A DNA stretch of 64,000 bases, taken from Daphnia pulex. Its lineage: Eukaryota > Arthropoda > Branchiopoda > Diplostraca > Daphniidae. Each line of letters opens with the position of its first letter. Within the stretch, counting starts at the first letter, position 1. Shown here in pieces: positions 1 through 64,000 of the stretch. The stretch lies in NCBI RefSeq assembly GCF_021134715.1, contig NC_060024.1, positions 7,502,001-7,566,000 on the forward strand, given 5' to 3'. Under the pieces are notes generated by a model. The model saw only the letters and a list, made by a program, of their open reading frames with translations, ran no database searches and had not been told where the DNA came from. The translations under genes were made by a program, and so were the position numbers.

Positions 1-1126
1 GTAGCACGTATCTGGGACCAGTGCTTCCTTCATCCGCAAAGGGGTGCCAATACTCCGGAAACGCGATATTTTTTCTTATTTTAGCGCCGTTTGCAAACCT
101 TTTCAGGCTAATACACAGCACTCTGAAGAAAATGACCGCAAACAGCAAAAAAAAATTAATTAACTAATGATACGGAACCAACAAGCGGATTTACCGAGGA
201 AATTGCGCTCCTACACCTTTCGTCATCGTGGCATTCGAAGGGCCACATCGGGGACATTTCCAGCCCGTAATCGCTTCGTAGGCCAGAAAACTGGAGAAAC
301 AATCCCCGATGTGCTTTGCGGATGGCGGGATTGGTAAATCCCATACCAATAACGGTTGCGGGGTCTCGGACGAGAATTGGCAGCTAAAACATTGTGATGT
401 TTCGTTAGAAATTTTTCAATCAAGTAAATCCATTATCATTTTCAAATAATCCATTATCAAATCGCGTTATTTGATAATGAATTTTCCAAGGAAGTTTCTT
501 GAAAAAGAAAAATTACAAAAAATTTATTACTCACCACTGACAAGTCACTTGTTGATAGATGAGGCTTTCAAAGTTATCCTTGAGGACAGTCGGCATAATC
601 ATTGGCAGCTCATCGGCCCAGTAGTTAAGAAGCCGCATGAAAAATTCATGGGCATCCTCTTGCCAGCCAAGCCCATATGACGGATCTAACAACTTTGTCT
701 GCTCTATAAAATCAATGCAATTCACAAAGGATTATTCCATTAGACAAGACATCAAGGGTCATAAAACAAATGATAAATACAGAGTCGCCTGGGGCGGCGT
801 ACATCATATATTACGTAAATCGATTGTCATGTATTGCCCATAAATCTTTCTATCCCTGCCCACCCACACCACTCTCAAATTTTACAACGTATGTACGCCG
901 ACAAGAAACAACAATGACGACAACAACTAACCTGTGCGTTTTGTCCACATTTTCCACAACATCTGAATTCCTCTTTGCCATTAATTTTACAAAGTTGGCG
1001 AAAAGAGTAGGCATGGGTTCGGGGATGTCAGGTAGCCGGAACTCAATGTCCAGACAAATCTCCTCTAGAGAAAGAAGTGCTTGGAGGGTGGCGTTGACAT
1101 AGCAACAATTCCGGATGTTGCGGAAT
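1..1126 (-). CDS. Ubiquitin-specific protease (USP family), partial at left edge
   Basis: Deubiquitinase that cleaves ubiquitin from substrates using a Cys-His pair. Exons read on the minus strand at about 1126-932, 703-535, 383-195 and 122-1. The first carries the Cys box (NCCYVNATLQALLSL, where the family has N-x-C-Y-x-N-x-x-L-Q). The second carries QEDAHEFFMRLL, the family's QQDAxEF signature, and ends entering the first zinc-ribbon CxxC. The third has the second CxxC (CPRCG). The fourth has VLCISLKRF, the usual strand before the His box; the His box itself would lie beyond base 1. Junctions 2/3 and 3/4 are in phase. The junction between exons 1 and 2 is out of phase as I read it, so a small exon may be missed or the copy may be damaged. 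The order of motifs makes the family call strong; the subfamily (USP36/42-like by feel) is not settled. Confidence 0.82.
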
Positions 1127-1559
1127 CTTTTCATTACCGGGAAAAAAAATGTATATTTATACAACGAATTAATTGAGACAATCACTTGTCCAGTACACCC
1201 TCAATTGCACTGATAAAAAAACCGGATGTTTATACAACTCCGTGTTCTTTGGGGATTAGTGTCTTATGACAGAAAAACCCAAATTGGACATGTTGAATCA
1301 TGACTAAAAGCATTAACCAAATCATTTGGATGAAAATTGTAGGTTGGAAGTGGGGAGATTGACTAATGATTAAAGATAATTTCATCAAGGATTAAGTTGA
1401 ATTGTCGTGTGTCACAGATATGACACCGCAAATTAGTGTGGCAACGGCGTGGAATTTCGGTTGCCGTCAAGCCAGATTCAAAAAATTTGAAAAGCAATGA
1501 AATGTTTGATTGAACAAAAACCAACAATATTGGTCAATCGACATCGCGTTTAAAAATGA
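1127..1559. other. No gene recognised
   Basis: Upstream flank of the protease on its strand. Mixed, mildly AT-rich sequence with no coding signal that I can support. A 5' exon of the protease may lie here but shows no conserved motif. Confidence 0.4.
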
Positions 1560-1680
1560 TGCCGGAAGGCGGGATCGTCACACCAGTGTGCCGGCCAATA
1601 AAACGGGCGCGAATGATGCCAACGGCAACAGCAAACGGAATAAACGAAAAGGCGAAATAAAGAAATAAAATTATGAAATG
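1560..1680 (-). repeat. Diverged, inverted relative of the 182-bp repeat
   Basis: This stretch contains ATGCCAACGGCAACAGCAAA and a CACACCAGTGTGCCGGCC block that match, on the opposite strand, the core of the repeat units at 2889-3395 (GCCGTTGGCATTGTTTGC and GCCGGCTGACACACCGGTG). It suggests an inverted pair of repeat arms about 1.2 kb apart. The match is partial. Confidence 0.45.
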
Positions 1681-2888
1681 AGACTCACCCAAACGGAGAT
1701 AGAGACAATGGCGTTACATGTTCACTAGGAAACATTGTCGCGAAATATTTACACCATACGGTGCTGCAGCGAGGTTGGAATCCCGCATAGTACACGTCAA
1801 TAGCCATCTGTTCCGGGCAGGTTGAGTGTAATGGGCAAATAGGGCGCATGGTGATGTGTTGACTATAGTTTTTGCGGGAAGACGAAGGTGAGTGGAAAGA
1901 GCAGCACTGCAACACACAAGAAAAATTTAAGCGCACATCATGATTTTTAAGCAGATGGCAAATAAATCCATAGAGCAAATAGCAAAGGCGAGAAGAATGG
2001 ATCAACAGGAACAACACCGAACAACACCGAAAGAATAAAATTTTAATGCCTTAAGGGTTTTGTAGTCAACGCTACAGCGGGTGACAGTAATGTTTCTTGA
2101 TGGGAGTTTTAGCCTACTCAACCCACCACCTGTGATAAAAATTCACATCTACACTCCTCCTTCATATTTTTCATCCCATCCCAATCGGTGGACAATCCTA
2201 AAATCAAACTCCGACCCATGCGCGATCCTTCCTCCTGTGCAGTAGAGGAGGAGGAGGGGCAAACAAAAAATGTCTTCTGAACAAATTCCTTCCCTCTCCT
2301 TCCTCGAAAAAAGAACAAAGGACAGAGCAGATACTATTTCCACATCCCCTCCCCTTCCAACACACACAATCAGTGTAACAGATGAATGTAAATAACTTTG
2401 CACATGAGCAATAGGTTCTTAAATGTTGTCTTGTAATATTTAAATAGCGTCGTGTGCGTTCGTTTATCATTACATATATCTCCCCCCCCTTTCTTGTTTG
2501 CCTACATATAGGAAAATGTTATCAACATGTGATCGAGTCTGATCGACCCCCTTCGCGCGAACCACACCACGAGGCCGCTACTCCAATCAGTCGTGTTTCG
2601 GTGGTGCTTGAGGCAGGAGCTTCTGCCGATGTCACATGAATTTTTTATTTCGGTAATCTATTAACAATGAGAGTTAAGTTATCAAAATCAACGAAGCCAG
2701 CCCTAGGTAAATATTTAGCATCTGTCCCATAAAATACAATTCTTTCAATATTTTTTTAAACAGAACCCACACCATGGAGACAAATTATTGGTTTGCCGGA
2801 TGGTTACATGGAACGGCTTCAAGTACGGGAAAATCGCTACAGGATCCTTTACAAAATATAAGTGAAACCCATTTTCATTTTGCAATTT
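1681..2888. other. Interval between inverted repeat relatives, no gene recognised
   Basis: No convincing coding sequence. The small open frames on the minus strand here have no recognisable domain and follow low-complexity purine-pyrimidine stretches (for example GAGGAGGAGGAGG near 2246). Confidence 0.35.
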
Positions 2889-3395
2889 ACAGCGTCTAAG
2901 TAGTGGCCGGAATGATCGCACCCATGTACTCTTCCCCTCCGTTTTTATTTGAATTTTGCCGTTCCGATTTATTGGCTGGCTATTGCCGTTGGCATTGTTT
3001 GCGCTGATCTCGCCGGCTGGTACACCGGTGCGCGTATTCCGCCTTTGGGCATTATTTTGCATTGCCATTTACAGCGTTTAAGTAGTGGCCACAATGATCG
3101 CACCCATGTACTCTTCCTTGCCGTTTTCATTTTAATTTTGCCGTTCCGATTTATTGGCTGGCTTTTGCCGTTGGCATTGTTTGCGCTGATCTCGCCGGCT
3201 GGCACACCGGTGCGCGTATTCCGACTTTGGGCATTATTTTGCATTGCCATTTACAGCGTCTAAGTAGTGGCCACAATGATCGCAACCCATGTACTCTTCC
3301 TTGCCGTTTTCATTTTAATTTTGCCATTTTGTCTGATATGGCGGCTATTGCCGTTGGCATTGTTTGCGCTGATCTCGCCGGCTGACACACCGGTG
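2889..3395 (+). repeat. 182-bp direct tandem repeat, nearly three units
   Basis: ACAGCG starts at 2889, 3071 and 3253, giving an exact 182-bp period. Each unit holds CTAAGTAGTGGCC or a one-base variant, then GATCGCACCCATGTACTC and CTGATCTCGCCGGCTG. The third unit diverges after about 70 bases and ends near 3395. Because 182 is not a multiple of three, the long hydrophobic open frames crossing it are by-products rather than a repeated protein domain. The array abuts the first exon of the next gene at about 3449. Confidence 0.9.
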
Positions 3396-3448
3396 TCTGC
3401 TTTTTTAATAATAACATCGCCACCAATATTTTATTTTTTATCCTTTAT

Positions 3449-4783
3449 AGGATATATGGAAAGATAAAAGTACTACGGGCACTAACGAAAGTTAAGGCTC
3501 ACTTGCGGCAACACCCGGATCCTCGAGTTGACTATTCAAAATTCAATACTCTGGCAAAGTATTTTGAAGCAACACCACTACATGAGGCTCTCGCTCGTGA
3601 ACGGAAAGCGGCGGATACAGCGGAGCCTCTTATTGATGATGATGTTCAAGATAATGTTGTTCAAAAGTCCATTCCTGACTTTCTCTGCGGCTGGGGTTTC
3701 TTAGTCACGAAAGCTGATAGGATTTTGGAATATCGCTATCTCAACCTGGGACGCAAAATGGAGCTTGACATTGCCAACACTGACGTAGGAGAGGTAAGAT
3801 TAAACTTGTGTTGCATTTATGCGTGACATCTGCTTACATCGTAACCCTTTCAGAATGCAGCAAGTGAAGCGGCTTCGACAAATACAACCACCGCTGCTCT
3901 CGAAACAATTGCGGCAACAAAAGCAAAGTTTGAAAAGTGGTTCAATGGTCGCGACTCTTACTCACAGTCCCTAATCGGTAAAATTTATTTATAGTTACTG
4001 GTTTATCATTGATTCACATGTAATTTAACTGGTTTTATTATTTCTTTGTTTGCGTTGCGTTCACCGTGTCTTGTATAATTTTTTTTCTTTCACCAGAAAA
4101 ACTGGCAGAATGCGATCAGGTTCTTGCCAATTACAAGCAGCCGCACATCGGTGATGCTTCCAAGGTCATTCCGGAAGGACACATAATTTGCCGGGGCAAC
4201 AAGGGATTTAAATGCAACGTTGGGCATCATAAGGAAAATAAATGTTCCTACAGTTGCCGAAAACATAAAGAGCTAGGAGTGGGCTAACACATCATTCCTA
4301 TCATCTTGAAAAGAAGAAGCCATCTGTTCAGAAGTTGATAGAAGAGCTCGATTGGTATGTAAATTTTTAGTTTATATTTCCATGGAAAGTTATATAATAA
4401 TAATACAATTTTAAATGCACCGTACGTCGATGTATAGGCAAGTGTCGCCAAGTCTTGGCATCGCCGAAGCATTGTCTTCTTCCAGTGCGACACGCTTAAA
4501 GCCTTACGTCATCAACAACGGACCACTTTGCTCATTCTGCGATCGACGGGTGTACAAATTGATGCAGTCCGAACCAGCTACATGTTACGGCTGCGAGAAA
4601 CGCATCGTAACCAAATATCGCATCATCACCGAACACAACGTGCGCTGCTACGCCCCACCCGAGGACAAAGCGACTAGGCCCGCCAAAACGCTAGTATTCA
4701 TGTGTGCGCGAATGTCAGGCGAGTCGGAGAAACTTCCCGAAGGTGTTTTATTACACAATTTGGGACGACGTGAAACAGAGTAG
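3449..4783 (+). pseudogene. Multi-exon gene of unknown family, one frame break
   Basis: I do not recognise this family. Exons with clean GT-AG borders are 3449-3793, 3854-3977, 4097 to about 4355, and 4438-4783. Introns are 60-120 bp. Exon 1 reads an acidic, hydrophilic protein (HPDPRVDYSKFNTLAKYFEA, then PDFLCGWGFLVTKAD). Exon 3 is cysteine-histidine rich (CNVGHHKENKCSYSCRKHKE) and hits TAA near 4285, after which a one-base shift restores EKKKPSVQKLIEELDW into the next intron. Exon 4 has CSFCDRR and CYGCEKR pairs, a likely zinc-binding module. The repeated CxxC and C-H clusters suggest a DNA- or RNA-binding or transposase-accessory protein. It may form one larger gene with the exons at 5447-7287. 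Confidence 0.6.
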
Positions 4784-5446
4784 AAGCCCCTAGAAGGTTA
4801 GTTATTTCAATTTTTTGTGTGTCTTCATCCATATAGATGGACAAAAGAATGTGCTAATAGACGAGCGACACATGCAGCAGTAAGAAATGCATAGATTAAA
4901 CTACATGTTGTAATAGCTTACTATAGCTGCGCGCTCTGCGTGGATTCAAGATTTTGACCTACGTTGTCCGTTTTGCGGCTGAATGTGTCCGTTGGCTCCG
5001 TTCCCACGCTAACTTTTAGGTTTCCAATTGGTTGGTTCATCTTTAGCTTGCTCTTGACCTACCGGTTGATTTTTTTTGGGTTCATAAAAGAGTTACAACC
5101 AATGCTATATAGTCCATTTTTTTTTGGTTGGCGCTCCGGTTCAGTGATTCGATTTTTATAATACGACGTACCACGCACCTGGCGTTATAGGGCCTACATC
5201 TCTCCGCTTTCTCCCGATTGCAACCACGTCCCCCGCCAACCCAAATCCCTACCTCAATAAATAAATCCTATTCGAAATGGACGGCAAAGCGTCGTCGTGG
5301 ACCTGAAGGGATGGCTACTGTTCTTCTCATAATTCACCAAAATTTTACAACGTTCAAATTTAAATCCAATTCAAATTTAAATTCATGTTGTCTATGTGTT
5401 TGTTTTGCGTTGCTCAACTGTGTGTTATTTTTTTTTCTTTGGTTAG
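4784..5446. other. No gene recognised
   Basis: Mixed sequence between coding segments. It may be an intron of a larger gene. Only short open frames without motifs are present. Confidence 0.3.
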
Positions 5447-5707
5447 CAATAGCGGCATTTACGGCGGACGTAATTGTCCAGGCTACCGGGCTACCCACTC
5501 GAGCTACAGCTAGTGGGGAAATTCGCGAGCGCGGCCGGAGCTCGTGCGCCTTTGTCAACGATGAGCCTTCCAACTCATCAGCAGGAAGCAGACGTGGCAA
5601 CTCTAAACATGTTAACCGAGTACATCATCAACGCCTACCGGCCGGGTGACGTCATTCTAATTGCCATGAGCCAGCCTGCAAGCTTCTGTGTAGGACATCA
5701 AGATCTG
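5447..5707 (+). CDS. Probable internal exon of unknown gene
   Basis: A block of coding-like composition bounded by a TTAG acceptor before 5447 and a GTAATA donor after 5707. Two frames stay open. The more protein-like one in its second half reads ATLNMLTEYIINAYRPGDVI, then ILIAMSQPASFCVG. It lies on the same strand as the exons before and after it. The family is unknown, and the choice of frame is not secure. Confidence 0.35.
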
Positions 5708-6500
5708 GTAATATTTTTGGGTGGATATTTATTTTGGGTTTCGTTTGGTAGGGGTTGCCGGCGGTGCGAGATGTTTGACGAAAGCAGGTTTCCGAATGCG
5801 TTCCCCTTTGGGCATTTAAAAAACCCATGGAAAAGCAGTTTACTCTTTTCCTATCTTTATCTAGATGTAAAAAAATGAAAAAATTGTGGACAAATGCCTT
5901 ATTTTTTTCATCAATCAAATTTATAGAATCTTGAATACCAAAATTTTAGAAGAAATCGACAAAACTAGCCTCTATATGCCTTGATCATGCTTCGGCTTAC
6001 AATAAGAAAAGCATAAGTTGTTTTGCTTGAACAAAACTTTTTATTTGATGATAAATTAACAAAGCTAGTTGAAGTAGGGTTAATTAATAATAGTAAGTTG
6101 TTGGTTAATTTATTATCTGAAACATTTGGTTTATTTGACTGATCAATTTTGTCAGATTATAAAGAAAGAAACAGAAAGTTTTGTATATTCTAAATTTTTA
6201 AAAAAGCATTTCTTATATTATATTTGAATATATTTATAAATTAAAGATAAAAAAAGAAAAAAACTATATAATTTTGTCACGTAACTATTTTTTAAATAGA
6301 GAAATATGCTAATTTTTGTAAACTAGGCTCTTATATCACATTTTCAAAGTTATTAGATTATGCTTTAAAGGTGCATGAGCATAATGAGTTTTCTTGCTCT
6401 AAATATTTTAACTTGGAGCTTTCAGTATATCTTTATTATCTTAATCTAATATCAATGTTTTTTTGGGAAAAGCCCATCAAACTTGTAATATAATTATCGC
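5708..6500. other. AT-rich gap
   Basis: Strongly AT-rich sequence with no open frame of note. Its base composition contrasts sharply with the GC-balanced exons on both sides, as expected for an intron or old insertion. Confidence 0.5.
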
Positions 6501-6511
6501 ACTTTACAAAG

Positions 6512-6814
6512 GAAATGTTCATCCGTGAGCTCTTTGAGCGTGGAATCCCGCCGGAAGCGTGCTATTTTTATTGCCGTGGGTTGAAGTCTTTGCATGGCGC
6601 AACACTTCCCAACGAAACTACACTATCGGCTGCCGAATTGCGTAACGTAATACTCGACGAGATTCCTCGCTACGGCGTTAGACCAGCTGTCTCGGCCTAC
6701 CTACATGCAGCAAAAGCAGGTCAGTTGCCACAACAACTTGGTCAAATAGAAGAGTACAAGATGACATTCGCTCATGTTTTATTGTTGGAGAACAGGTGTT
6801 TGTCAGCGTGTTAA
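6512..6814 (+). CDS. Exon of unknown protein
   Basis: Open from an acceptor-like TTTACAAAG before 6512 to TAA at 6812. The product contains RELFERGIPPEACYFYCRGL and then AAELRNVILDEIPRYGVRPA, helical and coding-like, with no named domain that I recognise. Same strand as its neighbours and 28 bases before the next start codon, so it could be an upstream exon or a separate small gene. Confidence 0.45.
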   Translation, partial: EMFIRELFERGIPPEACYFYCRGLKSLHGATLPNETTLSAAELRNVILDEIPRYGVRPAVSAYLHAAKAGQLPQQLGQIEEYKMTFAHVLLLENRCLSAC

Positions 6815-6842
6815 CCAACCGTTGAAAGGACGTAACACTAAG

Positions 6843-7287
6843 ATGGATGGAAAGAAGAGAAAGGAAGCTGCTGGACCTAATGCTTCACAGACGTTGCGGA
6901 AGGTATGTGACTGTACAGGGGAAACATGCGGGACATAGCGGTTGGTCGAAAATAATGATATTTTTTCTTTTTTTTTTTTTTAGTTTGATGAAGTTACGCA
7001 GGCCGCCGTGTTAGTTTGCAAATTCCCTGATTGCCGGGGAGTTATTGGATCTGACTTTGCTGTTCGTTGTGGTCCCTGTGGTTGTTGGTTTCACGGCAGC
7101 TGCGTACAGTTGACGGCAGCCACCGCGGATGATGTTGACTCGAGCTACATGGAGTGGGTGTGCGCTGATTGCGCAATTCCGGCCGTCCTGGGCAAATACT
7201 ATATTCGACATGAGCAGTTGGCGTTGGCTGTAGAGTACTGTATGTTTCATGACGACAGTAGCATCTACCTGGACATCTGCCACTTAG
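6843..7287 (+). CDS. PHD-finger protein exons
   Basis: Exon 6843-6902 starts with ATG in AAGATGG context and encodes 20 residues (MDGKKRKEAAGPNASQTLRK). A 81-bp intron with a long pyrimidine tract leads to exon 6984-7287. This carries a PHD zinc finger: CKFPDC, then CGPCGCWFHGSC, then WVCADC, matching the C4-H-C3 spacing of the histone-reading PHD fold. A GTAAGA donor follows at 7288, so the gene continued rightwards, but the L2 element at 7497 now interrupts it. The downstream exons could be those at 11640-12231. Function beyond chromatin or peptide binding cannot be inferred. Confidence 0.65.
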
Positions 7288-7496
7288 GTAAGACTTTCCA
7301 TGATTACCAGAGTTTATTTAAATGTAGAACACAGAAATTGCCCCAAAACTGTTTCTATTTTCATTGGTGTTATTGCTGTTGCTGTTGCTGCTCGTTATTG
7401 CTGTTGCGTTTGGGTTCCAAGAAATGATATGCGCGAAGTGTAGTCTATGTTTATATAAAGAAATTATAAGGGAAATCTGAAAGGAAAAAAAAATGA

Positions 7497-10400
7497 TTGT
7501 ATATAATGTAATGTAATGTAATGTATGTAATGTATTAATTTATAGAGCGCCTTTTACAAGCATGATCAAAGGCGCTATAACTCCATCGAAGGAGTAGAAC
7601 TAATGAGACATATCATTTTGCATTGGGATATTCAAGTTTAAACAAATATGTTTTCAACATTGATCGAAACTGAGATAAGGAATTGGCTGTTCCGATGGGC
7701 AAAGGAATACTGTTCCAGATCTTGGGGGCCATCCTCGCAAATGAGCAATCACCATAATTGACTAGTTTGGTTTTGGGCAGAATCAAATCGAGAGAAGAGC
7801 GAAATTTCCTCCGAGATATCAGCTCAGACAGATACACGGGGGCACAATTGTTAATACATCGATAAGTTTGGGTAGCAATCTTAAAAGTTATTCGAGTAGA
7901 GACCGGGAGCCAGTGTAAATTTATAAGAACATCAGAGATATGATCGTACTTCCTCCGTCTAGCGATCAACCGCGCAGCCATATTTTGCACAGCTTGTAGT
8001 TTACCAAGTCGTTTTGAAGGAAGACCAACAAGAAGGGAGTTCCCATAATCCAAAGTAGATGTAACAAAAGCATGTACAAGTTGAACAGCCGCAGAATCAG
8101 AAAGAAATTTCCTGATTCGCGAAATACGATGCAAATGATAATATGCCTGCGACACATTGAATTAATTTGGGGCTCCATAGTCAAGCGAGAGTCAAAAATT
8201 ACACCAAGGTTACGGACATTTTTAGACGGAATAATTGGCACATCACCAACCATCAGAAGATGTTCATGGGGCGTATGGTATCCATGTACAAGGAGCGCAT
8301 CCGTCTTGCTTTCGTTGAATTTCATCCGATTCGCCGACATCCATTGCCTTGTCTCACCAATACAGTTTGACAAAGCAGCATATGCAATGCGTTGTTCCAC
8401 CCCATCAACAGTCGGCTTGAAGGTCTTGTGTTGTTGAGCATCATCAGCATAGTACTGGTCGCTGATACCATGATGAACGGCAATATCATGGATCGGGCTG
8501 TGGTACAGAGTAAACATAACTGGGCCTAGGACTGACCCTTGCGGTACCCCGCAATTTAAGAAAATCGGGGAAGACGTAACACCAAATACATGAACAGACT
8601 GGGAGCGATTTGCAAGATAGGAACTGAACCAATCAAGGGCCGAACCACAAATACCAAAACGAGCTGATAGGCGATCAAGAAGTACAGAATGGTCGATTGT
8701 GTCGAACGCTGCACTTTGATCAAGCAGTGCGAGGATCGCAGCATTCCCGCCATCGACGGCCACGAGCAGATCATTCATGACTCGAAGCAGCGCTGTCTCC
8801 GTGGAATGATCTGGTCGATATGCAGATTGCACTGGAACCAGCAGATTGGATGACTGGATATGAGACATGATTTGTTTTACACATACTTGCTCAACAAGTT
8901 TGGATAAAAATGACAGATTCGACACTGGACGGTAGTTACAGAGCTTATTTGGGTCAAGATCCGATTTCTTTAACAGCGGGGTGACAAATGCTAACTTCAT
9001 TTCATCAGGGAAAATACCAGATGATAGCGACAAATTGATAATATTTGTGATGGGATGAACGAGGATATAAAAAAATTCTTTCAACATGAAAGTAGGAATT
9101 GGATCACGTAGCGAGGACTTTGATGGACACTTGTCTAGAAGGGATGCAACTTCACTAACCGTCACTTGAGAAAAACAGGAAAACATGTTCACCAGTCTTG
9201 GCTCCTCAGGCATCGCCAGTGGCCCTTCAGCATCCAGACTAGCCCGAATGTCAGAGATCTTATCAGAGAAAAAGCAGCCGAAGTCATTCAGAAGATTCGC
9301 CAAGGAGACATGCTGAGGTAGCTTGAGCCCAGTCTTCTTCAGTAGAAAAGAATCCACGATCTTAAACAGAGACTTCTTGCCCGAGCACTCAGCAATCTTG
9401 GAGTTAAGGAACGATTCTTTTGCTTCCTTAATCAACCTCCTCAGATCATCTCTCGAGATCATCAGCTCTTCCTTGTCAAACTCAAGTCCACGTAGACGCC
9501 ATCTTCTTTCCAGTTTCCGAGCTCGACACCTTGCCAACCTGATTTCATCCGTCAGCCATGGATTATCCGAGCGAATTGTGACTATCTTCTTTATTAATGG
9601 AGCATGCTTTTCAAGCACATGAGCAATAGAGGTGTTGTATTGCTCAACAATCTCATCAATATTATCGGCTGGGTTGGAAATGAGAGGCATGGAGATTAGA
9701 TCTTCTCTGAACCTGACAGGATCAATCGATTTCAGTTTCCTGAACGTGATGGATCTTTGCGGACGGAGAGGACGATGCAGTTGCAGCAATGATGTCACTG
9801 CCAGATGGTCACTTATGAGCCCTTCAACCTCACAGCCGATCACCAGATTGTCAGACACTCTCGTAAGCACAAGGTCAAGGATGTGGCCTCTAATATGAGT
9901 GGATTCACTTACATGTTGAAAAAGCCCATGTGATTCGACAATGGATAGGAATTTGATAGCTGTTGAGTCGGCAAGATTGTCCACATGAATGTTGAAATCT
10001 CCAACAATCAGCAGGCGACCAGGCAATAAAACTAGAAGATCAAGAAAGTCAGAGAATTCAGGTAGAAAATGACAAGAATTTTCCCTTGTTGAACGATAGA
10101 TCACCACAACACGCAGGCAGACAGAGTTCACTGTAAGAGATGTGGCCAGGTACTCGAACGACGAGGCTGTAAAATTCACAGGAAACAAGCAACCAACACG
10201 AATGGTACTTCGAAAGAGTAACGCGACACCTCCACCTGAAGTCATAATCCTGGGATTGTGAACAGCAACAAATCCATCCGGACAAATTCCACGTAGTATA
10301 TCCTCACCATGTTGAACAGTGAGCCAAGTTTCAGTGATTCCCAAAATATCGAGTCTATTGGATAATAGGTGGTGCGTGATTACATCTGGTTTGCAACACA

Positions 10401-10810
10401 CCGATCTTGCATTAACAAGGCCAAAAGATAAAAATTTCTTCACCTCTCTTGCTCTTTTTGCCTGCCTTCCACTCCTCCATTTTCTACGGCCTTTTTTCCA
10501 ACCGCATGCATCCCGTTGACTAGGACTATGAGAACCAGGTTTTGCAATACCAAGTGTGACAACAAGCTCACACCAGACCTCACACAATGAGAAAAGTGGA
10601 GAGTTCTTGCCTAAAGTCAAAATAAATTCACGAGAAATAGGCACACAAAATCTGGAAGCAGACGATGGAGCAGAAAGTAAACAGTCAACCAGCATGATGT
10701 GACTCACAGGACGAGAGGTGAGAGCAGAAATGTTGCACAAGAAATGCCAAACTCGAACAAGAAATGCCCAAGATATCCCATATAAGATTAACCAACTTTC
10801 AAACATTTAT
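7497..10810 (-). mobile_element. Non-LTR retrotransposon, L2/CR1 type
   Basis: Read on the minus strand, the element ends with a short hairpin (AGCGCCTTT against AAAGGCGCT, about 7541-7576 on the plus strand) followed by a TACATTACAT-type tail at about 7497-7535. Hairpin plus short-repeat 3' tails are typical of L2/CR1 elements, which recognise their own RNA end by reverse transcription. The 5' end is uncertain: the coding frame opens near 10806 and I see no clear promoter or target-site duplication. It sits between the PHD exon and the next coding block and is nearly full length with one frame break, so it is relatively young. Confidence 0.85.
7613..10806 (-). pseudogene. L2/CR1-type endonuclease and reverse transcriptase ORF, one frame break
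   Basis: Encodes the enzyme that nicks target DNA and copies element RNA. From the N-terminus the APE-type endonuclease shows GLVNARSV, LDILGITETWL, LLIVGDFNIHVD and then ISDHLAV. The reverse transcriptase shows CNYRPVSNLSFLSKLVE, LLDQSAAFDTIDHSVLL, GVPQGSVLGP and the catalytic YYADD. Just after the domain the frame shifts near 8155, and the conserved L2 C-terminal region (KLQAVQNMAARLI, LHWLPVSTRI) continues in another frame to the stop at 7613. The first roughly 100 residues before the endonuclease have no clear domain. With the break the copy probably makes no full enzyme. Confidence 0.88.
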
Positions 10811-11639
10811 TTCACCAAAATAACCAGGAAAAATGATACAAATCAGGACCGTCAAACTAGTGCAGCCACTCAGGGCGCTCAATAGCAGACGACGTATATA
10901 ATGCAGCACTCCGAATTTCTCTGATGTGTACTCTTTTAGTAGAAACCAAAAGAAATCCAGTTTACACTATATTATATTCCGTCTTATGATTTGTATATAG
11001 AAAGTGCAGATTGCTGGGTCTACCGGCTCTTGATTGAAACATGTTCTTTAACGGAGGATTATATAAGCACAATATTAGGATAGCCATATAGCTGCAAGCC
11101 TGTCTGAAAATATAGATATATAGTCTATAAACCATAGAGACATCTAACAAAATCAAAAGGAGTTTTGAACAAAGCGGAATAAGGATACATCGGGTGAATC
11201 ATCCGGATCGCCCCGGATCGCCCGTTTAGTTTTATACAGGTGCAAAAGTATTATTGCGCGCAAATGAAGCTGTTGCTATGTAACCAGATATGGATATGCT
11301 CGGGTTACGCAATGCCCTAAAGAACTTGTCGTGGTTAGGTCGCGCCGCTGTCTTATGTTTCTACGTAGCTATATATCAAACCAGTTTATTAGAATGGTGC
11401 TAAGCAGCAGGAGAGAATTACAAATGTGGTCGTGTGCATCCTGCCAAACGAGAACTCATTTTATAAGTCTATGTAAAATCAATTACTTGATACGCAAAAA
11501 TTACGGCAAATACGTCAATGTTCGCACAGCCCAAAAGCTGAGTGGAAAATCCATTGGGTGTAGTAGACCTTACCTTTATCGGCAGCGTGCCCCTATTAGG
11601 TGTATAATTAATCTGTTTATTTATCTGCTCTTTGCAGCG
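10811..11639. other. No confident gene; possible small exon
   Basis: The flank beyond the L2 5' end. A short coding-like frame lies at about 11430-11570 (IRKNYGKYVNVRTAQKLSGK) on the plus strand, ahead of the next block. It could be an exon of that gene, but I see no independent support. Confidence 0.3.
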
Positions 11640-12231
11640 CAGGATCAAGACGATTGGGCCACGCTCGTCGAATTTCTTGCCCACTTTGCCAGCAAGTGCA
11701 GTCAACTGGATGTGCACTGTCTGTACGCGTGCTCACGGGGATGGCAACTGGGAAGAATTTCAACGCGTGATATCTGTGGCAAACCTTGAGCGTGAACAGA
11801 TCACCATGGTGGCCAAGAGTATCGAGATTGAAAAATTTTGCCATCCTGCGGCATCGAAGTTTGCCGCGTATCTACGTGCTGGATTGGACGCCAGGTGCGT
11901 CACGCCTTTGATAACGTCACCTGAACATCAACACGCTCCTGGTTCGGAGACAGATTCCGATGACGGGGAAACTGTAGCGGTGTCGAAATTGAGCTCAATC
12001 TCCCTTTCGGACGATGGCCACAGTGTTGGCCGCAATGAAAGTCAGGCCAAAGTTTCGGACGTAGAAGTTGATACTCGCCGCCGGAGTCTCTAGCCAAACA
12101 CTCACCCGCCAGCCGAAAGAGGGCGCCTATCGTCATCATCATCTTCGTCCTTTGAAATGCCCCCGCCTCGGCCGTCGACTGCTCGTGTATTAAACAATCG
12201 TCTGAGCCTTAGTCGTCGCCGGCTTCTTGAA
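11640..12231 (+). pseudogene. 3' exon of unknown gene, frameshift and in-frame TAG
   Basis: Follows a TTTGCAG acceptor. It first reads DDWATLVEFLAHFASKCSQ. About 80 bases on, the coding-like frame changes to one reading DGNWEEFQRVISVANLERE and continuing as EIEKFCHPAASKFAAYLRAG. An acidic, serine-rich tail follows. A TAG sits at 12091-12093, yet the same frame goes on with a Ser-Arg-rich end (SSSSSSSFEMPPPRPSTARV, then SLSRRRLLE) to TAG at about 12229. The tail looks regulatory and disordered. No family is recognised. It may be the continuation of the PHD-finger gene split by the L2 insertion. Confidence 0.45.
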
Positions 12232-13320
12232 TAGATTCACGCATTCATTTTCTTAGTTTCACGGCGTTGTCGAAGACACAAGGGACGTAGGCTTCATTTT
12301 TGTACATGCGCGCTAATTATTGCCTTCGTTATTCTCGAGGGTTTGTTTACAATTTTATATCTCGTACATCATGTTGTTTGGGTGTTCGAACGTAAGCTAG
12401 AAAATAATTTATTTCTTCACAAAGGGAAAACTATATTGCAGTTACCGTAATGGACGACCGTGGCCATGCCAGACATGATTTTTTACGCAGCCTTATTTTT
12501 TCAGTCAAAATTTTAAAAATAGAAATATGACGGTGTTTCCCGGTCCTTTATTTACTTTTCGTAAATTTGTATTTGATTGTTTTTCTGTCGAACTGTGTAA
12601 TAGTTTATAAATGTAATGCAAAAAGGGAGAAATAACCAAAAAGGGATGAGTGTTAGAAACCTCTCAACTCAACCTTTAAGACTGACAGTTATGCAATCAA
12701 TTTCCCTAAGCGCTATTTTCGCCATCTACTGACAGAAATGTGAGTGAGTTACATTTATGTAACGGATATCTAGAAATGTTTAGTCTGCTCAAATTGTGAT
12801 TAATACACTGTAGTGACTCTGTAGTTGACTACTGCGAGACTTTGTGTTACTGGTGGATTGAAATAACCAATACATTGAGTGTTACGTATTCTTCCCACCT
12901 TACCACGTAAACAAACTTTTGCCATAAGTAAGAACACTTGAAATTGTTTGTTAGTTATAAGTTTGACTGCGTGACTCGTTTTTTTGTGTGGTTGAGAGAG
13001 TTTTTCGGCAAGTAGCAATTTTCACACTTGGCAATAAATTGATTTGCCTTCAACGGTTTAATGCTACTTAAAAGCAGAATTCAGCACATCACATTTATTA
13101 ATTTTTTGGTTGTTTCATATCGTTAAGAAGGATGGCTATTTTATCTGGCAACTCAATTTTTCGTTGATTTGGATATAGTTGGTCTCATTGCAAAGATGTT
13201 GTTTATCACCTTCGTCTCTGTGATAATTCTAAATGTGTTTCTACTCTGGTTGTCGATTATCATGTATCTTGTTGTTGCAATTTCAGATTTGTTGCGGAAT
13301 ACTTCTTTACTATTGTAACT
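12232..13320. other. Intergenic, no gene recognised
   Basis: AT-rich sequence between two plus-strand coding blocks. It presumably contains the 3' end of the upstream gene and the promoter and 5' UTR of the HMG-box gene. No TATA box or polyadenylation site stands out enough to call. Confidence 0.4.
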
Positions 13321-14701
13321 ATGGCGTCTGCGGCTGAAACCAACCCGTCGGCTGTGCCTGTTGACACACGTACAATTGGTCAACTTTTGCGTAGCAGGAT
13401 GGAATTGATGTTCACCACACCATTCGGCGCATTTCTGGAATGCATGAATGACGACTACGCCCGTGAAACGCCGAATTGCAGAATTATGGACTATAGCGTG
13501 TCTACCGTTGAAAAGAAGTGGAGGGTGGGTGAATTATGTTTACGACTGTGTTGCTCGTTTTTTTTTTTTTTTGCTTAAATGATTCTCCAGTCTAAGGAAT
13601 GTGTCAGTCATGGTTTTGTGTTTAGTTTGAAAGTATAAATCTTAAGCGTTAAGAACCCCCAAAACCTTGATGAAATTTAGTTGATTAAAGCGCTGTGAGG
13701 TAAAACAACATTATTTCGCTTTTTGGTGGCTATTGAACCGAATTTTCTAAACATGTCTGAAGGAAAATTACCCAAAAACAGCCATTTGGCTGGGTTAATT
13801 TCAAAAATCTCTTGTTAGTTAACCAATGTCAATAACTAGGCTGGTTTATACGTTAATTTTATTTTTTTTCGTGGGCTATATCACAACGCAGGTGATGAAC
13901 GATGAAGACAAGAGCGGTTACAGAACGTATGCCGAAAAGTTAAACTTGATCGTACAACAAAAAAAAACAAGAAATAGATGCAGAAATTGTTAAACTCCGA
14001 CCTGGAAATAGAAACTACAGGGGCTACCGCATTATTGAACAACTTCGTGAAGCTGACAAAGAATTTAAAGACAAGTTGGCCATGAATCCAGTCTTTTGGT
14101 AATATTGTTGCATTTATGCTTGGAAATTTACCTGAACACTCGATTCCCGATTCATGAATATTCAGTGCGAATATATACGAATATTTATGATTGTTTTTGT
14201 CAAATGTGACAAGATTTTGTTGTTGTTGAAATGTTGAAATCTGTTAAATGATTAGGTACTATTGTGACGAACATCGAATCGTCTTCAAAGACGGTGACTT
14301 TTCATGGAGGGTGAACTATCCAGATTTCATCGCTCATTCGTACCACTCGTGGCCAAAATTGAAGCTGGCAAAGCAGTCTCTTTATATTCGACGTGCCAAA
14401 AGGGAGTTTTACAAATATAACGAAGGTAAGTTGGCCTACATTTTGTAGTTTCATTTGGTTTCGTAATTTTGATTTGATTGTTGGTCATATCGATTAAAAA
14501 TGTTCTCAACTGTCTGTTGTCAAGAAGCAAAGTTAAAACGAACTAGTCGTAAACTTTTTTTGTTTCCCGTTTTTAGGCTCTTCTTTGGGCGATGGTATTA
14601 TCGACGAAATCTTCGCTTTGTCACTTTCTAAACACGCCAAACTCTTTGGTAACTCTTGGGCGCACGCGGAATACATCAGTGATGACGATGATTTCGAATG
14701 A
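13321..14701 (+). CDS. Double HMG-box-like protein, four exons, one A-run frame break
   Basis: Likely DNA-bending chromatin or organelle protein. Exons are 13321-13524, 13892-14098, 14256-14425 and 14577-14701, joined in phase by GT-AG introns. Box 1 spans exons 1 and 2 (TPFGAFLECMNDDY, then EKKWR|VMNDEDKSGYRTYAEK, the canonical W-x2-M helix). Box 2 runs from NPVFWYYCDEHRIVF through YHSWPKLKLAKQSLY to RRAKREFYKY. The acidic C-terminus ends AEYISDDDDFE. In exon 2 a run of nine A at about 13959-13967 puts the frame out; two fewer or one more A would keep it open. Everything after the run reads cleanly in the shifted frame, so this may be a sequence error rather than a real lesion. Fold assignment is from pattern only. 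Confidence 0.6.
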
Positions 14702-15307
14702 TCCATGTTTGATTGTGATTTGATACCGGGAATTTCCGATTGGTTGAGTGTACTTTCGTTTCAATTTTTTTCGTTAGTCTCCCTTTTGTACTGTCGCTCT
14801 TACAATACATTGTCTTGGACATTGTTCTGTCATCAGGTAGAAGTAGAACCCTTTTCTCGATTTACAGCACTTTAGTATTATTAGTCGATTGCAGCTTTTA
14901 TGAACAAGAATTGGTTTTCTACATGCAAACTCAAAATTATTATTAGTTCTGTTAATTTTGTTACTTTACCAGCTGTAAGACTTTGCGCATTTAGCTTTTA
15001 CAACGCACCCGTCTACAGAAGTCCCAATTTTCTACATTTTAATTTGATTGCGGCCTTGTGGCTATCGGGAAGCTCGTGTACCATCGCTTCACGAATACTT
15101 TTCATGGCAACTAGATGCGTGACTCTTTGCCACGCACCACGTTTGACGGAGACAGGTACTGGGCTACTAAATACAATGAAACCTACGTTCTGTACGAGTA
15201 TGCCAACGAAACCACCTTCAAAAAGGACATCTCCATTCGAAATTATACGTTGCCTTTCGCGCTTATCTAACATATTATTATCTACATTAAATTATTTTAT
15301 CGCTTGG

Positions 15308-15535
15308 CCGGGATAACCATCTTTACCTGGTCCTTAACGGGAAAAACCTTAAGGTGTCGGCATGGATAGCTTTTTGAACTACAGCCCACGACGCAAATGT
15401 CTATGGTCTGAATGGAGATGCTGCTAGAGTCGCTGGAGGAGGTGGCGTTGGCGAAGGTGCCGTTGGTAGCGTTAGCGAAGGTGCCGTTGAAGGCGTAGGC
15501 GGAGATCGTGGTGGAGGCGGTGCCAACCGCCACTA
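15308..15535 (+). pseudogene. RRM-like C-terminal exon with Gly-rich tail, broken
   Basis: Reads LYLVLNGKNLKVSAWIAF, then TGA at about 15376, then in the same frame a glycine-rich tail (VAGGGGVGEGAVGSVSEGAV, GGDRGGGGANRH) to TAG. The LVLNGKNLKVSAW block matches the last exon of the RRM-like gene at 40757-41357 (VVLNRVALKISAW), so I read it as a decayed relative. A coding-like fragment upstream at about 15130-15270 (RYWATKYNETYVLYEYAN) on the same strand may belong to another gene. Confidence 0.4.
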
Positions 15536-15989
15536 GGCCAGTTTTTGCATTCGTGTTCCCTTTGGTGCCAATTCCGGCTGATCGTTGTACGCAAAATCGT
15601 ATCCCCCCCTCTTGTTCTGGAATGATGATAAATAGTTCCTTTCCCTTTATTTTGCTGTACCTTATGAAAAATTGTAAAAACTTATTAAGACGTATTCTTG
15701 AATCTCAATCAAATGAGTTATGCTTCCCTAAAAACGCGTGGTAAGTGTTTCGGAGGGGGGGGGGGGCAAAGTCGCGTTCCCACCTCTTTCTGGGCTGGCG
15801 TTAAGATAATTTTTTTTTATGTCAGGGTACGGAAGTTATTTTATGGTTTGATGGTGGGGGAGAGGGAAGGAAGAAAAATACAATTATTTAGATATTTTTA
15901 CATTAAAATTTGATTGATCAGTAGGGGTTTCCTCAAAACGGTTTTCCGCCATTGATATGATAAATTTAACCTTGTCCTCCATTACGTCG

Positions 15990-16865
15990 ATACAATCTCA
16001 ATTGCTACCTACGAGAAAAAACATGGTTCTCCAAGAAAAGAAAATCGATGAGTTGAATAAACTTATAAAACTTCAACAATCTCCAATATGTCAGAATCGC
16101 CTTCTTCCTATTTCTTCCATAACGTAACCATCCTACGGAAGCGAAATCCAAAGAACATCCTGTGGAAGAAGAAAAGAGGAATCCACTTGGTAACGTGGGT
16201 ATAAAAAAGGCGGACATTAGAAACGTGTTGGATTCGACCAAAAAAAAAACATTGAGGTCCACAAAGGACAAAAATGGTGATTTTTATGAGATTAAAAATT
16301 TTTATGAGGTCCAACCTCTGGTTCACGCAGCAGTTTACGGGTTCAGTACTTTAATATTTTGCTATCGTCAAACTGGGTCTGGTAAGACTTTTACAATGGA
16401 AAGGAAATTGAACAACCCAAAAATGTTTTTTAAATAAATGTCAAAATTCATATATTTTCTCTTTCTATACAGGTAGACCCATTGGCTCTGAATCTGCTGG
16501 ACTCATTCCACGTAGTATGATATACATTTTACACCAGACAAATATCTTAAAATGAAAAGGTCGGAATTATAAATTAAAGGTTTCATTCCTCCAAATACAC
16601 AACGATAGAATATATAATTTAACGGACTCAACTACGGGGGAGTTAAAAATATGTGAAGATGAAAGTGGCAGAAATTTCGTCAAAGATTTAAAGGTAACTT
16701 TCCTTAAATTCATTGTCATTGTCTTCCTTGCCCTGTACGTCCATTTTATTTTTGTTCCCCCCTTTATAAATAAGGAAATTAAGGCAAAGATCGAAAGACA
16801 GCGATCTGTCGATGTGAGAACGAGAACGTGTTCTGCCGTTTCTAGAACAAAGAAAAGGTGGGTGT
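15990..16865 (+). pseudogene. Kinesin motor-domain remnant (kinesin-14/Ncd-like)
   Basis: Kinesins hydrolyse ATP to move on microtubules. The remnant reads a short coiled-coil lead (QEKKIDELNKLIKLQQ), then VQPLVHAAVYGFSTLIF and the P-loop QTGSGKTFTME at about 16371-16400. After an acceptor at 16471 comes GLIPRSMIYIL, then, in another frame, SFLQIHNDRIYNL and GRNFVKDLK up to a GTAACT donor. A final exon near 16773-16860 aligns loosely with the switch region. Decay is clear: the P-loop starts with Arg where kinesins have Gly, the first exon lacks a GT donor where the fold predicts one, the frame shifts after HQTNILK, and the switch residues are lost. The C-terminal-motor type is suggested by the residues around the P-loop. 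Confidence 0.6.
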
Positions 16866-17420
16866 CTAATTTAGGGTTGAGATCGGGTTGTAAAAAAATG
16901 AGATGGGGGGTGGTTTGCAACATTGCAACATAAATTTTTGTAATAAAATTTCACCCTAGAACGAAACCCGCGGTCATGGCCCATGGGCATGGAGAGATGG
17001 TTGCCAATGACCATGTTAAATTTCCCATAAGGGGATTCGACGGGAAGCTAATTTTTTACTAGCGATATTTGTATGGACATGATACGGTAACCCCTTTGAA
17101 TCAAATTGAGTTGTGAATAAACAATTCCTCGACAGTAAACCCAAAAATTTGAAAAAAAAATCGAAGAAAATCTTGTATGAACTTGTGTACCTCACTCCCC
17201 AGCCACAGTCTACCAAACACACCGCACATGAATTCCATGTACACGCATGTACACCTCACCTATAACAAAAGCCGTATCCAACAATCAAAATAAAGCAATC
17301 CAGAGCCCAGAAAATTATCACTCCACTGAAGAAAAATCTTGCACAAAATCGAATCACAATGAAATACCGAAATACTACTAATTTTTTCACCTCGCGCTCT
17401 CCCTTCACCGGGGCAACCGC
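16866..17420. other. No gene recognised
   Basis: Mixed sequence after the kinesin remnant, with no open frame or repeat that I can support. Confidence 0.35.
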
Positions 17421-17560
17421 TGGGCCGTCCATAAATTACGTAGCGGTATTTTTGGCCATTTTTGCAACCCCGCCCCCTCCCCTACGTAACAAAGTGTAAC
17501 AAAAGTAAGAACCCCCCCCCCCTAAAAATACGTTACAATTTTCTAAACCCCCCCCCCCTT
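17421..17560. repeat. MITE-like repeat (CCGTCCATAAATTACGTA type)
   Basis: Begins TGGGCCGTCCATAAATTACG and holds ACGTAACAAAGTGTAAC and two C-rich tracts (about 17509-17522 and 17546-17558) around TACGTTAC. This combination resembles small non-autonomous repeats common in arthropod genomes. I could not find matching terminal inverted repeats, so both ends are approximate. Confidence 0.35.
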
Positions 17561-18720
17561 TTAAATTTAAATGCAATATTTTCTAAGCAAAATTTAAAGA
17601 ATTCTTTCAAATGTTTATCTTTATTTGAAAATCGAATACAAAACTGATGCAAATTTAATAATTATATAACAAAAGAAGATAATTATTCATTCGTCTCCCA
17701 AGGGCTTGAAAAATGTTCTTCTAATGAAACAATAGTAACAGGGGTTTCTTGTAAAGTAACGTTCTCATTGAATCCTTCCGGTAGATCAACGTCTTCTTCT
17801 TCTGCTCACTAGGCCTCTTTGATGCCCAATTCATCTTGAGCGAGAATTGCCATGAGCTCACGTTGTCTCCTTGCAGCAATACGGATTGGTTTCACTTTTG
17901 TGTTGATGGTAGGCAAACGATCATTCGAGTGCACAGTTTCAACATTACCTTGGAAGCAAAATAGATTGAGCATTTTTTGCAAATCCTATCTAACAATTGA
18001 GACTGAACACTGGGGTTGTATAAGTCATAGGGCAGTATTTTGAAAGATCGAATTGACCGAGGAAGAGGGGAATTGATTGAAGGTTTCAGGATTCAGGGAA
18101 AAAAACAGCGATGGAAACTTGTGGTTTTGGAAGTCAGATCGCTCTGGTGCTTTTAAACCATCCGGAGAATAGAATAATGGAATTGGTGGTGGTAGAAAGC
18201 GCCCAGGAATGAAAAGTATGAGCTCTGGGCAGGGGAACAGAAGTTGGCATCCAAGCATTTCACAATCTGAGTGAAATATTGACTAGTCCGTACATGATTG
18301 GCAAACCAAATTTGGCTTGGCATCTTCATCAATTGTTAGAAAGGATTGTTCATCAGGATTTATATACTGAGCAATAGTGGGCTAGTTATCTACTACAACA
18401 TTTGACCAGATTTCAGCTTATAGACAAATCCAGAAGAGTATGAAAATCAAAGCCGTTGGCAAGTTCCGTAGATGAGGAATGCTTTGCTGAACGGTTTGCG
18501 ATATACGTTGTACCAGAGTACCCAATTGCACTAGGATGCTGTTGGAAAGATCAAAAGCTTATCTTTTAAACCAGCCCCTGGAGCAAAAGAGAGAGAAAAA
18601 AGGCATCTCTACTTCTAATAATTAAATCTGGTCGACCCTGAAATCAAAATAGTGAAATGCAATAAAACACAAAGTAAAACAAAATACAAATTATGATTAG
18701 TGTAAGATTAAGAATTGTTT
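17561..18720. other. No gene recognised
   Basis: AT-rich flank followed by mixed sequence. Open frames are short and without motifs. The minus strand at about 18025-18258 is open but looks non-coding. Confidence 0.35.
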
Positions 18721-18850
18721 GGACCTCACGTTTTGAGGAGTGTTTAAGATTTTGGGAATTTTTTGGACCTCACGTTTTGAGGAGTCTTTGAGATTTTGGG
18801 AATTTGTTGGACCTCAAGTTTTGAGGAGTTTTTGTTATTTTGGGAGAAAA
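18721..18850 (+). repeat. 44-bp tandem repeat, about three units
   Basis: GGACCTCACGTTTTGAGGAG or a one-base variant starts at 18721, 18765 and 18809, an exact 44-bp period. Each unit also contains AAGATTTTGGGAATT or a close variant. The third unit decays at its end. CCTCACGTTTTGAGG is itself a near-palindrome, so each unit can form a small stem. Confidence 0.9.
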
Positions 18851-19329
18851 AAGGGATAAAAAAAAAAACAATAACCATACCGTCAGCTGGCTAGGTGATG
18901 TCACTCATTTCAGGTTTCCTTCGGATGCAAAAAAGTGACAGTCAGTGACATTCAGTGAGCGGTAGCCCACGGATAGCTTTTGGATGTAAACGAATGGTTG
19001 GTCAGCAACTACACAACTTGATTGTCCATCAACAGCTGTTTCGGCTGTTACCGTTTAATCTCTTCAAAAACTAAATTAGATTTTGAGAAATTAGCGTAAA
19101 ATTTTTTATTTAAGCATACATACTCCGAAGTAAGTTAAAGATTTCCGAAGTAAAGAGCTAAACTTTCATTTATTGTTAAGTTTGAAGCGTGAATTGGCCA
19201 ATTATAATTTAATCTAAATAAATTATTTGTGAATTCTTTTAAACATAAAAAGATATAAAAATTTCAATTTGATATACCTTTTATCAGTAAAGGCGAGGAG
19301 CTCTCAGCGAATATTGACTCCGTTACCAT

Positions 19330-19640
19330 TCATGGAAAGGTTCTGAGTTTACTTCTTCCATCACCTCCGATTTTGTGTGTGTAAGATATTACACATATTA
19401 TAGGTAGTAGGTACAGGTAGTATATTAGGTAGTAGTCATATGTACAGGTAGTAGTCATAGGTAGTATATTACAGGTAGTATTTGCGTCCAACTGCAAGAC
19501 ATTCAAATATTTGGCAAATTGGTCAATTGCAACATACTCTTTAAGAAGACAACGATCCGCTTCATCCAATAGTTTTGGTTTCAACTCCTTCACTGCACAA
19601 TTGAGTTTATCTACATTAGCTTGGTTCTTTATGAAGTCGA
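19330..19640 (-). pseudogene. hAT transposase remnant
   Basis: The minus strand reads KELKPKLLDEADRCLLKEY followed by AKYLNVLQLDANTTCNILP. This fits the hAT-transposase block in which a Leu-Lys-Glu-Tyr helix precedes L-x-x-L-Q and LLP. Just after, the reading is interrupted by a TAGGTAGTA-type simple repeat (about 19400-19490 on the plus strand), then goes on without recognisable motif. Only a small part of the usual 600-residue transposase is present. Confidence 0.5.
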
Positions 19641-19924
19641 TTCAAATTTTGAATTCCAGCGCGTAGCCCAAAGGATCTTAATCCACAAATTCATATCAAT
19701 TTGATTCTCTTGTCAAGAGATCCTATAGATATCGTAGTCCACTAGTTGTAGAGGTGTGCCAATTTGTTTTTAAATGACTAAGTTACTGTTGCACCCGCGA
19801 GTGTTGATGTTGGATCGATCGAAAAGTCGATGGCTCAGCAATTATCACAAAGACAAATAATTGCTAATCCATATAATGAATACAGAAACGTCTCGTGTTT
19901 TTCTTTACAGCATCCATTGCATCA

Positions 19925-20767
19925 TGATGAATCGCATCAATTTATACTTGCAGTTTCCTTAATTATTGAACTTTTTCATGAATTTGTGCGTTTTTTCTTT
20001 TCCATTCGTTAAGAAGCCGTCCATCTCATTCTCAGAAATTCCCCACAGGACATAACTCCATACCAGGACGCAACGGAAGACGACGAATCTTGCTTCGTGG
20101 TATAAGTGAAACTTCAGCCAGGTGAGGGTGGAAAGTTCATACGATTATCCCCTTGTAGAATTTCTTGTGTGCTTTTTTTGCTGCGTGGTTTTTCATTTCT
20201 TCTTGTAGTTTCCTTATTTGTTGATCTTTTTGATAAATTTGTTTGTCTTTTTTTCAATTCTTACAGATTTTCATGTCTTTTGAACAATTTTTCATGTCCT
20301 TTAATTCAGTGTTCTTTTTGACATTTCACATCACAATATAACACACGGAGACAGCAATAATAAATTTTAATCCACAACAATTTGAACATCATCTTTGTTT
20401 CCCGACGTCTCTGCAGCATGAATACGTATCATGATGCATATTGTGGACGTATGTCTTTATTTAAGATCTTCGTTTCGATTTATTTTTGTTTACTATCTAT
20501 TGTTTCTGCTTGGTTATCCATCTTCCTTTTTTAAATTTCATTCTCTTTTTGCAGGAAACCCAATTTTTTTTATAGCTAACAATTCAAAATTTATTTTTTG
20601 TGTGCTTTTTTCGATGTGTAGTTTTCCATTGTGGTATGAATGGCGGAAACATGCCTTTGATGAATAGCTTCAATTTTTTCTTGGAGTTTCCTTATTTGTT
20701 GATATTTTTCATAAATTTGTTTGTCTTTTTCAATTCTTTCAGATTTTCACGTATTTTGCACAATTTC
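19925..20767 (-). repeat. Three diverged copies of a coiled-coil-coding exon
   Basis: Segments at about 19925-20010, 20170-20270 and 20620-20767 are related. On the minus strand the best-preserved copy (rightmost) reads RIEKDKQIYEKYQQIRKLQE and then KIEAIHQRHVSAIHTT. The middle reads KKDKQIYQKDQQIRKLQEEM and the left RKNAQIHEKVQ-stop-LRKLQV. The heptad-like spacing predicts coiled coil. The left copy has in-frame stops. Copies are about 260 and 475 bp apart in the same orientation, so this looks like tandem duplication of an exon followed by decay. The parent gene is not visible. Confidence 0.55.
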
Positions 20768-20996
20768 TTTTCTCACTGCAATATCAAACAGGCCATTTCT
20801 ATTCAACGTGAACGAAAATGCAAATAATAGTTGTAATGTAGAAAACAACATATTAATCAAAATAAAGTTACACACTAAGATCTTCTTCTGCCATGGACTC
20901 CTTATTCTTGTCTCCCTTGCTTGTAATTTTGTTGTTTTTTTATGTTCTTGTTTTTTTTACCGAACTCGGTGGAAAGAACATTTCCTGTCCAAATAA

Positions 20997-23800
20997 ATCA
21001 GTTTAAAATTTCATCTTCTGGTTTTCCTGAAATGATACTAAAATTTTTTGACAATTAATACTTAAAATCATCGTGTAACCTTACACTGTGACCGTTAGTC
21101 TGAGAATTAACTAGATGTTGAACAGGAAGGTGAATTATGCGATGACAAAGGAGTCGGTGAAGCAAAATGGAAGATTAACTCTCCTTTTTATCAGTAAATT
21201 TTCAAAATTCTGCATCATTCGAAAAAAAAATGTCTGTCAATGGTTGTTCTTCTTGTAGTCTTAATGAATAAGAAGACGCTACGAAGTGAAATTTTAAAAA
21301 ATATTTATTAAAAAAAGGCGGCCGGAAAGACAAGAAAAATAAAAAAGTATATCGCTGCAACATTTTTTTTTAACAATGTTTTTTGGATGATTTTTTCGGT
21401 TCAACACTTTTGTGTTTGAACAATAGTTACTGACGGAGTAAGTTTATTTTACAAGTTCGAGTGACAGATTTTCTTAGAGCAACACATGAAGATTACATTA
21501 AAATAAAAAAGGATTAAAATCCCCACATTGAAGAAGTTATTCAATTGCAGAGAAGTAAAAGAATGCGAAAATTCTCAATTAAAATTTTGTTCAGGGGAAG
21601 ATATCTTCTATTGGACGAATTTTTTACAATGATTCTATTTCAAGGATTATTTCTGCTCTATTGTACTGGTACACACCTGCTAGGGGGTTTTACACTTACT
21701 TAACTAGATTAAATAAAGTAAAGTGAATTAGATAAGTAAAGTAAAGTAAGAAGTTGGTCGGGTAAAATAGACTTTAACCCAATAGATATACTAAGAGCAA
21801 CGGGCTTATACCAGCTAATCTAGATGAGCATACCATGAAAGAATGGTCTCGCTCGACCCATAATTCAGAAATAATGTGTCTAAAAGTTTTCATCTTTTTT
21901 TGTCGCCATGTTTTTGCGTCTGAAGGCACGGGAGCCCTTTTCATTTTCTGACAGCGATTGAAGGGCTAGTTTTTACGTCTTCACCCGCAGCAATGATCAC
22001 ATTATTCTTGGGTTTCTGAATGACAAAGTTCATGAAGAAAGAGGAGAGAACAATAAGGGCAATTGTTTAAATTTTGGACGTAAAAATCTTTAAGGATATG
22101 CTGTGCTGGCAACATCCCGTTTTTCAAGTGTCGTTTTGTCCACTGCTTTGGCAACCAACGTTGTAACCAGCATATGATTGCCAACTTCCTCTTTTCCGTT
22201 TTCCCAAAAACCTTCCTCGTTCCAGGGATCTTATTAGGTATCTATTACAACCCGATGAACAGATTCACGTCACAGGAAACAGTGGTGAATATTATAACGT
22301 GGTCAGTACCCACGCAATACGATTCTCAGCAATACACGTAATTAGTAAGTACGTTACATTGGGGAGATACAAAACTGGTAAGTCCTAATTTGACTCCTAG
22401 TTTACGTGTAAAACAGAATTGCAAGTAGTGTATTGAGTCATTAGGCGCTTGGAGGGCGGAAGACCCTGAGAGGCAGTGACCAAGCGGCTTTCTGCCTTAA
22501 ATTGCTGGGATTATTGACCCACCCTGACGAACACTGTGACCACTACTACTGCTGCTGTCGTGTGTGTATATTTTTTCAACTTATTTTCTGGTGGAGTGAG
22601 AAAAAATGCAATTGTTTGTTTGCTGCTGCTGGGAAATCGGATCCTGACAGGAAAGGAAGGAGGGTTCAAGTGCATGTTGATACAGTGCAGCAGGGGTGGA
22701 AGAGTTGGGGTTTTTCTGTTTTTTAAATTGAAATTACGCGAAATTGGCGGGTAATGAGACCCGTGCGTGGGCGTCATCCCCTCTGGCACATCCGGACACA
22801 CATTTTCATTCTCATTTCATATTTTTTCTTATTTTATTATTACAATTGGAATGGTTTGAAAAGCCTATTATCACGATCCGTTTTTCTCGGGAATGTTGAC
22901 GTCATTTAAGCGGGGGGATGACGACCAAATAAAAACAGCTGCAGCACAGACTGTGAATGTGTAAACAGGGTCTTGTATAAAAGGAGAAAAAAGGAGTCAG
23001 GAGCCATATAAAGGGTCAGATGTGCACAATCGAGTGTAATCTACTACAGTGCCCGGTGTTGAGAGTTAGAAGAAGAAGAAGATGGAGAAAGAAACAAATA
23101 GGATCGGACGAGAATGATTCATCGAGTCTAGACGAGATTGGGATTCATCATCTTGTACGCAACTTTTACCCCAGTCGACCAATGACCTTACGAATAAGTG
23201 CTAAAGACTTGTGTGCTGCTGCTGCAGTCTGTTTATGTGCTTACTGCGTTTTTCCCAACTTAAACGGGAACGGCGGGAGAGTCGATCGACACGGACATCT
23301 GTCATTATATCGTGATGTGAATTTCAGGTTTTCCCCTAATGTTTGATCGTTACAAGCAGCGACGTTGCCAATTTAACACACACAAACCTTGTTTCTGGTT
23401 CTGGGAAATTGGAGGGCCTAAAGCTTTCCACCTATTCCTATAGCTAGGGAATATAAAAACACACGTTAAACTGTTTAGGCTGTCACTCTAAACTGCCTCG
23501 GAAGGTGGTAGCTCCTCTTGTTGTTGTTGTAGTGGTAGCTGTTGCTCCTACCACCACCTAAACACGGGTGGTAGCAGCGGCTGACCGCACCAGGTGAAAA
23601 GTTGTCCCCCTTTCCCCTCCACAAGATACCGGTAATGAATGTCAGCCGTTAGACGTATTTAAATTGACATTAGTCAAAAGCTTTTTTCTTCTTATTTTTT
23701 CTCCGACTGACAAAGTTATTTCAAAACCTCAAGGGGAGAGACCGCAAATTCCCCTCTTTCGTCTTAATTGTTGCGTAATCGCATTTTCTACTTTCTGGAG
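20997..23800. other. Long gap, no supported gene
   Basis: No domain-bearing frame. It contains simple AAAGTAAAGTAAAGTAAG sequence at about 21710-21755 and TATAAA-like motifs at about 22976 and 23005. A plus-strand open frame (23020-23346) follows those TATA-like motifs but has no motif and a skewed composition, so I do not call it. It could be promoter plus 5' exon of an unseen gene. Confidence 0.35.
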
Positions 23801-24120
23801 GTGTGTTGGTTGGTTGGAGTAGTAGTAGTAGTGGTGGTGTAGTATAGTAAATGGATTCACTGATTGAATGGGTGTGGTTGATGTTTGTTTCTTTTTCGCT
23901 TCTCCTCCTTCTCCTCCTTCTTCTGTGTGTATCCGTCCGTGTGTTGCCAGAGCCCTCCCGCGCTCGTTTTTCTTCTTCTGTTTTCTTCCCCCACTCTGCT
24001 GCTGCTGCGTTCATACCGTTCCTTCGTACTAAACTACACCACCCCTCCTGAAGCTCCTAGGAGCTTTATTGCAGTTGTCATTCAGATTCCCTCCAGAACA
24101 CACACACGTTTCCGGTAGGG
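23801..24120. repeat. Low-complexity trinucleotide and pyrimidine-rich tract
   Basis: GTAGTAGTAGTAGTGGTGGTG near 23818, then CTCCTCCTTCTCCTCCTTCTT near 23900 and GCTGCTGCTGCG near 23998. Long open frames on both strands here come from the skewed composition. Confidence 0.7.
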
Positions 24121-24734
24121 CAGCAAACCGCAACAACAACAACAATGGCGGAATAATTTAGTATCGATAGTTAAAAAAGAAAAGAAAAGGGCCAAGGCTT
24201 CGATTGTTGTGTGTAAAATCAAAAGAGATTGGGTTTCACATTTTATTTGTTAAAATTTTTTATTTCTTTTCGGGTGGAACGAGAGACGGGGGAAAAAAGA
24301 AAAAGAAAGAAAAAGATTTGTCGTTCATGAATGAATGAGCTCGTTGGCTCAAAGTCAATAAAAGTCTGCTGGACCCCCGACTATTGTTAGTTGTTTGTTG
24401 ATGAATGGCGTTCTAATATTTATTCGTAGCACTTTCCATTTTTATGTTATACATGTCTCTCTCTGAAAGTTCTAAAGGGTGGAGAGAGGAAAAAATCAAA
24501 TTTTATTGGGGTGTGTGTGTGTTTGTAATGCGGCTTTCTTTTCTGTAATGTCGTAACGTGCCGTGGCATTGAATCAAGTTGTTACCCTCGCACACGATTG
24601 GAGTTTGGAGTTTGGGGGGAGGCGTGGATTTCACGACACCACAGAGTCGTCAAGCTATCGGTGGAGGGGAATTTAGTTTAATTTGCTTGAACTGACATTA
24701 TGACTTGAATTTAGTATTCAGATGACTGAAAATA

Positions 24735-25431
24735 GCTTATGGCGCCATGGAAACTACCTTGGAAATGCTTTCGAGATTGCTGATTGGCGGAGGAGGTCCT
24801 GAAATGATTGATGGAGAAGAGGACAAAATCCCCAGCCCAGAAATCCTCAGCGCTCCTTTTGTGATCACTCAAAATAAAGGATCGGTTAGTTAACTTCGTT
24901 AAGAATCGAAATAATTAAGCATTATTAATTAAAAATGTACTCGTCTATAGATCACTAGAATTCAAATGGGTGAAGAATGAGCCTTTGTGGATCGTCAACA
25001 TCGAGAAAAGCATCGCCAGCCAGTGGCAATTGGATATAACAGGTGTCCGTCATGAAGGCCCTTCTGTTAACTGGGATGCTATTTGGGAAGGTCAAAGCGC
25101 AACTTTCACCGTCTCTGATGTATTCTACTAAACCCATTTAGACTATATCGTGTAGAAATTTTGCTTAAATCAATTTCGTTTATAGGACTCCTTGAGTGGT
25201 GACTGCAGCACTATCTACGACATTGAACGCCTTCCCTGGGCTCAGGTCTACACAATGGAGGCCTACAAAATGGGCTCTTGGGACGCCGTTTGCCAGGGCA
25301 AGCCCGTCTACAAACTTGTCAAGACCAAGGACTTCAACCGCTGCAGACTTCCGAGATTCGTGTTGATCTTCCCCTCAACGGCAAATTATGCACTTGTAAT
25401 GCTTTACTATGAATCTATGATGCCCTCTTAG
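24735..25431 (+). pseudogene. Vitellogenin N-terminal fragment, broken
   Basis: Vitellogenin is the egg-yolk lipoprotein; its N-terminal lipid-transfer domain is represented here by three exon pieces. 24735-24895 reads LSAPFVITQNKG near its end. 24951-25119 reads FKWVKNEPLWIVNIEKSIAS then QLDITGV. 25186-25431 reads SGDCSTIYDIERLPWAQV then WDAVCQGKPVYKLVKTKDFN. The WIVNIEKSIAS-x-LQLD and C-x3-Y-x-I-x-x-LP with CQGKP...VKTKDF-C patterns are diagnostic for arthropod vitellogenins. The 25119/25186 junction is in phase. The 24895/24951 junction is out of phase by one. After the last motif the frame runs into unrelated residues and TAG, and the other roughly 1,500 residues are absent. So this is a dead fragment, without signal peptide. 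Confidence 0.8.
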
Positions 25432-25852
25432 TGGCTTTGTTATGAACCATTTTAGTATAGTTAACTGGCAATGTCAGATGCAGTTTATAGAAACCCCTCA
25501 AAACAATCAAGACGCCAAATGTGTATAAATGGTTTGCTTTTGTTTTTGACGTGAAAATATAAAATATTGGGCAATGCATATTTACAAAATACTTTGGTTA
25601 GTATTTAATAATAGTTAGTCTAACTCTAAGGATTACACTACACAGAAATTAACTATTCGGGGCTGCCGAAAACAGATAAATGCTTGCAAGTTGCAAGTCT
25701 TCGTCGTGTATCTACGCGTTAGTTACGCGCTAGTTTGTAAAGAAAAATAATTGGGAAACAGACTAAATCTTTTGAAAATTATGTGTATTTAATCAAGACT
25801 GCGTAAATCAGATGAGAATTTCAATGCGAGTGATTTTGTTTATCGACATTTC
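25432..25852. other. No gene recognised
   Basis: AT-rich sequence after the vitellogenin fragment. Confidence 0.4.
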
Positions 25853-26350
25853 AGTGTCGGCGGATGAATGTCCGCCTGGAATTCACCGGGGTCCGGGACT
25901 TGTTCAAGAGTAATATCTGTTGGAATGCGTAAGCAAACACACAATAGGTGGCAGCACAAACGGGAGTGGTGGCAGCACAAGCGGGAGTTCTCTCGGCCTT
26001 CTACCTTGACTGTGCAGTGCTCTCTTTTGTCTCTTTCTCTTTCTCTCCGTCTGCTAAAACACGCGGTCATGCGTTAACTTGTCTCCCCGTTTTTGTATCA
26101 AGAAATCTGGTCTAAAGTTATTCTATCTGTGTTCCAAACCTCATTGTATCGAGACTCTTGAGTTATTCTTTTTGTTCATCCGAGTTAATCTGACTCAGGT
26201 AATTATCTCTGTAATTATGTCTCATGTATTGCATATTCTATGTACACATTTCGACATGCATTGATGAGATGTACTTTGCCTGTACGGTACATACAGAAGC
26301 CTGTGTTTATTCAATACAGAAGCCTAGTTAAACCCTTGTCTATTCTCTAC
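25853..26350 (+). mobile_element. Possible solo LTR
   Basis: Starts TGTCGGCGGATGAATGTCCG, a small hairpin (GGCGGA against TCCGCC) beginning with TG, and a TG...CA-like unit can be drawn to CTCTACA at 26350. It includes a duplicated GGTGGCAGCACAA motif (25946 and 25968) and a run of CTCTTT repeats. No primer-binding site, internal region or target duplication was seen, so this is only suggestive. Its end overlaps the 3' end of the minus-strand gene to the right. Confidence 0.25.
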
Positions 26351-27054
26351 AATATCCACGAACAGAGGCTGTGACACATAACTTGAACCGTCAGCCGGCA
26401 GCTGTGAATTTTGCAGCTCCTTATTCTGGTCGATTAATTCTTCGATTTCTGTTAATTCCAAAATACTCGAAGATTCCGATTTCAATAAAGACACCACGTT
26501 GGTCTCTGTTTTCAACATCTCATCAACTCATTTTCTCAATCAACATCATTTTCAACACCAGGTTGAATTCCTTCAGTGGAGTGAATGATTTGAGGTTTTC
26601 CTGATTGTCCCTCAGCGACTTTCCCAGGGGCGATCCTATAAGGATTTGTCACTTCCTTTTTTATTTCAGTTTATGCAAGTGGCTTGCATTCGGGTTTCGG
26701 TTCAATTACGTTAACGGGAGTAGATAGGTTGAGTATGATTTCGGTCCATACATCCGTCAACTCCACTGGTTGCCGCATCACAACTGGGTCCCTTTGTGGT
26801 GGAAAAGGGATAAAACCTTGTTCGGCGTTCGATAGTACTCCAGATGGCGGAATTAATCCAGGAGACGAAAGAAGTATGGTACTGAAATTCCCATAGTAGA
26901 CACGTTCCTTAACAGGTGTCGGTTTCAATTTCACAGTCTGGTATTGGCATGACAGTGGTGGTTGAGACAGTGAGTTGTCTGGTTGCGGGGTCTTATGTAT
27001 CGGGTTCGTAATCAACCACGAAGAAACCATCGAGATCAGTGCTGCAAAACACAT
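26324..27054 (-). CDS. Small secreted protein of unknown function
   Basis: Starts ATG at 27054 in AACAAAATG context, 60 bp downstream of a TATA box. The N-terminus (MCFAALISMVSSWLITN) is a likely signal peptide. The rest is proline-rich (KTPQPDNSLSQPPLSCQYQT). TAA at about 26671 ends the first frame after 127 residues. The same frame continues open past the TAA (KKEVTNPYRIAPGKVAEGQS), and a further frame at 26518-26324 reads LELTEIEELIDQNKELQN. So the ancestral protein was probably longer, or a short intron spans the stop. No known family. It faces the gene at 27876. Confidence 0.5.
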
Positions 27055-27112
27055 TTTGTGAGTTTGTTAAATTGCAGATCAATTTTCGAATAATGTAGAG
27101 GGCAGCGGTGAC

Positions 27113-27137
27113 CTTTATAAAGCCTAGGCCGATTCAG
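27113..27137 (-). promoter_or_regulatory. Core promoter of the minus-strand secreted-protein gene
   Basis: Minus-strand reading gives TGAATCGGC, then CTA, then GGCTTTATAAAGG. The TATA box (plus-strand 27114-27119) lies 60 bp before the start codon, a normal distance with a short 5' UTR. The TGAATCGGC plus GGCT-x-TATA arrangement recurs in the facing promoter at 27798-27828. Confidence 0.6.
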
Positions 27138-27797
27138 CTTTCGCGCTTCGCACCAGTCATTTTGCATGGAATTTTAATTTTCCAAAATTCAAATCAAACG
27201 TTATGAAATGCAATTTTACTTTTTCTTAAACCTTATGACATTACACACATATTTCAAGCAAGTGACAATGAAATAAAATTACAGAAATAATTAAAAAGCC
27301 CATTATAGAAATGGAAATCGATAGATATGCTGGCTGTGGCTGGCAACTGCAGATAGCAAAATTACTTGCTCCTTTATGCCCTCTTACTTCATTCTCAAGA
27401 AGTTTTGAAATTGATTATGAAAAAATAATTAATCCTAGAAAATGGGCGTTTTTTTTTAATTACGCAGTTCATTTCTGCTTTCCAAATTATCTTTAATTAG
27501 AATTAGCCTAAGATACCTATACCTATTTCATTGAATTGATCAACAAAATGTTCCAATACGCAATACATGGGGATCTATTACGCAAAACGGGATCGGCAGA
27601 GATGGCGGAACGTTATTGAATTAGATGGAATTATATTTTCGAATATATTTCGATCACTCTTAATTAAAAACTTGATTTCTTTTTTTAAATGCATTTGTAA
27701 TATAATAATGTTTCAGAATAACTAAAGTTTAATGACATAACATTCTACAATTTTAAAATAAATTCGAATAACTGACCAGAAACGGCTGTTGCGAGTG
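27138..27797. other. Shared intergenic region between two facing-away genes
   Basis: About 0.65 kb between divergent TATA boxes. AT-rich, without another gene; short open frames only. It probably holds regulatory sites for both neighbours, none of which I can name. Confidence 0.45.
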
Positions 27798-27828
27798 TGA
27801 ATCGGCGATGGAAGGCTATATATAAGGG
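27798..27828 (+). promoter_or_regulatory. Core promoter of the 27876 gene
   Basis: TGAATCGGC at 27798-27806 is followed by GGCTATATATAAGGG, with the TATA box about 55 bp before the start codon. The same two blocks in the same order occur in the oppositely oriented promoter at 27113-27137. Confidence 0.65.
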
Positions 27829-27875
27829 ACCCTCCCCCCCAAGGTAGTTTTTCTCTAAGGTTTACAACTACCAAA

Positions 27876-28100
27876 ATGTCAAATCTAGTTGTTCATACTT
27901 GTTGGCACTATTGGGTAACTAAAATGTCCAAGCGGTTTGGTTCGGCAGTTGAGCAGTTATTTTATGACAAGGAAGAAGAATTATGGGTCGATACCGACAT
28001 GGATGTATGGGTGAATATGTCTCCTGGATTAATATTAACAGATCAAGAGGCAAGAGCCTATTTTGCTGAAACGAAGCCCGCCAGTCATATATGGATTTGA
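27876..28100 (+). CDS. Small acidic protein of unknown function
   Basis: ATG at 27876 follows a TATA box and a short CTACCAAA leader. The 74-residue product starts MSNLVVHTCWHYWVTKMSKR and carries acidic stretches (YDKEEELWVDTDMDVWV). No signal peptide and no known domain. The stop at 28098 may be due to a frame slip: another frame overlapping the end continues with YGFDDLSSDEDHLRRTNEAV, which looks coding. The gene is divergent from the secreted-protein gene and shares its promoter motif. Confidence 0.5.
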   Translation: MSNLVVHTCWHYWVTKMSKRFGSAVEQLFYDKEEELWVDTDMDVWVNMSPGLILTDQEARAYFAETKPASHIWI

Positions 28101-28289
28101 TGATTTGAGCTCTGACGAGGACCATCTTCGCCGAACTAACGAAGCCGTGCAGTTTACTTCAACGGAGACATTTTTTTTGCCTTTTTCTTCGAAATTCAAT
28201 ACAACCATTTCAAATATCAAATATCAATATCATTTATTTTCGTGTATCAGAGTATATGACCCGCATAAAGCTAGAATATGATTAACTGT

Positions 28290-29400
28290 TTGAGCTGTAC
28301 AGGCTATGGCTATAATAGTTCCGTTGATGTTCTGGTCATCATGCTGTGTTGTTGTGCATCATGACAATGTTGTGGTCAGGCTGTGGTCCACTTCCTTTCG
28401 TTTTTTCACTATTTATTTAGTCACAATTCCTTTTTCTCAGTGGCCTATTACTAAGGTTTAGGTTTGGTTTCCTCTAATAAATTTTTTTTTTCTGTTTGAA
28501 TCAGAAGTTAAGTTTTTTCTCATTAGAATCAGTGCGATATTCTATGAACCATATTGAGCTGTGCTTCAAGCCTTCAAGTATACTGCAGAATTTTACCCGT
28601 GCCCTTGCTGTATTTTAGGGTTTCTTCTCCAATGCTAGACTTCTTCATCACACGCGTCGCATATGTCTTATGTCTCGCGGTGGTGTACTTACGTCCTGCG
28701 TAACAGTGAAGGCTCGTTTTTTAGCATTGAAAACCTGACTGATTTTTCTGCATGGCCAACTGCCAACGGTCATCTTCACCGTTTGCTTTCATGAATTTTA
28801 ATCTTTTTATGGATGATTGTTTCATTATTAATCTCCCCTTCTTTGTTTCCCACATTCCTGCCTTTAATGAATGTTCCTAAAGAGAAACAATTTGTAGTCA
28901 ACTAGAAATTTTACAAGTCTGAATTTTTTTTTATTGCTGCACTAAAACTTAGAGGATTGTGTATGATCTCACAACACAGGTTTAAGGTAACTGAATCACG
29001 TTTCTTGTATTGAATTTTTGGTCCAATATGTTGATAATTTCTAGTCAACAGAACACTTGCCTCATAAAACTTCTGGTTGATTTAGCCTCAGAGAGGTAAT
29101 CTTGCATTAAACGATCCAATTGAGTTTTCCCAGTTAAATGGGAAGCTAAACCGCTAAACAAACTTCTTCAGGCGTTAAAATCACTAGAATAGGAGTAGTA
29201 AATATATTTGAATTAAAACTCATAACAAAAAATTACTTTTGAAGAGATTCTTTCAACGTTAATGGTGAAACTAGCTAGACTGAAAACGTGACTAGTACGA
29301 AAGAGGTTAAAATGAGCTTTTTTTACTCGTTGTATTTTCTTTACAGGAATTCAAGTACAGGATTTACAGGAGTCTCTTTTAAATCGAAGTAAAATGGTTT
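28290..29400. other. No gene recognised
   Basis: AT-rich, no open frame with a motif. It borders the decayed non-LTR element to the right. Confidence 0.4.
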
Positions 29401-29979
29401 TAGTTCTGACATTTAAAAAAATGTTTTACTGGGCTCCCCTCCTGGAAAGGAGTCACACCGGAATGTATTACCGAGAATTAAATAGAAGCAGAAAAGATAA
29501 GCAAGTTGTTTGACAGAAATTTGTACAGTAAGAAATAAACGAGAAGCGGTTGACAAAAGATGGTAGTTAAAAAAAAGACTAGCATGGGGGAGAGGGGGAA
29601 GTTGGGACCTCCTGGCCTCCGTGCGGTCGGGTGATCCTGCTTGGCATGGTAGGATCTTCAAGGCCACGCAATAGCGGCCGCAGATTTAGCTTTCGGCAAA
29701 CACATAAGCCGTTTGTGGGCCCCAGCTCCGCGTTTTGACTAGATTGGGGTCGGGAGTAATGGGGCTGGATTAACTGGGGGGGAGGGGGGAGGTGGAGTGC
29801 TGGATCATAGATGACTGGATCGGTGCAGGCGCTTGGTGGCGGAGACGAACGACCTCAAATCGTTCCACAGCGAGGGATCGGCCAAAATGAACGAGAGAGT
29901 TGGCGGCCATCCGCACTGTGACCGTGTGACGACATGCTTTTGGAGATGAGGGACTTGCTCAGATCCGCGTAGAGCCGGC

Positions 29980-31760
29980 AGAAAAATTTAAAGAAGGGGA
30001 GTATGTTTTGTCGTCCTCGCCGAATGCACAGCTGGGAAATGGTCTGAGTTTGAGTTTGTGGAGATGAGAGTTAAGCATGCAGTGACCTGTTAAAACTTGG
30101 GTGACAGGGCGCTTTAAAACAGTTGGGTTTTGGGTTTAGATGGTTCGGCTGAGGGGAAAAAAAGTTTCGTGGTGGCGCCCTTTGGAGAGGTAGCCCACTC
30201 TGACCGCCAGCGATCCCATATAGCAACTGGCTGATTAAAGTCTTGGTCTTAGCTTTAGATTTTGGTTGTTGGGGATGTTGCTCTGAAAGAGTTCGCTCTT
30301 GCTGGGGGGGGGGGGATAGGGCAAAAGCTGATCCCAAGGAGGAACTGGAGCTCCGGAGACACTCCGCACTGGATCAATTTTTGATAGATTATTGACGATG
30401 CTGATTTGGCGGAAGCTGCTCAGATTGACATTTGATGACTTGCTTTGTTTGCCATGACCACTACTTTCACCGCCTTTCACTCGGTTGGGAAATACTGGAG
30501 AGAGATTCTGTCGTTAAAAATAGAGATCATTTGGGACTTTACTTCCCAAAAGCAGCATTTAATGAGGGCCATCGAAAGCCTGTCCTTGCCGGCGGCTGCA
30601 TTTTGGTTGAACAAGTCGATTGCTGCCTAATTTTTCCCGGCCTGACACTGCTGGAACTGTTGATTCGGTAAGTTAAGGCCCCGATAGAGCAAAGGTGACA
30701 TTATTAATCACTGCGAAGTGAGCTGGGAGAGACGAATGGTCGTCTGGGAAGAAGTGGCGGGCACATTCCTCCAGAAGAGTGAGGACACCGCTAGGCCGTC
30801 AATTGTGATCGATGGTGGCATGGCGATGCTATTTGCGACTTTTAGAGCAGAGAAAAGGTTTGACCCACGAGATTTGATTCGCAAAACTGCTGTCAGGATT
30901 TCTTTTTTTACTTGCGTAATCCTCTTTGAAACAACGACTTTGCCTGGACAAAATGTTTACTACTTTTGGCCGTTTTGTCACGGGACCACGTTTCCATGGC
31001 ACGCTTGGTATTGAAACACAGGGCGCCCAGATCGTTCTGATTTTCACCATGGCATCAGGTGGGTACGGTACTTGGCAGAAGGAGACTTAGCACTGCATGC
31101 AGGGACAGTCATGGTATTTACAAGAGCTTTTATCTGACTTCTGCTGTAGACGTGGAATGCCACATTCCACACATTTGGGCCCAGCTTAGAAACAAAAAAC
31201 TCTTTTAGGCGCGTCGTGTCGACACGGGAGATGTGCGGTGCCTTTTTACTCGATGTTTTGTCGCGTGGAAACAGTACTGATGGACAGGGGAAGCAATCTC
31301 AAAGAAAATGTATGGGTGATCCGATAACCATGGGATGGACGAGAACATCCACCGCTGGGCAATGATTTTGTCACCACCCAATGTGATGTCTAAGAAAGAC
31401 GTGCCAGGGGGAGATAAGTTGAGATCGTCTTTCGAGTGATTGAGAATGTGTAGCTTGTTAATCAGGATCTAATGCTCTAATTCGTGGTCCTTTGGATCGG
31501 TTTGTGGACTGTTCTAAATTGGTTTTTTGCGTTTGAGTCAATCGCAATAATTGAGTGCTATGTCAGCAAGTGGGAGAGGCCGCTGGCGAACAGGCCACCA
31601 ATATCGGGGACGGATGGTCGAAAATATGCTGAAATAAAACGAAAAGTTGCACCTGTGGCTGTTAAGTCGACTACTGCGATGTGGTATGATGAGTGGACGG
31701 ACGTGGCTTTGCCCGACTTAGCGAGAGACAGTTTGACCAGGATCGCTGCTCCGTAAGCGT
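29980..31760 (-). pseudogene. ORF2 remnants (endonuclease, RT) of R1/jockey-like element
   Basis: Fragments in several frames. At about 31750-31500 comes an endonuclease piece (VDLTATGATFRFISAYFRP, then IIAIDSNAKN, matching D-x-N-A of this clade). At about 31470-31290 is NHSKDDLNLSPPGTSFLDI and WLSDHPYIFF (the S-D-H site). At about 30600-30330 is an RT piece (GKDRLSMALIKCCFW, then SSFRQISIVNNLSKI). At about 30110-29990 is VTQVLTGHCMLNSHLHKLKL followed by a Cys motif, as at the end of R1/jockey ORF2. The YADD core was not found, so that part is lost. Confidence 0.6.
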
Positions 31761-32115
31761 GATTTTGGTTTAAGGCGTGGAAAGCAAAGTTCCCCGGAGG
31801 AACGTCAACAAGGGAGGGGGGCGAACTGTTGATGGTTCGCTGTAGAAAGGAGATGTTGATAGACTAAATATCGATGTCGAAAGACTGTTGATATATGCTT
31901 ACTGTTTTTGTACAAAAACTTTGTCGAAGTTCTTTTCAAGGCTAAACTCCGCTAAAGAGGCTGCAGCTGCTTTCGAATGTCTTGAATTTATTTGAAGGCA
32001 TCTTAGGGACCTTTAAGGGGGGAGGTTTGCTCTGATTGGGCTCTGATGAGGGGCAAAAGGTAGGTTGCAGTGCATTAGTCACGATCCAGGCTGAGCCGAT
32101 ATTGATGGACCGTTT

Positions 32116-33451
32116 TCATTTGAATTGTAGAGAATCACCTACTTGGTGCTTCCCGGTACAGTTTGCGCACTTCAGATCGGAGCTGTGGCACTCGCGTGTC
32201 TGGTGATCTCCCGCGAACTTTCCACATTTTGGAGCGGAGGAGCGACAGGAAACTTGAGCTTTGCCATAGCCCTGACAGTTGTAACATTGACGCACTTCTC
32301 TGTCAAGCAGAACCTCGACTACCCGGGCTGTGTTGTTAAAAAGATCAATCACTCCATGAGACAGCGCGCGATCCCTAGCCTCACGACAAGTGAAAAAGAT
32401 TTTAGCGTGACCTCTTGTTGTACCTTCTCTAGCAAAAATTTGCTATACGGAGTCCACTTTCCTCTTAGAGCCAGGTTCCTAAGCATGATTTCATCCTTCT
32501 TGCTGGTTAGCCGATTGAAGTCAACGACAAGGACTTCTGGGTATAATCTGGATGAGCGGGTGATGGAAGATAAGATGTTTTTGCTGTTCGCACTTTGCTT
32601 CGACTCTAATATCGTCTTTGTCCGGTCGTATTCAGCTTCGTTATGAAGTCGCATGAAGATAGTGTCGTTCTTTTGACGGACTGACGATGGGGTGGGTTCT
32701 CCAGTAGCTGAGTCTAGTAGTTCCTTAGAGAGACTTTAGACTTTTGTGAGGGAGACCTTGTCTGAAGGTGCCGAGCCACTGTTGAAATTTTCAACTAGGA
32801 CTGGGACGGGGTGTCCTATGCGTAAGACAGTCTGTTGTGATGTTCTCTGTTCGGTTGAGGCGGGCCGGCGGGGTTCTTTGCCGATGAACTGACAGGCGGT
32901 TGCATTGGCGAAGGCTAGTTTTATTGTGACTATTTCGGCTTGGAGATGGTAATCTGGTCTTACTGAACCTGAATGAATTCCAGGGCAGCTGTCAGCTTTT
33001 CGACGCGGCACTCCTTTCTGAGCCCTTCTAAGTTCATTAGGTCTTGGTCTGCTGAAATGCTCGAAATATCGGAGTATTTGCACTTCTTCGGTTGAGTCTC
33101 GACGAGGCTGTTGTTAGCCGACAATGAGTAATGTGACCTTTTGGTGGAGGTGCAAGTCGCCTGGGTGGTGGCGGCAGCCACGTATGAAGTGCGTGGTTTG
33201 GGTAACCTGAGGCTGGAGCGATTCCTATTTTCTAAGGGTACCCCGCAAAACTTGGAGTCTGCCTTCCCAGTGTATATTTTCTGACAACAAACACAGGCTT
33301 TGGTGATGGCCGGGAGCTTTTGACATCCCGGCTTTGGACCTTTTTTCTTCTTTGCTCCAGAGATGACGCCACCATCGCTCTGACTCATGACAATTGACAA
33401 GGTGACATACCAGGTCGAAAATACGATAAGCACTAGTAAAAGAACTTTCAA
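32116..33451 (-). pseudogene. ORF1 (Gag-like zinc-knuckle protein) of R1/jockey-like element
   Basis: RNA-binding ORF1 of the non-LTR element, in at least three frames. The N-terminal part is basic and low in structure (SGAKKKKGPKPGCQKLPAI). The middle piece (32654-32349) contains LTSKKDEIMLRNLALRGKW, resembling the region before the knuckles in jockey-type Gags. The C-terminal piece has the zinc knuckles QCYNCQGYGKAQVSC and CHSSDLKCANCTGKHQ; a middle knuckle (PKCGKFAGDHQTREC) has also decayed. ORF2 follows downstream. Confidence 0.7.
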
Positions 33452-33612
33452 GAAACTGGATATGGCCGTAGTGTACCATATTCAGAGTTACTGCACTTCA
33501 AAATAGTTAAAATTATAGCACTGGTTTGGGAGACAGAAAAAAAAACAGTCGCCTATGCTAACAGCAGACGAATATTCTCCTAAGCTCTTACCTATGCCTA
33601 AGCTCTTACATA

Positions 33613-33913
33613 AATCGCACGAATCGACAAGATTATCAAGACTGCAACTAAAAGATTTTCTGATTGCCTCTCCACCGAGGAGCTTGCTGAATCTCCGTTC
33701 ACACAAGGTGACCATTTCATGGATGAAATTACGGAAAAGGAAGAAGATCTATTGGGCGGATTGGGGTCGGGCGTAGAGGAGTTTAAAGAAGAAGGAGACT
33801 TCGCCACAGAAGCAACTAAAGATTGCGATTCGGAAGCCTTAGACGAGCTCACAATAAAGCTTTCTCCATCAAAAAATTACTATGATTTACTTTTGGAGGT
33901 TAGCAATGCTTGA
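33613..33913 (+). CDS. Unidentified acidic coding segment
   Basis: Open from after a TAA at 33607 to a TGA at 33911. It reads ARIDKIIKTATKRFSDCLST, then an acidic stretch (DEITEKEEDLLGGLGSGVEE) and ELTIKLSPSKNYYDLLLE, followed by GTTAGC which could be a donor. Composition is coding-like and differs from the neighbouring transposon debris. No family is recognised. Confidence 0.4.
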
Positions 33914-34390
33914 ACCAATCTATTACATACAAATATACAACTGAGCTCTCCATAGTGCAAGTTTTTATTTCAAGTTGCTCGAAGGAAGGTTTTGAAGTGC
34001 CGATAATGGCCGACTCGTAGGATGTCTACTGGGGCAGTCTTTTTTCATTCCCTCATGGTTTTGCGCCTAAATATGCGGTTAAAAAATGTGGCGAACCCAT
34101 ACAAACATCTGTCAATATGATAGCAACATTTCGCCTGAAGTTCAATAAATTCAGTTCAGGGAAATCAGCCGAACATGAGGCTCATCGGTGATTTTCTTGG
34201 AATTTTAGCCACGGGTCAAGAAGCTGGTTTTTATTTTAATTGAAGGGTTAACCCCACAACTAGCTAGTAATTACTAGCTAATCAAAAATAGTATTAATTA
34301 GTCAAAAAGATAGACAATTTAAAGGACAATAACATACTTAAAATTGAACAACTTTCCTGGGCTTATAAGATACGAATAGGTGTAAAAACG
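33914..34390. other. No gene recognised
   Basis: Gap before the integrase tail. The upstream part of the Ty3-type polyprotein is not here. Confidence 0.4.
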
Positions 34391-34443
34391 AGAAACAAAT
34401 TTCACCTAATGGCGAACTCTCTTCCGACAAATGTTCTCCCGGG

Positions 34444-34941
34444 ATGCTGGAATTCAGGAATACTCCAAGGGAAAACGGCGTGTCGCAAGCAGAAATGGTC
34501 TTTGGCCACCAGTTGAGGTCCATCATTCCGGCTTATCGGACGTCATACGCCGCGCGCTGGAAGGCCGTCATGGAAGGAAGGGACCGCCAGGCAGAATTTG
34601 ACGCATTGGTCAAGTTCCGGTACGACGAACACGCACGCCCTCTTTCCCTACTTCCTTTGGGGACCCACGTAAGAATTTGGAACCCCAAATCCAAGCTGTG
34701 GGACAAGACGGGAGTCATTGTCAGCGTCGGGCGCTATCGCTCCTACCGCGTCAAATTCACAAGTGTCTTATGGCGAAACCACCATTTCCTACGCCCAATG
34801 ATCGCCGCCACGCCAGCCAATGACGACGGAGCCGAAGACGCAGGCAATCGGGGGGGGGGGGGGGGGGCAGGCGCCAGCACCGCAGATCCAGATGGAAAGG
34901 AGAGTGACAGCGTATCAATCGAGCACGGTCGTCCCAGGTAA
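34444..34941 (+). pseudogene. Ty3/gypsy integrase C-terminal fragment
   Basis: The tail of a retrotransposon Pol polyprotein. It reads LEFRNTPRENGVSQAEMVFG (the end of the integrase core, N-T-P-x-x-x-G-x-S-x-A-E), then LPLGTHVRIWNPKSKLWDKT and GVIVSVGRYRSYRVKF, the small beta-barrel following the core. A run of 17 G at about 34851-34867 sits in the linker after it and makes the last frame arbitrary. The core with the DDE triad, RT and protease are missing on the left. Confidence 0.8.
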
Positions 34942-35375
34942 ACCACCAACCACAGCGGCCAGCCCGCGCCTCGGCGAAGCGGCCGAATTTCAAAGCGCAG
35001 AGTCATGTTTGATATCTAATTGCAATGCCCGACTCGTTCAAGTACCCTTCCCGCCTCATTACCATCCCCTGTGTTAAGTGTGTTAAGCCGTTACTCACAT
35101 TTTATCAATGACGTTACGTCTTGGGAAGAGTTGTTGTGTATCCGTATCAGTGTTGTCGAGCTGCCCGCCAGTTGGCGCAGCTGCTCCGATGTCGTTTTCT
35201 GGACCGTCCGCGCATTCCTTCTCCCCCTCTCCCCCTCTTCCATCCACCCGGGAGATTTAACTTTGAAACACTCCCTCAAAAAGCAGTGACAAGGCCTTAC
35301 GGCCAAATCCTACAAGGTGACGGTACCACCTCCTCATAGACCATGATTCTACACATAATACAAATTCTTGAAATA
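34942..35375 (+). other. Possible LTR or flank of the Ty3-type fragment
   Basis: The 3' flank of the integrase tail. An LTR might start at TGTTAAGTGTGTTAAGCCG near 35072 and end near CCTACA at 35312, but no polypurine tract or matching copy is present to prove it. Confidence 0.3.
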
Positions 35376-36476
35376 TAAAAACAAAAACAAAAAACATTAA
35401 ACTGGGCTTTTTGAAAGAAAATTGCGTTCGGATTTTTTGGAAGATACTGTATTTAAAGCCCTCTCAGGCTGAAGAATACTCGGTAACATATCTTGTTTTT
35501 TTTCCTTTGACTTTTGTGGCATTGCAACACTTTTTAATCCACATTTAGACTAAAATTGAAGTTATCAACACGTTCTACAGTTCTTTAGTCAAGAATGAGT
35601 TATCAGAGAACTGTGATTACCTATTTGGTCAACATGAATAGTGGGGGGCGAGGTCAGAACTTTTCATCGTACCAAGTTTTTACTCTGACTGGAATACCAA
35701 CGGGGAAATTGAAGTCTTTCTGATAATTAAGGGATCCTATCAGCTTGTTAAAAAACACAGGGTGTATCGAATTGTGCCGAAATTCCTTACATTTCCAGCA
35801 TTGGAAAGTCCAATCAGTCAATAAATTCCAATTCTTGTCCATCTAGTTGTGGAAGTGCAAAATTGTTGGCGTCCAAACATTGCATACCTCACCTTTTACG
35901 GCAGAAATAGCTTATTCCACTGTGATGCGAAAAGGGAAAATTGCTGTCAAATGTTTAAATATTGTTCAAGGTATTTTTATGATGCTGTGTTTCTTTACAT
36001 TGGAAAAGTTAAATACTTTGTTTCTACATTAGTAGATGAAGTTCAAATTCAAATGTCGGAAACTGAAGAGACGTGGCTAGTTTGTAGTTTCTTAGTCAAA
36101 GGAAAAGTGGCCGAGTTCAGAAGATAGTCGTCCTCTCCACGCTGACCGTTCTCTCTCTTTTCGTGTCTCTGATTTCTGGCTTAAATCAGTTATTTAATCC
36201 CTTATATTGTGGTAATTTTCTTTTTTTGTCACCTGATCTTCCGAGTGCTGTTCACTCAGATAATTATTCTGTGTTATTTCCACTTTATGCAGCGTGATTT
36301 CTGAACATGTTTGAGAAACTGATTTATTTTATTCTTGTTTAAATTGTTATCACATCTTCTTCTTAATCAAACGATCGAATGCTGCTTTCTTTTATTGTCA
36401 CTGTATTTGTTTTGTCATTTGTAAATCTGACACTCTTCATTTTCAATTTTCAAGAAATGAGGTCAGCAGTTTATGT
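35376..36476 (+). repeat. 1.1-kb dispersed repeat, copy 1
   Basis: Nearly identical, with only scattered substitutions and small indels, to 52890-53998 in the same orientation. Both start TAAAAACAAAAACAAAAAAC and end GGTCAGCAGTTTATGT. The plus strand holds exon-like pieces of an unknown protein: one reading GFLKENCVRIFWKILYLKPS and one reading FYGRNSLFHCDAKRENCCQM then KVKYFVSTLVDEVQIQMSET and TWLVCSFLVKGKVAEF. This copy has a two-base deletion after the last piece and lacks the TA that keeps copy 2 open longer. It is most likely part of a DNA transposon or its host-gene fragment. Confidence 0.85.
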
Positions 36477-36765
36477 CGAGAATCATGACATGCAAATGAG
36501 CCGAAATGATCATCAGACTGCGATACAGCTCTTCCAATTGAATACCTCCCTATTCGTATATATAAGAACAACTCGTCACAAAATGTAAAGAACTGAAAAC
36601 GAAATCATTTTCACCTTGCGGGAGAAAACGTCTGATAAATTATCTCGTGATAGTGACTCCAACTGGAAGCCTTTGCATTTACGTAGCGCCTTTAAAGTAT
36701 AGGATAGTAAAATGACATTATACATATTAATAGGCTACAATTTATTAGAGGGAAATTCAAGTTAA
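36477..36765. other. No gene recognised
   Basis: Flank of repeat copy 1; AT-rich. Confidence 0.35.
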
Positions 36766-36769
36766 CTAA

Positions 36770-37196
36770 CCGATGGCGAGTAAATGCGGCGGGTGAAGAG
36801 CAAGGCTTGTGAAACGACGAGCTGCAACTCTTGGCGGGATTGCTCCTTATTCATCTTCGTGTCGTTCAACGAACGCTGATTAACCGATGTGATGAGCTCC
36901 CGAAACGGGCCGAGGAAATCGAGAACCTACTGGTCCAGCGGAATGTCTTCCCTTACGTCTCTTAACGGTGCCAGCACTAATGTGTGTTGAGCCAAAGTGT
37001 CGATATGATTTGCCGCATTCTGTCGCTCAGCATCAGCAGTCACCGCTGATGAACTTGGCGCTGCAGAATGTTCCAGTTGAAAACCGCAGGGATTGGCCAA
37101 CGAGAGTCGGACGACGCATCGCAGCAACAGCTCAACAGTTGCCGATTTCGACCGAATTTGAATACTCCTTGGAATGCCATTCACTTCAGTCGCCAA
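36770..37196 (-). pseudogene. Unknown protein, in-frame TAG
   Basis: The minus strand reads HSAAPSSSAVTADAERQNAA then HIDTLAQHTLVLAPLRDVRE, hits TAG near 36929, and continues in the same frame with LDFLGPFRELITSVNQRSLN and KEQSRQELQLVVSQALLF. It is coding-like over about 140 codons and alpha-helical. It might be a Gag- or capsid-like helical protein, but no family is recognised. Confidence 0.35.
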
Positions 37197-37229
37197 TACA
37201 CCTGGTCAGTTGAAATTTCCATGGAATTA

Positions 37230-38106
37230 AATTTAATGTGGGTCAAATAAACGGTTATTAAGCGTGTTTTACATGGAACAAAACAAATGTTGGAAAACAT
37301 TGATTTCTCTCTGCGCGGTGCTTTCAAATGAACTTGAAAAAGGGACAAAACCATGCACGTCTAGTCCCTTTGGGTGAAAATGACTTTGGTGACTGATGAA
37401 AATGTTACAAAGAGGTTCGGTCCTTATATATTGTGGCATCATATACAGACTAACTAAAGCTTTTAGTTTTTTCTTTCGCCAAGAGTGTAGGAATTCAGGC
37501 ATGTATACAGTCTGTGTAGAATTCCATTCTAATTAGGGCTCGAACTCGAAGCATATCTGTTTACGGATGTGCATGATGGGTTCCCACGTAAAACTATTTG
37601 AACCAGTGTAAAATTAATGTCCTCCGCCTTGATTGAAAAACGAAAAACAAGATATCTGCATTATAGAAAATAGGATTGTCAGACGGGTTCACCCGACAAA
37701 AATTCTCTTTTTTATGCAAGTCAATGCAAGTTATTTATTTAAATTGTGTATAGTCAAGTCTTGAAGGGGCCGGGGAGAGTCAAGTCGGAAAGGTGGACCT
37801 CTCAGTCCGACCCCTGAAAGCGAGACCGGTTATTACAGACGACACAACATTTTGTGATCTTGATAAGCAGCAGCAGCAGCGGCTATAATAGGACCTTTAT
37901 GGCTTTATTCGTTAGGAATGGAATGCCCTCCCCAACACGGGCAACAGTCAACATGTGCCTCTATAGGACCAGTTTAATGTGATTAATAACGGCCGCAGTC
38001 TACGTGTATATTATATTACGAAGGCGAACAACTGATTTCAATCGTCGCCGGATAGCAGTTTACTGAGAGGGAAAGGTCCGTGCCATTACCAAGCACCAAT
38101 CAATAT
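37230..38106. other. No gene recognised
   Basis: No supported coding sequence. A CAGCAGCAGCAGCGGC run lies near 37868. Confidence 0.4.
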
Positions 38107-38229
<123 letters not shown>

Positions 38230-40264
38230 CAAATAATTGGTGTCTTCTATAATTAAATTATAAATAATATTAGTCAGCCGAACACTGGCATGCGCAAGCT
38301 GCAGTAGACTAAAACGTCAATCATCAGAGGGGAAAATAAAAATGAACACGTTTGGTGCATGTCAAAAGTATTGACGCTTATTCATCATCTTCCGACAACC
38401 ATAAATTTCTTACTGGAACAACCGACAGCCGTTGGGGATGTATTTACCCTAAACGTAGTTGCATTCAGCGTTAGACGACTAGATTAAATCAGCTGTTTTT
38501 TGCATTTCGTTATAAAAACAAATGCAAAATTTTTCAATCAATCTTGAGTTTATTTGAACAACGCGTTTCACAGACGAACGAATTTTTGAATAATAATTTA
38601 CAATATGGGCATACCGACTCCAAAATAAAACACTGTGCTGTGTTTCAAATAAATGAATCACTGCTACTGATACTAAACGCATGGCAATTTTAAGGGGGCT
38701 ACTTTTACTGGCAACAAAGATAATAATCTTAAGGGATGATGCAATTTATAACCACATTACAACAGGGCGGTAGTGACGTTTTATTTCCATTTTGGAATGA
38801 AAATTGATTTGCAAAGCTTTATTATTGAGTCCACTAAATCAACTTTACCCATCACGTGCAAAAATACCGTAAAGGCCGCAACTTGAATCGACAGCACGCA
38901 TTCACGGACCCTTCACGGAGATGAGATATCGATCGAAACGCACCACCCGGCCACCTCTCCACTTAAAAGACCGTTGTGGGCAGGAGGACATTTGTGACGC
39001 AACGAAAAGGGGGATGGGTCAGAACGATTAGACACACACACCAAAAGACGAAAGGAGCAAGAACAAAATATTCACAACTAAATAACAACTATCGCCATCC
39101 ATCAAACGCCAGTAAATATCAAGGGAAATCAACCAGCAACGACTGAGGTGGACATTAATCACACTAATTAAGATTCCGTTTTTCTTTTTCTTCAAAAAGC
39201 ACGAAATCATTATGCAAAGTGGCGCCACTTGGCATAAATTGGAGAGTACTACCTGATTTGTTGACAGGCAAGTCGATGACGCCGTTGGCCGGTGTTCAAA
39301 TCCATATAGGCCTATTGACGGGAATCAAGGAGACGATGACCGTTGGTGACTGAACAAACAGCCAAGAACGAGCTGACCTTTCTCGACAGACAACTGCGCA
39401 GCAGGGACAAGTTATGGAAATTGACAAAAAAACAATCATTGACAGTCGTGATTGAAATAACAACGCCACTCAACATGACACCATAAACATTTGATAATCC
39501 CATGTAAAAATCAGACGATAAAACCAATATATATACGACCATCGGACAAGGCGAAATGGTGTATACCCAACCTAAGATGTGATGCAGCCATACAAGTATT
39601 TTTATTATGCCGCGAGCTTGCCGTGAGCCGGAAGAATAAAACGATCGCCATGTTCCTCTTAGACTCTGGAGCCAATTAACAAGTTGAGAACTAATTAGAG
39701 GTCAAGCAAAGACGAGAAATGAATCATGAACAAAAGTACCCTATAGCATGGCTTTATTCCTTCGGCCGTTATGAAAATTCGGTTCAATCCGTCTCTTTCA
39801 TTATTTGATGACGTAATATCGATTTGACTTCAGCAGGCTGATCGACGATAGGCGTTATTTGAACTCGACTGATTTCTAAACGCCAAAAAGAAGATTAAAA
39901 TTGAATTATTTCATATCCTGAAGACACTTGGGATATCTGTCTATATTTTCATTAAACGAACGAGATGCAAATAACGTCTGGAAATGATTCTTGCTTTATA
40001 ACTCCCCCTAAACCTACCGAACAGATGATCGGAAAAAAAACAAAGCAGTTGAATTCATTCATAGTAAACTAGACGAACGAAGATAAACTTGGACGAAAAG
40101 TATTACCATAAAATTGTTATTGCTTCGCTTTATCTATTGCGTACTCAACCCATCTGATAACACGCTAAATCGTAAACACTTCAATAACAAACGTGAAAAG
40201 ACGAATCACGAATCGGAAAAGAGAACTTCCCCCCTCTTCTACGGCCGGCCCGTCTATCCGTATT
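38230..40264. other. Long gap; only a weak retropepsin-like trace
   Basis: AT-rich, with no supported gene. A plus-strand frame near 39600-39679 ends with SRKNKTIAMFLLDSGAN, recalling the LL-D-S/T-G-A site of retrotransposon proteases, and then a stop. It is too short to call. Confidence 0.35.
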
Positions 40265-40672
40265 TCTGGATTGGCTACCAGAAGCAATAGGGAATCTTCT
40301 CCTCACTGAGAGGGCCAGAATTGACTGCTGGAATTGGCTACCAGATTTGGCTGCCGAAATTTGCTACCAGAATTGGCTACCAGAAGCAATAGGAAGCTCC
40401 TCCTCTCTGAGAGGGCCAGAATTGACTACTGGAATTGGCTACCAGATTTGGCTTCCGGAATTGGCTACCAGAATCGGCTACCAGAAGCAATAGGGAAGCT
40501 CCTCCTCTCTGAGAAGGTCAGAATTGACTACTGGAATTTGCTACCATATTTGGCTGCCGGAATTGGCTACCAGAATTGGCTACCAGAATTGGCTACCAGA
40601 AATTGGCTACCAGAACTGGTAGCCAATTCCAGTAGCCAATCCTGGCCCTCTCAGAGAGGAGGAGCTTCCCTA
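40265..40672 (+). repeat. Upstream ~101-bp repeat array with inverted last unit
   Basis: GAAGCAATAGG blocks begin near 40281, 40383 and 40484 (periods 102 and 101). Units contain GAATTGGCTACCAGA and CTCTCTGAGAGGGCCAGAAT. The segment 40617-40672 is the reverse complement of the unit body (GGTAGCCAATTCCAGTAGCC and CTCTCAGAGAGGAGGAGCTT), so the array folds back on itself. It stops 19 bp before the TATA box of the RRM-like gene. GGCTACCAGAATT is also the core of the downstream array at 41640-42200. Confidence 0.85.
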
Positions 40673-40689
40673 ACCCTTGGACGCTGCGG

Positions 40690-40699
40690 CGTATAAAAG
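40690..40699 (+). promoter_or_regulatory. TATA box of the RRM-like gene
   Basis: GTATAAAAGC lies about 65 bp before the ATG at 40757 and directly after the inverted repeat unit. A CTCAGTCTCTC initiator-like stretch follows about 25-35 bp downstream. Confidence 0.7.
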
Positions 40700-40756
40700 C
40701 AGTGCCTCATCTTACCAACCTCAGTCTCTCGGGTTAACTCGCTTTGTCAACACGAA

Positions 40757-41357
40757 ATGAAGCCCTCTCCCAAGAAGCAGGAGACTGATCCCCGCTATTT
40801 GAACCAAAACCTAGAAGACCAAGAGGATCAGGAAATTATAAGGAAAATCACGGCTGCGTTTGAAAGGCACCTCCGACAGAAGAATCTTCAGATGGAACTC
40901 GTAGAGGACGAAATTAAGCACGTCAAGGAGGTTGTAAAGAAAAATCCATCCCTACGCGTGTTCGTAAAGCCGATCGAGATGAACATGCCCCTCGAGGCCA
41001 TCAAGGTAATTTTTAATTCATTTATTTGTTTTCTTAAATTAATTTTTATTTTAATATAGGAAAAATTTAGCGTCTTCGGCAAAGTGATGGAGGTAGATGA
41101 AAATTTGAACGCCGGATTCAGCCGCTCGGTAACGATTACTTTCTACTCAAGGGATGCAGTACTGGCTGCTCTAAATGTAAGTTTTAATTATTATGTATTT
41201 TTTGAATATTGTTAATAATTTTTATTCAATTCAGCACCCCGAACCGGTCGTGCTGAATCGTGTTGCTTTGAAGATCTCCGCTTGGCGTCCATCCGACGAC
41301 GAACCGGATCCCCCTGGTGCTGGTGGCGCCATTGGTAGACCAAGCAGTCGGCAATAA
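40757..41357 (+). CDS. RRM-like RNA-binding protein, three exons, intact
   Basis: Exons 40757-41005, 41060-41176 and 41235-41357, with two introns of 54 and 58 bp, all in phase, give 162 residues. The N-terminal half is charged and helical (EDQEDQEIIRKITAAFERHL, then VEDEIKHVKEVVKKNP). The second half fits a degenerate RNA-recognition motif: LRVFVKPI as RNP2, KFSVFGKVMEV as loop 3 lead-in, SRSVTITFY as RNP1, and LNRVALKISAW as the last strand. Aromatic residues expected for RNA stacking are only partly kept, so the fold is inferred. The TATA box and 5' repeats precede it, and AATAAA overlaps the stop codon. A decayed relative lies at 15308. Confidence 0.72.
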
Positions 41358-41358
41358 A
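41353..41358 (+). terminator. Polyadenylation signal overlapping the stop codon
   Basis: CAA-TAA-AAG at 41352-41360 contains AATAAA, so the stop of the RRM-like gene is inside the signal. If used, the 3' UTR would be only about 10-30 nucleotides. Confidence 0.55.
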
Positions 41359-41639
41359 AGATTATTTTTGAAAAATCCAACACGTTGATATGTATGTGAT
41401 ATTTGTATCTCCCCTTCCCCTTTAAAATGTTTGTGCGAATGTACCGTTGGTATATTTTGTCTCTGCCAGAAGGCATGCTTTTCGTCGAATCTATTTCTCT
41501 GAAACACTGTAATTTCATTGTACACGGAAATATTATAAATTACAATTGTTTAAACAATTACATCCCTTGTTTTTTATTTAAATTATGTTAAAATTTTGAT
41601 GGATTTCCATTTGTATTGTCATTTTCATTAATACCAGAA

Positions 41640-42200
41640 TTTTGGAGACCAGAATTGGTAGCCAATTCTGGCCAATTGGTACCAGAATATTGGTTACCAG
41701 AATTGGTAGCCAATTCTGGCCAATTGGTACCAGAATATTGGCTACCAGAATTGGTAGCCAATTCTGGCCAATCGGTACCAGAAAAAAAACTACCAGAATT
41801 GGTAGCCAATTCTGGCCAATTGGTACCAGAATATTGTCTACCAGAATTGGTAGCCAATTCTGGCCAATTGGTACCAGAAAAAAAACTACCAGAATTGGTA
41901 GCCAATTCTGGCCAATTGGTACCAGAATATGGGCTACCAGAATTGGTAGCCAATTCTGGCCAATTGGTACCAGAATATTGGCTACCAGAATTGGTAGCCA
42001 ATTCTGGCCAATTGGTACCAGAAAAAAAACTACCGGAATTGGTAGCCAATTCTGGCCAATTGGTACCAGAATATTATCTACCAGAATTGGTAGCCAATTC
42101 TGGCCAATTGGTACCAGAAAAAAAAAACTACCAGAATTGGTAGCCAATTCTGGTCAATTGGTACCAGAGTATTGGCTACCAGAATTGGTAGCCAATTTTG
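41640..42200 (+). repeat. 48-bp tandem array, about twelve units
   Basis: AGAATTGGTAGCC starts at 41651, 41699, 41747 and 41795 and so on, an exact 48-bp period. The unit core CCAGAATTGGTAGCCAATTC is a near-palindrome, and a variable 7-base spacer alternates between ATATTGG-like and AAAAAAA forms. Because 48 is a multiple of three, at least two frames on each strand stay open (for example LPELVANSGQLVPE, and WLPILVANILVPIGQN on the other strand). These are repeat artefacts. Confidence 0.95.
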
Positions 42201-42345
42201 GTAGGCAATTGGCTACCAGAATGTAGCTAATCATGGCCCTCTACGAAGTAGCCAATCCTGGAATTCTGGTATTTTATCGGGTAATCAACTGAAACCCTTT
42301 GTTTATTAGCTGGAATCCTCACTTCAACCACTCGCAAATCCACCG
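42201..42345. other. Repeat edge
   Basis: Ends with CATGGCCCTCTACGAAGTAG and CCAATCCTGGAATTCTGG, which match the inverted unit upstream of the RRM-like gene. It probably closes the repeat-flanked cassette at about 42260. Confidence 0.5.
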
Positions 42346-43008
42346 GTGGCAATTGGAAGGCGCCCCGTAGCCACCCCCGTGTGTGCATACACTCGCCCTT
42401 CCAGTACTCTCCGACGCCGGCGCCAGTACTGGATCGACGTCCCCGTCTACATCGCCCTGGACGAGGAGTTGGACGATCAGCAGCTCAACCAGTTCTACAT
42501 CAATCCACTCTCTTTCATTCGTACAATTGCGGCCGTTTCACTCAAAAGCCCATTCTCCGCCGTACACATTTCGTATAGAAATTGTGTTTTCAATTATTTT
42601 TGTTTCATTGAAATTTTGTGTGCATTCGATAGAGAATTTTTTTCACCCTCGTGGCTGCAACTGCTAGTGAAATTCATCAAAGCTGGCGGTGGTCCAGTGT
42701 GCGAAGAAACCTCATTTTCACTGACGGCTCAACTTCAAGCCATCGACTTGCTGCGAGTCTTACTGCCAGAGTGGACCGGCACTGTTTACCAACAGAAATA
42801 ATTTCTGATCCAGCTGGTGGACCTTTTAGCTGAGCATGTTTTGCTGACTAAACCAGACGTCGTTTTCGAAATGGCACATTCTGAAAATCGTCCGTCACAG
42901 AGTGATGGTATCAACTTTTGCGAAACTTTTGGCGAATCCGACAAAGTTCATTACCGAAACGACGACCACCTGGAAGTTGACGACGATTATAACCACGACG
43001 GCCACTAA
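42346..43008 (+). pseudogene. Fragment of a large E3-like protein, uncertain
   Basis: One frame runs from 42346 to 43008 apart from TAA at 42799. The clearest part, at about 42640-42880, follows an acceptor-like site and reads SWLQLLVKFIKAGGGPVCEE then TSFSLTAQLQAIDLLRVLLP, then after the TAA FLIQLVDLLAEHVLLTKPDV. The helical repeat style recalls giant HERC or related ubiquitin ligases, but I cannot place it firmly. The first part (WIDVPVYIALDEELDDQQLN) may be a different exon read in the right or wrong frame. No catalytic domain is present. Confidence 0.35.
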
Positions 43009-43177
43009 AACCATTTTCATCTCTGGTTGCCTGCCCAGTCCGTTCCCCTTCTCGACGTGCAAGCAATAATATGATTGTCCCATTTGGTATTTCCTATTTC
43101 AACATGTGTTCCCCACTCCCCAATTCGATCGACATAACAAGTAAACAACACAATACAATTCTTGACGATTCCTTCTA

Positions 43178-44061
43178 TAAAATATCACGCGTTCCTTTAC
43201 GCGTTCCTACTCGGTTAGCTTTCTTCAGCCATTCCTCAAATGTGGTATTATCGTCAAGGTCACCGCTGAATTCGGGAATATCTTTTCTGTAATTTACTGC
43301 TGCGAGGTTTAGCATTCCAGCTGTTATAGCTGCTGAAAAAGTGCGAAAATCTGCCGGATCAATTCCTCCTGGCCCTAGCTGTGGTCCTAGAGGTCCAGGT
43401 GGGCCTTGGTTGCCTGGTGGTCCTTGGTTTCCTGGTGGTCCTTGGTTGCCTGGTGGTCCTTGCTGACCAACTTGCCCAGGAGCACCTGGTGGTCCTGGTT
43501 GGCCATCTTGCCCCGGCTGGCCATTTTGCCCCGGCTGGCCATCCTGCCCCGGTTCCCGGTGGTCCTTGTTGGCCTGGTGGCCCTTGTTGGCCTGGTGAGC
43601 CTTGTTGACCTGGTGGGCCTTGTTGTCCTGGTGGCCCATGGTTGCCCAGTGGTCCTAGTAGTATCGCCCTAGCTTCATCCATTTTTTCGTCTGTTTCTGT
43701 CTGTTTAAATGGGTTTTCTTTCTCGACGATTGTCAGGCTTTTGTCGAATACACGGTCTGGTATTGCACTCTTGTCAAATGTATCAAAGAACTCCTTATCG
43801 GTTGCAATGAGCTCGCTTTCTAGATTTGCGATTGCGATTGATAGTTAGTCTCCTTTCAGTTTGTGGTTTTTTTCCTTATATATTTGAGTTTATGTTTTAG
43901 TTCCAAGGTTTTTGTGCTTAATTGTTCCAATCTATTTTTTATCGCGGTTGATCTTTCAGATCTTCAAACACTCACGCCTGGTGATTCCTCTACACTCTCT
44001 TGTCTTGAAGGAGATGGCTCAGATTTTGTATTTACCTCCAATTTTGATTGATGTTCGTCGG
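43178..44061 (-). pseudogene. Gag with collagen-like Gly-X-Y tract, frameshifted
   Basis: Structural protein of the element. It starts near MTDEHQSKLEVNTKSE at 44061. After frame breaks comes IAIANLESELIATDKEFFDT, then a collagen-like stretch at about 43660-43370 (repeats of [21 protein letters not shown]), then the capsid-type start ([40 protein letters not shown]). The F-x-G...F-x-x-W-L pattern is typical of retrotransposon Gag. The tract is in two frames because of a slip at about 43555. About 25 Gly-X-Y triplets are visible. The product is truncated soon after the capsid start. Confidence 0.7.
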
Positions 44062-44107
44062 TCATGTAGGACTTTGAAGCTCTTGTCTTCGTGCTGAGTT
44101 TCCCACG

Positions 44108-44567
44108 TTGTTAGAGTCCACGGCTGATATCCGTCGTCTTGAAGAGTCCACGGTTGATATCCGTCGTCTTGAAGAGTCACTTTGATGGCTCCTTCCAGAA
44201 TTCTCGAAGGCTCCGCTTCTGGTATGGGTAGATCAACAGAGTGCCTTTGTTACTCTGTTGACGGAGAATTTTGCCGGAAAGAGTCACTTCGACAGCTCTT
44301 TCTCAAAATTCTCGTTGGCTCAGCTACTATGGCCGTGATGATCAACAGAGTGCCTTTGTTACTCTGTTGACGGAGAATTCGTTTGAAAGAGTCCCTTCGA
44401 CAACTCTTTCTCGTAATTCTCGTTTGCCTCTCGAACTATGGCCGTGTTGATCAACAGAGTGCCTTTGTTACTCTGTTGACGGAGAATTTTGCTGGAAAGA
44501 GTCACTTCGACAGCTCTTTCTCAAAATTCTCGTTTGCCTCTGGTCTGCGGACGGGTCTGCGGACGTG
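44108..44567 (-). repeat. Leader tandem repeats, 30-bp and 109-bp
   Basis: GATCAACAGAGTGCC starts at 44231, 44340 and 44449, an exact 109-bp period with three units. AGAGTCCACGG starts at 44113 and 44143, a 30-bp period. Both lie between LTR and gag. They may be packaging or dimerisation duplications, or simple slippage. Confidence 0.9.
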
Positions 44568-44750
44568 ATGATGTGTAGTTGTGTGTGTAGACACACTATG
44601 AAACTTTCGCCCAAATTTCAGAGTTCAAACACTTGCTCAAATGGCAGAGTTCATAAACTCACTCAAATGGTAGAGTGAATAAATCCACGCAAATGGCAGA
44701 GTCCAAAAACTCGTTCAAATGGCAAAGTTCGAAATGGCTCGTTCGCCAAT

Positions 44751-45294
44751 TGTAAGGGCCATTCGAGACCTTACTTTTACTTATACTAAATAACACACAA
44801 GTGATCATCAGAGGATGACGCTTATGTATTACACTTGAACACTACACATACAGTACAAGCATACAGTTCACAAGAGACCACAAGAGATAGTTAAGGCTTA
44901 TATTACCAGAGGCGAGTCCGGAGCGGACTGCCTTCTGGAGGGAAACACGGGGCCTTTTATACTGCCCAAGACGCGTGAGTCATCGTGAGTCATCGTCTGG
45001 GTATTTAGGTCACGCCGGTGTTGCCGTTGAACTGTAGACGGTGGTGGACGGAGTTACTGGTAAAGGTCGTGAGTGCATCCGCACTTGAGCGCGTGCACCC
45101 GCACTTGAACTGCGCGCGTCCATGGTGCGCGTGCGCGTGCACTGCGTATGAGCGCGGGTTGCGCATGCGCGGGTGTTGCGCATGCGCGCGCAACTGTAGA
45201 TGCACCGCTATACTTTGCTGGCTGCTCGTGCGCTCCCGTGGCTGGTTCCGGACACTGTACATGACAGATACATATAGTTCAGTCGATCCTTACA
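44751..45294 (-). repeat. 5' LTR, 544 bp
   Basis: Minus-strand sequence starts TGTAAGGATCGACTG and ends GGCCCTTACA, so it has TGTAAGG/CCTTACA inverted termini. A TATAAAAGG box lies at about plus-strand 44955-44963, with a GC-rich, CpG-rich upstream (GCGCATGCGCAAC repeats near 45155-45190). Directly after the end, ATTGGCGAACGAGCC is the place and type of a primer-binding site. No second LTR is in the window to compare. Confidence 0.8.
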
Positions 45295-45807
45295 GTTGAA
45301 CGAAGTGATCTTCTTGAAATCTGGAAACTGGTTGAAGTAATTAGCCACATCCGTGTCCTTCAGAAAATGAACTTGACAGCAAGCTGTCAGCTGCACGATC
45401 CACTTCCAGGCGGCAGGATAGATTTGTAAGACCAAGGAATAGAAACGCTTCTGGTCTACACCATAAGCTGCTGGAATAGTTTCAATTGCGGCCGCATTGA
45501 ATTCGACAGTTATCTCCGGAGCATTTCCTACAGCTGGGAGATGAAACTGCGGTTGATCAGGTGAGTCCGCCCGGATGGAAAGATTGGAGAACTTTTCTCT
45601 GTTATCAATCAGCTGAAGGGCGATCGCCAAGCAAATAACACCGGTGGCGTCTCTCTTCTGATTGATGGTGAGTAAATATCGATCAAGTTGTCGATCCATA
45701 TCTTCTTCGAGTGTAGGACACAGGAAATCATTCTCATCATCCTCAAATGCTGGTCTATCCATTTCTGACGTTGAATCTTGAAGAGAAACGTCGTCACCAT
45801 GCGACTG
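45295..45807 (-). CDS. Unknown gene exon, interrupted by the LTR
   Basis: Follows a TTTTCAG acceptor at 45808 and is open to the LTR edge at 45294. It reads FLCPTLEEDMDRQLDRYLLT, QKRDATGVICLAIALQLIDN, then LVLQIYPAAWKWIVQLTACC and FLKDTDVANYFNQFPDFKKI. It is well-composed coding sequence with no stop over 170 codons. I do not recognise the family. The frame continues into LTR sequence and stops there, so the downstream exon or part is cut off. Confidence 0.5.
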
Positions 45808-46380
45808 AAAAGGATAACATTAACAATTGAAAAGTTTTCCAATTAAATTGAAACATCCAAAAAGTGGATCTAACAAGTGAAATGAAGCGACTGCTGAGAC
45901 GAATATGAAACAAATTGTTGGGAAACTTGAAAGTTGAGACATTATGGATTCATTTCTTTCTCCTAATAAAAGTCATATTAAGGCAACGACTTTAGGAATG
46001 AATACAGAAACAATCGATAGCAGCATGACGCCAGAGTTATATAGAATCTCTGGTTTCATCACGACGTATGCTAATATGGCAATACTTTAGTGCCATTTTT
46101 TAGACATCATAAATTAAACAATTTTTTAAACATATTTTGTAAAGTAAAAACTAAAAGTAAAATTTTTTTAAAAATTTTTGTTAAATTTGTAAATGTAATT
46201 TTAAAAGAAAAAACTAAATGTAAAATCAAAAGTCTATTTTTAAAAGTTAGTTTAAAAAGCAAAAACTAAATATTAAAGTAAAAATGAAATGTAAAAACCA
46301 TTGGCTATTGTTAAAAGATAAATGTTAAACTAAAAACTAAACTTAAAAACTATCGAGTCCGCGAGCTATTCCGCCCCTCC
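45808..46380. other. AT-rich spacer with AAAACTAAATGTAAAA-like repeats
   Basis: At about 46130-46345, AAAACTAAA and TAAAA motifs recur irregularly (AAAACTAAAAGTAAAAT, AAAACTAAATGTAAAAT, AAAACTAAATATTAAAG). No gene. The sharp composition change at about 46360 marks the start of the next gene's GC-balanced upstream region. Confidence 0.6.
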
Positions 46381-46662
46381 GGTGCTGCCATCTAGCGACT
46401 GCTACTGCAAACGCCCATACAGACCTAGAGATCGGCGTCTCTTGCTCCCCTCCCTATAGACCGTTGCGCCCTCTACATAAAGAGTGTGCGGAATAGTGCT
46501 GTTTAGCCACACTCGCAGTCTGTGAAAACGTAGTCACGTCTGTCACAAAGTCCAAATACTTCATACTCAATTGCTTGACATTTCACGGCTTCTTCAACCA
46601 AAAGTTTGCTCTATTATTCCATAGAGTTTGTCATTTCATTGTCATAATATCTCCATCTCATT

Positions 46663-48460
46663 ATGTCTCGAGACATCATTTTTGAGGACTGTCTAACATG
46701 TGGATGTTCAGTAGAATTGTCCCTATTGGAAAACCATGTGTCCAATTGGTAATTTACATCATAATAATATATTGAATAAATTCACATCCTAAACTCATTT
46801 TCCCACTAGCATAATTCTAAACGAGCGGTCTGTTTCTGAAGTCCAAAGGAGAAAGAAATTAGATGTGGACGTAGACAAAGTGAAACAATATCTAGGCAAG
46901 AATATCATTTAGTTACGTCTCTATAAACTGGAGAATCTTTCAGGCTAATGCTTTTCAAATTTTTTTGCTACAGATGAGAGAATTCCTACTAAGGAAATTT
47001 GTTGTTTGCTTGGAATCTCAAGAAGGACTCTATTTCGAGTCTTAAAAGAAATCAACATTACAGCTAGACAAAAATACACTAAAATTGGAACGAAGAACTT
47101 GGAATCATATCTTACTAACACAATCTTCAAAATAAACCCCAAATTTGGTAATTATTGAGATGAATAGTGTATTACATTACATCACAGTCTATACATAGAT
47201 AATTTTTTTCAATAAGGCTATCAAATGTTCAAGGGAGCTACGATCGCAAACAATGTCCTTTTATCAAATAAACGACTTAAAAAGGCCTACCGTTTAATAA
47301 GACAACGACAAAATGCCCCTTTAATGCAACGCATTCATCGGAGAGTGTACAAGGTTCGTGCTCCGCTTTCGCTATGGCACATTGATGGACACCACAAATT
47401 AGACCGGTAAATTTTTTGTGATTACCAATTTTTTTCAACTGACTTATTATAGTCCGCCCAAAAAACGAACATATTACTGTTTGCTAACAAAAAATTTTTT
47501 CTACAGATACTAATTCATCATCCAAGGAGCCATCGACGGATTTTCCCGTTTTATCGTATACATATCATTGGAAAATAATAACTGTTCCGAAACAGTTATT
47601 GGATTATTTGAAAAGGGAGATGAGGAATGGGGCTATCCAGCTAGTGTCAGGTAACACAGTTTACCAATGAAGTTAGTTCACCAATTGATGCTTTAATTTC
47701 GAATTCATAAGTTTTATTTGGGAGGGACAACGTACTAGTAGCGGATTTCATGATAAACGCTAGAGGAGTGGATAAAAACGCGTTTAGAACTGGAAAGTCT
47801 GTACACAATCAGAGAGTAGAGAGGCTCTGGAAAGACGTTATAGAGCGCTGTACTATAACTTTCATGGATATTTTGGGGTATTGAGAGTGTACCTTTCTTC
47901 TTATTCTTCTTGTTTCATATTCATTTCTATTTTTACGCTATTTACAGAGAAATGGAAATCGAAGGTGTACTAGACGTCGATTCCAACCTAGATCTTTTCT
48001 GTCTGCATATAGTGGCCACGAACCTCAATCAACGGTCCTTACAGACCTTTAAAGACTCATGTAACTGCCATCCACTTCGAACAGAAAATCATCGCTCACC
48101 AATGCAACTTTTTTACGATGGTTTGCAGCATTTAAAAACCCAGCAAGATAACGGAGCCATATAGAAGGCGAAGTTACTGAGCTGATACAGGTAATATTTC
48201 AATAATTCGTAATTCGATTTATAGTAAGTCTAATAATGTATCCCCGTTTGCAGGGACAGAAATTAAAACCGATTTCGAAGTGGTCTGGTTACAAGGATAC
48301 CTTCTATCGTTGTGTAATTGATCAATTTGGAGTGAACATTTCCGAAGAGGAACTACTCTGCATTATTGATCTTATTAATCCAGCCACCATTGAAATTTGG
48401 AATGTAAAAAAGAAATTCATTCAGCTTAAACAATTTGTTCTCCAAAATTTTGATGATTAA
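46663..48460 (+). pseudogene. Integrase-core (DDE) protein with N-terminal UBZ4-like finger
   Basis: Retroviral-integrase-like transposase or derivative. Exons at about 46663-46748, 46810 to about 46900, 46974-47147, 47217-47406, 47508-47650, 47717-47877, 47948-48190 and 48254-48460. Exons 1 and 2 join in phase to give CLTCGCSVELSLLENHVSNC, a C-x2-C-x11-H-x3-C finger. Exon 3 is helix-turn-helix-like (PTKEICCLLGISRRTLFRVL). Exon 4 ends with PLSLWHIDGHHKLDR, the first catalytic Asp. Exon 6 has SVHNQRVERLWKDVIERC, the catalytic Glu region; the middle Asp segment is damaged. Breaks include TAA at 47512-47514 and a frame slip at about 48160 before the last exon (SKWSGYKDTFYRCVIDQFGV). AATAAA lies at 48483. 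The HECT gene lies 0.9 kb downstream on the same strand. Confidence 0.78.
46902..46989 (+). repeat. 88-bp inverted repeat, left arm
   Basis: ATATCATTTAGTTACGTCTC to GAGAGAATTCCTAC recurs as reverse complement at 52788-52875 with about three mismatches. The left arm covers the end of intron 2 and the first 16 bases of exon 3 of the integrase gene. Confidence 0.9.
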
Positions 48461-49061
48461 AAGTAAGTCAACCGAAGACTGAAATAAATGTTGTAATGTA
48501 CGGCTTGCCGTCACAGATTGCAGCTATTACGGTCTTAGTTACTTTATTTTATTTATAGTTTAATAATAATGGATCCAAGACATTTGATATTCTGATCTCG
48601 GAAACAAAATAAAAAAGCGCAATTTCAGTACAGTCGTGTTGATCACTCAAATAATTATATTTCTCAAATAGTTGCTGGGGAATGGCTGTTGTGTTGGAGC
48701 ATGCTCGAAAGATCTATTTTGTATTGTCAAATAATATATAGAGTTAGGGTCAAATAGCCAGTTCTTTGCTGTCATTCGACAATTTCTTACAGTGACTTTA
48801 ATACAGGCTATACATCCTGATCGAGGAACGAATTCTCTGATCGATCCCGAATCGGTCGCTCGTTTCTGTAACGCAAGGAGCTAGCCATATTAAAACATTT
48901 TAGACTACATAGAAATTGAAAAAAACAGTGATGTTACTTCACTTTTGCGTCATCTTTAAGTTGCGTGTCAAATTAATAGGAGACCATTCCCATAAATAGT
49001 GAGAAACCCATGCACCCAATCTATTGGTCCAACCCAATATGGCTCTTAATGTAACGTTAAC
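48461..49061. other. Spacer between integrase and HECT genes
   Basis: No gene. It contains the integrase polyadenylation signal (AATAAA at 48483-48488) and CTATACATCC-type sequence but no coding frame. Confidence 0.5.
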
Positions 49062-49209
49062 TTTTTTCCTAACCACTTGTTTCCCATAGTAAGGATGCTG
49101 TGTGAAACGACGAAATTTGCTTCGAGAAGAATTTTGGGGGTGGGAAATCAGTCTGCAAATTTGACCATCACAGCATCCTTACCATGGGAAACAAGAGGTT
49201 GAGAAAAAA
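49062..49209. repeat. Hairpin element with 41-bp arms
   Basis: Left arm 49062-49102 (TTTTTTCCTAACCACTTGTT to AAGGATGCTGTG) pairs with right arm 49169-49209 (CACAGCATCCTTACCATGGG to GAGAAAAAA) with four mismatches. The 66-bp loop is not repeated elsewhere in the window. It lies 150 bp before the HECT start codon, so it may be a small MITE or a regulatory cruciform. Confidence 0.9.
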
Positions 49210-49360
49210 GGTTTGCGTAGAGGCGGGGCTTCAAGCTTAATCTCTTGCAGTCTTGCTATTTTCTTTCCAAATAATACATCAGTTGAGCTTCAATCGTGAA
49301 CCGAGTTAGACGCATTGTTTTTACAGAGTTCGTTTATTATTCGTTCAGTTTGTATTAAAT

Positions 49361-51625
49361 ATGAATCGAAAGAAACTAGAAAAATTGTTTAAGGATTTTA
49401 AAGCTTCCTTAGAAGCAGCAACAGCAAGTGACGACGAGGACACAGTAGATAGTAAGCATTTCATTTCCGTAATCTTTCATTGAGCCTACATTTAAGATAA
49501 CATTTCTAAAATAATTCAACGTAGAACCGAAACACAAGTAAATTTAATGTATGTGCTAATCAATGCATTTTAAAATGTTGCCATAGATCCAAAGCCGTCT
49601 TCATCTTTCTCTTATTTCCGTCCGTCGGCGAAAAAAAATCCACTTAAGAGGCTCCAAACCAAGAAACGAGAAGGTGATTTGGAGAAGAAAAAAAAGAAGA
49701 ACAGAAAGAACGTGAAGACGATTTAGAGAAAAAGAAAAAAGAAGAGCGGAAAAAGTTATTCGGAAAAGCAATCAAAGGTTCTATAAAGTTCAACTTTTTA
49801 TTTGTGGTTTTTAGCAGTGTTCCTTTAGTCACATCATTTAATTTTGCTTAGTTCCAAATTCATTTGAGAAAGATTTGCATTGTCTGGGCAAAAAGTGTCT
49901 GAGCGATCCAGTTAGTAAACCGGCTATTACTAAACACCTTGAAAAAGCGGGACTATGGGGTCGTACTACTACGTTTTTAGAAAATGATGACAAGCTATCG
50001 GTGAAAAACAAAATTGAACAGTAATTATTATTATTTTTTGTTAATTTTTCAATTAGCTAAATCGACATTCTAATAACTATTTGAAGGACATTCCCGGAGT
50101 TGAAAGGCGGATTTAAAATGTTGAAATGCAACAAAAACGGAAAAAGCTTATTCCCTATAGGAGATGGGCCTCTTGTTGATGGAATAACGCTTAAAGCCGT
50201 AACTACTAGAAAGATTTATCTGTGTCCAATTCAGAAGGACATAGATGTGGACGAAGCAAGCTCTTCTGGATCGTCTGGTGAAGAAGATGAGTGCAATGAG
50301 GAATGTTTAGTATGTGGAGAGTTAGTTCCGCTAACGTTGTTGACAAGTCATGCTAAAAATGCACGGTGAAACAAGTTGAGGATGATTGGGACAACTTCAG
50401 TACTTATGATAACGATATGAATAATTGGGAACCTCAAGCTTTTTTACCTGCGGAAGGTTATATTTTTTTTATTTCACATTTTTTTCTTTTTCTAAACAAT
50501 TTCTGTTACCTGTTAATTGTTTAGCTTTGATAAAATTTGAAGAACATCGTGAACGCATAATGGAGTATTCCGATCAAGAGGCCTACTTAAATCTTGAAGA
50601 AAAATCCAATCGGATTAGTATTACTCGAGGTGCGTATGTAACTGATTTGATGACGGCTTCAAAGAATCCTGTTTTCATGTAAGTGCTATCGTGCTTCCGC
50701 ATTATGCTATCGCTTAAATTTCAGCCGTTCATTTTTTTTTAGAGTGAATATAAAAAGACCTTTGGTCGTGACTTTCGTTGGCGAAGATGGAGCAGATGGA
50801 GGAGGCTTAAGGAGAAATTTACTGTCGATGGTGATAGATCATGCAAAGGATGTTTTCTATGTTGACCCTGATCAAGTCGGAATCGACCAGGATGAACTCG
50901 ATGAGTTATATTTCGCGCTTTCAATTTTTTTGGGTACAGATATTTTCTGAATTTATTAAATTCTTATCTTAATTTCATTTTCTATTTTCAGGTATTGCTA
51001 TTATCCAAGAAAAACTATTTCCTAAGTTTGTTCTACGAACTTTCAACAATCTAAAATCGCAGTATGGTAGGAACTTCAAATATCATCCGTTGAACCGAGG
51101 ATTAGCGCTCTTCGATCTGGACAAGGTAATGATTGATTACAAATTTGTTATCTTTAATTGCTTAATTTTGATCTTCCGATAGGTGTTTGAAGATAAGAAA
51201 TTTTCTGCCTTATTTGCTGACTTTCCAATTACGGTTCAAAACATTTTGGAATCATTGAACTACGACTTCAAGGATGCAAAACTTACTCCAGAACTGAAAA
51301 TGTGCCATAAGATCTCCTTTACTTTCTTTAATCAATTCTTTAACAACGTCGAGAAGGGCAAAGTTAGTTTACCTACGAGTAAAATGACTTTAACTGACGT
51401 TTTTTTATTTTATACTGGGTTAAAAACGATCCCACTTGCTTTTGAAGGTGAAGGTACGATCTCAATTATAAACTTAACGATTCTAAAAACCGATTCAGTC
51501 CGATCGCATATACATGTACGGCATGTGCTTAACTCACTCTCCCCATTGTCGAGAAATACGAAGACATGGAGGAAGGGTGGGTTGACGCCGTTCTAAACAA
51601 TGAGAATGGCTTTGGATTGCTTTAA
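49361..51625 (+). pseudogene. HECT-domain E3 ubiquitin ligase with UBZ4-like finger, broken
   Basis: Ubiquitin ligase of the HECT class, which carries ubiquitin on a C-terminal Cys. Exons at about 49361-49451, 49587-49786, 49852-50020, 50087-50455, 50525-50679, 50742-50933, 50992-51125 and 51182-51625. Early exons are acidic, then charged coiled coil. Exon 4 has CLVCGELVPLTLLTSHAK and, across a one-base slip in an A run (50355-50359), the last Cys of a C-x2-C-x11-H-x3-C finger. The HECT N-lobe shows PLVVTFVGEDGADGGGLRRN and the linker LSIFLGIAIIQEKLF. C-lobe pieces include LFYTGLKTIPLAFEG then, in another frame, FSPIAYTCTACA with TAA at 51530 and VEKYEDMEEGWVDAVLNN. Three breaks (A runs at 49688 and 50355, shift near 51450) plus that stop. 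Resembles G2E3-like multicopy HECT genes. Confidence 0.75.
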
Positions 51626-52014
51626 GCTAAAATGAAGAAATTGGATCGGGATTTTGTCGTAAAGAAACGTATGCTTCGTTCTCTCTTAAAATGTCTGGGC
51701 GGATGAAAGAAAATTGGGTACACGTAGGCTACTAATCATTCTTTTGAACGGATTTGATAAACATTGTTTTTGTTTTGTTCCACTATTATGCCCTTTTCAG
51801 CACGTTGCGTATCTTTCCTGAGAAATTAAGATCTGATGCGTAATTTCAATTTTTTCCCCCATGTCATTTCAGATATTCATAATCAAAAATACATAACTGT
51901 ATTTTTTTTAAACAAGAAATAAAGGAAGCAAATCAGAGCATTCCTTTGTATTCGGTTGTCTTTCATTAATAGATACATTGTTTTATACCACTTTAACTTA
52001 AATCCATGTTCAAT
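51626..52014. other. No gene recognised
   Basis: AT-rich 3' flank of the HECT gene. Confidence 0.4.
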
Positions 52015-52760
52015 TCGCTGGATACTCCTGCAGCATTTCCGTGATGTCTGGAGCATGTCTGGAGAAAAGAATCTGAAAAATAATTGGTGTTAGCACATTC
52101 ATTTCTAAGACGAAAAAATTGAAACAGTAGTTATTTTATTACCTGAATATCGGGTGATGAACGAATATGCAGAACGAACTCGTTAAGTTGTGGGTTGTTA
52201 TCCGAATCAGGAAGAAAACGGATATAGATTGATTCAGAAAGTTGAGAAAGTAATAGACGTACTTCTTCATTTGGTGGGCCGAAAGAATCGCTGATTGCTT
52301 GTCCTAACCCTGGAACCTGGTTAAGATCAATTCATTTGCCGATCTCTCCAATACAAAGGAGCGCAAAAATGTGTTGCCAATCAGAATGAGGTCTCTGAGC
52401 CTCCTGGAGGAAATTCTGCACCAATGTAAAAGCTTCAGAAACTTGTTGAGTTACAACCAATGAAGCAACAGCCTGAGCGACAGAATGATGAGCAGTATTA
52501 TAAAGACCAGGTTTCGACGCCAAATTCATCATAAACATCAACAGATCGCGGTAGCCAAGACAAGATCCTGGGTGGTAAATATTTGTTGCCATCAAAGGAT
52601 TTCAGTTTAAACTAATGAAAAAAGCATCACTAACCAGGTGCATTAAACTCGACCAATGCCTGTAGAAAATCGAGAAGGGAGCCCAAAGCCACACCTTGAA
52701 ACAGAGGTTAACGCAAGAGATTGAAAACTTTAGACAAAATGCCTCAAAATTTCCGTAAAT
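52015..52760 (-). pseudogene. CAND1 (cullin-associated) HEAT-repeat fragment, broken
   Basis: CAND1 exchanges cullin adaptors by wrapping the cullin with HEAT repeats. The minus strand at about 52760-52640 reads ALGSLLDFLQALVEFNAPG, and after an in-phase intron 52581-52150 reads LGYRDLLMFMMNLASKPG, then HSVAQAVASLVVTQQVSE and FALLCIGEIGK-stop-IDLN. After this SDSFGPPNEEVRLLLSQL follows, and the last piece at about 52069-52015 reads ILFSRHAPDITEMLQEYPAN. This fits the middle of CAND1, where GEVGHHIDL and the SxSEEVKxAAS motif occur. A TGA replaces a codon in GEIGK-x-IDL, the first piece has a stop and a slip upstream, and the fragment covers about 200 of roughly 1,230 residues. It lies opposite in strand to the HECT gene. 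Confidence 0.72.
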
Positions 52761-52787
52761 GGCTCCGTGGATGATGAATGAGTAGCT

Positions 52788-52875
52788 GTAGGAATTCTCT
52801 CATCTGTAGCAAAAAAAATTGAAAAGCATTAGCCTGAAGGATTCTCCAGTTTATAGAGACGTAACTAAATGATAT
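52788..52875 (-). repeat. 88-bp inverted repeat, right arm
   Basis: Reverse complement of 46902-46989. Its inner end abuts the CAND1 fragment, whose coding sequence starts without a junction signal right after GAATTCCTAC. Its outer end lies 14 bases from repeat copy 2. Confidence 0.9.
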
Positions 52876-52889
52876 GTTTGTTATGTTTC

Positions 52890-53998
52890 TAAAAACAAAA
52901 ACAAAAAACATTAAACTGGGCTTTTTGAAAGAAAATTGCGTTCGGATTTTTTGGAAGATACTGTATTTAAAGCCCTCTCAGGCTGAAGAATACTCGGTAA
53001 CATATTTTATTTTTTTTTCCTTTGACTTTTGTGGCATTGCAACACTTTTTAATCCACATTTATACTAAACTTGAAGTTATCAACACGTTCTACAGTTCCT
53101 TAGTCAAGAATGAGTTATCAGAGAACTGCGATTACCTATATTTGGTCAACATGAATAGTGGGGGGCGAGGTCGGAACTTTTCATCGTACCAAGTTTTTAC
53201 TCTGACTGGAATACCAACGGGGAAATTGAAGTCTTTCTGATAATTAAGGGATCCTATCAGCTTGTTAAAAAACACAGGGTGTATCGAATTGTGCCGAAAT
53301 TCCTTACATTTCCAGCATTGGAAAGTCCAATCAGTCAATAAATTCCAATTCTTGTCCATCTAGTTGTGGAAGTGCAAAATTGTTGGCGTCCAAACATTGC
53401 ATACCTCACCTTTTACGGCAGAAATAGCTTATTCCACTGTGATGCGAAAAGGGAAAATTGCTGTCAAATGTTTAAATATTGTTCAAGGTATTTTTATGAT
53501 GCTGTGTTTCTTTACATTGGAAAAGTTAAATACTTTGTTTCTACATTAGTAGATGAAGTTAAAATTCAAATGTCGGAAACGGAAGAGACGTGGCTAGTTT
53601 GTAGTTTCTTAGTCAAAGGAAAAGTGGCCGAGTTCAGAAGATATAGTCGTCCTCTCCACGCTGACCGTTCTCTCTCTTTTCGTGTCTCTGATTTCTGGCT
53701 TAAATTAGTTATTCAATCCCTTATATTGTGGTAATTTTCTTTTTTTGTCACCTGATCTTCCGAGTGCTGTTCACTCAGATAATTATTCTGTGTTATTTTC
53801 ACTTTATGCAGCGTGATTTCTGAACATGTTTGAGAAGCTGATTTATTTTATTCTTGTTTGAATTATTATTTTCACATCTTCTTCTTAATCAAACGATCGA
53901 ATGCTTCTTTCTTTTATTGTTACTGTATTTGTTTTGTAATTTGTAAATCTGACACTCTTCATTTTCAATTTTCAAGAAATGTGGTCAGCAGTTTATGT
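52890..53998 (+). repeat. 1.1-kb dispersed repeat, copy 2
   Basis: Near-identical copy of 35376-36476, same strand. This copy has TATA where copy 1 has TA at about 53641, which keeps the frame open for longer (VAEFRRYSRPLHADRSLSFR). Exon-like pieces: GFLKENCVRIFWKILYLKPS, INTFYSSLVKNELSENCDYL, FYGRNSLFHCDAKRENCCQM. All are on the plus strand. Both copies share a stop in LKSF-TGA, so the coding unit was already dead or spliced when copied. Confidence 0.85.
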
Positions 53999-54592
53999 TG
54001 TCGCGGAAATGGCGAAATGCCGGAACAATTTTTTACTTTGCCGAAAACGGTAAAAGTTTTCTCATTATTCTTAAGGGAACGTCGAAACACTACGAACAAC
54101 ACCTATAACTGTACAAACAACAATTTGCTAATCAAACTTGTTTCATCTTTCTTGCTTTTGTGCTCGAGTTATTGGGCAGCATGGAATGCGATACTATGAG
54201 AATTGGCTTCTTCATCTACAGGAATTCATCAAAAGGAAGAATAGAGATCAATGTTGTCCTATACCTTTATGCCTAGGAAATACGGCCAGGCATCCAACCA
54301 CAAGTGCTCCATCCATTGAAGAGTTGAATCCACCACAGACAGGATAGGGAAACAGGGATTTCTCGTGAATACAAAAACATTCACATGGCGTACACGAGGA
54401 CATTTAAAGAAATGGGAAAAAGAGAAATCTGTAACTCGATTGACAATGGATCCGATTGCATTCCAATCCTATGGGTATGCTTTTTATCTAAATAAAAATA
54501 GAAAATGGGTTACGAAAAAATATTGACAGAAACAACAAATCGGGAAAAGTTGAGAATGAGACGGGTAAACCTTAATGAAAGGTTTACATATA
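53999..54592 (+). other. No supported gene; one coding-like patch
   Basis: 54184-54346 reads YYENWLLHLQEFIKRKNRDQ and ends TAG. It may be a fragment of a transposon protein, unrecognised. Confidence 0.3.
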
Positions 54593-55276
54593 GGGGAGAG
54601 GGGGGCTAGTTGGCAAGTGGGGTAAGTTGGCATTTTGCTAATTAGACCCCTTACAGACAAAAAAAAATCAAGCCTTTTACACCAAATATGAAAGACAACA
54701 CCCAGATTGCTCATACAAAATTTCAAAAGTATACGTCTTCCCCAACAGGAGTTATAGCAAAAAGAAAAAAAACGGCAAAAAGTTTTTTTTTGGCCCCTCA
54801 GCACTTTTCATTTTTCTCATAGTATAAAACTCTCAGAGTGTCAGAAAACCCAAGAAAAAAAGAATTAATGCTTGTCTTATTTTTAAAAGAAATTTGTCAT
54901 GGAATGACCCTATTTAGTTATCAATTTATTTGTCCCCTGTGGGGTTAGTTGTCAGAAATTTTGTGGGGAATGTTGGCATACAGATTTCTCACGAAATGCT
55001 GAGTTGCAAGTTTTCAAAATTCGACCTAGATATTTTGGAGCAATGAAGAATCGTCAGCTGCCAACTTACCCCGTAGTTGGGGCAAGTTGGCAGACTTTTT
55101 TTCAGTTTTTCTCAATTTCACAATTTCGTGTAAATGAACATTGTAAACAAATACGATCAATTCATAGAGAATTTAAATCTGAATTTGATTTATTCATTCA
55201 ATTTGCAAAACGTATCGTCAAAAAATTCAAATAAATTCACAAAAAGTGACCCTGCCAACTAGCCCCCCTCTCCCCC
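54593..55276. mobile_element. MITE with GGGGAGAGGGGGGCTAGTTGGC termini
   Basis: Left end GGGGAGAGGGGGGCTAGTTG and right end CAACTAGCCCCCCTCTCCCC are inverted repeats of about 24 bases (the right end has one extra C). TA lies at both flanks, consistent with a TA target-site duplication. Internal copies of GGGGCAAGTTGGCA-type sequence occur near 55078 and 54925-54970. Short non-autonomous element, about 684 bp, no coding capacity. Confidence 0.8.
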
Positions 55277-56916
55277 TAATACACTGCATTGATGCAGGTA
55301 ATGTAGCAATGCAGCAAAAAATCTAGAGGTCACAGGTCGAATCAAGTAAAGGAAATCGTTACCCAAGCGATGATCCTGAGATTGTTGCTGACGAAAGGTT
55401 AACACCTGCACAAGGAAAACTTGTATATTGTGTGGTTATGATGGCTAGCTCTGGCCTCAAATCTACAAAAAAGAAAAAAGTTCTATAGTATACAAACAAT
55501 GTATAATATGTATGACTAACTGCCATGCATCGACACAGGGCAATCACTTGATAACTGCTATTCAGGAACTAACATTTCACAAATTCGTAACAGGTTTAGC
55601 TCCTCTACAGCTGCCATAATTATTCTATTTGTATTCTTAGTTTTATTTATCCGCTTATCAGCATGGGGTATGAAGGTTATCAAAACCAAATAAATCTATT
55701 AACAATATAAATCTTGAATTTTTGTCTCTTTACTTTTTTCGAGTTTTTCGGGAAATTGGCAATTGCATTCCAATACACTACATAAGCAAAGTGATGTATG
55801 AAAACAAAAAGAAACAGTTGAAATTCCAAGTCTTGTGTATTGCTCTAGGTGAGGCTGACACAATGAACGGAATTAACGAATGCGAGCGTACCAACATACG
55901 ACAAGTGAACAAAAAAAATTACCCATAGCGCACAAGGGTAGCGGGCAGTAAACGACAACCAATTGGAGAAATATGAAAAACCCTTGTTCCACACAGGAAA
56001 CGTATTGAAACACATCCCTGCATATATTTCGCTGTGAATAACCAATACATTGCTAGTTTTCCAGTCTTGTAACGCCAGACACTTCTCAGGATTGCACAAC
56101 ACGACTCTCTGAGAACACGGTAGCACTTGCCTTCGAACACAAAATAGTTAAACATAACACAAAAACACATACGTAGTAGGGTAATATAAAGCAATACTAA
56201 AAAAAAAACTGCACACAGTACGGCGTAGGGGAATTGAATTCAAAATTAACGCATGGATAAAGACAACACCCCAACAAATGAAGAAATGAAAGACAAAAAA
56301 AGCCACAGACTACTAATTCTGGATAGACTTTCGGTTTAGTCTGACCCTTTCACCCCTTTGTCTCGCGAAGACGGGTTCTAACATTTGACACGTGCCTGTG
56401 TATCTGCAATCACTTTGTTTTTCACATCAGCAGCCAGACAGCTTGGTCTTGTGATGCTCCAGCTCCTTGCATCAAATTAATTAAATTATTTTTTTTTCCT
56501 TTTTACACAAACAATTTGCATTATATCTTGCTATCAATAAAATGTCTACTGGACTAACCGGGACTAACCAAGATCTCAATATTAAAAAGCCATTGAAGCT
56601 ATGTTTATTTTTTAATTTCCCCCGATTTCCTTTGAAAGCGTTAACGTTTGAGCGTTTGAAAGCGTTGCGTTAAAACGCGTTTTAAGGCTAAAATACGGAA
56701 TCCGTTAAGAGTATCTCAAAAAAACCACTGTGGCATTAGGAACGCACATGTTTCGAAATATACACCAGCTTGTTTTTTCCCCACCTGAGACCCCGCATGG
56801 TCTATAAAATTTCACGAAAATTTGAATTAATTTTATATGTATTTGAACCATATATAGAGAGAGACAATGGAAGACATTCGACTTATGTTAAGGCCTTAAG
56901 GGTAGTAGGCCTATAG
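55277..56916. other. Long gap, no gene recognised
   Basis: AT-rich with scattered short frames lacking motifs. At about 56636-56685 GCGTTAACGTTTGAGCG and AAAGCGTTGCGTTAAAACG repeat loosely. Confidence 0.4.
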
Positions 56917-56932
56917 TTTATTACAGTTTATT
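56917..56932 (-). terminator. Polyadenylation signals of the homeodomain fusion gene
   Basis: TTTATT occurs at 56917-56922 and 56927-56932, so AATAAA occurs twice on the minus strand, about 70 and 80 bases after the stop codon. Position and strand fit a short 3' UTR. Confidence 0.6.
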
Positions 56933-57001
56933 AATGGATGCATGTAATTCAGAATGTAATTATACACACATAGACACACATCACATTGTGTAGGCCTACT
57001 T

Positions 57002-59159
57002 CTAATTTCTTAAACTGTCGATTCCTTCCTGGTAGCCTAGTTCTTTCAATTGCTGCTCAGCATTGTTGAGAATGTCGAATACTCTCTTAGTAAAAAACGA
57101 GGTTCCATGCAGGGCGTTCTTGTTCAAATGTTGGAGGCATCCCCAAGCCGCATGGAAATGTTTCAGCATTGTAGTTCCGTTTTCTTTAAGATGATTTTGC
57201 AACATAGTGATCTGATCACTGCTGATTGATTTCATGTCGCTCCACCTCATCTTGTTTTCAGCACTAGGTCTACTTTGGCTCGAGTTATTTTTCATCTCCT
57301 GTTTAACCCAGCGGAAATGCTGATTGAAATGCATTTTCAGACTGCACTTTTCCGGGCAGATGGAACAGAAACCCGACAATGTCTTTCCCTCGAAAACATC
57401 ATGTGCACTCGAAGTGGAATCCTTTTCTTCCCCAACAACAAACGAATTGTTACATGTGAAGAAGCAGCGATCGCAATTGTATGCGTATTCTCCGGTAGGA
57501 AGCCATACTTTCCTCGCTAATTCTTGTATGTCATTTTCTTCAACATCCTCAGTCGATTCAATATGCGAATCGCAAAAGACGATCGTTGATTTTGCTTTGT
57601 CTATCGCTTTCATCTTCTCACAACCGATTTCGATGAGTGATTTCAGTGTGTTCAGCTTCCCTTCCAACAGTATTCTTTCTTTCAATACCTGCCGGGTCAG
57701 CGGCAGCGAATTAACATTCTTCTCGGTCAGTGCGGCGAAGAAGCGCTGGATAGTGAGAGAATGATGCCATGAGCAGGTGCCATCCAAGTAATTGAACGGC
57801 TCCCAGCAGTCGGTGATGCTTCCAGCGACATCTTTTCCCAATATGGACAACGATTGATTATATAAATTATCTGAAACTAAATTACAAATCATGTTGAGCT
57901 TGTTGATGCTTCCGTCGTCTTCCAAGAATTCGAGCAACATTTTTGCTGTAGTTTGGAATTTGAATAAAAATTGCGAATCATCGGCGTCGTCGTTGTAAAT
58001 GGGCACGGCCACGATAGTGATCGAAAATGGGACACGGAATCCGTTGGCGTGGTGAACGTCGTAGACTTTGATACAATTCATTTCAGCTCCAATTTCTTCT
58101 TCCTTGATAAGTTGAAAACGAAATTTGTCGTTCTGCTCAACGTTGAAAATGTAATTGACGATGCCGTTGATGAACTGGGCCTGGCTCAATCTGTTGGAAC
58201 CCAATACCAGGAATGCCCGATGCTCTGCATGTTGGTCGGGATTGCCGAAAGAGAATCGCTCAAAAGTTGAACATGAATCGTCTGACTTGACGAGAGGAAC
58301 GGAATGCACATCAAAATGGTTCTGGTACTGGTCAATCTTCTTCGAACTTTTCAGTAACCTGTCAGCGAAACGAACCTCATTTGGTAATTCAAATGATGCT
58401 TTTTGATTTTCAGTTAGTTCTTCTTCAACTGGTCGACGACGTGAAAGGGGACCCCATGGTCTACCATTTCTGATTGAACTTCCTAAAAAGTAGTAAAAAA
58501 AACTATGATCATTAAGAATAAAGAAAATCAATAAAAATATATGAACCAGAAATTCAGTGACTACCAGGGATGTTGTCAGGCGACACCAACATTGCATTCG
58601 CGCAATCGCTAACAGATGCAATTTCAGCAGGTGGTATAAAAACTGACTCGTTTGTTGCACTGGTGTCGGTGTCGGTTTCCTCATCTAAATTTCAAAAGAA
58701 AAATAAATATAAATAATTTGGCTGTTTTATTTTCAGATTCAATTTATCGCATTTTTTTATATTTAATTCAAATGAAATCAATCTATTACCTGATGTTGAT
58801 GATTGAAAGAATGACGATTCCGTGTCTTCGGTGAGAGAATCATCGGTGACATCTTCATCGGCCTTTCCGGCTTCCGCTGATTCGTCACGATCAGCCAAAT
58901 TTTGTGAAGATAACTGAGTTTTTATTACTGGTACCGCCGTAGGCTGTTTCATGCGCTTTTCCTTTTGTCGTCGGTTGCAGAACCAAATGCGCAAAACTTT
59001 ATAATTCATCTTCACAGAGTCCGCCAGTTTATCGAGCGCCTCAGGTGACGGCCTCGGTTCCTTTTGAAAGTAATCTTCAAGTTTAATCTTGGCCGATCCA
59101 TTGATGAACGTTCGCGTTCTGCGCTTCCTACCTGCACCAATCTCGGCGTGTTTTTCCAT
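57002..59159 (-). CDS. POU-type homeodomain fused to P-loop-less GTPase-like domain
   Basis: Three exons, all in phase and open: 59159-58790, 58684-58565 and 58482-57002, giving 656 residues. Residues about 11-70 form a homeodomain (RKRRTRTFINGSAKIKLEDY, then KVLRIWFCNRRQKEKRM). Cys at recognition position 50 in WFCNRRQKEKR is the POU-class signature. No POU-specific domain precedes it. An acidic Ser-rich linker follows (residues about 75-165). The rest resembles a large GTPase-like family: AFLVLGSNRLSQAQFING sits where GxxGxGKT lies, and FSITIVAVPIYN where D-x-P-G would be, so nucleotide binding is probably lost. Near the end are CDRCFFTC and CSICPEKC, likely zinc-binding. The start ATG lies 13 bases into its exon after a TTTTGTAG acceptor, so a 5' UTR intron exists. 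Likely nuclear, function unknown. Confidence 0.8.
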
Positions 59160-60422
59160 TTTCAATTTAGAATCTACAAAATGAAAAAAAATAAATAAAT
59201 GGGATTATTAATAAGCTATAATACCAGTTGAATGAGGATGCTAGACGAAAGGCTACGTGTATATACAATTTTTATACATGTAATATAACTTTATATAACT
59301 CTATAAAGACATTCAAAGTAAGATAGCTCAAGAGAAGTTAGACAGAACCCAGCAATAGGCAGCATAGTATATTTCCTGACAAACTCCCGCTCATAATTAA
59401 TTATTTGTCTAATACAATTTCTATCTGGTTTCACAGTGCTTTAAAGAAACTCTATCCAATAAAGAAAATAGAATAATTCAGTCGATTGTTACTTACGAAT
59501 AATAATGAATAAGACTCGTTCAACCGACTAACACTCTGCCTGACCACAGACAATGGCAAATTTGTATGAATTATCAAAAGGACCGAAGAGTTGGTACATA
59601 GAAATCCCGACAATATTACTTCTCGGACATCTGCACTATTAAGACTGAACTTGACATAGGTCGAGTTATATATTGAAGAGCATGCAGCAACAGAACTTTT
59701 TCCCGACCCGAATCCAAACCGTTTCAGATTTCGCGCGGATTGTGAGGTGTGGACAACAGTCAGCGCTCGGTGGTCAATTCGCTTCTGAACTTTATAAGCA
59801 AAAAAAAATTTATTACTTAATCACTTTTCTTTTATTTTCAGCCTGGTCTCGGGGGGTGTACGGAGAAGGTATTATTTCGCGTTCGAAATAAAACATCCGT
59901 ACCATTTTGGCGGTAGCCTGCGGGATTGTTTTTTTTTTGCGATCCAATTTTTTTCCGAAAAAAACCCGCCCTGTTAAGGTATGAGATACTTTAGATTGGT
60001 ACTCGATCAAAGGAACTGTTAATGGAAAGAGACAAGATATAAATAAAATACGAAATACGGTGAGCAAAATTTGCCTCTACCTGAACCAAGTGTGTGCCGC
60101 GGGTAAACACCACTATCTAAATGTTGCGTCACGATAAAACCCTTCTCATTGAGTCACGATCCCGATCAAGTTCATAAAATAAATTTTGGGCGAGTTGAAT
60201 GGAAATGACGAAAAGTTTAACTGGTGACTTGACTGTATTTTATTTTCAGCTGCAGTAGAATAAGGGGAAATCCGGAAATGTGTGCACATTCATGTTACAT
60301 CATCTTCCACTTTTAAATTTAGGAGAAGAGCAGAAAAATAAGAAAAGGGATAATTAAGGAACAGAGTAAACAATGGATTGCTTGTAAGGATTAGAAGCCC
60401 AAATACATTTTAAATAAAAAAA
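59160..60422. other. Intergenic between the homeodomain fusion gene and Arp1
   Basis: It contains the 5' flank of the fusion gene and the 3' flank of Arp1, both minus strand. Mixed AT-rich sequence, no gene. Confidence 0.45.
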
Positions 60423-61987
<1,565 letters not shown>

Positions 61988-63622
61988 AATATAAAACAAA
62001 TGTCTATCTTGTTTGCATAAATATCACCTTTCAGAGCAGGTGTAAATACAATGGGTAACAATTGGACAGAAAGAACAACGAGCTAACTGCTGCCAGACAC
62101 AGATCACACAGTAGCAGACCACAACCCGAAACACTTCTACGATGACGTTAGTGTCCAAGGGGTTTCATCCACCTACTGGCCATTCTTCGAATCTCAATAA
62201 AATACGGGCGTGTCTATTTGATGATATCACAATTAACAGGTGTGCCCGGCGAAGGCTAGGTATACAAATCTAAATCAATACAAAAATGTTAACAGTACTA
62301 AAACGTACGTAAAACTAAGAGAAATTTCCAAAAGCATTCAACTGAATTCACTTTTATTTCTCATTAGAAGAACTGTTCAATTGCTTTAATGAATAGATTT
62401 CCATTCATCAGTTAAAATTCCGGTGCATAAAATAATTTTTTTATCTCAACTGTGTTAAAACGCAAATAAGAATATTTTGTTCATCTATTTAACGAAGTTT
62501 CTCCCCATCTCCTCTCCCCTAAAAAAAAATCTTTGTGCATTACGATTACGCAACAATGATTATCTTTAAGTAACTTTCGCGCGTGAAGTTAATAGAATAT
62601 AAGTGAATTTTCAGTCAGAATGTGTAATGGTTAATATTGTGATATTAATGTTACCCACACCATACCTCACATTACAGACACATGCACTCGTATGCACTAT
62701 AACAATCAAGCATAGCACTTGTTATTAGGGAATGTTAAACAAATTTAAAACGCAAAATGCGTTACAATTTATCATAAAAATTGATTCTTTGTGGCCTTAT
62801 ATAATTTATCAACATTACCTCCTGTACCGCTGTTACTCACCGATCGAGAAGTGAGTAAGACTATGCGACGTATTGCGAAAGTTTTCCCCGCATTCTTCCT
62901 AGTAGAAATTGAACCGCTAATCATATTGAACATCGCATACTAGCAAAAAATAAAACAATTATGTGGTTTAACTTAGTAACCTGTTTTCGAATTTAATATT
63001 ATCTAATAAGCAACTTATTTCACGTATATTGTAATTAATTCAATAAAAAAGATTTTTACTTCTGACGTAAAAATCTTTGGTTGGAAAAAGAAGATTATTT
63101 AAAAAATAGTTGGACCCAATCGAGAAGTGCATAAAAAACGACGTTTAAGTTGGAGATGGAATATCACATGTACTGTACATAGACCCTCCCCTGCCATGAT
63201 GAAAAAGCACACATTACAATAGTAGGGGGGATGATGAGAAAAAAAAATACACAAAGTGTATAGGAAAAAAGTAACAAAGAGAAACACTGTTTGGAAAGTT
63301 GACATAACTCGAAGTTGTTTTTCTTTTTTTTTTTTTTGCTTCTTGTGACATGCGGCCGAATGTGTCCCAAAACTCCAGAGATAATTATGCATTCCAATTC
63401 CAACCAGCAAGGGTAGACGACGTCTATTTGGACCGTACAATGGAACAACTTATAGCGAATGACGTTCTTTTTTAATTAAAAAAAAAAGGAGAGGAAGAGA
63501 GAGAGAGCGACAGGCAAGAGAGACTTCCCTCGATTTGGGACTATCAAACAACGGGAGTGATAGCTTTAGCTAACCCCTTCAGTTAGATGCCTGTATCTCT
63601 TTTCCACGACCTAGAGGGGCTT
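61988..63622. other. Arp1 upstream region and probable slmb 3' UTR
   Basis: 1.6 kb between Arp1's start and slmb's stop, both minus strand. No other gene. It presumably contains the slmb 3' UTR and the Arp1 promoter. No TATA box at a usable distance from the Arp1 start. A short T-rich to A-rich tract lies near 63310-63345. AATAAA on the minus strand is near 62350, which would end a long slmb 3' UTR, but this is not certain. Confidence 0.4.
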
Positions 63623-64000
63623 TTACATCGACACGTAAGTGTAAGTGCGCTGGGGTGAGGTACGTGATGATGGCGTTAAACTAGAAGGCGAATCTGTGTG
63701 AAGAAAGTCCCAAATGAGGATCGTGTCGTCATGAGAAGAGCTTACGATCTGGAACTCATCAAACTGCAGTCGAAAAACTCGACCGGTATGTTCCTAAAAT
63801 GTTCGTGTGTAAAATAGTTAAGGGATTATTTTTAACCAAGATGTTAAAAGTGAATAATACCACGAGGGTTCGAAGGCAAAGGGTCCCAGCTGGTGCTCTG
63901 GGGTCTAGCGCCGCTTGTAAATCCCAAACTTTGATTTTTCCATCGTAGGCTCCACTTACGATGCGTTTGGAATCGAACCTGAATCATTTAAAATCATCCG
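63623..64000 (-). CDS. slmb: Slimb / beta-TrCP F-box WD40 protein, C-terminal exons
   Basis: Substrate-receptor subunit of an SCF ubiquitin ligase; its WD40 propeller binds phosphodegrons such as that of beta-catenin. The minus strand has exons 63978-63861 and 63793-63623. The first reads [20 protein letters not shown] then [15 protein letters not shown]; the second [20 protein letters not shown] then [13 protein letters not shown]. This is almost residue-for-residue the end of beta-TrCP1. The stop is at 63623-63625 and the tail ends RTYTYVSM. Both introns have proper borders and phases match. The rest of the gene, with the F-box, lies beyond base 64000. Confidence 0.96.

Follow-up and report, generated by a model that had tools for sequence, protein, structure and literature searches.

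The stretch of DNA analysed here, which we call the window, comprises 64,000 nucleotides of the Daphnia pulex genome and carries an integrase gene and a gene for a HECT-type ubiquitin ligase, both on the forward strand and separated by a spacing of 913 bp (~0.9 kb). This tandem arrangement had been proposed by an earlier, sequence-only reading of the same DNA and is borne out by our analysis. The genes and associated features are as follows.

46075..46100, + strand: terminal repeat at the 5' end of the element, TATGGCAATACTTTAGTGCCATTTTT; identity with C7:1559757 starts here and the flanks differ
46663..48460, + strand: rva_4 DD34E integrase (transposase) pseudogene of ~8 exons (PF24764, 2.1e-56; D. 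magna P0001, 57%)
46690..46748, + strand: integrase finger, C-x2-C-x11-H-x3-C; last Cys split by intron 1, with its third base at 46810; complete in D. carinata P0002
49361..51625, + strand: HECT ligase pseudogene of ~9 exons (profile of four copies, 21/21 PDB matches are HECT ligases)
50304..50362, + strand: HECT finger; last Cys (50360) out of frame in the window copy, complete in the C10, C7 and C5 copies
51515..51517, + strand: codon for the putative catalytic Cys (TC motif) of the HECT domain; the C7 and C5 copies share the TC
51961..52745, - strand: antisense fragment resembling CAND1, which separates the HECT gene from the inverted 3' part; 97% to C7:1560891-1561556
52752..52880, - strand: pieces of the integrase (46897-46989 and 47498-47540) copied in inverted orientation, a remnant of a long inverted 3' end

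In its spliced reading (exons joined, X at breaks), the integrase at 46663-48460 matches PF24764 at E=2.1e-56 and is 57% identical to a 420-aa protein of D. magna (P0001). It shares with the rva_4 (PF24764) integrase proteins of animals a catalytic core, an HTH-like stretch and DDE residues, and differs from them in bearing an N-terminal finger, which occurs in only 2 of 111 homologues, both of them from Daphnia, and is absent from the other 109. The scattered damage that had been described for both genes is indeed present; the integrase also has a stop within exon 5, one slip and the loss of its second catalytic Asp.

The second gene is identified as a HECT ligase because all 21 of the PDB matches (E up to 10) to a profile of four copies are HECT ligases, the best being E6AP at E=0.0011; the gene goes undetected by Pfam and by protein searches. 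The element protein has no Pfam match to PF00632 and none of the 12 HECT loci of the genome is found by Pfam HECT, no relatives were detected at E up to 0.001 in a set of 5.8 billion proteins (queried with the whole protein and with residues 218-562), and an hhalign comparison between the profile of the element ligase and a single host HECT fragment, which lacks the start of the N-lobe, scored no better than shuffles. Like the known HECT E3 ligases (E6AP, pub2, HUWE1 and the NEDD4 group), the element protein has the start of the N-lobe, as judged by profile, and a TC motif near its C end; unlike them, it goes without a Pfam match, has its own N-terminal region and finger, and is borne by a transposon. 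The TC motif was read by eye, the C-lobe lying outside the profile match; the window, C7 and C5 copies all retain it. It is quite unlikely, in our estimate, that the protein is no longer a ligase and has diverged into a fold that serves only for binding; such a loss would agree with the alignment of known HECTs to only the start of its N-lobe and with the blindness of Pfam to it, but conservation of the TC motif in three copies speaks against it, TR replacing TC only in one decayed copy (C9:5930396).

A search of the genome for the same two genes in the same order, which the sequence-only reading had suggested, showed that the linkage recurs. The integrase lies upstream on the same strand in 4 of the 12 HECT loci, three of them at a spacing of 886-954 bp, and half of the HECT loci (6/12) have one of the 47 integrase loci no more than 10 kb away, as compared to a maximum of 3 under random placement (n=20000). 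The linked copies and the random-placement test exclude an accidental pairing of the two genes. Integrase pieces were not found in the stretch read of 5/12 HECT loci, no HECT was detected near ~40 integrase loci, and a distant integrase at C10:3292946 has no HECT exon within the 6.5 kb read.

The boundaries of the element were sought through terminal repeats and target-site duplications, and both were found at the C9 copy, in which the two genes lie between facing inverted terminal repeats with TA..TA ends, flanked by an exact 6-bp target duplication (CAAAAA). This is the only copy in which both ends and both genes are present; a Copia insertion cuts its HECT gene after the finger region, and the copy may be nested, since a second, degenerate exon 1 sits in its terminal repeats. 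The short relative found at C8:4319940-4322836 also has TA..TA termini, with ATTTGG on both sides, and a 6-bp duplication is thus found in 2/2 elements for which both ends were read. In the window, the 5' end of the element likewise starts with TA and the 3' end is lost, with no terminal motif downstream when up to 3 mismatches are allowed. Genome-wide, the terminal motif over 26 positions (up to 3 mismatches) has 23 matches as compared to 0 for a reversed control; a 20-base version (up to 2 mismatches) has 4 matches as compared to 2, and at two of these four loci neither gene was matched below E 0.1. The linked copies, the inverted repeats and the target duplication uphold the proposal of one composite mobile element, and the window copy is probably a decayed two-gene cut-and-paste DNA transposon that encoded a HECT ligase alongside an rva_4 DD34E transposase.

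Comparisons between old copies reveal an excess of differences at third codon positions in both genes: 163/135/253 over 397 codons for HECT between the window and C7, 33/26/67 over 126 codons for HECT between the window and C9, and 104/44/170 over 331 codons for the integrase between the window and C9. Because of this excess, the codon patterns fit maintenance of both genes by purifying selection; simple dN/dS values between the window and C10 are 0.99 for the integrase (one exon in the wrong frame) and 0.76 for HECT. These data bear on the idea that the HECT gene is a passenger, i.e., a gene of host or foreign origin that the element picked up and that has no function in transposition, as seems to be the case for the CAND1 fragment. 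That fragment was caught by the same element lineage (the continuation at C7:1560891-1561556 matches CAND1 in the PDB at 3e-56, and the window fragment resembles C5:5209307-5211376), and the HECT gene at C5:1410832-1412510 has no integrase within the stretch read, both of which are in keeping with a passenger. Such a status is nonetheless improbable, in view of the constraint shown by the third-position excess and of the retention of the integrase at the same spacing even by HECT copies that are only ~45% identical in protein.

Both genes of the element encode the pattern C-x2-C-x11-H-x3-C, as had been claimed. Exon 1 of the integrase encodes CLTCGCSVELSLLENHVSN, with the fourth ligand Cys completed across intron 1; the D. 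carinata model P0002 has the complete finger in line (CLTCGCTVEISLLEVHTATC), and in the D. magna model P0001 the position of the fourth-ligand Cys is taken by Trp. The last HECT finger Cys, which had been placed beyond a one-base slip in the window, is read in frame in C10 (CLVCGMLVPLTFLTSHAQTC), and the more distant C7 and C5 copies also have complete, in-frame fingers (CVICEEVMPMDVLEKHARKC and CAKCGEFMAIEVIEGHARKC, respectively), so that the finger is reproduced in better-preserved relatives of both genes. An in-frame complete finger is thus present in 3 of the 12 HECT loci in D. pulex, and these copies rule out that the match in the window arose by chance across the slip. Four copies (C9, C9:5930396, C9:5984892 and C8:2221621) have a broken finger, and none was seen where C12:3906730, C12:3080528 and C12:3530146 were read. 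When the integrase, C10 HECT and C7 HECT proteins were shuffled 20000 times each, the pattern arose 1, 0 and 3 times, respectively. An AlphaFold2 model of P0002, in which a beta-beta-alpha fold was sought, has pLDDT under 50 over residues 1-41, finger included.

The sequence-only reading had treated the two fingers as one shared, UBZ4-like module, and of this the common ligand spacing and some additional similarity stand, and assignment to UBZ4 proper does not. Beyond the ligands, the integrase and HECT fingers resemble each other only modestly, as judged from their sequences: the permutation p is 0.0012 for the window pair and 0.0005-0.06 for 12 pairs, values that are uncorrected and come from pairs that are not independent. 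There is an appreciable chance, somewhat short of even, that the two fingers are unrelated and share their spacing by coincidence, each serving its own protein, e.g., in DNA-end binding or dimerisation of the transposase and in substrate binding by the ligase. Consistent with separate origins, the HECT fingers are as close to those of XAF1, RAP80 and WRNIP1 as to the integrase finger (for C7, scores of 13-15 as compared to 1-13), and Pfam XAF1_C has sub-threshold matches to two HECT fingers (C7 at 0.00086) and to neither integrase finger. Weighing on the other side are the non-ligand similarity in 12/12 pairs and the rarity of the integrase finger, which was probably gained within the HECT-bearing lineage because the other 109 of 111 homologues lack it.

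The proposal that the fingers are UBZ4 domains, which would recognize ubiquitin and so direct both the transposase and the ligase to ubiquitylated chromatin where DNA is damaged or being replicated, draws on a ligand spacing identical to that of WRNIP1 and RAP80 (XAF1 has it as well) and on a PDB search in which the C7 HECT finger recovered XAF1 (0.17), RAP80 (0.57) and WRNIP1 (0.97), none significantly. The integrase fingers, however, score only -7 to -16 against RAP80 and WRNIP1. According to a study of WRNIP1 (PMC7351111), mutation of N33 or D37 disrupts ubiquitin binding; by our placement on the PDB-search finger alignment these positions fall two residues before and two after the His, and there all eight element fingers compared have substitutions, with E/K/T for N33 and S/A/T/K/Q/R for D37. 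The element fingers thus share the spacing of UBZ4-type fingers and lack these ubiquitin-contact residues of WRNIP1; a ubiquitin-binding UBZ4 identity is quite unlikely, and the suggested role in exploiting or dodging DNA-damage ubiquitin signals finds no support.

The nearest known kind of element is IS3EU/GingerRoot (Kojima and Bao 2023, PMC10045372), described in the accessible part of that paper as having TA..TA termini, 6-bp target duplications and an IS3-like DDE transposase without an HHCC domain. Our element is similar in its termini and duplications and in having an IS3-like DDE transposase that lacks the HHCC domain, a likeness that makes it a candidate member of this superfamily; it differs in its ligase, the term HECT having 0 occurrences in the accessible part of the paper (PMC10045372). 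A full-text search of a literature collection that lacks most subscription papers and the Repbase reports turned up no published description of a DNA transposon with a HECT ligase gene. The pairing of a HECT ligase with a transposase in one transposon looks new. Fishes have many HECT-like genes; these may belong to elements of the same sort, in which case the pairing would be less novel.

As to mechanism, we tentatively favor a scheme whose three steps, taken jointly, are possible and still clearly short of probable: the ligase would be an accessory factor that ubiquitylates the transposase or a bound host factor at the transposition complex; the like fingers would be a common docking module bringing ligase and transposase to the same partner; and the complex would be limited or released by ubiquitylation. 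Recruitment of both proteins by ubiquitin itself is less likely than such docking, and indeed distinctly improbable. It is rather doubtful, in the more general form of the idea, that the HECT ligase of this eukaryotic DNA transposon is coupled to the transposase through the fingers, with ubiquitylation as part of the transposition cycle. Built-in ubiquitylation might serve to release the complex, to control how much transposase is present or to remove a host silencer. With a HECT ligase that selection has maintained in a DNA transposon, a connection of ubiquitin with transposition could be tested directly. DNA transposons with accessory genes are known, and this element, with its two proteins bearing like fingers, provides a concrete example of a possible physical link between an accessory enzyme and its transposase.

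The integrase and HECT ubiquitin ligase genes of the window almost certainly form a single two-gene element. The sequence-only reading had placed the two genes in tandem on one strand, about 0.9 kb apart, and this is borne out by a spacing of 913 bp; its proposal of one composite element carrying both is upheld by linked copies elsewhere, by facing ends in the copy on contig C9 and by a CAAAAA duplication there. The window spans C8:7502001-7566000, and the features concerned are as follows, in window coordinates.

46663-48460, integrase pseudogene (rva_4, PF24764, 2.1e-56) with some 8 short exons
49361-51625, same strand as the integrase, HECT pseudogene, 913 bp beyond the integrase
51961-52745, antisense, CAND1-like fragment between the HECT gene and the inverted 3' remnant
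52752-52880, remnant of an inverted, integrase-bearing 3' copy

Searches of the genome (133.19 Mb, 13 contigs) returned at least 90 integrase matches in at least 47 loci and at least 42 HECT matches in at least 12 loci. Of the 12 listed HECT loci, six have an integrase locus no more than 10 kb away, a number that reached at most three in 20000 random placements, and in four the integrase precedes the HECT gene on one strand, the same order being seen outside the window at C9, C7:6556296 and C10.

HECT loci with an integrase locus at 10 kb or less
Window, one strand, spacing 913 bp
C9, one strand, spacing 886 bp
C7:6556296, one strand, spacing 954 bp
C10, one strand, spacing 5830 bp with an insertion between the genes
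C7:1942225, opposite strands, a weak 31% match taken from the match list alone
C9:5930396, opposite strands, integrase exon 1 inverted and downstream

The intergenic insertion in C10 (4826627-4831737) lies between 319-bp direct repeats that are 97.5% alike. A seventh HECT locus with integrase sequence, C12:3906730, has inverted exons 1-3 followed by the terminal motif of the element, TATGGCAANNNTTTAGTGCCATTTTT, which gave 23 matches at up to 3 mismatches versus 0 for a reversed control. No credible integrase exon was found in the stretches read of C12:3080528, C5:1410832, C9:5984892, C8:2221621 and C12:3530146, which together hold one antisense 32% match (E 0.006); at C12:3080528 the terminal motif lies about 5.2 kb upstream. 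For many distant rva_4 integrases among the 47 listed, no HECT was detected nearby (e.g., C10:3292946-3294044).

The 5' end of the element falls at 46075, from which point the window and C7:1559757 are similar and before which their flanks are unlike. In C9, two facing ends (4839722 and 4851002), both flanked by CAAAAA, enclose on one strand pieces of all 8 integrase exons and the HECT gene up to its finger, followed by a Copia-like insertion (about 4841000-4844290). The long inverted repeats of this copy (95.8% over 792 columns, 93% over 369) hold a degenerate second exon 1, and the C9 element may therefore be nested. The 3' end in C9 and in a C12 copy (L046) repeats the 5' end in inverted form, integrase 5' exons included. 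A 2.9-kb element at C8:4319940-4322836 has TA..TA ends of a related kind, together with long inverted repeats and ATTTGG on both sides; it matches neither the integrase nor the HECT gene and is a probable non-autonomous relative. The TA..TA ends and 6-bp duplications match those of IS3EU/GingerRoot, as given in PMC10045372, a likeness in these features.

The closest relatives of the integrase are Daphnia proteins, including a 420-aa D. magna protein (57% identity over 98%) with catalytic spacing D-56-D-34-E. The window integrase has a stop in exon 5, a frame slip and no second catalytic Asp, which the C10 integrase, unlike the window copy, retains; ahead of rva_4, Pfam places HTH_7 at 0.00023, under its cut-off. 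The HECT gene, judged by its sequence, is genuine yet distant from known HECTs. There is no match to Pfam HECT, protein database searches (E up to 0.001) found no relative, and none of the 12 listed element loci is among the 59 matches of a PF00632 genome scan. Searched against the PDB up to E 10, a profile of four copies matched 21 sequences, every one a HECT ligase, led by E6AP (0.0011) and pub2 (0.0026); the aligned part is the beginning of the N-lobe. A search with just the window sequence was weaker (best 0.046), with 6 rows for E6AP and 3 for myoglobin, and so was one with a four-row alignment that took in the N-terminal region (best 0.018), with 8 rows for HECTs plus XAF1. The TC expected of the catalytic site lies at 51515 in the window; C7 and C5 share it, and the decayed copy C9:5930396 has TR instead. 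C12:3530146 may be another, different HECT gene.

Between old copies, most differences fall at third codon positions.

Differences at codon positions 1/2/3
HECT, window and C7: 163/135/253 over 397 codons
HECT, window and C9: 33/26/67 over 126 codons
HECT, C5 and C9:5930396: 44/31/81 over 262 codons
Integrase, window and C9: 104/44/170 over 331 codons

The young pair, window and C10, is almost flat (HECT 25/18/27 over 454 codons, integrase 17/15/20 over 274), as post-insertion decay would be expected to give. We read these counts as suggesting that the ligase was under selection while the element was active, and it is very probably a maintained part of the element; our best guess is that its substrate would be a protein of the transposition complex. 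The HECT copy at C5:1410832-1412510 (-) has no stop in matched exon stretches 3-9 and a complete finger, and is possibly a recent copy or a retained gene.

The two proteins had also been said to share a zinc finger; the ligand spacing is indeed present in both, and common origin is plausible, about as likely as not. The window integrase begins CLTCGCSVELSLLENHVSN, with splicing completing the fourth ligand, and the D. carinata integrase model P0002 has the full finger, CLTCGCTVEISLLEVHTATC; the D. magna model P0001 has Trp at the last ligand place, and these two are the only ones of 111 integrase homologues with C-x2-C-x11-H. Among the 12 listed HECT loci, all read but C7:1942225, the finger is complete and in frame at three (C10, C7, C5), interrupted by a frame slip in the window, broken at C9, C9:5930396, C9:5984892 and C8:2221621, and not seen in the parts covered at C12:3906730, C12:3080528 and C12:3530146. 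Shuffles gave the pattern in 1/20000 (integrase), 0/20000 (C10 HECT) and 3/20000 (C7 HECT). With ligands excluded, the two window fingers score 20 (permutation p 0.0012), and 12 integrase-HECT pairs, which are not independent, give uncorrected p of 0.0005 to 0.06. Scores of the three integrase fingers are 3-10 for XAF1 and -7 to -16 for RAP80 and WRNIP1; HECT fingers match XAF1 as closely as they match the integrase finger (XAF1 p 0.0005-0.006), and the C7 HECT finger is also as near to RAP80 and WRNIP1. XAF1_C is the sole Pfam match, below cut-off for both C7 HECT (0.00086) and C10 HECT (0.0078); two integrase fingers had none, the C7 HECT finger found nothing significant in the PDB (XAF1 0.17, RAP80 0.57, WRNIP1 0.97), and an AlphaFold2 model of P0002 gave no confident structure for the finger. 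Mutation of N33 or D37, at the ubiquitin contact of the WRNIP1 finger, disrupts ubiquitin binding (PMC7351111); at these positions, which we place two residues ahead of the His and two behind it on the PDB alignment of the C7 HECT finger, the 8 element fingers compared differ from WRNIP1 in having no Asn or Asp. Recruitment by ubiquitin is improbable.

At least two copies have apparently captured CAND1-like DNA beside the 3' end of the HECT gene, the junction with the HECT 3' flank recurring at C3:6928018-6928573 and that with an integrase piece at C7:1560976-1561025.

CAND1-like DNA outside the window
C7:1561025-1562482
C3:6928166-6928573
C5:5209307-5211376 and C5:5324170-5324700, two further loci

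From their frames, one or both C5 loci are presumably a host gene. Upstream of the element, the window holds imperfect tandem repeat arrays at 41632-42222 and 44172-44541.
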